Shown: positions 1-33,399 of the stretch, piece after piece
Layout: every line of letters begins with the position of its first letter
How positions within the stretch are numbered: the first letter of the stretch is position 1
Position numbers and translations under genes: made by a program
The notes under the pieces: generated by a model
Database searches by the model: none
What the model saw: the letters and a program-made list of their open reading frames with translations, nothing else
What the model was told of the DNA's origin: nothing
Origin: Candidatus Arcticimaribacter sp.
GTDB taxonomy: Bacteria; Bacteroidota; Bacteroidia; Flavobacteriales; Flavobacteriaceae
NCBI GenBank assembly: GCA_002708445.1
Contig: PAOB01000035.1
Location: forward strand, 1-33,399
Direction of reading: 5' to 3'
DNA length: 33,399 nucleotides

Positions 1-2187
1 AAATACAGGTGCATACACTATTGAGGTATCAAAATTTGAGCCAAAAGGATTCTCTGCATCTACAATTGGGTTTAATTGTTTGAAATTACCTAAATTTTCT
101 CCCCCCAAATATACTTCAAATTGTGAAGAAAAAACTCGTGTTAATTGCATATTCAATAGACCATAACTTTCCGAGAAACTTCCAAATCCATCCCTTTTAT
201 TTGGGGGTAAACGTTGGCTTCCTACAAAATGATAGGTGAAATCTGCTTTCCATTGAGATTCATTTTCTTCATCAACAAAATTGTACTCAAAGTTTGCAAA
301 TAAACGTTCTTGTGGCTGTAAAGGTTTTTGTAGGGTTTGGTTTAGGTAAGTTGTTTTGACCTCATAATTTTTGTAGGCCAAACGTATGGCTGTGTTTTTA
401 AAGGGGGTGTAATTCAATTCGAATTGAATACTATTGGCATAACTAGATCCATCAAGATTGTAAAATCGAATATGACTAGCCTGTTCCCAGTCAACCACAA
501 CTTGGTCAGAAAATTCTGTGCGGTAATAATCAAGTGTTAGGTCTCCTTGTTTTCCAAAAAGAGTGTACCCTTGAAGAAAACTCAACCCATAATTCAAAGC
601 CTTTTCAGGCCCTAGGCCATAAATAGATCCTCCATTTTCGACCAACTGTATCAAGCGATTGGTTCCAAATAATTTTTGGTTTTCAGCAAAAATGTTGGCT
701 ACTTTTCGACCTTGACCTACCGATGCTCTCAATACTGCCCTTTCCCAAGGAATGTAACGCATATGGAATCTGGGGGTTACGAAATTTCCTAAACGATTGT
801 GGAGATCCAATCGGATTCCAGCGGTCAGACTAAATTTATCCAAACTGTCATAGCTGTACTCAAAAAAAGCTCCAACAACCTTATCTCGTCTTTCATAATC
901 AACTTGATCTACAACCTCATTGTATTGATCAAAAGAAAAATTAATTCCTGTTTTGAATTTATTTTTGGTGTTGGTTATGATCGAGTTAAACAATAGGTTT
1001 GCAAACAAACTTTGGTGTTTTACATCGTATCTTCTTAGTCCAAAATATGAATCCTGATCATGGTTGCTGTATGCCGATTGAAAACCAAAACTTTGATAGG
1101 GTAATTCAGGGGAAACATGACCTAATTTGAGAGAGGCATCAATTCGCTTTGTTTCAATTTCACTTCCCCAAAAAGCAGTAGTGTTTTTATGAACTCTTGG
1201 GTCAAAATTTACAGAGCCTGTTTGTTTTTTATCGTCTAGAAAACGGAGATTTGCAAAACCAACCCAGCCTTTCACAGCATCTGTGTATTGCCATCTATTA
1301 AGAACATTAATTTGTTTCGAAATTGGAACATCTAAAAACGAATCGTCATTATTATCAAATTTCTGAGTTCTTTGATTTACATGAACATAAGATCCTCCAC
1401 TCCATTTTTCATTCCAAACGGTATTAAAATGGGCATTAAACTCTTGTCTTCCATTGATAGAGGAATACAGATTTAAAAACAAGGGAACATCCATCGATGG
1501 CTTTTGAATTTCAGTATTTATCTGCCCAGCAATGCTCTCAAACCCATTTACGACACTTCCAGCTCCTTTGGTAATTTGTATGCTTTCTATCCAAGTACCA
1601 GGAGTAAAGGTTAATCCATAAACTTGAGAAGCACCCCGAACCATGGGAATATTTTCCTCAGATATCATAAGATAAGGACTGGAGAGACCGAGCATTTTAA
1701 TTTGTTTTGTGCCAGTCAGAGCATCTGCAAAGTTCACGTCAATTGAGGGATTTGTTTCGAAGCTCTCAGATAGATTACAACAAGCTGCCTTTAGCAATTC
1801 TTCGCTAGAGACTTTAATTATGTTTTGGGTCTCAAAATATGATTTTTGAATGGTTTTTCTTCTTTCAGTAAGGGTAACCTCTTCCAGTAAATCGCCACTA
1901 TTAGAAAATAATGTATGTTCAATTCGATTAGGACTTGTAATTGTTAGAGTATCTGTTTTGAAGCCCAGATAGCTGATAATTAATTTATTTGAGATGGAGC
2001 TTAATGGAATCTTAAACTCTCCCGAAGAATCCGTGATAGTTCCTTGGGTAGTATTGAGCCAAAATAAATTAACTCCTTCAGTTGGGGTTTCAGTATTATT
2101 TTCGCTTATTTTAATTTGTCCTTTAAGCAACTCTTGTGCGGGTAAAGACATACCCATTAAAAAAAAGGTTAAAAATATGTTTTTCAT
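1..2187 (-). CDS. TonB-dependent receptor, metal-module type (C-terminus cut by window edge)
   Basis: Outer-membrane active transporter that would move a substrate into the periplasm using TonB energy. The frame is open from an ATG at 2187 to the left edge, giving 729 codons. Residues 1-18 are a signal peptide ending SLPAQ, followed by a carboxypeptidase-regulatory-like beta domain (about 20-105), a TonB plug (about 120-240, with the phrases GAGSVVNGFESIAGQIN) and a long beta-barrel rich in alternating aromatic residues. The last visible residues, NPFGSNFDTSIVYAPVF, resemble the final strands of such receptors, so I infer that only a short tail is missing. A double cysteine at residues 136-137 (KAACCNLSESF) sits at the start of the plug, a feature I associate with receptors encoded next to HMA-domain proteins. 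It is the last gene of a minus-strand operon after the HMA/MauE and HYC_CC_PP genes. Copper or another soft metal is the likely substrate by context; this is inference. A siderophore receptor is the main alternative. Confidence 0.9.
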   Translation of the reverse strand, partial: MKNIFLTFFLMGMSLPAQELLKGQIKISENNTETPTEGVNLFWLNTTQGTITDSSGEFKIPLSSISNKLIISYLGFKTDTLTITSPNRIEHTLFSNSGDLLEEVTLTERRKTIQKSYFETQNIIKVSSEELLKAACCNLSESFETNPSIDVNFADALTGTKQIKMLGLSSPYLMISEENIPMVRGASQVYGLTFTPGTWIESIQITKGAGSVVNGFESIAGQINTEIQKPSMDVPLFLNLYSSINGRQEFNAHFNTVWNEKWSGGSYVHVNQRTQKFDNNDDSFLDVPISKQINVLNRWQYTDAVKGWVGFANLRFLDDKKQTGSVNFDPRVHKNTTAFWGSEIETKRIDASLKLGHVSPELPYQSFGFQSAYSNHDQDSYFGLRRYDVKHQSLFANLLFNSIITNTKNKFKTGINFSFDQYNEVVDQVDYERRDKVVGAFFEYSYDSLDKFSLTAGIRLDLHNRLGNFVTPRFHMRYIPWERAVLRASVGQGRKVANIFAENQKLFGTNRLIQLVENGGSIYGLGPEKALNYGLSFLQGYTLFGKQGDLTLDYYRTEFSDQVVVDWEQASHIRFYNLDGSSYANSIQFELNYTPFKNTAIRLAYKNYEVKTTYLNQTLQKPLQPQERLFANFEYNFVDEENESQWKADFTYHFVGSQRLPPNKRDGFGSFSESYGLLNMQLTRVFSSQFEVYLGGENLGNFKQLNPIVDAENPFGSNFDTSIVYAPVF

Positions 2188-2246
2188 TTTTATAATGTTA
2201 ATTCGATGATTACTGAACTTGAATGGTTTGAGGTAAATCAGTCGAA

Positions 2247-2651
2247 TTAATCATAAAAAAGAAAGGAACTGTACAAACGATAAAGATCTGTCTGTAAAGG
2301 CGGTGGACGTGGATGAAACTGAATGAGTTGAGGATCATCAGTACTGTAGTTTGTTGAATAATAATTGAGGTTAATACCCGTAATTTCAAAATCAAATCCA
2401 CTGAGGTCATCAAACAAAGATATGTCACCTTTATTTTGAAAAATCTCAACTTCATCAGCACAACAATTTTTTTGAGAAAAAGAAAGTGTATCGGAATCAG
2501 ATGTTTTTGATGTCTCCATCCCGCATCCTTTTGGATTTAGAGCAAAGGAAATTTGAGCTAAATGATCGCCACAATAATGAAAATTGAGTGCCATACCCAT
2601 TTTAGAGTGGACAAACAAAATAATCAGTAAAAAAAGCTTTAATTGCTTCAT
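2247..2651 (-). CDS. HYC_CC_PP family small exported cysteine-rich protein
   Basis: A 134-residue protein with a hydrophobic N-terminal segment (residues 4-21) that looks like a signal peptide or anchor. It carries the family signatures: HYC (residues 25-27, in NFHYCGDH), a further cysteine at 43, a double cysteine CC at 63-64, and a proline run PPP at 116-118. No biochemical function is established to my knowledge; the cysteine and histidine set suggests periplasmic metal binding, which is inference. I chose the ATG at 2651; a GTG two codons upstream (2657) is also in frame but less likely. It lies between the HMA/MauE gene (31 bases upstream) and the TonB receptor (59 bases downstream), all on the minus strand, which fits one transcript. 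Confidence 0.85.
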   Translation of the reverse strand: MKQLKLFLLIILFVHSKMGMALNFHYCGDHLAQISFALNPKGCGMETSKTSDSDTLSFSQKNCCADEVEIFQNKGDISLFDDLSGFDFEITGINLNYYSTNYSTDDPQLIQFHPRPPPLQTDLYRLYSSFLFYD

Positions 2652-2682
2652 AATCACAATTATTAGACAAATATACTACTAT

Positions 2683-3381
2683 TTAGTATGCATTTCCAAA
2701 AAGCACGCCAAAAGCCATTATTATCATGATAAGATTTTCGATCAGAGTAGCTTCTGTCATGGGTAAATTGAGAACCGTTCCTAAGCAAGCACATTGAATT
2801 TGATTTTTATTTAGTAGAGAGGTCAAAACACCCAAAGTCGTAATGGATAAAACAAATAGGCTTACCCACAAAGCAAGAGTAATTTTAAAACGAAATAAAA
2901 ATGATAATCCTAATGCGGTTTCAATAAAGGGATACAACCAACCATAAATAGGTAGGACTTTTGAAAGTGGGTCATACATTGCAAAAGAGTTTGGAAAAGA
3001 TTGATAACCCAAAAACTTAAAAAAACTAAATACAATAAAAAACAGTCCCATAAAATCCATCATGTATCCAGAAGTTGTAAACGCTGGAAACTGTAAAAAA
3101 GCTGCTCCAAATACTATGTAAACGAGTATTAAAAATAAGGGGAAAAGTTCTTTTATTTTGGATTTTTTTTGACTCTTTGTGTCTTGAACTGAGTATTTAG
3201 ATCCCAGCTTGTTTTCTATTGAACTCAAAGAAATAGCTTTGGAAGTTTTTAATTTAGTTGCTCCAGATTTTAAATCTACCTCAACATCTTTGACTCCCGT
3301 GAAAGAATTTAACCCCTTCTCAACAGCTGCCTTACAATTTCCACAAGTCATCCCCTGAATTACAAATTTTTGTTGCATCAT
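2683..3381 (-). CDS. HMA domain fused to MauE/DoxX-like membrane protein
   Basis: A 232-residue inner-membrane protein. Residues 5-70 form a heavy-metal-associated domain with the metal-binding motif GMTCGNC (Cys13, Cys16) and a typical beta-alpha pattern. After a lysine-rich linker (about 70-78) come four hydrophobic segments (about 80-98, 108-126, 145-190 and 210-228) of MauE/DoxX type. A second pair, Cys197 and Cys199, lies in QCACLGTVLNLPM just before the last membrane segment, matching the redox-associated MauE-like group. The protein could take up metal or redox equivalents at the inner membrane. Two ATG codons stand in tandem (3381 and 3378). It is the first gene of the minus-strand operon and is divergent from the GAF/purH pair across a 148-base gap. 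Confidence 0.87.
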   Translation of the reverse strand: MMQQKFVIQGMTCGNCKAAVEKGLNSFTGVKDVEVDLKSGATKLKTSKAISLSSIENKLGSKYSVQDTKSQKKSKIKELFPLFLILVYIVFGAAFLQFPAFTTSGYMMDFMGLFFIVFSFFKFLGYQSFPNSFAMYDPLSKVLPIYGWLYPFIETALGLSFLFRFKITLALWVSLFVLSITTLGVLTSLLNKNQIQCACLGTVLNLPMTEATLIENLIMIIMAFGVLFGNAY

Positions 3382-3529
3382 AAGCTTCGTTAATTTTTAA
3401 TATGAAAAAATGATTTTCTGTAATTTAAAAACAATTAATAATTGACTACTGAGATTGATGTTTCTATGAATAAAAGTAAACATAATTTAGTTCATAAAAT
3501 GATTTAAATTAAGTTTTGAATTCAAATCA
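3382..3529. other. Divergent intergenic region
   Basis: AT-rich gap between the metal operon (minus) and the GAF/purH pair (plus). It should hold the promoters for both directions, but I see no full TTTG/TAnnTTTG pair. A near match to the -7 element (TAAGTTTTG, about 3510-3518) lies close to the TTG start at 3530 and would give a very short leader. No hairpin or RNA gene is visible. Confidence 0.35.
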
Positions 3530-4060
3530 TTGGAAATAAATTTTAATACTTTTGTGGGAAATAATTTTCCATTGGAATCAAATCAAAAACTACTTTCTTT
3601 GATCTCAGCTTTGCTCGAAGTTGAGAACAGTAGTATGGAAACAAAGCTTACCAAAATCTGTGTGCTATTGAAAAAAGAAAACAAAACCTACGATTGGGTG
3701 GGTTTTTATTTTAGTAACCATGACACAAAAACACTCCACCTTAAGGCATTTGCAGGAAGCCCAACGGATCATAATACAATTCCTTTTGGAAAAGGTATTT
3801 GTGGACAAGTTGCTGTTTCCAATAAAAATTTTGTGGTAGATGATGTGTCTAGTCAAGAGAATTATATTGCTTGTGATATCAATGTAAAATCTGAAATTGT
3901 TGTTCCAATTTTAGTGAATCAAACTAACATCGGGCAAATTGATATCGATTCCAATACCATTAACGCTTTTAACCAAAAAGATGTTTTACTTCTTGAGCAA
4001 GTAAATAATCTTGTGGGAAACTATATTTTATCCAACAATATCTCAATAAACATTACCTAA
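3530..4060 (+). CDS. GAF domain protein related to free methionine-R-sulfoxide reductase
   Basis: A 176-residue cytoplasmic protein made of one GAF domain. The hallmarks of the fRMsr (MsrC/YebR) family are present: WVGFYF at 56-61, PFGKGICG with Cys91, and NYIACD with Cys115 followed by SEIVVP. From memory, the E. coli enzyme uses three cysteines (84, 94, 118). The equivalents of 94 and 118 are here, but the position of the first is occupied by PTDH (residues 78-81) with no cysteine. It may therefore reduce free methionine sulfoxide with a two-cysteine mechanism, or be a GAF sensor. The start is a TTG; an in-frame stop at 3500 limits the upstream extension, and Met36 would leave too short an N-terminus. 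It lies one base before purH and is probably co-transcribed. Confidence 0.8.
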   Translation: MEINFNTFVGNNFPLESNQKLLSLISALLEVENSSMETKLTKICVLLKKENKTYDWVGFYFSNHDTKTLHLKAFAGSPTDHNTIPFGKGICGQVAVSNKNFVVDDVSSQENYIACDINVKSEIVVPILVNQTNIGQIDIDSNTINAFNQKDVLLLEQVNNLVGNYILSNNISINIT

Positions 4061-4061
4061 G

Positions 4062-5594
4062 ATGATTTCAATACACAAAATTAGTTCAGCCTTAATCTCA
4101 GTTTTTGACAAAGAAGGGCTAGCTCCAATAATCAAAAAATTGGACGCCCTAGGCGTAACTCTTTATTCAACTGGAGGAACTGAAAAGTTTATTCGAGAAT
4201 TAGGATACGATGTTATTGCCGTGGAAGACGTTACCTCATATCCTTCAATACTTGGCGGAAGAGTAAAAACCCTACACCCTAAAGTATTTGGAGGCATTCT
4301 AAACCGTCAAAGTGTATCCTCTGATCAGGAAGAAATGGAGCAATACCAAATTCCACAAATAGACTTAGTTATTGTTGACTTGTACCCTTTTGAAAAAACT
4401 GTAGCATCAGGGGCACCCGAGCAAGATATCATTGAAAAAATTGATATTGGAGGAATTTCTTTAATTCGCGCTGCTGCAAAAAACTTCGCCAATGTGATTT
4501 GTGTTTCTAATAAAGATGATTACAAAGAGTTTTTAGATTTATTAAACACTACTGAAGGACAACCTGGTATCGATGACAGAAAACATTTTGCTGCAAAAGC
4601 ATTCAACATATCATCGCACTATGATACTGCAATTTTTAACTACTTCAATACTGACTCTGACGATCCAAAGCTTAAGCTTAGTATCCCAGAATCAAAAAGT
4701 CTGCGATATGGAGAAAACCCACATCAAAAAGGAACATTTTTTGGGCCATTGAAAGATTTAATGGATCAAATTCATGGGAAAGAAATTTCTTACAACAATT
4801 TATTGGACATTGATGCCGCAGTTCAATTGATGCAAGAATTTCAAAACGATAAACCAACTTTTGCTATTTTAAAACACAATAATGCTTGTGGTTTTGCAAC
4901 CAGAGAAAGTTTAGTTGAGGCATATGTTGATGCACTTGCAGGAGATCCTGTTTCTGCATTTGGAGGTGTTTTAATTTGTAATCGAAAAATAGATGTTGTT
5001 ACTGCTGAAAAAATAAACAGTTTGTTTTGCGAGGTTGTTATTGCTCCAGAATATGATACTGAAGCTTTAGAAATCTTGAAAAGCAAAAAAAATCGTGTGC
5101 TCTTGGTTCAAAAGAGTAATGAGTTACTAAAAACGTCGGTCAGAACTTGCCTCAATGGTTATTTAGTTCAGGACAAAGATCTCATCACAGACAATGAAAG
5201 TCATTTGACAGTATCCACCAAAATTGCACCATCAGACGAGCAAATAAAAGATCTTTTATTTGCCTCAAAAATATGTAAGCACACCAAATCCAATACCATA
5301 GTGCTTGTAAAAAACAGTCAACTATTAGCCTCTGGAACGGGTCAAACATCACGTGTTGATGCCTTAAAACAAGCTATCGAAAAAGCAAAGGGCTTTGGAT
5401 TTAGTTTAGAAAATTCTGTCATGGCAAGTGATGCGTTTTTTCCATTTCCAGATTGTGTTGAAATAGCTTTTAATGAAGGTGTATGCTCAGTAATCCAACC
5501 AGGAGGATCCATTAAAGATCAGCTTTCTGTTGATTTTTGTGATGCAAACAAAATGTCAATGGTATTCACAGGAATTCGCCATTTTAAACATTAA
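4062..5594 (+). CDS. purH: Bifunctional AICAR transformylase / IMP cyclohydrolase
   Basis: Catalyses the last two steps of de novo purine synthesis: formylation of AICAR by 10-formyl-THF and ring closure to IMP. The 510 residues match the usual length. The N-terminal MGS-like cyclohydrolase domain (about 1-145) shows STGGTEKFIRELG and GGRVKTLHPKVFGGIL. The transformylase domain follows with LRYGENPHQK (about 215-224) and KHNNACGFA, the usual KHNNPCG with Pro replaced by Ala, and a conserved C-terminus ending FTGIRHFKH. Start ATG lies one base after the GAF gene stop. A cytoplasmic housekeeping enzyme; identification is secure. Confidence 0.98.
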   Translation: MISIHKISSALISVFDKEGLAPIIKKLDALGVTLYSTGGTEKFIRELGYDVIAVEDVTSYPSILGGRVKTLHPKVFGGILNRQSVSSDQEEMEQYQIPQIDLVIVDLYPFEKTVASGAPEQDIIEKIDIGGISLIRAAAKNFANVICVSNKDDYKEFLDLLNTTEGQPGIDDRKHFAAKAFNISSHYDTAIFNYFNTDSDDPKLKLSIPESKSLRYGENPHQKGTFFGPLKDLMDQIHGKEISYNNLLDIDAAVQLMQEFQNDKPTFAILKHNNACGFATRESLVEAYVDALAGDPVSAFGGVLICNRKIDVVTAEKINSLFCEVVIAPEYDTEALEILKSKKNRVLLVQKSNELLKTSVRTCLNGYLVQDKDLITDNESHLTVSTKIAPSDEQIKDLLFASKICKHTKSNTIVLVKNSQLLASGTGQTSRVDALKQAIEKAKGFGFSLENSVMASDAFFPFPDCVEIAFNEGVCSVIQPGGSIKDQLSVDFCDANKMSMVFTGIRHFKH

Positions 5595-5600
5595 TTTTAG

Positions 5601-5608
5601 TACATTTG
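5601..5608 (+). promoter_or_regulatory. -7 promoter element before mreB
   Basis: TACATTTG matches the Bacteroidota -7 consensus TAnnTTTG exactly, 26 bases before the mreB start and inside the 40-base purH-mreB gap. No good -33 TTTG is found at the expected distance, so this is a partial promoter. It suggests that the shape operon has its own start of transcription. Confidence 0.45.
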
Positions 5609-5634
5609 GGTTACACCAATAAAAATAAATTATT

Positions 5635-6663
5635 ATGGGGTTTTTTGACTTCCTCACAGAAGAAATTGCTATTGATTTAGGTACCGCTAACACCTTAATT
5701 ATTCATAGGGATAAAGTGGTTGTTGATAGTCCTTCAATTGTTGCCATTGATCGTACCACTTCAAAGGTAATTGCTATCGGATTAGAAGCAAGTATGATGC
5801 AAGGGAAAACTCATGAAAACATCAAAACCATCCGTCCTTTAAAAGATGGAGTAATTGCTGATTTTAATGCTTCTGAGCAAATGATCAATATGCTTATCAA
5901 AAGCATTCCAACCCTAAAGAAAAAATTGATTACTCCTTCACTTAGGATGGTTATTTGTATTCCCTCTGGAATTACAGAAGTAGAAATGCGAGCTGTACGG
6001 GAATCAGCTGAGCGCGTTAATGGTAAAGAAGTTTATTTGATTCATGAACCCATGGCAGCTGCCATAGGGATTGGAATTGATATCAAACAACCCAAAGGAA
6101 ACATGATTGTTGATATCGGGGGAGGTACTACAGAAATTGCAGTAATTGCCTTATCCGGAATCGTTTGTGACAAATCAGTTAAGATTGCCGGGGATGTTTT
6201 TACCAATGATATCGTTTATTACATGCGCCGTCAACACAATTTGTATGTTGGGGAACGGACTGCTGAAAAGATCAAACTAACCATTGGAGCAGCCCTTGAA
6301 GATCTTGATAATCCACCAGATGAGATGTCTGTTCAAGGAAGAGACCTTTTAACTGGAAAACCCAAACAAGCTATGGTTTCTCATCGGGAAGTGGCCAAAG
6401 CATTAGATAAATCAATTCTTAGAATAGAAGATGCTATTATGGAGGCACTTTCTCAAACTCCCCCAGAATTAGCAGCAGATATTTACAATACTGGAATTTA
6501 TTTAGCTGGTGGTGGATCAATGCTTCGTGGTCTAGACAAGAGAATTTCGCTTAAAACAGATCTTCCAGTTTACATTGCCGAAGATCCTTTACAAGCGGTT
6601 GTTCGTGGTACAGGTATTGTTCTTAAAAACCTAGAACGTTACAAGACGATATTGAATAAATAA
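5635..6663 (+). CDS. mreB: Rod shape-determining actin MreB
   Basis: Bacterial actin that polymerises on the inner face of the membrane and positions the cell-wall elongation complex. The 342 residues show the actin-fold nucleotide motifs: EIAIDLGTANTLI near the N-terminus (phosphate 1), VDIGGGTTEIAVIALSG (phosphate 2, about residues 160-176) and GIYLAGGGSMLRGL (adenosine loop). Length fits the family. It is the first gene of the mreBCD-mrdA-rodA block and carries its own -7 element upstream. Confidence 0.98.
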   Translation: MGFFDFLTEEIAIDLGTANTLIIHRDKVVVDSPSIVAIDRTTSKVIAIGLEASMMQGKTHENIKTIRPLKDGVIADFNASEQMINMLIKSIPTLKKKLITPSLRMVICIPSGITEVEMRAVRESAERVNGKEVYLIHEPMAAAIGIGIDIKQPKGNMIVDIGGGTTEIAVIALSGIVCDKSVKIAGDVFTNDIVYYMRRQHNLYVGERTAEKIKLTIGAALEDLDNPPDEMSVQGRDLLTGKPKQAMVSHREVAKALDKSILRIEDAIMEALSQTPPELAADIYNTGIYLAGGGSMLRGLDKRISLKTDLPVYIAEDPLQAVVRGTGIVLKNLERYKTILNK

Positions 6664-6671
6664 GCTCAAAT

Positions 6672-7505
6672 ATGCAATGGTTCTTAACCACTTTAATCCA
6701 ATACAAAAACTTTCTGTTTTTTATTGTTTTGTTAGGGATTGGGATTTTTTTTTCTGGTACAGGTAGTGATTTTCATCGTACAAAAATTCAAAAAATTGGA
6801 CTTGTGGTTTCTGGAGAACTTCTCAAACCAATTCATGATTCAAAATCGTATTTGTACCTAAATGAAACCAATGAACGCTTATTGAAAGAAAACAATCGAC
6901 TTCGTCAAAAGCTTCTCAATCACAAAGGGGTTCAATTCTCCACTGATCTTGATTCAATCAATCCAAATTTATCCAAATATTTGGTTCGCTCAGCTGAAGT
7001 AGTAAGAAACAGTTATGTAAATGCAAGAAATATTTTGATTCTTGACAAAGGAGCCAATGATGGAATTAAACAAGACATGAGTGTCATTGGCCCCGATGGT
7101 ATTATCGGAATAGTAAAGCAAACCAGTTCTAATTTTTCTAGCGTAATTTCTATTCTCTACCAAGACTTTAAAATCAACGCTAAACTCATCCATACGGGAG
7201 CCTTTGGATCTTTGTACTGGGAGGGAGAAGATCCTTCAAAGATGACATTTTCTGATGTTTCTGTTATTAACAAAATTGCAAAGGGGGATACCATAGTTAC
7301 TGGTGGAATGTCTGCTTATTTCCCGAAAGAGATTCCTATTGGTAGAATTACTGATTTTGAAACTCCTAATTCTGGCGGATATTACGATATTGAAGTTGAG
7401 TTATTTAATAATCTAACTGACTTAGAGCATGTCTATGTAATTGATAATAAATCAAGGTCAGAATTTATGAATCTACAAAAGCAAGATAAAGATGCTTCAA
7501 GATAA
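6672..7505 (+). CDS. mreC: Rod shape-determining protein MreC
   Basis: Periplasmic scaffold of the elongasome, anchored by one N-terminal membrane helix (residues 12-31, FFIVLLGIGIFFSG). A coiled-coil stretch follows (about 55-85, NETNERLLKENNRLRQKLL), then the beta-rich MreC core with ILDKGANDGIKQDMSVIGPDGIIG and GDTIVTGGMSAYFPKEIPIG. At 277 residues it is of usual length. It starts eight bases after mreB and overlaps mreD by 14 bases, which points to translational coupling. Confidence 0.95.
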   Translation: MQWFLTTLIQYKNFLFFIVLLGIGIFFSGTGSDFHRTKIQKIGLVVSGELLKPIHDSKSYLYLNETNERLLKENNRLRQKLLNHKGVQFSTDLDSINPNLSKYLVRSAEVVRNSYVNARNILILDKGANDGIKQDMSVIGPDGIIGIVKQTSSNFSSVISILYQDFKINAKLIHTGAFGSLYWEGEDPSKMTFSDVSVINKIAKGDTIVTGGMSAYFPKEIPIGRITDFETPNSGGYYDIEVELFNNLTDLEHVYVIDNKSRSEFMNLQKQDKDASR

Positions 7506-7995
7506 TATCAAAATCTTATCAAAGTTTATCGTTTTGGTTTTAATTCAAACCTTGGTATTCGATCGAATTACTCTTTTGGGATTTTCTTATCCTGCAGTTT
7601 ATTTGTTTTTCGTGATTAGTTATCGTTTTGATAAAGCTCAATTTATTTTAATTTTTTTAGGTTTTTTAATGGGCTTAACCATTGATTTACTTCAAGGATC
7701 CTCAGGATCTAACACCATTGCAACCCTATTCGTCAGCTTTCTACGACCATTCATAATTAGATTTTCTTTTGGAAATAATTTAGATTCCACTTCATTACTA
7801 AGTATGAATTCGAGGACAAGTAATCAAATTGTTTTTATCGCTTCAATAATACTAGTGCATCAAGTTATTATGCAAATTGTTGCTTATCTGGATTTCGATC
7901 ATTTCTTAGTTATTTTACGAAATACAGTTGTAAATTCTATTTTTACTTTTATCCTACTATTTTCTTCTGTAACACTTTTTAAAAATAAAAACTGA
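7492..7995 (+). CDS. mreD: Rod shape-determining protein MreD
   Basis: A 167-residue integral membrane protein with five or six hydrophobic segments and few charged residues, of MreD size and position between mreC and the PBP2 gene. MreD sequences diverge strongly, so the call rests on topology and context together: the segment LGFLMGLTIDLLQGSSGSNT with an acidic residue inside a membrane helix is typical of the family. It overlaps mreC by 14 bases, and its TGA shares one base with the mrdA ATG. Confidence 0.9.
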   Translation: MLQDNIKILSKFIVLVLIQTLVFDRITLLGFSYPAVYLFFVISYRFDKAQFILIFLGFLMGLTIDLLQGSSGSNTIATLFVSFLRPFIIRFSFGNNLDSTSLLSMNSRTSNQIVFIASIILVHQVIMQIVAYLDFDHFLVILRNTVVNSIFTFILLFSSVTLFKNKN

Positions 7996-9854
7996 TGAGA
8001 AAGTTTCTCTTGACTGGACTCACTCTAGTTGTAGGTGTCGTATTTATTGTACGCTTGCTGCAACTTCAGGTGCTGAACACATCCTATCAAAAACTTTCTG
8101 ATAATAATGCAATTCTAGCAATATCGGAATATCCCGAACGTGGTTTTATTTATGATCGGAATAGAAAACTTTTGGTTGCAAATCAGGCGGCCTATGATGT
8201 TATGATTATCCCCGAAAATGTAATCCCTTTTGACACTCTAGCATTTTGTACTCTGGTAAATATTACAAAGAAAACCTTGATTAATAACTTAAAAAAGGCA
8301 AGAAGGTTTTCAAAACGACTTCCCTCTGTCATTGTTAATCAAATATCCAAAGAGACCTATGCCAAATTGCAAGAGCAGATGTGGAAATACGAAGGTTTTT
8401 TTATTCAAAAAAAATCTCTCCGAGATTATCAAATTAATTTTGGAGCAAATATTTTAGGGTACGTTAGTGAAGTTAATAATAATGATATTAAAAAAGACAA
8501 TTACTATCAGCCAGGTGAGTTAATTGGAAGACAAGGAATTGAGAAGTCTTATGAAAAAGAATTAAGAGGTGAAAAAGGAAAGCGTTTTCTTCAAAAAGAC
8601 AGATTCAACAGAATCATAGGAGATTACAAAAATAAGTCTTACGATATTGAACCTAAAGTTGCCAAAGATATTCAATTGACTTTAGATGCTACTCTACAAA
8701 AATACGGTGAGTTTTTAATGCAGAATAAAAGAGGAGGAATAGTAGCCATTGAACCTTCTTCTGGTGAAATTCTAGCCTTAATTAGTACACCATCGTACAA
8801 CCCTAATTTATTGGTTGGAAGAGATCGATCTAAGAATTATCGAAAACTTGCTGGAGATACATTAGCTAAACCCCTGTTCGACAGAGGGCTTCAAGCCTTG
8901 TACCCTCCTGGATCACCTTTTAAAACATTGAATGCTCTTGTAGCCCTTCAAGAAGGAGTGATAACTCATGAAACGAAATTTAAATGCAATAAAGGTCATT
9001 ATTATGCACGAGGAGCTTTTATGGAATGTCATTGCGGACAAGGGTCACGAAATGATTTACTTAAAGGGATTTATAATTCTTGTAATACTTTTTTTGCAAA
9101 TACCTACAAAAGAATCATTGAGAAATATGAAACTCCCGAAAAGGGACTAAATCAATGGAATGAACATTTGAAGAGCTTTGGTCTTGGTAATTATCTCGGT
9201 TATGATTTATCGATCGGGAAGAAAGGCTTTATTCCAAATGCCGCGTATTATGATCAATGGTATTCAAAGGGGGCTTGGAAAGCAGCAACAATAATTTCAA
9301 ATGCAATTGGTCAAGGAGAAGTTTTAACAACCCCTATTCAACTTGCTAACTTTACCGCGGCTATTGCAAATAGAGGACATTATTACACACCTCATTTCCT
9401 TCGTTCTGTTTCGGGGGATTCAATACCGCAAAAATTTGTTCAAAAAAAAACAAGCATAGACCCAAAACATTTTGAGTTGGTAATCGATGGGATGCACAAA
9501 GTTGTAGAAAAAGGAACAGCCAGAATTGCTCGAATAAAAGACATCGAAGTTTGTGGTAAAACAGGAACTGCAGAAAATTTTACCAAAATCAATGGTATCC
9601 GAACTCAGCTTACCGATCATTCAATTTTTGTGGCATTCGCCCCTAAGGATGATCCAAAAATTGCGCTTGCCGTATTCATAGAAAATGGATATTGGGGAGG
9701 TCGATGGGCTGCTCCGATAGCAAGTTTAATGATTGAGAAATACATCAACGGTGAGGTTAAACGGTCTTGGCTTGAAAAAAGAATGGTTGATGGGGATCTA
9801 AGTAGTGAATATGAAAAACCCTATTCGGGAAAACCTTTTAAGATAAATGAATAA
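7995..9854 (+). CDS. mrdA: Penicillin-binding protein 2 (elongation transpeptidase)
   Basis: Peptidoglycan DD-transpeptidase of the elongasome and partner of RodA. The 619 residues contain an N-terminal membrane helix (about 4-22), a PBP dimerisation domain (about 45-215, with PERGFIYDRNRKLLVAN) and a transpeptidase domain with all three active-site motifs: SPFK with nucleophile Ser307 and Lys310 (in YPPGSPFKTL), SCN at 362-364, and KTG at 522-524 (CGKTGTAENF). The Pro inside SxxK, where many relatives have Thr, is a small deviation that still fits the motif. It overlaps rodA by eight bases. Confidence 0.97.
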   Translation: MRKFLLTGLTLVVGVVFIVRLLQLQVLNTSYQKLSDNNAILAISEYPERGFIYDRNRKLLVANQAAYDVMIIPENVIPFDTLAFCTLVNITKKTLINNLKKARRFSKRLPSVIVNQISKETYAKLQEQMWKYEGFFIQKKSLRDYQINFGANILGYVSEVNNNDIKKDNYYQPGELIGRQGIEKSYEKELRGEKGKRFLQKDRFNRIIGDYKNKSYDIEPKVAKDIQLTLDATLQKYGEFLMQNKRGGIVAIEPSSGEILALISTPSYNPNLLVGRDRSKNYRKLAGDTLAKPLFDRGLQALYPPGSPFKTLNALVALQEGVITHETKFKCNKGHYYARGAFMECHCGQGSRNDLLKGIYNSCNTFFANTYKRIIEKYETPEKGLNQWNEHLKSFGLGNYLGYDLSIGKKGFIPNAAYYDQWYSKGAWKAATIISNAIGQGEVLTTPIQLANFTAAIANRGHYYTPHFLRSVSGDSIPQKFVQKKTSIDPKHFELVIDGMHKVVEKGTARIARIKDIEVCGKTGTAENFTKINGIRTQLTDHSIFVAFAPKDDPKIALAVFIENGYWGGRWAAPIASLMIEKYINGEVKRSWLEKRMVDGDLSSEYEKPYSGKPFKINE

Positions 9855-11097
9855 AAGTTTTTATCGTCTTGATTGGATTACAATTGCACTCTATCTAGCT
9901 CTTGTTAGTTATGGACTGATAAATATTTATTCAACCAACTACAATGAAAATTCTAGCCTTTTTAATTTTAGTATTCCTGTCGGAAAGCAATTTTTATTTT
10001 TTGTAGTAAGCATAATTGTTGCCGTAGTTATTTTAATTACTAAAGCAAAAGTATTTGAGCGATTTGCCAGTATTTTTTACTTAATATCTATTTTATCCTT
10101 AATTGGTTTATTCATTTTTGGAAAAAAAATATCTGGGGCTACATCTTGGTATACCTTTGGTGGAATCGGAATCCAACCCTCTGAATTTGCAAAAGTCACG
10201 ACAGCCTTAGCTGTGTCTAAAATTTTAAGCGAAATTCAAGTCAATCTTAAAAAAATAAAATTTTTATTTCAAATTGGTTTTATAATTGCACTTCCAGTGA
10301 TTCTAATCATTCTTCAACCAGACCCTGGGACTGCACTAGTTTTTGTTGGGTTCTTTTTTGTGTTATTCAGAGAAGGATTAAATGTGATTTTTTTATTAGT
10401 TGTTATTGGTCTTATTTTCTTTTTCATTCTAGCTCTTGTAGCACCTATTCCTTTTATTTTTGCAAGCATCATTACCTTGTTAATTTCAATGTATTTTTTC
10501 TCAAAAAAATTAAATAAAAAAGCATCCTTGTTGCCTTACCTGCTTGTGATATTTTTGAGTTGTGGTTATGTGTATTCAGTAGACTATATTTTTAATACCG
10601 TTTTTGAACAACGGCATCGAGATCGAATTAATATAATTCTTGGAAAAGAGCTTGATAGTCAGGGTATTGGATACAACATTAACCAATCTAAAATTGCTAT
10701 CGGATCAGGTGGTTGGGATGGAAAGGGCTTTTTACAAGGAACTCAAACCAAAGGAGATTTTGTCCCGCAACAACATACTGATTACATATTCAGTACTATT
10801 GGAGAAGAGTGGGGTTTCTATGGAAGTTCACTCGTTGTTCTTACCTTTTGCTTCTTAATAATTCGTATTCTTTACAAAACTGAAAATTTAAAAAATAAAT
10901 TCGCCAGAATTTATGGTCATAGTTTAGCATCAATATTATTCTTGCATTTCTTTATTAACATCGGCATGTCCCTAGGTTTAGTTCCTACCATTGGAATTCC
11001 TCTTCCATTCATCAGTTATGGTGGCTCGAGCTTGTTAGCTTTTAGTTGCCTATTATTTATCTTTTTGAATTTAGATGCAAATCGTTTAAACGAGTAA
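9847..11097 (+). CDS. rodA: Peptidoglycan glycosyltransferase RodA (SEDS family)
   Basis: Multispanning membrane enzyme that polymerises lipid II into glycan strands with PBP2. The 416 residues have about ten hydrophobic helices and the SEDS landmarks IGIQPSEFAKV (about 113-123), LQPDPGTALVF, the large extracytoplasmic loop with GKGFLQGTQTKGDFVPQQ and HTDYIFSTIGEEWGF, and the C-terminal GIPLPFISYGGSSLL. Last gene of the shape operon; it ends two bases before the convergent permease gene, with no hairpin between them. Confidence 0.97.
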   Translation: MNKSFYRLDWITIALYLALVSYGLINIYSTNYNENSSLFNFSIPVGKQFLFFVVSIIVAVVILITKAKVFERFASIFYLISILSLIGLFIFGKKISGATSWYTFGGIGIQPSEFAKVTTALAVSKILSEIQVNLKKIKFLFQIGFIIALPVILIILQPDPGTALVFVGFFFVLFREGLNVIFLLVVIGLIFFFILALVAPIPFIFASIITLLISMYFFSKKLNKKASLLPYLLVIFLSCGYVYSVDYIFNTVFEQRHRDRINIILGKELDSQGIGYNINQSKIAIGSGGWDGKGFLQGTQTKGDFVPQQHTDYIFSTIGEEWGFYGSSLVVLTFCFLIIRILYKTENLKNKFARIYGHSLASILFLHFFINIGMSLGLVPTIGIPLPFISYGGSSLLAFSCLLFIFLNLDANRLNE

Positions 11098-11099
11098 AA

Positions 11100-12146
11100 C
11101 TAAATCTTTACGTCAAGGGCATCACGAAGACTATTTCCCAAAGTCATAAATGCAAAAACCAAACTCATTATCGCTATTCCTGGAACAATTGCTAAGTATG
11201 GTTTACCCAGAAGAATGTATCGAAAGTGATCTTTAATCATTCCTCCCCAACTTGGAACTGGGGGTTGCGCGCCAATGCCTAAAAAACTTAAACCGCTTTC
11301 AATTAAAATTGCACTTGCAAAATTTGCAGCAGAAATTACAATCAAAGGGGGGATTATGGCAGGTAAAATGTGTTTTACTAAAATTCTACAGTTGGAATAA
11401 CCAAGAACATAAGCTGCTTTGACAAACGTTTTTTCTTTAACTGATATTACTTGACCCCGAACTACACGAGCCACCTCAACCCACATGGTTAAACCCACCG
11501 CTATGAAAACTTGCCAATACCCTTTGCCTAAAGCAAGAGTTATTCCTATGACCATTAACAATGTAGGGATCGACCAAATTACATTTATGAACCATACCAT
11601 AAAACGGTCTAATTTACCTCCAAAATAACCTGCTAAAGCTCCAATAAAAACTCCTACTAATAACGATATTAATACGGCTACAAAACCTATTGAAATTGAG
11701 ATTCGAGATCCGATCAATACCCTACTCAGCAAATCTCTTCCGTATTTATCGGTGCCTAGGATAAACTTTTTTTTCGTAACATATAAATCTTCAACTTGTT
11801 CATAAGTTGTCTCAATTGGGTATCGATTTAGATTAACGAGTTGAAGGTAATCTTCAGATGTCTCAAAGGCCTGATAAAACAATTTATCTTGTTTCCATAC
11901 TAATTTTTCTATGGCAATTTCTTCTGTTCCCTGTTGAAAATTAGAATTTGGAAGGATTAATATTTGTGTCGAAAAACCAGGAGGTCTGGAATGAATAGAC
12001 AAGTGCATTTGATTTGCATTAGGACTATTATCAGGAGCCAACAAATAGGCAAATACAGCAATAAAAGTCATTACTACAATATAAAAAACGCTTATTAAAC
12101 CGAGTCGATCTTTTGAAAATCGACTTAGGATTGTCCCTATTGACAA
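11100..12146 (-). CDS. OppC/DppC-like ABC transporter permease, orphan
   Basis: A 348-residue inner-membrane permease of the peptide/nickel ABC family. One membrane helix lies at about 17-37. A hydrophilic insert of roughly 90 residues (about 40-130) precedes the permease core, which starts at LGTDKYGRDLLSRVLIG and has the typical cytoplasmic loop AAYVLGYSNCRILVKHILP (the EAA-like loop that contacts the ATPase) and a C-terminal GLSFLGIGAQPPVPSWG. No partner permease, ATPase or binding protein lies nearby, so the rest of the transporter must be encoded elsewhere. The start is TTG; an in-frame stop, which is the end of the prc gene, lies three bases upstream, so this is the only reasonable start. 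Coupling with prc is implied by the three-base gap. Confidence 0.88.
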   Translation of the reverse strand: MSIGTILSRFSKDRLGLISVFYIVVMTFIAVFAYLLAPDNSPNANQMHLSIHSRPPGFSTQILILPNSNFQQGTEEIAIEKLVWKQDKLFYQAFETSEDYLQLVNLNRYPIETTYEQVEDLYVTKKKFILGTDKYGRDLLSRVLIGSRISISIGFVAVLISLLVGVFIGALAGYFGGKLDRFMVWFINVIWSIPTLLMVIGITLALGKGYWQVFIAVGLTMWVEVARVVRGQVISVKEKTFVKAAYVLGYSNCRILVKHILPAIIPPLIVISAANFASAILIESGLSFLGIGAQPPVPSWGGMIKDHFRYILLGKPYLAIVPGIAIMSLVFAFMTLGNSLRDALDVKI

Positions 12147-12149
12147 GAG

Positions 12150-14279
12150 TTATTTTTTAATTTGTGCAAGTTTATTTGTTTTATTTTGAGGTTGAGCTAA
12201 ATCTTCAAGAACTCTTACAGCTTCATAAAGATATATGTCTTTTATTAAACTTTCTTCCCAACGTAAACGTTTTTCTTTTAGGTCTTCATCCTTTTCTAAC
12301 TCAGGTAAGTCCGCATTGGGTGTTTGTAAAGTAAATGAAGCTTCAAATTTTTTCAACTTATCGTATTTAGACGTTTGATCTGATCGAGCTTTTCGCTCTT
12401 CTATGAAGTCCTCATAATTTAACGAATACAAGGTGTCATCTTGTTGAGCTTTAATCCACTTAGCTTGTTCGTCAATCAAAATCATGTAAGCGTTATTAGC
12501 AATGCGTTCTTTACTTCGTTCTAAAGCATATTCAAAACTCATATTAACATCCCAAGGTTGATAGTTTGCTGGTGAAATTTGATCCCAAGACAAAGGGTTG
12601 TCTTGTGCTTGCTCTCCTGTTTCGATGTAAGTGTATCTTCCTGGGAAAACAACATCACTTTTAACACCCTCCAGCTGTGTTGAACCTCCGTTGATTCGAT
12701 AAAACTTATCGGTCGTTATTTTTAAAGCACCCAAATCACCGTGAGTATTACTAGAAATAATTTTGTTTAAATCTACAACGTTTTGAACGGTTCCTTTACC
12801 AAATGTTTGTTTACTACCTATGATAACTGCGCGTTTGTAATCTTGCAATGCAGCAGCAATAATTTCTGATGCTGAAGCCGAAAATTCATTTACCATAAGC
12901 ACAAGAGGTCCGTTCCATGCAATACTCGAATCCCTGTCTTCTAAAACCTGTTTTTTACCTCCAGTACTTTTAACTTGAACTACGGGACCATCTTTTATGA
13001 AAAATCCTGTCATATCGACTACAGTTTGAAGTGAACCACCACCATTGTTTCTCAGATCGAGAATAATACCCTCGACATTATCACGCTTCAATTTTTCTAT
13101 TTCTGCTTTAACATCACTCGCTGCATTTCGTTTACCATAGTCTTTGAAATCTACATAAAATTTAGGCAGATGAATCATTCCATATTTCTTACCATCTTTT
13201 ATGATTACCGATGATTTTGCAAAAGCCTCTTCTAATTCTACAACATCTCTCACAACTGGAACAACATCAATAGTGGCGTCAACATGTTTGATTGTCAAAT
13301 AAACTGTTGTCCCTTTTGGACCTTTAATCAATTTAACTACATCATCTATCCGCATTCCAGTAATGTCTACAGCCTCTTCATTTTCTTGTGCTACTTTAAT
13401 AATTACATCTTCAACTTCCAACAATTTATCACGCCAAACGGGACCACCAGAAATAACTTCAACAATACTAATTTCTTGATTTTTCTTTTGTAGGCGTGCG
13501 CCAATACCTTCAAATTTACCCGAAATACTCGTGTCAAAAAGTTCTTTTTCCCGAGGAGCAAAATAATAGGTATGTGGATCAAACTGAGTGGCGATTGCAT
13601 TCAAATAAATTGAAAAATAATCTTTGCGTTCTAAGTCTTCTCGAACCTCAAAAAACAAATCCATATTCTCTCTTGTAATCTCGCGAGCTTGTTTTTCAAG
13701 TTCTGTGTTAGAGATCATAACATAAGTACTGTCGTTCTCAAATTTCTTCTTTTCTTCTTCCTTTTTATCGGTGTAAACTCCAAGAGTGGAAAGCTTAAAA
13801 TACTGGAGCCATACTTTCTTGAGTTCAGAAAGTGATTCCGCATATCCCATAGTTTCATAATCCAAATTCACTTCTTCTTCTAGATTAAAGTCAAAAGGAC
13901 GATCCAATAGAGGTTTGTAAAATGCTTTAATTTGCTCTTGTCGTTGAATAAGTTTTTTATGGCTGAAATCAAAAAAATCGAGTTTAGATTCTTTGATTTG
14001 ATCGTCAAGTTTGGTTTTAAATTGACTAAGATTATCTAAGTCAGCCTGAATGTAGAAACGATGTTGTCCATCCATGCTTTCGAGATAATTCATGAATACG
14101 TTTTCAGAAAATGAATCGTTGATGGTCTCTGGATCATAATGTCCACGTTCCAGAACATAGGACATGATTTCGATTAATATTTTATCCTTCTCAGGATTAG
14201 TCGTTAAATTGAAAAAAGAAAAACCGTAGATTAGACTTAAGGCTATTCCACTGAGTATTAAAATTCTTGTTTTTTTCAT
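12150..14279 (-). CDS. prc: Tail-specific periplasmic protease Prc/Tsp (S41A)
   Basis: Carboxy-terminal processing protease acting in the periplasm, usually on envelope proteins and peptidoglycan hydrolases. The 709 residues begin with a membrane or signal segment (7-25), a TSP N-terminal helical domain (about 30-220), a PDZ domain (about 245-340, FEGIGARLQKKNQEISIVEV) and the S41 protease core with ILDLRNNGGGSLQTVV, the serine motif NEFSASASEIIAAALQDY and the lysine motif GSKQTFGKGTVQ. A C-terminal DUF3340-like region (about 580-700) follows. Length matches Prc rather than the shorter CtpA. First gene of a two-gene unit with the permease; divergent from surE across 207 bases. Confidence 0.96.
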   Translation of the reverse strand: MKKTRILILSGIALSLIYGFSFFNLTTNPEKDKILIEIMSYVLERGHYDPETINDSFSENVFMNYLESMDGQHRFYIQADLDNLSQFKTKLDDQIKESKLDFFDFSHKKLIQRQEQIKAFYKPLLDRPFDFNLEEEVNLDYETMGYAESLSELKKVWLQYFKLSTLGVYTDKKEEEKKKFENDSTYVMISNTELEKQAREITRENMDLFFEVREDLERKDYFSIYLNAIATQFDPHTYYFAPREKELFDTSISGKFEGIGARLQKKNQEISIVEVISGGPVWRDKLLEVEDVIIKVAQENEEAVDITGMRIDDVVKLIKGPKGTTVYLTIKHVDATIDVVPVVRDVVELEEAFAKSSVIIKDGKKYGMIHLPKFYVDFKDYGKRNAASDVKAEIEKLKRDNVEGIILDLRNNGGGSLQTVVDMTGFFIKDGPVVQVKSTGGKKQVLEDRDSSIAWNGPLVLMVNEFSASASEIIAAALQDYKRAVIIGSKQTFGKGTVQNVVDLNKIISSNTHGDLGALKITTDKFYRINGGSTQLEGVKSDVVFPGRYTYIETGEQAQDNPLSWDQISPANYQPWDVNMSFEYALERSKERIANNAYMILIDEQAKWIKAQQDDTLYSLNYEDFIEERKARSDQTSKYDKLKKFEASFTLQTPNADLPELEKDEDLKEKRLRWEESLIKDIYLYEAVRVLEDLAQPQNKTNKLAQIKK

Positions 14280-14486
14280 TTGGTTATTAAGTTATTTTTA
14301 AAAAGTAAGATCATTTGGCATGGTCAATTAACAAAAAAATAGACTAAAGAATTTCTTTAAAAGATCTATTTTATGACACTAAAGTATGTAAATACAAGGC
14401 CTCTGCCAAAAAACACTTCATTTTTTGTAATTAATTAACAACCTTTATCCCTTGATAATTTCTTAATTTAGCCACAAAGCAACTTT
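14280..14486. other. Divergent intergenic region prc / surE
   Basis: A 207-base AT-rich gap that must contain the promoters of prc (minus) and surE (plus). A TTTG at 14424-14427 could be a -33 element for surE, but no clean TAnnTTTG follows at the right spacing. I see no hairpin, repeat or small reading frame that I would support. Confidence 0.3.
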
Positions 14487-15263
14487 ATGAATAAAAAACC
14501 ACTAATTCTTGTTACCAATGATGATGGCATTACAGCTCCAGGAATTCGTACACTAATCGAAGTAATGAATACTATTGGAGACGTAGTTGTAGTAGCTCCA
14601 GACAGTCCTCAATCAGCTATGGGTCATGCTATTACAATAAACTCTACACTTTATTGTAGCGAAATGAGTAATATTGTAGGGCCTCAAAAAGAATATCAGT
14701 GTTCTGGGACACCAGCAGATTGTGTTAAGTTAGCGATTAACGAATTATTGGATCGAAAGCCAGACATCTGTGTTTCGGGAATCAATCATGGATCTAATTC
14801 GTCAATCAACGTCGTCTACTCAGGAACCATGAGTGCAGCCATAGAAGCTGGGATTGAAGGAATACCTGCAATTGGTTTTTCTCTACTGGATTACCGTTGG
14901 AATGCAGATTTCAATCCACTAAAACCTTACATTGAAAAAATAACGCTTGCTTCTCTGCAAAACAAACAACGCGCAGATGTGGTTCTAAATGTCAATTTCC
15001 CGGTGTTACCTGATGGCGAAATCAAGGGTATCCGAGTTTGTCGTCAAGCAAAAGCAAATTGGGTTGAAAAATTTGACAAACGCCAAAGCCCAATGGGTAG
15101 AGATTACTATTGGCTTACAGGAGAATTTATTGATGAAGACAAGGGTAAAGATACAGACGAATGGGCTTTAAGTCAGGGATACGTTTCAGTTGTTCCAACT
15201 CAATTTGACTTAACAGCTCATAATGCAATTCAAGAACTAAATAGTTGGGGTTTTGAAAATTAA
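14487..15263 (+). CDS. surE: 5'/3'-nucleotidase SurE
   Basis: Divalent-metal nucleoside monophosphate phosphatase, implicated in stationary-phase survival and nucleotide salvage. The 258 residues begin PLILVTNDDGITAPGI, carrying the two metal-binding aspartates of the family. SGINHGSNSSINVVYSGTM (about 98-116) is the second conserved block, with the metal-ligand Asn and the Ser/Thr cluster, followed by EAGIEGIPAIGFSLL. Size and motifs agree with the family. First gene of the surE, small membrane protein, lpxB, comEC run. Confidence 0.96.
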   Translation: MNKKPLILVTNDDGITAPGIRTLIEVMNTIGDVVVVAPDSPQSAMGHAITINSTLYCSEMSNIVGPQKEYQCSGTPADCVKLAINELLDRKPDICVSGINHGSNSSINVVYSGTMSAAIEAGIEGIPAIGFSLLDYRWNADFNPLKPYIEKITLASLQNKQRADVVLNVNFPVLPDGEIKGIRVCRQAKANWVEKFDKRQSPMGRDYYWLTGEFIDEDKGKDTDEWALSQGYVSVVPTQFDLTAHNAIQELNSWGFEN

Positions 15264-15534
15264 AGAACGTTTGACTGGGATCGCCATGGGGATCGTTTTA
15301 ACTTTAATAGGAATGTATTCATTTACTTTACTTTTCTCTGATGAAAAAGTTTTGGATAGCTTCTATCTACTCTACACTCAAAAAAAACTAGGAGGTCTAA
15401 TGAGTATTGGAGCATTGCTCAATCTACCTGTATTTTTTGTTTTCATCAATCAATACCGCTATGATAAAGCCTATGGACTTGTAAGTTTTTTACTCGTTCT
15501 TGTTATAATTATTGGGTTATTAAAATTTATTTAA
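15253..15534 (+). CDS. Small conserved membrane protein between surE and lpxB
   Basis: A 93-residue protein with three predicted membrane helices (about 8-28, 44-62 and 69-91) and a short loop containing SDEKVLDSFYLLYTQKKLGG. I do not recognise a characterised family; it has the look of the small DUF-type membrane proteins found in this position in Flavobacteriaceae. Start is TTG at 15253, overlapping the end of surE by 11 bases, and its stop lies one base before the lpxB start, so it is almost certainly translated from the same message. Function unknown; the position before lpxB makes an envelope role possible but unproven. Confidence 0.75.
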   Translation: MKIKERLTGIAMGIVLTLIGMYSFTLLFSDEKVLDSFYLLYTQKKLGGLMSIGALLNLPVFFVFINQYRYDKAYGLVSFLLVLVIIIGLLKFI

Positions 15535-15535
15535 A

Positions 15536-16657
15536 TTGAAATATTACATCATCGCTGGAGAGGCTTCGGGAGACCTACATGCATCTAATTTAATGAAAGC
15601 CATATTGATTGAGGATCCTAAAGCTGTTTTCAGGTTTTGGGGAGGTGACAAAATGCTAGCGGTTGGTGGTACTTTGGTAAAACATTACAAAGAATTAGCC
15701 TTTATGGGTTTTTGGGAAGTGTTTATCAATCTCAAAACCATTTTAAATAATATTGCTTTTTGTAAGAAAGACATCCTCGAATACAAACCTCATGCGATTG
15801 TTTACGTTGATTACCCTGGATTTAATTTGCGTATTGCTGCCTGGGCAAAAAAACAAAGCTTTAAAAATCTTTATTACATCAGCCCTCAAATTTGGGCTTG
15901 GAAAGAAAAGAGAATTTCAAAAATTAAAAGAGACCTTGATGCCCTGTTTGTTATTCTTCCCTTCGAAGAAACTTATTTTAAAAAAAAACATAACCATGAG
16001 GTTCAGTATGTAGGAAATCCCTTGGTTGATGTAATTCAGGAGGCAATCCAGCAAAAAGATGATTTTAGGAATATCCAAAAACTGGATCAAAACATTCCAA
16101 TAATTGCATTATTACCTGGAAGTAGAAAACAAGAAATCATTAAAATGATGCCAACTTTTATTGAGGTTATTGAACGTTTTCCTCAATTTAAATTCATCGT
16201 CGCAGCAGCCCCAGGAATTGATTTGGAGTGGTATCAACAATTTTTAAAAGATCAGACTGTTCTTTTGCTTCAAAATCAAACATATTCCTTACTGAAAAAT
16301 AGTTTTGCCGCAATTGTAACCAGTGGGACTGCTACTTTAGAAACTGCGCTTTTCAAAGTTCCTCAATTCGTGTGTTATCGAAGTAGTTTTCTTAGCTTTC
16401 AAATTGCAAAACGAATCATAACTCTTCCTTTCATATCACTTGTAAACTTGATTATGAATCGAGAAGTTGTTACAGAAATTCTTCAAAATGATTTTACTGT
16501 AGAACGGATTGAAAAAGAATTAAAATCAATTACAGAATCCGAAAAAAGAGATAAGCAGCTTAAAGATTATGAACTGTTGAATCAAAAACTGTCTGCTGGA
16601 GGTGCTAGTGTAAAAACAGCAAAAGCGATTGTGAGTTTGCTTAAAAATAAAGTTTAA
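15536..16657 (+). CDS. lpxB: Lipid-A-disaccharide synthase
   Basis: Glycosyltransferase that joins UDP-2,3-diacylglucosamine and lipid X to form the lipid A disaccharide at the inner membrane. The 373 residues start YYIIAGEASGDLHASNLM, the family hallmark, and contain FWGGDKML, VYVDYPGFNLRIA (about 89-101), YYISPQIWAWKEKRI (about 115-129), VGNPLVD, ALLPGSRKQEI and the C-terminal VTSGTATLETALF. Start is TTG, one base after the preceding stop; no ATG fits the conserved N-terminus. Confirms a Gram-negative envelope. Confidence 0.97.
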   Translation: MKYYIIAGEASGDLHASNLMKAILIEDPKAVFRFWGGDKMLAVGGTLVKHYKELAFMGFWEVFINLKTILNNIAFCKKDILEYKPHAIVYVDYPGFNLRIAAWAKKQSFKNLYYISPQIWAWKEKRISKIKRDLDALFVILPFEETYFKKKHNHEVQYVGNPLVDVIQEAIQQKDDFRNIQKLDQNIPIIALLPGSRKQEIIKMMPTFIEVIERFPQFKFIVAAAPGIDLEWYQQFLKDQTVLLLQNQTYSLLKNSFAAIVTSGTATLETALFKVPQFVCYRSSFLSFQIAKRIITLPFISLVNLIMNREVVTEILQNDFTVERIEKELKSITESEKRDKQLKDYELLNQKLSAGGASVKTAKAIVSLLKNKV

Positions 16658-16678
16658 TATAAATGTTTACTTTTGGGT

Positions 16679-18721
16679 GTGAAGTTCCCAAATTTTACAT
16701 TAATCCCTCTTATTTTTTGTTTCGTTTTAGGTCTACTTTTTTCTTTCCACTTAGAAACAAACATTCTTTATTTTTCGTATTCTAGTCTTTTATTTTTATG
16801 TGTAATTGGATTGTTCTTAAGATGGTGGCTAAGGGATAAAAATTTTCTTTTCTTTCCTGTTCTTCTGTGTACATTAAGTTTTTCAATTGGAGTAAAAACA
16901 TGTATGCAGTCCCATGAAATTTCTCAAAATCATTACATTTTTTCATACAGCACCCAAAGTCATAATAATTTTCAGATTGAATTAACAGATCGGCTTCATC
17001 CTACAAAAAACCATAACAGATACTATGGTAAAGTTTTTGAAATTAACTCAAAAAAGACTTCATGGAAAGTGCTGATTCTTCATGAAAAGAAAGATTCTTT
17101 AAAAATAGAACTTGGAGAGTTCGTAAAAACCACAACACCTTTAATCCCAATGCAAAAACCAAAAAACATAGGCAGCTTTGACTACAAAAGATTTTTAAGT
17201 AATATCGGTATTTTACATCAGTTGAAATTGAGAGGCTCCTCATTCAGTACAAGTTCAGGAATTTCAATTAGTAGTCTTTTTAATAAATTCAAACAAAACA
17301 CAATTAATAAAGTAGAAAAAAGCATTTTCGTTGAAGAAACAAAAAAACTAATCCTTGCATTAATTCTTGGTGAACGAAGTGATGTCAATAGGGCTTGGAT
17401 GGATCGCTAAGCCTGAGCTGGAATTGTATACATGCTCGCTATTTCTGAATTACACATTGGCTTATTGATGATTCTTTTCAGTTGGATTTACAAACCGTTT
17501 GAGTATATAACGTATGGAAAATATGTTCGCGTTTCGATGATCATTTTTTTCTTTGGGGATATGCATTGCTGACTGGTGGAAGTCCATCAGTAATAAGAGC
17601 AGTAACCATATTTTCTTTGTTTAGTATTGGAAACTACATCAATAGAAGTCCGCCGACAATTTATCTTCTTATTCTTTCGTTTGGAACTTTGTTATTCATC
17701 AATCCACTTTACCTAAAGCAGCTTGGGTTTCAAATGAGCTATTTAGCAGTATTTGGAATTCTTTGCCTACATCCGTTGTTTGTAAATTTACTTCCAGTGT
17801 AAAAAGGCTTGCTCCATCGTTTTTGTAATATGACCGCAGTTACTCTTTCTGCTCAAATAGCAGAAACCCCAATTAGTATTTACTATTTCCATCAATTTCC
17901 AGGTTTGTTTCTGTTAACAAATTGGGTAGTTCTCCCCTTTCTTGCATTATTCCTCTATCTTGGAATTGGGGGTGTTTTCCTTCTTAATATGAATATCTTA
18001 CCCCAAACATTAATTTCAATTCTTGATTTAATGTCTTCTAAACTGAACCTTTTTGTGATGTGGATTGTGGATCAAGAAGATTTCTTTTTTGATGAATTGA
18101 GGATCAATATTTTTCAAGTAGGCGTTTTGTCACCATCCTAATTTTCATTTACATGGAAATAATAAACTCAAATAAAAAATATCTAATCGTTATGTTTTTT
18201 ATTACCCTTATGTTTCAATGGGGCTCCTTTCAAATCAATCAAGAAAACAAAAATTTAACTGCTCTTTGGCTTTTAGCTGACTATGAGAAAACAGTTTTTG
18301 CATACAAACGAGGAGAGGAGAAAAACTGACTGTTTTCTGTTCAGATTCAATAACCAAAGATGATCGAATACTAAAAGATTTAAAAAATCAATATCATGTT
18401 AAAACAATTTCTTTTGAATTTTTAAAAAATCATTATGTACTTGAAGATAAAATCCTAGATATTATTGAAGGGAATTGGTCCGAAAACTTGAAATTAGAAA
18501 ACAAAAAATTGAGTGTAGTTCTCAGAAAAAATACCCGATTGAATTTAGAAAGACTACTTCAAAGAGATGAAATAGTTGAGGTTATTGCTGATGCAAGCAG
18601 CTATCCCAATATTAAAAAGCAATGGAAGAAAACTTGCGACAATTACAAGGTGTTCTTTTTTGATACTCAAATAAAAGGGTCTTATTTATTTACCTCGAAA
18701 TCGAGGAACGAAACTTTTTAA
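16679..18721 (+). pseudogene. comEC: comEC/rec2 DNA-uptake channel, decayed
   Basis: Intact ComEC is the inner-membrane channel that takes up single-stranded DNA in transformation. Here its parts lie in order but in changing frames. Likely start is GTG 16679 (reading MKFPNFTLIPLIF; TTG 16673 is in frame). The N-terminal domain runs to ILGERSDVNRAWMDR, then TAA 17408-17410 and TGA 17414-17416 interrupt. The same frame continues AGIVYMLAISELHIG, where the conserved SGLH is SELH. One base is lost near the T run 17544-17550, restoring FLWGYALLTGGSPSVIRA. A TAA at 17800-17802 follows. A second one-base loss lies near 18125-18132, after NIFQVGVL, and a third at the A run 18321-18325. The last segment contains DASSYPNIKKQW and ends 36 bases inside the convergent thioredoxin gene. 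Three stops plus three shifts all in one gene, and intact neighbours, make sequencing error an unlikely full explanation. Confidence 0.9.
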
Positions 18722-19228
18722 ATAGTCCTGTAAATCATCAGGACCTTGAAAAACCATGTAATCTCCTTGTTTAATTATTTTTAGGTAAGGTTCAAGCTGT
18801 TGTGCAGTGTAATAACCAACTACTGGCATAATTGGATCACCATCTTCACTAAAAAAAACCATTGTTGGGTAGCCTTTTATCCCTAAAAACTGGGTGAATT
18901 GATGTGTCGCGTTCCTGCCTTTTCTTCGTTCATCATAATTTGGATTTGTGTATTTCTGGTCATAAAATTTGATCACTTCATCCCCTTCTGCATTGAATTT
19001 TACAGCATAGTAATGTTCAGAAACATAACGAACCAAATCAGGGTTTTTAAAGGTTTTGTTATCTAACAATTTACAAGGCCCACACCATGTTGTGTAAACA
19101 TCCATAATTATTTTTTTAGGCTCTTTTTTTTGAGCTTCAAGTGCTTCTGCCAAGCTCATCCATTCAATCTGTTGGGCGTAAGTAGTGACTGAACCTAAAA
19201 AAAATAAAATAAGAAATCTAACTTTCAT
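18686..19228 (-). CDS. Exported thioredoxin-fold protein with WCGPCK site
   Basis: A 180-residue protein with a signal peptide (residues 1-18, ending TTYAQ) and a thioredoxin domain whose active site is TTWCGPCKLLD (about 47-57), preceded by KKIIMDVY and followed by YPTMVFFSEDGDPI, which contains the cis-proline. It would act in the periplasm as a disulfide reductase or isomerase. It is the last gene of a minus-strand run after the peptide transporter (13-base gap). Its 3' end overlaps the tail of the comEC pseudogene by 36 bases on the other strand. Substrate unknown; a role in keeping exported peptidases reduced is only a guess from position. Confidence 0.9.
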   Translation of the reverse strand: MKVRFLILFFLGSVTTYAQQIEWMSLAEALEAQKKEPKKIIMDVYTTWCGPCKLLDNKTFKNPDLVRYVSEHYYAVKFNAEGDEVIKFYDQKYTNPNYDERRKGRNATHQFTQFLGIKGYPTMVFFSEDGDPIMPVVGYYTAQQLEPYLKIIKQGDYMVFQGPDDLQDYLKSFVPRFRGK

Positions 19229-19241
19229 AAGCTTTGATCAT

Positions 19242-20780
19242 TTAGTGTACATCTCCCATTAACTTATTCAAAAATGGTGCCATAAGAAGAACAATTACTC
19301 CTGCTCCTAGGGAGTATTTGGCTATTAAATCAAATCCTTCGATGTAAACATACAAGGAATCAAAACCGCCAATGTCTGTTGAATCACTTTCAACTGCCAA
19401 TTGTTTCCCTATGAACCCAACAACTTGGAAAGCATAAGAGGAAGACAAAAACCAAATTCCCATCATAAAAGCTACTATGCGCTCTGGAGACAAATCGGTG
19501 ATTTTTGACAATCCAACTGGAGACATGAAAAGCTCTCCAACAGAAAGCATAAAATACATGATAATTAAATATGCAAAGGGAACCATCCCATTCTCATCTG
19601 CTGAACCTCCACTTAAAGACAAAACATAAAAACTCAAACCAGCTAAAAGTAGTCCAAGACCAAACTTGTATGGTGTTCTTGGGTTTTTCTTTTTCTTCAT
19701 TAAAAAAGTAAACAATAATGAAATCGGGATTGATAAAATAATTATGAAGAATGAATTCAAAGAATTGGTTTGAGAAGCATTGATGAATTCAAGATTAACA
19801 TTTCGATCGGCAAATAAAGTAATTACACTTCCCGAGAGCTCGTGAAAACCCCAAAAAACAGTCATAAATACCGTAATAAAAATTGCTGCAATTAACTTTT
19901 TACGTTCATCTGCTGTTGACTGAAACAGAATGTATCCTAAATAAAAAACAACCAAAACACCAATTAATTTAAATAGAATATTAACCACATTTTGGTCTCC
20001 CAAAAAAGCACCTTCTTCCCCTAATGATTTGTAAGAAGCTAACATTAAAGCAATAACAGGGGCTGACAAAAACGCTAAAATAGAAATCCATGTGTCTTTT
20101 GAAAGTCCTAAAATAATTTTATCCAACCCTCCTGAAATCGGAGGTAATCCTTTGTCCTTAAAAACTCCTTTTTCTATTCCACTCCAAAAGAACATTAATC
20201 CCGTTAGCATACCTATTCCAGCTAATCCAAAACCATAGTGCCATCCATAAGCTTGTCCCAGCCATCCGCACAAGAGGGGTGCGATAAATCCACCAATGTT
20301 AATTCCCATGTAGAAAATGACAAAACCCGAATCTTTCCTAGGGTCATTTTCTTTGTAAAGTGCTGCCACAAAAGTAGATATGTTGGGCTTAAAAAAACCA
20401 TTTCCAACTACAATAAAACCGAGAGCCAGATAAAAAGTAATGTTACTTTCTATGGCTAAAACAAAATGTCCAAGAGCCATTAAAAGCCCGCCTAAAAGAA
20501 TTGATTTTCGAAAGCCTAGTAAAGAATCTGAAACTCGCCCACCAATTACAGTACTTGCGTAAACCAAAGAACCGTAGGATGCATACACTGCTGCTGCGGC
20601 ATAATCTCTTGATGCAAGAGCTTCAAAAATAACATTTACCATGTAGAGCGTAAGTAAAGCACGCATTCCATAAAAGCTAAAGCGTTCCCATAGTTCAGCA
20701 AAGAAAAGGTACAAAAGACCTTGTGGATGACCCAAAAAAGAGGAATCTAAACTTGTATTTGAAGGATTGTTGTTTGACAT
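19242..20780 (-). CDS. POT/PTR family peptide MFS transporter
   Basis: Proton-coupled di- and tripeptide importer of the inner membrane. The 512 residues carry the ExxERF motif (AELWERFSFYG, about residues 29-39), which couples proton and peptide binding in this family, and the PTR2 signature region FYMGINIGGFIAPLLCGWLG followed by WHYGFGLAGIGM. The count of about 14 hydrophobic helices and the length agree with bacterial POTs such as DtpT. It lies six bases after the dipeptidyl peptidase gene, so the peptidase that makes dipeptides and the carrier that imports them appear to be one transcript. Confidence 0.95.
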   Translation of the reverse strand: MSNNNPSNTSLDSSFLGHPQGLLYLFFAELWERFSFYGMRALLTLYMVNVIFEALASRDYAAAAVYASYGSLVYASTVIGGRVSDSLLGFRKSILLGGLLMALGHFVLAIESNITFYLALGFIVVGNGFFKPNISTFVAALYKENDPRKDSGFVIFYMGINIGGFIAPLLCGWLGQAYGWHYGFGLAGIGMLTGLMFFWSGIEKGVFKDKGLPPISGGLDKIILGLSKDTWISILAFLSAPVIALMLASYKSLGEEGAFLGDQNVVNILFKLIGVLVVFYLGYILFQSTADERKKLIAAIFITVFMTVFWGFHELSGSVITLFADRNVNLEFINASQTNSLNSFFIIILSIPISLLFTFLMKKKKNPRTPYKFGLGLLLAGLSFYVLSLSGGSADENGMVPFAYLIIMYFMLSVGELFMSPVGLSKITDLSPERIVAFMMGIWFLSSSYAFQVVGFIGKQLAVESDSTDIGGFDSLYVYIEGFDLIAKYSLGAGVIVLLMAPFLNKLMGDVH

Positions 20781-20786
20781 GATAAA

Positions 20787-22949
20787 TTACAGTTTTGTTA
20801 GTACAAAGTTAGTCATCTTGTTGTAAAGATGAAGACGAGTGTTTCCACCATAAATTCCGTGGCTTTTGTCTGGATATATCATCCATTCAAAATTCTTATT
20901 TTCCTGAACCAGAGCTTCTACCATTCGCATGGTATTTTGCAAATGAACATTATCGTCACCTGAACCGTGAATCAAAAGATAATCTCCTTTTAATAGTTCA
21001 GGATAATTAAAAGGCGAATTTAAATCATAACCATCAGGATTTTCTTGGGGTGTTCGCATAAAACGTTCAGTGTAAATAGTATCGTAAAACCTCCAACTAG
21101 TTACGGGGGCAACTGCAATAGCCATTGAAAACACATCATTCCCCTTCAACAAGCAATTGGTTGACATATGTCCTCCATAACTCCAACCCCAAATTCCGAT
21201 TCTTTCTTGGTCGATAAATGACTTTTGACCTAAAATTCGAGCAGCCTCAATTTGATCTAGTGTTTCAAAATAGACCAATTGCATGTAGGTTGCTTTTTTA
21301 AATGCAGAGCCTTTAAAACCAGTCCCACGACCATCTACACAAGCTACGATAATTCCTTTCTGAGCTAAACTCTGATGCCAAAGGTCACGTTCATCACTCC
21401 ATTCATTGGAAACTTCTTGTGATCCTGGACCCGAATACTGAAACATCAAAAGTGGATATTTTTTATTATGATCAAAGTCTTTGGGTTTTATCATCCACAT
21501 ATTAAGTTCATTTCCATTAACATCTATTGTTGAAAATTCTTTGGGTGAGATTTTATACTCCGCAAGCTTACTTTTCAATTCATTATTATCTTCAATAGAA
21601 CGAATTATTTTTCCTGAGGCAGTTAGTCTGAGGTTGTAAATGGTGGGTGTATTACTGTCTTCATAAGTATGAATGTAATATTTGTAATCTGCACTGAAAG
21701 CTACACCATTGGTGCCCTTTTTTGGACTCAAAGCTCGTTTTCCAGCCCCATTAAGTTCGATCGAATAAACAGCTCTTTCGGTACTTCCGGGTTCAACAGA
21801 CGCATAGTACAATTCCTTTGTTTTTTCTTGGAACCCAAAAAAACGAGTTACTTCCCAATCCCCTTTTGTAATTTGCTTTTTTAGAGTACCATCGGCATTG
21901 TAATGGTAAAGATGATTAAATCCATCTCGATCACTGGTCCATAAAAAACTTTCATCTTTTAAAAATCTTAAATTATCGTGAACATCTACGTATGCCTTGT
22001 CCCTTTCCTCAAGAATTACTTTTGAAGAATACTTTTCGATGTCGTAACTCCAAAGTTTTAAATGATTTTGATGGCGATTAATGGTTTGTACAATCAATTT
22101 ATTTTTATTGGGACTGAATTGAATTCTGGGAACATAATAAGGTTGCTCCTCTTCTAGTTTGATTTCTGACAAGGTCTGTTCTTCAACTTTGTACAAATAC
22201 AATGAAACAACTGCATTCTTCTCTCCAGCCTTGGGGTATTTAAAAGTGTATGGAAAAGGGTACAAACCTTGTCCAATAATATCCATTGAATAGGTTGGAA
22301 CTTCTGTTTCATCGAATTGCATAAAAACCAATGCAGAACCATCAGCGTTCCAGTCAAAAGCACGAACAAAACCAAATTCTTCTTCATACACCCAGTCGGT
22401 TAAACCATTAATAATATGTTTACTTCCATTATCGGTTACTTGAACTATTGTATTGGATGCTAAATTTTTGATGTAAATATTCCGGTTAAAAACAAAAGCT
22501 ACCTCAGAACCGTCTGGTGAAAATTTTGGTTCTTGAACTTTGGCTCCAAATAATAAAGAAGATCTTTTTGTAGCAATTTCATAAACATAATATTGTGCAC
22601 GTTTAGATCTTCTGTAAATTTGTTGTGAATTCGTCTCCAACAACAACTTACTTTCGTCTTTAGAAAAACTGTACGAGGTAAAATAAGGGAGTAAAGCTGA
22701 AGTTGCAGAATTAACAATTACTCCTGCTAACTTTGCAGTTGCGTAATCATAAGCTACTACTTTTGATGTTCGCTTGATGGGATCTAATTCTAAAACAGAA
22801 TATTGACTGACAGAACTTAACGGATGAATTTCTTGCAGACTTTTTGCTGAAAAATCAAAATTCCATATTTCTTCGTTTGTAATTTCCTTTTCTTGGGCAA
22901 GCAACACCAGAGGAAATAACAAGATTTGGGCAAATTGAAATAATTTCAT
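20787..22949 (-). CDS. Dipeptidyl peptidase IV (S9B serine peptidase)
   Basis: Periplasmic peptidase that removes N-terminal dipeptides, typically X-Pro or X-Ala. A DPP4-type beta-propeller occupies about residues 30-480 and an alpha/beta hydrolase about 490-720. The catalytic triad is visible as Ser590 (GWSYGGHMS), Asp665 (GSGDDNVHL) and His697 (DKSHGIYGG); the spacing of 75 and 32 residues parallels the human enzyme (78 and 32). A double glutamate, WVYEEEFGF, in the propeller matches the EE motif that anchors the substrate amino terminus. I placed the start at ATG 22949, giving 720 residues with a clean signal peptide MKLFQFAQILLFPLVLLAQ. An in-frame ATG at 22997 would put 16 residues in front of it and lies upstream of the likely promoter. 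First gene of the operon with the POT transporter and thioredoxin protein. Confidence 0.96.
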   Translation of the reverse strand: MKLFQFAQILLFPLVLLAQEKEITNEEIWNFDFSAKSLQEIHPLSSVSQYSVLELDPIKRTSKVVAYDYATAKLAGVIVNSATSALLPYFTSYSFSKDESKLLLETNSQQIYRRSKRAQYYVYEIATKRSSLLFGAKVQEPKFSPDGSEVAFVFNRNIYIKNLASNTIVQVTDNGSKHIINGLTDWVYEEEFGFVRAFDWNADGSALVFMQFDETEVPTYSMDIIGQGLYPFPYTFKYPKAGEKNAVVSLYLYKVEEQTLSEIKLEEEQPYYVPRIQFSPNKNKLIVQTINRHQNHLKLWSYDIEKYSSKVILEERDKAYVDVHDNLRFLKDESFLWTSDRDGFNHLYHYNADGTLKKQITKGDWEVTRFFGFQEKTKELYYASVEPGSTERAVYSIELNGAGKRALSPKKGTNGVAFSADYKYYIHTYEDSNTPTIYNLRLTASGKIIRSIEDNNELKSKLAEYKISPKEFSTIDVNGNELNMWMIKPKDFDHNKKYPLLMFQYSGPGSQEVSNEWSDERDLWHQSLAQKGIIVACVDGRGTGFKGSAFKKATYMQLVYFETLDQIEAARILGQKSFIDQERIGIWGWSYGGHMSTNCLLKGNDVFSMAIAVAPVTSWRFYDTIYTERFMRTPQENPDGYDLNSPFNYPELLKGDYLLIHGSGDDNVHLQNTMRMVEALVQENKNFEWMIYPDKSHGIYGGNTRLHLYNKMTNFVLTKL

Positions 22950-22964
22950 TTTATTTTTTTGGTT

Positions 22965-22994
22965 GAAATGTACTGGAAAAATAGTGATTTTCAA
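22965..22994 (-). promoter_or_regulatory. Probable promoter of the dipeptidyl peptidase operon
   Basis: On the minus strand a TTG (22994-22992) is followed after 19 bases by TACATTTC (22972-22965), one mismatch from the Bacteroidota -7 consensus TAnnTTTG at the right spacing. It ends 16 bases before the ATG at 22949, which supports that start and argues against the upstream ATG at 22997. Confidence 0.45.
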
Positions 22995-23039
22995 CATGAC
23001 AGTAAAATTAAGGAGTAAAAGATTCTTTAATGAAAACTG

Positions 23040-23047
23040 TATCTTTG
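23040..23047 (+). promoter_or_regulatory. -7 promoter element before HMG-CoA reductase gene
   Basis: TATCTTTG matches TAnnTTTG exactly and ends 19 bases before ATG 23066. No clear TTTG is seen about 20 bases upstream. If used, transcription would start just before ATG 23066 and downstream of the in-frame ATG at 23030, so it bears on the choice of start. Confidence 0.4.
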
Positions 23048-23065
23048 ATTTTTCAAAAGCATACT

Positions 23066-24373
23066 ATGTCTAAAAATATTGCGGGATTTTCAAAACGCAC
23101 CAAGGAAGAAAAAATTGATTGGTTGATTTCAAACTACTTCGATGGCAGTGCTGATGCAAAGCAACTTTTAAAATCTTATTGGAATTCAGATGAAAAACTT
23201 CAAAAAATCCACGATGAGTTTATTGAAAATACGATTTCCAATTTTTACTTACCTCTCGGGGTGGCACCAAACTTTTTAGTTAATAATAAAGAATACGCCA
23301 TTCCAATGGTAATTGAGGAAAGTTCGGTAATAGCTGCTGCTGCAAAAGCTGCAAAATACTGGAGCACTCGAGGTGGATTTAAAACTTCAATTTTAGGGCA
23401 AGAAAAAATTGGACAAGTACATTTTATGTTCTTTGGAGATCCAAAAAAATTATCTGATTTTTTTAATCTCATGGAAAACCAATTTTACAAAGACACCTCA
23501 GAAATTACAAAAAATATGTCTGCTCGTGGGGGAGGAATTACCTCCATAGAACTCGTGGATAAAACAGCAGAATTAGATCACTATTTTCAACTCCATGCCT
23601 GTTTTAATACGGTCGATTCTATGGGAGCAAATTTTATCAATTCATGTTTAGAACAATTTGCAAGAACTCTAGTTAGGGAAGCCTCTTCTTCTGAGCTTAT
23701 GAAAGAAGAAAAACCTTTGGAGATTGTAATGAGTATTCTTTCAAACTATGTTCCTAACTGTGTTGTAAAAGCAGAAGTTCGATCTGCTATCAATGATTTA
23801 GAAACAGAAGAAGGTCTCAGCAAACACCAATTTGCAGAAAAATTTGTTCGCGCTGTAGAAATTGCATGTGTTGAACCTTACCGAGCAGTTACCCACAACA
23901 AAGGGATTATGAATGGAATTGATGCTGTAATTCTTGCAACAGGAAACGATTTTAGAGCCGTAGAAGCTGGAATACATGCTTACGCTTCTAGAACTGGTCA
24001 GTACAGAAGTTTGAGTACTGCCTTTATTGATGGTGATGACTTTTGCTTTGAACTTGAAATTCCTTTAGCAATTGGAACTGTCGGTGGATTGACCAACCTT
24101 CATCCTCTTGTTAACTGGTCTATGGAATTACTAGGAAATCCCAATGCCACTCAATTGATGGAAATCATAGCTGTAGCTGGCTTGGCACAAAACTTTGGGG
24201 CGCTTCGTTCCTTGGTAACCTCTGGAATTCAAAAAGGGCATATGAAAATGCATTTACTCAATATTTTGAACCAACTCAAGGCAAATGATCAGGAAAAAGA
24301 AGCTGCCATGAAATATTTTAAAACAACTCCAGTGACTTTTAGTTCTGTAGCTGAGTTTTTAAAAAAATCTTGA
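23066..24373 (+). CDS. mvaA: Hydroxymethylglutaryl-CoA reductase, class II type
   Basis: Reduces HMG-CoA to mevalonate, the committed step of the mevalonate route to isoprenoids. The family is called degradative after Pseudomonas mevalonii, but in Flavobacteriaceae the biosynthetic direction is expected. With the start at ATG 23066 it has 435 residues, beginning MSKNIAGFSKRTKEEKIDWL. Motifs: PMVIEESSVIAAAAKAAKYW with the catalytic glutamate, DSMGANFINSCLEQFA (substrate and cofactor site), THNKGIMNGIDAVILATGND with the catalytic lysine and aspartate, and a C-terminal GHMKMH with the probable catalytic histidine. An in-frame ATG at 23030 would add 12 residues but lies upstream of a -7 element. 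The stop is one base before the GHMP kinase start, so the two are co-transcribed. Confidence 0.94.
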   Translation: MSKNIAGFSKRTKEEKIDWLISNYFDGSADAKQLLKSYWNSDEKLQKIHDEFIENTISNFYLPLGVAPNFLVNNKEYAIPMVIEESSVIAAAAKAAKYWSTRGGFKTSILGQEKIGQVHFMFFGDPKKLSDFFNLMENQFYKDTSEITKNMSARGGGITSIELVDKTAELDHYFQLHACFNTVDSMGANFINSCLEQFARTLVREASSSELMKEEKPLEIVMSILSNYVPNCVVKAEVRSAINDLETEEGLSKHQFAEKFVRAVEIACVEPYRAVTHNKGIMNGIDAVILATGNDFRAVEAGIHAYASRTGQYRSLSTAFIDGDDFCFELEIPLAIGTVGGLTNLHPLVNWSMELLGNPNATQLMEIIAVAGLAQNFGALRSLVTSGIQKGHMKMHLLNILNQLKANDQEKEAAMKYFKTTPVTFSSVAEFLKKS

Positions 24374-24374
24374 G

Positions 24375-25277
24375 ATGAAATTTTACAGCCCAGGTAAATT
24401 ATTAATATCAGCCGAATACTTAGTTCTCTCTGGAGCTCAAGCTTTGGCACTCCCAACCCAAATGGGACAACATATGAACGTTGAACCCATTGAAGAACCT
24501 TTACTTCAATGGAAAAGTTATGACCTCAACAAGAATCTCTGGATGGAGGGATGTTTTTCAATCGAAAATTTTGAAATTCTAGAAACCCAAAACACCCCCT
24601 CAGCTTTAATTGAAAAACTACAAAACAGTTTAAGATTTACGAGAATACTTAGACCCAGCTTTTGTAAAACAGGACATAAAGTATCTAGTCAATTAGATTT
24701 TGAGCGAAACTGGGGATTGGGGTCTTCCTCTACCTTTATTCATAATCTAGCTCAATGGGCAGAGGTAAATCCCTTTGATCTATTAAATAAAACTTTTGGA
24801 GGAAGTGGGTGTGATGTTGCAGTTGCTCAAACCCAAAAGGCTATTTTGTATTCTCTAAACCAAAACGACCCCTCAATTGAATCCATAGATTTCAACCCTC
24901 CTTTTACTGATCAAATGTATTTTGTCCATCTCAACCAAAAACAAAACAGTCAAAAAGAAGTTGTTGCTTACCACAAACGTCCTCAACCCTCACAAAAATT
25001 GATAGACCAAATAAGTCGTCTCACTACAGATTTATCATCAGAAACTTCGCTTAGCTCATTTGAAGAACTACTTACAAAACACGAAAAATTAGTGGGGAGT
25101 CTTATCGGACAACAACCTATTCAGGAACGATTATTTTCCGACTTTGATGGACGTATCAAAAGTCTTGGTGCTTGGGGAGGGGATTTTATTCTTGGTACCA
25201 GAAAATCATCACTTACTTACTTTAAAGAGAAGGGATATCCTACAATTATCCCTTATTCTAGGATGATTGCATCTTAA
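24375..25277 (+). CDS. GHMP kinase family protein (GYDIA type), mevalonate-pathway associated
   Basis: A 300-residue protein of the galactokinase/homoserine/mevalonate/phosphomevalonate kinase superfamily. The N-terminus FYSPGKLLISAEYLVLSG is the substrate-side motif; the ATP-binding motif is NWGLGSSSTF (about 115-124). GGSGCDVAVAQ (about 145-155) stands where related sequences have GSGYDIA, and the C-terminal motif is GAWGGDFILG. The exact substrate of this flavobacterial group is not known to me; mevalonate or phosphomevalonate is the obvious candidate because the gene directly follows HMG-CoA reductase with a one-base gap. It could instead act on another small hydroxyl compound. Confidence 0.85.
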   Translation: MKFYSPGKLLISAEYLVLSGAQALALPTQMGQHMNVEPIEEPLLQWKSYDLNKNLWMEGCFSIENFEILETQNTPSALIEKLQNSLRFTRILRPSFCKTGHKVSSQLDFERNWGLGSSSTFIHNLAQWAEVNPFDLLNKTFGGSGCDVAVAQTQKAILYSLNQNDPSIESIDFNPPFTDQMYFVHLNQKQNSQKEVVAYHKRPQPSQKLIDQISRLTTDLSSETSLSSFEELLTKHEKLVGSLIGQQPIQERLFSDFDGRIKSLGAWGGDFILGTRKSSLTYFKEKGYPTIIPYSRMIAS

Positions 25278-25320
25278 AAAACAATACATTTTAGATTGAT
25301 GAAGAATGTTGAGACCACAA

Positions 25321-25348
25321 AAAAAGCCTCTGCAAACAGAGGCTTTTT
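25321..25348. terminator. Bidirectional intrinsic terminator
   Basis: Perfect inverted repeat: AAAAAGCCTCTG (25321-25332), loop CAAA, CAGAGGCTTTTT (25337-25348). The 12-base stem ends in T runs on both strands. It lies between the convergent GHMP kinase (plus, ends 25277) and the PpiD-like gene (minus, ends 25367) and can stop transcription from both sides. Confidence 0.93.
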
Positions 25349-25366
25349 AATTAATCATATGTCTTG

Positions 25367-27478
25367 TTAATAATACAACGAACGATTATCCTCAATTGAT
25401 GCTGATGATTCTAAAGCTTGAATCACTAAACCTGCTACTTTTTCACGTTCTTGTTGTGCTAAAGTATTTGCATAAAGGCTGTAATCTTCATTATCTTCAA
25501 CAATATTTCTTGAGGTTACTTGAAGCATGTAAACTCCGTTATTTCCGATAATCAAATCAGAGGTTGCATCAACATCCAATGCAAATCCAGCTCCAACAAC
25601 ATAAGGCTCGTTACCAGCTCCTACCAATGTTGCACTTTTTTGATTTACCGCAAGAGCAGAAACAACTTCGAGACCGTTACTAGCAGCCAAATCTTCAAGA
25701 GAGTTGTTGCCGCTGTTCTCTTTGATGATCATGGCAGCTTTTTTCTTGTTTTTCAAGATTTTAGTTACCTCTGAACGAACATCATCGACATCAGCTAATC
25801 CTTTCTCTTTTATCTTTGTAAGTCTAACAATGGCATATCCACCATAAGAAAGGTTGAAACGTTTTATGGCTCCAACTTCGGCATCATCTCCAAAAGCCCA
25901 CTGAACTATTTGTCTTTGTTCTGGTAAACCCGGAAGATTTTCATCTAAAGCATCAATTGAGTTTACGGTTCTCAAATTGTAATTTTTCTTTTCAGCTAGG
26001 GCAATAAATTCGTCTTTTGCTGAACCCATTTCGAATTGTGTAGCTTTTTTGAATATTTCATTGGATGTGTTCTCAGAGGGAAGAATTTTTAGAGTCACAT
26101 CTGCCAAAAGAACTAAATCTTGCTTGTCTGTTATTTTAACTACATGGAAACCAAATTCTGTTTCAACTAGTCCAACTGCTCCAACTCGAGATTTGTTTGC
26201 GAACTTAAAAAGATTCTCAGTCATTTGCCCTTCTTGAAAGTACCCCAAATCTCCAGCTGAGTTTTTGGAAGGACCGTCAGAAAGTTGAGAGGCAATCACT
26301 TCCAATTGACTTGGGTTTCTTCGAACTCTTCTTAAATAAGATTTTGCCAACTTGTTAGCTTCATCCTTGGTTCGAGTGATGGATGGCTGAGAACCAGTAG
26401 CTCCTTCAAATGACACAAGAATATGGCTCGCACGAATGGAACCATTCTTTTTACGATCCAATAAACGTGAAATCTTGTAAGAGTCAATGTCTTTGTAGGG
26501 ACCAAAAACCTCTCCTTTTTTCAAATTGTACAGTATATCAGAAAATTCTCTTGCCAATCTTCGTTTTGGGATGTAAACAGAATCATATCCACTTTCAGAA
26601 TATTTTTCTACAAAATCTCTAACGTTTGAGACAGATTTTAACCCTTGAATGGTATCTGTAAGTTTAGACACTTCGTTGTATTCAATACGATCATCGATCA
26701 AAGATGTCAATGTGTTTCTGATGATGGCTTGATCTTCTTCTGTTGCTGTTTCTAAAAAAGAAACGTACTCAATTGCGCGTGAAGCTTTTGATTCGTATGA
26801 GGTAGCATTATTTTTTATGTACGATTTTATTTCAGCGTCTGTAACATTGACAAGGCTATCATTGATACTTGAAAATGGTATTTGCACATAGTTCAAATCA
26901 ACATTGTCATTTTCTAGATGGTACAATGTTTGAGCTTCTTTATTAGTAATTCCAGTGCTTGATTTGATCAAGTCGAAATAAATCGATTCTCTAGCAGAAG
27001 AAATGATACTCGCTTCCTGAGATTTCCACTGCTCATAGGCTTGAGGGTTTTGGTCTCTCATAAGCAAAATAAAATCTGCAAATAAACCAAAATCAAAAAA
27101 ACCTGCTTCATTGATAAAACGAGCATCTGTGATTATGGACTCTGTTGAAGAAACTACTTGTTCGATTTGTTCTTTTCCAGCATCAATCCCTAGTGTGTTC
27201 AATTCTGCTTCAAAAAGGGTTGTTTTAACAAACTGGTTCCAAACCACATTTACAGCTTGAATTGTCGAATATCCATACTGACGTTCAGTTTGATCGACAA
27301 GATATCTGAAGTTTTCAATTTTGATTTCCTCATCATTTATTATTCCAATAGGTTCAGAAGGGCCAGTATCACCTGTTCCATTTCCGAATACTCCAGAAAT
27401 AATAAAAGCAAATAATGCAAGTCCTATGATTAGAATTAGAAAGAAAGACTTTTGTCTGATTTTACCTAATATGGCCAT
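25367..27478 (-). CDS. PpiD/SurA-like peptidyl-prolyl isomerase, membrane-anchored
   Basis: Periplasmic folding factor for exported and outer-membrane proteins. The 703 residues have one N-terminal membrane helix (about 12-32), a SurA_N-like helical chaperone domain (about 35-330), a parvulin rotamase domain (about 345-455, IRASHILVSFEG through AGDLGYFQEGQM and ETEFGFHVVKI) and a C-terminal half resembling the second, degenerate part of PpiD. The architecture and anchor fit PpiD; SurA itself is soluble. It is the last gene of the coaX-to-ppiD cluster, separated from the CNNM-type gene by 110 bases, where a TATTTTCG on the minus strand (about 27507-27514) might be a separate -7 element. Confidence 0.92.
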   Translation of the reverse strand: MAILGKIRQKSFFLILIIGLALFAFIISGVFGNGTGDTGPSEPIGIINDEEIKIENFRYLVDQTERQYGYSTIQAVNVVWNQFVKTTLFEAELNTLGIDAGKEQIEQVVSSTESIITDARFINEAGFFDFGLFADFILLMRDQNPQAYEQWKSQEASIISSARESIYFDLIKSSTGITNKEAQTLYHLENDNVDLNYVQIPFSSINDSLVNVTDAEIKSYIKNNATSYESKASRAIEYVSFLETATEEDQAIIRNTLTSLIDDRIEYNEVSKLTDTIQGLKSVSNVRDFVEKYSESGYDSVYIPKRRLAREFSDILYNLKKGEVFGPYKDIDSYKISRLLDRKKNGSIRASHILVSFEGATGSQPSITRTKDEANKLAKSYLRRVRRNPSQLEVIASQLSDGPSKNSAGDLGYFQEGQMTENLFKFANKSRVGAVGLVETEFGFHVVKITDKQDLVLLADVTLKILPSENTSNEIFKKATQFEMGSAKDEFIALAEKKNYNLRTVNSIDALDENLPGLPEQRQIVQWAFGDDAEVGAIKRFNLSYGGYAIVRLTKIKEKGLADVDDVRSEVTKILKNKKKAAMIIKENSGNNSLEDLAASNGLEVVSALAVNQKSATLVGAGNEPYVVGAGFALDVDATSDLIIGNNGVYMLQVTSRNIVEDNEDYSLYANTLAQQEREKVAGLVIQALESSASIEDNRSLYY

Positions 27479-27588
27479 CGTATGGGTATTTAAATTTTAT
27501 GAACTGCGAAAATACAATATCCTTGGCAATAATAAAAGAGAATGAAATTTAATAATTTACCCACTTATTGAGTTCAAGGTTGGTGTTT

Positions 27589-28857
27589 TTAAGGTTCTTT
27601 TACAGAAAGATGGATTCGTTCAATTTTAGTGGACGATACCGCAAGTATTTTAAACTCGTATTGCTCTAAAGAGAACACATCATCTTGTAAAGGAATTTCT
27701 TCTGTAAAATGGACAACCAAACCTCCAAGTGTTTCATAAAATTCTTCTTCAGGCAGAGATAAATCATAGGTAGTATTCAAGTAATCCACTTCCAAACGAG
27801 CAGAAAACTCATATTCATTCTCATTGATTTTCAATTCATAATGATCTACTAGGTCATGTTCATCTTCTATCTCACCAAACAATTCCTCAACAATATCCTC
27901 AACGGTAATGATTCCGGATGTTCCTCCATATTCGTCTAGAACAACCGCCAAACTTTTTCTCTTTCGAGTTAAACGATTGAGTACATCATTGACTGGAAGA
28001 GGTTCGTGAATGAATTCAACTGGCAATAAAATACTCCGAATGGACTTGGGTTTTTTCAACAACTCAAAAGTATGAACGTAGCCCAAAATATCATCTACTG
28101 AGTTTTGAAACACAGGTATTTTGGAAAATCCTGTGGTCATAAATATCTCTTTGAGTTCTTGGATGTTTTTATCAATATCAACGGCAACTAATTCTGCTCT
28201 TGGCACCATTACCTCTCGAGCTTTCAAGTCCGAAAATTCCAATGCATTTTGAAAAATTTGAATCTCAGAATCCAATTCTTCTTTATCAGAAACTGACTCT
28301 ACTTGCTTTTCAATGTAATCTCCTAACTCACCTTTTGAAAATGATATTTCAGCAACCTCCGCTGATGCTTTAAAGAATATTTTGAGAACTACGTCAGTGA
28401 TTTTTATTACAAAGAAAATAATGGGCGTAAACAAATAATAAAAAAAAGCAGCGGGTATGATAAAAAACTTAATCAACTTGTTGGCGTAGAGTTGAAAAAA
28501 AACTTTGGGGATAAATTCAGCGGTTATTAGTATGATTACCGTTGAGATCAATGTCTGATAAAAAAGGATACTAATGGGTAAGTTACTTGCATCAACCTCT
28601 GAAAAAAAAAGATTGATGATTCTATTTCCCATAAAAATCCCGTAAACAACCAACGAAATATTATTGCCGACCAACATCGCAGCAATAAATTTTGAGGGGG
28701 TTTCCGTTATTCGAGTAAGTATTTTAGCAACAATATTATCTTGATTTTTTTCTATCTCAAGAAAAATTCTGTCAGATGAAATAAATGCAATTTCTAAGCC
28801 CGAAAAAAAGGCTGAAAGCGCTAGACAAATAATGATCACTAAATCAGTTGCAATCAT
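27589..28857 (-). CDS. CNNM/CorC-family transporter-like protein (hemolysin-type, DUF21-CBS-CorC_HlyC)
   Basis: A 422-residue membrane protein. The DUF21 transmembrane domain occupies about 1-190, with SAFFSGLEIAFISSDRIFLE near the N-terminus. A tandem CBS pair follows (about 205-335, VMVPRAELVAVD, VVLDEYGGTSGIITVEDIVE), then a CorC_HlyC domain (about 345-418). This architecture belongs to proteins linked with magnesium or cobalt efflux; gliding protein GldE has the same fold. No gld neighbours are seen, so I leave it as a general CNNM-type protein. The start directly abuts the stop of the 62-residue gene upstream, implying coupling. Confidence 0.93.
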   Translation of the reverse strand: MIATDLVIIICLALSAFFSGLEIAFISSDRIFLEIEKNQDNIVAKILTRITETPSKFIAAMLVGNNISLVVYGIFMGNRIINLFFSEVDASNLPISILFYQTLISTVIILITAEFIPKVFFQLYANKLIKFFIIPAAFFYYLFTPIIFFVIKITDVVLKIFFKASAEVAEISFSKGELGDYIEKQVESVSDKEELDSEIQIFQNALEFSDLKAREVMVPRAELVAVDIDKNIQELKEIFMTTGFSKIPVFQNSVDDILGYVHTFELLKKPKSIRSILLPVEFIHEPLPVNDVLNRLTRKRKSLAVVLDEYGGTSGIITVEDIVEELFGEIEDEHDLVDHYELKINENEYEFSARLEVDYLNTTYDLSLPEEEFYETLGGLVVHFTEEIPLQDDVFSLEQYEFKILAVSSTKIERIHLSVKEP

Positions 28858-29046
28858 CTAAGGTTTTCTACTGTTAAATTTTTTTCTGTACTTCCTTCGG
28901 AATAAAAACATGAAAATCGAAAGTGCAGCAAAACCAATGAACAAATAGGCTTTGTCTCGCTGAATGTCCCAAAGTGTTATTACCTCAATAAGAGAAACTG
29001 TTGCAATTACAACATAGAGGAACTCTGATATTTTGTAAAGCTTCAT
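28858..29046 (-). CDS. Small two-helix membrane protein between lptC and the CNNM gene
   Basis: A 62-residue protein with two hydrophobic helices (about 8-26 and 34-50) and a strongly basic C-terminus (RRKYRKKFNSRKP) that should lie in the cytoplasm. No known family is recognised. Its position is tight: 12 bases after lptC and directly abutting the next start, so it is most likely a real gene of the operon. Function unknown; it could be an accessory subunit of either neighbour. Confidence 0.72.
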   Translation of the reverse strand: MKLYKISEFLYVVIATVSLIEVITLWDIQRDKAYLFIGFAALSIFMFLFRRKYRKKFNSRKP

Positions 29047-29058
29047 TTAATATTTAAA

Positions 29059-29634
29059 TTAATTAGACTCTGCAGTTTGCTCTTCTTGCTGAACAGCAAC
29101 TGTACCTGTAAGTTTACCTGTCTGAAATTTAGTAAATTCTTTGTTGGTATCCAATCGGTTTGCAAGGACATTGTATTCAGACCCAACAAAACGAAATTCC
29201 CTTTCGGTAAAGATCCAGTCATTATTGGCATCCCAGTAGAGTTGTTCTGTATTTAATACTGATCCATCACTAGAAGTAAGACTGACATTTCCAACCAAGT
29301 CGATAATTGAAGTAGCGTTGTAGAGTGTTCCAAAATCGGCAAGTACAATGTTTTCATTCATCAATTCATCAAAAAAAGTTACTTTTAGACCCTCTGGAAA
29401 TTCAGAATATTGCATAGAAAGGTTTGAATAGTCCAGATATACAGGCGTTTCTAATATGGCCTTTATGCGAGTGGAGTCTGTGTAAACCATTCGTATGTTA
29501 AAGCCCGTTCCTACTGGTTCTTTTTTTTGATATTCAGTATTTACTGGCTGATTGGTAGATAAATCACAAGAACAAAAAAGGGTTGTCGTAAAAACAACAA
29601 CCCATAGTTTGTATTTTAGAATCTTGGGAACCAT
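29059..29634 (-). CDS. lptC: LPS export ABC transporter periplasmic protein LptC
   Basis: Bitopic or lipid-anchored periplasmic component that passes lipopolysaccharide from LptB2FG to LptA. The 191 residues begin with a hydrophobic segment (10-22) ending in a lipobox-like LFCSC with Cys23, so a lipoprotein form is likely here, unlike the transmembrane helix of E. coli LptC. The beta-jellyroll region follows, with YPVYLDYS-like strands and conserved EFPEGLKVTFFDE, TLYNATSIIDLVGNV and LNTEQLYWDANNDWIFTE. Its ATG shares one base with the stop of the TPR gene. Supports an LPS-bearing envelope together with lpxB. Confidence 0.92.
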   Translation of the reverse strand: MVPKILKYKLWVVVFTTTLFCSCDLSTNQPVNTEYQKKEPVGTGFNIRMVYTDSTRIKAILETPVYLDYSNLSMQYSEFPEGLKVTFFDELMNENIVLADFGTLYNATSIIDLVGNVSLTSSDGSVLNTEQLYWDANNDWIFTEREFRFVGSEYNVLANRLDTNKEFTKFQTGKLTGTVAVQQEEQTAESN

Positions 29635-31022
29635 TAAAGTTTTGGAACTGTTACACTTCCTTTAATCCAACAATCAAATTTTATTATGGCTCCTTCATTT
29701 CCTTCCGTAAATATATCGGTCTTGGAAGGTGCTCTACCTTCATAACTTTTGGCTGCTTTGTTAGCGTTTTTCTTTAAAGAAGCATCAACACGCGCAGCTC
29801 TTCGGGCAGTTTTGGCTGCTAACCAATACACTGCTCTTTTTTCGAACTGAGTGTTTCCACAGTCGTTAGCAGAGCTTGCATAAAGACTGGCAATCACAAG
29901 GTGTGCTTTTCCAAGTGACGGTTGATACCCTAGGGCTTTAATTGCATAGCTTCTGGCTGTAGATTTTAACCCTCTAGATTTAAACTCCAAAGCAATTTTG
30001 TACAAAGTTTTTGCTTTTTTGTAAGGATCAGTTTCTAAAGCAATTGATTCTTCGTAGTATCTCAATGCTTCATTATTGTTCCCTTTTTTATCATTCAAAA
30101 TCCCAAGGTAATATGCAGAGTTTGCAGAAGGCTCTAGAGCATGAAGTGCCTCAACAATTGTCACAAATAATGGATCATCTGAACATTCTTTACTTTTCAT
30201 TCGACCCGCAGCTCTGTTTAACCAAACAGCATCTCCTTTATTTTCCTCAAAGTTACGCTGGTAAAGTGGAATCAAATTCTCACAAGTCGATTCTTTTGAA
30301 ATGATTGCATCTAAATTTGATACAAAAATTCCGATGGCTCTTGAATTAGTGTCGTATATTTTTTTACGCTTCAAGTCTTTGGTTGTTAGTGGTATGCCGT
30401 TTTCTTCTTTTTTCAGAAGTACATCTAACTTTTTTGCGAGTTTTACTCCTTCAAGTTCAAATTTCTCAGAAACTTCCTCGTATTTGTTGAATAATTTTTC
30501 TGGGGTAACCTCCGAAGAACCTTTCTTGTACAAGGTGTGTAGGGTTTTGAAATAGTTGTAAAGCCCTTTTGGATTTGTAAAACTGGTTGCATCTTGAGTA
30601 AAAGCTTGGTCAAAAGTTGCATAAATCTCAGCTGTAGACCCCAACTTATTGTCCATCATTGTTTGAGCCTTACTTGCTAAAATGCTTCCGATTGTACTTT
30701 TCCCTTTTTTGGTTGGGAAATTTTGAATCCACTGATCGTACAGTTTCATCAAATCTTGAGCTTCAGCTAGCTTTGCAGCACCTTCTGCTTTTTTCAATCT
30801 ACTTTTAAGAATTCTTTCTCCGTAAGTATAAATTGCAACATTCAAAGATGGGCATTCGTTTCGAACAGCCATCCAAGGCTCATATGCAGCCTCATAATTT
30901 TTAACTTTTGCTGACTCAGCAAAAATTGATAGATTTTGGTTACAATTTTCATTCGATTGGGCACCCACATTACTGGTGCAAATAATAAATGTAAAAATTA
31001 AGAAATTTGTCAAAGTTCTCAT
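29634..31022 (-). CDS. Exported tetratricopeptide-repeat protein
   Basis: A 462-residue protein with a signal peptide (1-21, ending SNVGAQ) and a mostly alpha-helical body. TPR-like helix pairs are clearest at about 300-390 (DKKGNNNEALRYYEESIAL, then KTLYKIALEFKSRGLKSTAR). The C-terminus carries a Cys-containing block (ASSANDCGNTQFEKRAVYWL and IKFDCWIKGSV) that looks conserved rather than repetitive. It would act in the periplasm or at the outer membrane as a scaffold. It lies between an outer-membrane barrel gene (12-base gap) and lptC (one-base overlap), so a role in envelope assembly is suggested by context only. Confidence 0.85.
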   Translation of the reverse strand: MRTLTNFLIFTFIICTSNVGAQSNENCNQNLSIFAESAKVKNYEAAYEPWMAVRNECPSLNVAIYTYGERILKSRLKKAEGAAKLAEAQDLMKLYDQWIQNFPTKKGKSTIGSILASKAQTMMDNKLGSTAEIYATFDQAFTQDATSFTNPKGLYNYFKTLHTLYKKGSSEVTPEKLFNKYEEVSEKFELEGVKLAKKLDVLLKKEENGIPLTTKDLKRKKIYDTNSRAIGIFVSNLDAIISKESTCENLIPLYQRNFEENKGDAVWLNRAAGRMKSKECSDDPLFVTIVEALHALEPSANSAYYLGILNDKKGNNNEALRYYEESIALETDPYKKAKTLYKIALEFKSRGLKSTARSYAIKALGYQPSLGKAHLVIASLYASSANDCGNTQFEKRAVYWLAAKTARRAARVDASLKKNANKAAKSYEGRAPSKTDIFTEGNEGAIIKFDCWIKGSVTVPKL

Positions 31023-31034
31023 TAGTGAAATGAA

Positions 31035-32291
31035 TTAATTATATTTTCTTTTTATGAACCAGATATCATTAAGTGATAATCCGATAATTAAATTCCAGTA
31101 GTTTTCTTCAATTAAATTGTTTTCTTGACTCCCTCGTTTTCCAAATTCAACTCCTATGTTGGCATTGGAATAACCTGCCATTGGTAAACTAACACCAAAA
31201 GATATGCCAGTTTCTTTTAGGGGTTGATTATTGAACAATATTCCGGTATGAGTCAAACGGAATCCTGCCCTGAAAACAATACGTTTCCAATAACTTGTTA
31301 TCGATGAGTAATCGGGTAAATAAAATCCTCCAAAAGAAAAACGTGTCGCATTGGCATAGGCTATGTTGTCTAGTTTTATGAATTCATTGGTGTAACCGGC
31401 AGAATTGCGTTGACTGTATTGTGCCCCAATAAACCACTTTTTTTCTTTTGTCAATCCCAAGCCAAATGAAAACTGATTTCCCATTGATATTTTGGTCTCT
31501 AACAATCCGTCTTGAGCCAAATCTACATTTTCAAAATCTCCGATTATTTGTGTAGTTATTGATTGTGTAAAAAATATACTCTCATTAGAAGAAGTCAATG
31601 TATTATCTGGGACATAATATGCCATTGCGTTCAAATTAAACTTATCTTTCAAAGGTATGGTTAGCTGAGTTGAAAAGCGGTAGTTAAAACCAACCAAAGA
31701 TGACGATTTAGTGAAAAAAGTTCCGAAATCAATATTTTCTTCCTGACGAGAAGATTCATTTGTTATTTTTCCGAAGTTGTAGTTAGCACTGACTCCAAGG
31801 TTTAAGAATTTAAAAAGCTTAAATCCTACGGTAAAGAACGTTTGATTCAATCCTCCATAACCTTCATTTCTATTAATTGCGTCATTGATGTCATCCCCTT
31901 CCACAACGGATTGCAATCGATACCCTACAGATGTAGCTGGTAGAATACCAAAACCAAAAGTAAACCTCTTCGTTGGGATTGCTACAACTAAATAATCAAT
32001 AGATGCCGAAGTTACTTGTTCTTCAGTAGCTGTAGATGATAGTTTTGTTTCTTTGTAATTCAAGCCCATACCGAAGGTAACAAGTTTGAGGTCACCAAAA
32101 CTAGCAGGATTATTCAAGTTAGCATGCAGTGAGTCTGAGTAAATGTCGAGCCCTCCCATAAGTCTATTAATGGCATTCCCCTTAAAAGCAGTATCCCCGA
32201 TTCCTCCAATTGAATATGGAGAGGAATTGTTTGATTGGGCAAAAATCAATTGGGATCCAACAAGCAGAATAATGAGGTGTAAATCTTTCAA
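31035..32291 (-). CDS. Outer-membrane beta-barrel protein, FadL/OmpP1-like appearance
   Basis: A 418-residue protein with a signal peptide (1-19, MKDLHLIILLVGSQLIFAQ). The N-terminal region NSSPYSIGGIGDTAFKGNAI is followed by SDSLHANLNNPASFGDLKL, a phrase pattern common in Bacteroidota OmpP1/FadL-like and PorV-like barrels, and then by many alternating amphipathic strands (for example FTFGFGILPATSVGYRL). No specific substrate can be named. The start is TTG at 32291, two bases after the coaX stop; no ATG fits in front of the signal peptide. First unknown in the coaX-to-ppiD cluster. Confidence 0.82.
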   Translation of the reverse strand: MKDLHLIILLVGSQLIFAQSNNSSPYSIGGIGDTAFKGNAINRLMGGLDIYSDSLHANLNNPASFGDLKLVTFGMGLNYKETKLSSTATEEQVTSASIDYLVVAIPTKRFTFGFGILPATSVGYRLQSVVEGDDINDAINRNEGYGGLNQTFFTVGFKLFKFLNLGVSANYNFGKITNESSRQEENIDFGTFFTKSSSLVGFNYRFSTQLTIPLKDKFNLNAMAYYVPDNTLTSSNESIFFTQSITTQIIGDFENVDLAQDGLLETKISMGNQFSFGLGLTKEKKWFIGAQYSQRNSAGYTNEFIKLDNIAYANATRFSFGGFYLPDYSSITSYWKRIVFRAGFRLTHTGILFNNQPLKETGISFGVSLPMAGYSNANIGVEFGKRGSQENNLIEENYWNLIIGLSLNDIWFIKRKYN

Positions 32292-32293
32292 TT

Positions 32294-33016
32294 TTATTTT
32301 TTGTTGTGTTCTAAGATAAAGTCCAAACCTTTTACCAAAAAATTCGGATGGGCAAATATGGGGTTTTTTAATCGTTTTGACAACTGCAGACAGTCTCCTC
32401 CTGTTAAAATTATTGTTAAATCTGTGTATTTTTCTCTGAAATGAACAATTTGACCCTGAATTTCATAAAATACGCCATGAAAAACTCCAGCTTGAATTGA
32501 AGTTTGGGTATCCTTTCCAATGCTATTTTTGATACTGTTGTGCATTATTAGTGGTAATTTGCCAGTAAATTCTTTTAAACTTTTGTAACGCATTTGATAT
32601 CCCGGAGAAATCATTCCTCCAACATAAACATTTTCATGAGTTAGTACATCATAAGTTATGCAGCTGCCTACATCAATAACCAGTACGTTTTGTTTGGGAT
32701 ACATTTTTGAAGCTGCTGCCATCAATCCAATTCGGTCTGTTCCAAGAGTTTCTGGCGACTGGTAATCTACTCTAAAAGGAAACTTCCATGAACTATCTAA
32801 AATAAATATCCGTTTGGCATCAAAGATTGAGTCCAAAAAACTCCAATTGATTCCTCGGACATCACAAATCAAAATCGATTCAACTTTTGGGTTATTATCC
32901 AAAACCCCCTTAAATTGATCAAAAACTGGATCAATCAGTTGTGTTGTAATAAGCTTTCCTTCCTCAAAAAAGGCAAGTTTTACTGCACTATTGCCTGCAT
33001 CTATTATCAAATTCAT
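32294..33016 (-). CDS. coaX: Type III pantothenate kinase
   Basis: Phosphorylates pantothenate, the first step of coenzyme A synthesis. The 240 residues have the ASKHA-type motifs of CoaX: LIIDAGNSAVKLAFFEEG at the N-terminus (phosphate-binding, catalytic Asp), SPETLGTDRIGLMAAA (about 87-102, the GxDR motif) and VLVIDVGSCITYDVL (second phosphate motif), then VYVGGMISPGYQMR and ILTGGDC near the end. It heads a minus-strand run with the barrel protein, TPR protein and lptC; the biochemical link is not obvious and the order is probably just conserved. Confidence 0.96.
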   Translation of the reverse strand: MNLIIDAGNSAVKLAFFEEGKLITTQLIDPVFDQFKGVLDNNPKVESILICDVRGINWSFLDSIFDAKRIFILDSSWKFPFRVDYQSPETLGTDRIGLMAAASKMYPKQNVLVIDVGSCITYDVLTHENVYVGGMISPGYQMRYKSLKEFTGKLPLIMHNSIKNSIGKDTQTSIQAGVFHGVFYEIQGQIVHFREKYTDLTIILTGGDCLQLSKRLKNPIFAHPNFLVKGLDFILEHNKK

Positions 33017-33068
33017 TTTTCAAATTTGTTTGTGCTAAAATAAACATTATGAAATTTAGTTAAAATGT

Positions 33069-33100
33069 TTTGCGGAAAATTAAAAAGCACGTTATATTTG
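33069..33100 (+). promoter_or_regulatory. Canonical Bacteroidota promoter of tRNA-Phe
   Basis: TTTG (33069-33072), a spacer of 20 bases, then TATATTTG (33093-33100), an exact match to TAnnTTTG. The tRNA gene begins 13 bases further on. This is the clearest promoter in the window and independent evidence for the phylum. Confidence 0.85.
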
Positions 33101-33113
33101 CAGCCACCAAACG

Positions 33114-33186
33114 GGTACCTTAGCTCAGTTGGTAGAGCAAAGGACTGAAAATCCTTGTGTCCCTGGTTCGATTCCTGGAGGTACCA
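33114..33186 (+). tRNA. tRNA-Phe (GAA)
   Basis: A 73-base cloverleaf. The acceptor stem GGTACCT (33114-33120) pairs perfectly with AGGTACC (33179-33185), with discriminator A at 33186. The D arm contains AGCTCAGTTGGTAGAGC; the anticodon stem-loop is AAGGA CTGAAAA TCCTT with anticodon GAA at 33147-33149; the T loop is TTCGATT. The T stem CCTGG/CCTGG has a U-U mismatch in its middle. CCA is not encoded, so the 3' end must be added by the CCA enzyme. Confidence 0.97.
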
Positions 33187-33190
33187 CTTT

Positions 33191-33224
33191 AACCCTTTAA
33201 ACTCTTATGTTTAGAGGGTTTTTT
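33191..33224 (+). terminator. Intrinsic terminator after tRNA-Phe
   Basis: Inverted repeat AACCCTTTAAAC (33191-33202), loop TCTTAT, GTTTAGAGGGTT (33209-33220), with one G-U pair in a 12-base stem, followed by a T run. It begins five bases after the tRNA and fits a rho-independent stop. Confidence 0.85.
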
Positions 33225-33285
33225 GTTTTCTAATACTACTATAATTAAAATTTGGTGATTCTTTTCAAATCCAAACTTCTTTAAA

Positions 33286-33399
33286 CTATTCTTTAAAATC
33301 AATCATTGAATCCGAGGGAGGTTTTTCAAGAAATTGATCTTCAAGTTGCTCAACATTTCTAAGTTTAGAAAGCATCATTCTAGATCGAGTTGTTACTAG
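33286..33399 (-). CDS. C-terminal end of an unidentified protein (5' part outside window)
   Basis: On the minus strand a frame is open from the right edge to a TAG at 33288-33286, giving 37 codons whose sequence includes MMLSKLRNVEQLEDQF and ends KPPSDSMIDFKE. The composition (Glu, Asp, Lys, Leu) looks like real coding sequence, but it is too short to name a family. A very short gene starting at one of the two internal Met codons is also possible. Confidence 0.4.
   Translation of the reverse strand, partial: LVTTRSRMMLSKLRNVEQLEDQFLEKPPSDSMIDFKE

What the first reader, a model, noticed from the sequence alone, without database searches (positions are those of the whole stretch)
16679..18721. 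comEC is broken in at least six places while its neighbours are intact
Reading the three frames in turn recovers a nearly full ComEC, interrupted by TAA 17408, TGA 17414, TAA 17800 and three one-base losses (near 17544-17550, 18125-18132 and 18321-18325). The catalytic-region SGLH is SELH. The rest is still well conserved, so inactivation looks recent. Two of the shifts are at homopolymers, where sequencing error is possible, but the three stop codons are substitutions. The lineage may have lost natural transformation, or another channel replaces this one.
Basis: partly seen in the sequence, partly recalled or inferred. Interest (0 to 1): 0.6.

Follow-up and report, generated by a model that had tools for sequence, protein, structure and literature searches.

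The report
Broken DNA-uptake gene in decaying pathway
The gene for the channel that lets bacteria take up free DNA looks truly dead in this bacterium, and its sister species are losing the same gene and its partner genes again and again, each in its own way.

Summary
In detail: comEC (16679-18721) has stops at 17408, 17414 and 17800 and one-base shifts near 17549, 18127 and 18324. Assembly error is very unlikely: 96 copies of six flanking genes in 19 genomes of the genus (41,064 codons) hold no stop and one doubtful shift call at an N-terminal edge. Nor is it confined to this genome. In the 17 genomes where the locus can be judged, comEC is broken in 13: seven by point lesions, five reduced to a stub, one replaced. 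The seven point-lesion copies share no lesion, so I count at least seven independent losses, probably nine. dprA, comM and comF decay too (8 of 13, 8 of 13 and 6 of 16 decided loci), while no stop was seen in mutS or recN where found. I read this as repeated loss of natural transformation in a reduced-genome genus, caught at all stages. "Recent" holds only relatively: after the split from the nearest genome, roughly the last third of that branch, with wide limits. "Another channel" has no support. Decay of competence genes is a known phenomenon; the value here is the decay series.

The parts
16679..18721 (+). comEC pseudogene (DUF4131 plus Competence domain), full length but in several frames
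16679..17407 (+). longest surviving open stretch (243 codons, DUF4131 domain), ends at the first stop
17408..17410 (+). in-frame stop TAA
17414..17416 (+). in-frame stop TGA
17543..17552 (+). one-base frameshift in a run of seven T
17800..17802 (+). in-frame stop TAA
18124..18130 (+). one-base frameshift in a run of four T
18320..18326 (+). one-base frameshift in a run of five A
18686..18721 (.). last 36 bases of comEC overlap the 3' end of the opposite thioredoxin-like gene; this stretch is kept in the five deletion stubs
15536..16657 (+). lpxB, intact upstream neighbour and synteny anchor
14487..15263 (+). surE, intact, synteny anchor
18686..19228 (-). thioredoxin-like gene, intact downstream neighbour and synteny anchor

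Best explanation
The stretch is a unitary pseudogene of comEC, the inner-membrane channel that draws single-stranded DNA into the cell. It is one stage in a repeated decay of the natural-transformation pathway (comEC, dprA, comM, comF) across a reduced-genome genus of Flavobacteriaceae. Shown: the lesions, their absence from flanking genes, different lesions and deletions in sister genomes, raised dN/dS in the remnants, and mutS and recN without stops where found. Inferred: that the species cannot be transformed, and that selection for transformation was relaxed in the genus, so that each lineage lost the genes by its own first hit, then by further small lesions and in some by a large internal deletion. 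In this lineage the gene probably died after the split from the nearest sequenced genome.
For: Lesions. Control: no stop and one shift call (N-terminal edge of the peptidase gene of G016) in 96 gene copies, 41,064 codons, 2,768 of them the window against itself; comEC has 17 lesions in about 7,170 codons of 11 full-length or nearly full-length copies. Gene order around the locus is kept. Of 17 loci that can be judged: open in G006, G008, G018 and, up to a contig end, G002; point lesions in G000, G003, G004, G005, G011, G013, G017; stubs in G001, G007, G009, G012, G016; replaced in G010. Deletion edges differ in the alignment. dN/dS of remnants: 0.66 (G000-G016), 0.83 (G007-G001), 0.40 (G000-G007), 0.41 (G016-G007), against 0.05-0.12, 0.08-0.19, 0.04-0.09 and 0.03-0.09 in flanks of the same pairs, and 0.12 for open G018-G002. 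Partner genes broken. mutS full length without a stop in 15 of 19 genomes, recN in 16 of 19. In the family outside this genus, comEC is undetected in 9 of 29 genomes of 2.2 Mb or less and in 3 of 188 larger ones, Fisher p 7e-7.
Against: The window's genome is a 65% complete bin: dprA ends at a contig edge, the comF locus is not found, and the contig with comM flanks looks like a contaminant, so in this very genome only comEC is shown broken. Four sister comEC genes have a single lesion each, and any one of them alone could be an error. No reads, expression or transformation test. Habitat is unknown, so the cause of relaxation is inferred. The branch-specific dN/dS rests on 3-4 synonymous changes. 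Small genomes also tend to be less complete, which could inflate the size effect. Only two control genes beyond the flanks were tried, so general decay of dispensable genes is not excluded.
Confidence: 0.85

Rival explanations
1. Sequencing or assembly error at homopolymers breaks an intact gene.
For: All three shifts lie in homopolymers of 4-7 bases; the genome is a fragmentary bin.
Against: Three lesions are in-frame stops; 24 open ORFs of the window carry 817 homopolymer runs of four or more; flanks hold no stop; sister genomes show deletions of the same gene.
Confidence: 0.03
2. Selection, not relaxation, drives the loss: transformation became harmful (for example by conflict with mobile elements), so mutants were favoured many times over.
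For: At least seven comEC losses in one genus, and different genes hit in different genomes; conflict with mobile elements is proposed for comM loss in Acinetobacter baumannii (PMC11472951, passages); in G010 comEC is replaced by 4.7 kb and in G007 inserted genes lie at the comM stub.
Confidence: 0.12
3. One ancestral inactivation in the clade G000, G016, G007, G001, with later divergent decay.
For: All four are broken and form one clade (support 100/100); the direct branch dN/dS of G000 is about 1; sisters G007 and G001 may share a one-base gap.
Against: No lesion shared between the window and the stubs in the overlapping parts; only 3 stops in the window's copy, where 7.7-10.7 are expected per 0.1 neutral substitutions per site; its first 243 codons carry no lesion. 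A shared first lesion in the part deleted from the others cannot be excluded.
Confidence: 0.2
4. Another DNA channel replaces ComEC.
For: None found.
Against: No second Competence-domain gene in the genome as far as assembled; cytosolic partners also decay in relatives.
Confidence: 0.02
5. The 243-codon DUF4131 fragment is kept as a protein of its own.
For: It is open.
Against: Over 212 codons shared with G016, most of them in this fragment and some at the gene's 3' end, change on the G000 branch is not visibly constrained: 18 non-synonymous to 4 synonymous changes, ratio 1.1, limits 0.45-4.9.
Confidence: 0.03

Closest known systems
comM inactivation in Acinetobacter baumannii (PMC11472951, passages read)
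   Same: Repeated inactivation of a transformation gene within a narrow group, linked to loss of transformability
   Different: There mainly by mobile elements, in one gene within a species; here mostly by small lesions and deletions, in four genes across a genus, comEC included
Whole ComEC loss in Blattabacterium, Buchnera and other endosymbionts (PMC6299819, passages read)
   Same: ComEC lost with genome reduction, also within Bacteroidetes
   Different: There loss is seen as plain absence in whole genera; here genomes are 1.4-2.2 Mb and many stages of decay are visible
Endomicrobium symbionts of termite protists (PMC8809381, passages read)
   Same: Small genomes (1.12-1.37 Mb) with some pseudogenes
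   Different: They keep and express comEC, dprA, comM and comF with dN/dS below 1: the opposite outcome
Natural transformation of Riemerella anatipestifer (PMC8383284, passages read)
   Same: Named there as the first naturally competent member of Flavobacteriaceae; deletion of dprA, comEC, recA or comM abolishes transformation
   Different: Functional pathway, while here the genes are broken

Membership tests
ComEC/Rec2 DNA channel (DUF4131 + Competence) | DUF4131 domain at the N-terminus | tested here: met
   E 1.3e-16, residues 36-188 of the first piece
ComEC/Rec2 DNA channel (DUF4131 + Competence) | Competence domain PF03772 | tested here: met
   profile positions 20-62 (just under cut-off), 64-141 and 156-237 in three pieces; 1-57 and 63-237 in the genome search
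ComEC/Rec2 DNA channel (DUF4131 + Competence) | one uninterrupted reading frame | tested here: not met
   three stops, three shifts
Unitary pseudogene | intact orthologue at the same locus in relatives | tested here: met
   G018, G008, G006 between lpxB and the thioredoxin-like gene
Unitary pseudogene | no functional copy elsewhere in the genome | tested here: inconclusive
   single PF03772 locus, but the genome is 65% complete
Unitary pseudogene | relaxed selection on the remnant | tested here: met
   pairwise dN/dS 0.66 against 0.05-0.12 in flanks, with both copies of that pair broken; branch estimate wide
Loss of natural transformation | other pathway genes lost in the same genome | tested here: inconclusive
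   dprA, comM and comF not assembled or uncertain in G000; all three broken or removed in the nearest genome G016
Loss of natural transformation | cells cannot be transformed | not testable with these tools
   no culture or assay at hand

The most novel reading that the evidence does not exclude
Natural transformation is being actively selected against throughout this genus: within one group of close species the pathway was switched off at least seven times, each time by hitting whichever of comEC, dprA, comM or comF came first, while DNA repair genes stayed intact. That would make the genus a natural replicate experiment on when bacteria are better off without DNA uptake.
Probability: 0.15. 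Interest if true: 0.7.

Novelty: new member of a known kind. Interest (0 to 1): 0.42.

Why it matters
ComEC is nearly universal (96% of genomes encode one such protein or a fragment of it; PMC6299819, abstract passage), and why it is kept so widely is an open question. A genus in which open, freshly broken, half-decayed and deleted copies stand side by side, with unbroken neighbours as a clock, allows that question to be dated and compared: which gene goes first, how fast the rest follows, and what changes in the genome when uptake stops. In the data here no fixed order is seen: G006 has open comEC, comM and comF but a broken dprA; G008 open comEC, dprA and comF but a broken comM; G005 a broken comEC with the other three open.

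Tried and rejected
Assembly error (rejected by the flank control). A second comEC (none). A retained DUF4131 protein (no visible constraint). Phase variation by slippage: rejected as a general account because many lesions are stop codons. The search tool's 'open_frame_aa' column proved to read through stops, so intactness was recomputed. Contig C14 of the window's genome, which carries comM flanking genes and only a 23-residue comM tail, was dropped as evidence: apart from one 50-base piece at 90% it is only 65-74% identical in DNA to the relatives compared and has 39% G+C against 34.5% in the window, so it may be a contaminant. The comF reference was the wrong ORF (a neighbour) and was replaced. 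A stop call in G008 comEC at reference residue 6 lies ahead of its 667-codon open frame and was not counted. dprA of G007 (first 45 residues off frame) was left undecided. comEC of G014 and G015 and comM of G011 and G015 end at contig edges and were left out. Undecided or not found: dprA in G000, G002, G011, G015, G017; comM in G000, G010, G014, G017; comF in G000, G002, G018. Searches for this pattern in this group listed no paper whose title or abstract start describes it; listings only, apart from passages of the papers in Closest known systems and of PMC10219603 (competence proteins more often present in brackish than in marine bins).

Full report
The observation. The window is a whole contig (C23, 33,399 bases) of a 1.56 Mb, 65% complete genome in 55 contigs. 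Between lpxB and a thioredoxin-like gene lies a comEC gene that can be followed end to end only by changing frame. The stops TAA 17408, TGA 17414 and TAA 17800 and one-base losses near 17549, 18127 and 18324 are all there. The pieces match DUF4131 and three successive parts of the Competence domain, one of these just under its cut-off. The 24 other main ORFs that I listed in the window are open.

Not an artefact. All three shifts are in homopolymers, so error had to be tested. I aligned six flanking genes (ctp, surE, lpxB, thioredoxin-like, transporter, peptidase) of the 19 genomes of the genus with the same frameshift-aware method, as far as they were in the fetched stretches: 96 gene copies, 41,064 codons, 2,768 of them the window against itself. 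There was no stop and one shift call, at the N-terminal edge of the peptidase gene of G016, ahead of where most of the others start to align. Three in-frame deletions of 8 or more residues were called, two in G017 and one in G004. The 11 full-length or nearly full-length comEC copies held 17 lesions in about 7,170 codons; lesions within one dead gene are not independent, so the count by genome, 7 of 11, is the fairer figure. In the window alone, 24 open ORFs carry 817 homopolymer runs of four or more.

The genus. The order ctp-surE-lpxB-comEC-thioredoxin-transporter is the same wherever that part is in the fetched stretch, and the peptidase follows in all but G005, where it was not found in the stretch. 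Of 19 genomes, two (G014, G015) end in a contig edge at the locus. Of the other 17, comEC is open in G006, G008, G018 and, as far as the contig goes, G002. It carries point lesions in G000 (the window; 6), G003 (1), G004 (3), G005 (1), G011 (1), G013 (4) and G017 (1). It is a stub in G001, G007, G009, G012 and G016 (219-607 bases between the neighbours' stop codons instead of about 2,000), and in G010 the space holds 4.7 kb with other ORFs. Four of the five stubs keep recognisable pieces of both gene ends; in G009 little more than the overlap with the thioredoxin-like gene is left of the 3' end. In the alignment each stub has its own deletion edges. The last 36 bases of comEC overlap the thioredoxin-like gene on the other strand, which explains why they are kept.

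How many losses. The seven point-lesion copies share no lesion, and the window shares none with the stubs where they overlap; the sister stubs G007 and G001 may share a one-base gap. Since loss of this kind hardly reverts, that makes at least seven independent inactivations (G000, G003, G004, G005, G011, G013, G017). Counting the G009/G012 pair and G010 as events of their own gives nine, which the tree favours but the lesions cannot prove. On a tree of the flanking proteins, open G008 groups with broken G003 and G013 (100/100), and open G018 and G002 fall in a group (100/100) with broken G004, G009, G012 and the window's clade; eight of 16 inner branches are weak. The tree tool's own minimum, which lets states revert, is 3.

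Partner genes. dprA is open in G003, G005, G008, G014 and G018 and broken in G001, G004, G006, G009, G010, G012, G013 and G016 (15 lesions called in G016): 8 of 13 decided, with G007 undecided. comM is open in G003, G005, G006, G009 and G018 and broken or removed in G001, G002, G004, G007, G008, G012, G013 and G016: 8 of 13. comF is open in ten genomes and broken in G001, G003, G004, G007, G012 and G016: 6 of 16. In all, 16 of 19 genomes have at least one of the four genes shown broken, and none has all four shown intact; G018 comes nearest, with comF in an assembly gap. As controls, mutS is full length with no stop in 15 of 19 genomes and recN in 16 of 19; in the others they are partial at contig ends, split over contigs or not found (mutS not found in G000, recN not found in G016), and no stop was seen in any match. 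In the window's own genome dprA, comM and comF cannot be judged; in its nearest relative G016 all three are gone or broken.

When. Pairwise dN/dS of the remnants is 0.66 (window against G016), 0.83 (G007 against G001), 0.40 (window against G007) and 0.41 (G016 against G007), each far above the flanks of the same pair (0.03-0.19), and 0.12 for two open copies, G018 and G002. Against the open but distant G018 the window's gene gives 0.16 with saturated synonymous sites, so that pair says little. Three stops, with 7.7-10.7 expected per 0.1 neutral substitutions per site, give about 0.033 since inactivation (0.006-0.115 over the models tried); synonymous change on the window's branch in six flanking genes is about 0.08-0.13 per site. 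Non-synonymous change in comEC on that branch, 12 in 281 sites, is about 0.4 of that rate. Both point to death in roughly the last third of the branch since the split from G016. Against this, the direct within-gene ratio is 1.0-1.1 (limits 0.31-4.9), which alone would allow an earlier relaxation. So 'recent' is right only relative to the nearest sequenced genome, which already differs by about 0.25-0.5 synonymous changes per site.

Why. Among 217 genomes drawn from the family outside this genus (asked for at 85% completeness or more), comEC is undetected in 9 of 29 of 2.2 Mb or less and in 3 of 188 larger ones (sizes as listed, rounded; presence was not checked for lesions in each, and the smaller genomes tend to be less complete). 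The genus itself has genomes of 1.4-2.2 Mb. I therefore favour relaxed selection under genome reduction. Selection against transformation remains possible and is the more interesting reading. What keeps the gene elsewhere is not answered here.

What is known. Decay of transformation genes is described in A. baumannii and in endosymbionts (PMC11472951, PMC6299819; passages), and the converse, retention in small symbiont genomes, in Endomicrobium (PMC8809381; passages). Four searches of the open library listed no paper on this group that describes the pattern, which is no proof that none exists. The case is a new member of a known kind, unusual for showing many stages within one genus. That ComEC is the channel and DprA, ComM and ComF its partners is taken from these papers and from general knowledge, not tested here.

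Noticed in passing
18686-18721: comEC's 3' end overlaps the opposite thioredoxin-like gene by 36 bases; the five deletion stubs keep this stretch, so the overlap may set where deletions can stop.
   Followed up: partly
L239 (contig C14 of the window's genome, 1-13456): 39% G+C and mostly 65-74% DNA identity to the relatives compared; together with a second recN on contig C37 it suggests contaminant contigs in this bin.
   Followed up: partly
L064 (G010, between lpxB and the thioredoxin-like gene): comEC is replaced by about 4.7 kb with three long minus-strand ORFs, one of 1,089 codons, and a faint 60-residue comEC trace.
   Followed up: no
L209, 5432-9510 (G007, comM locus): Beside the comM remnant lie three ORFs absent from the comM loci of G009 and G018; they match another locus of G018 at 83-85% DNA identity, so the insert may be mobile.
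   Followed up: no
L069 (G017), lpxB and peptidase genes: In-frame deletions of 69 and 41 residues relative to the window's proteins, possibly assembly faults in that genome.
   Followed up: no
family search: G071, G173, G241: Three larger genomes (2.7-3.6 Mb, 95-100% complete) also lack a detectable Competence domain.
   Followed up: no
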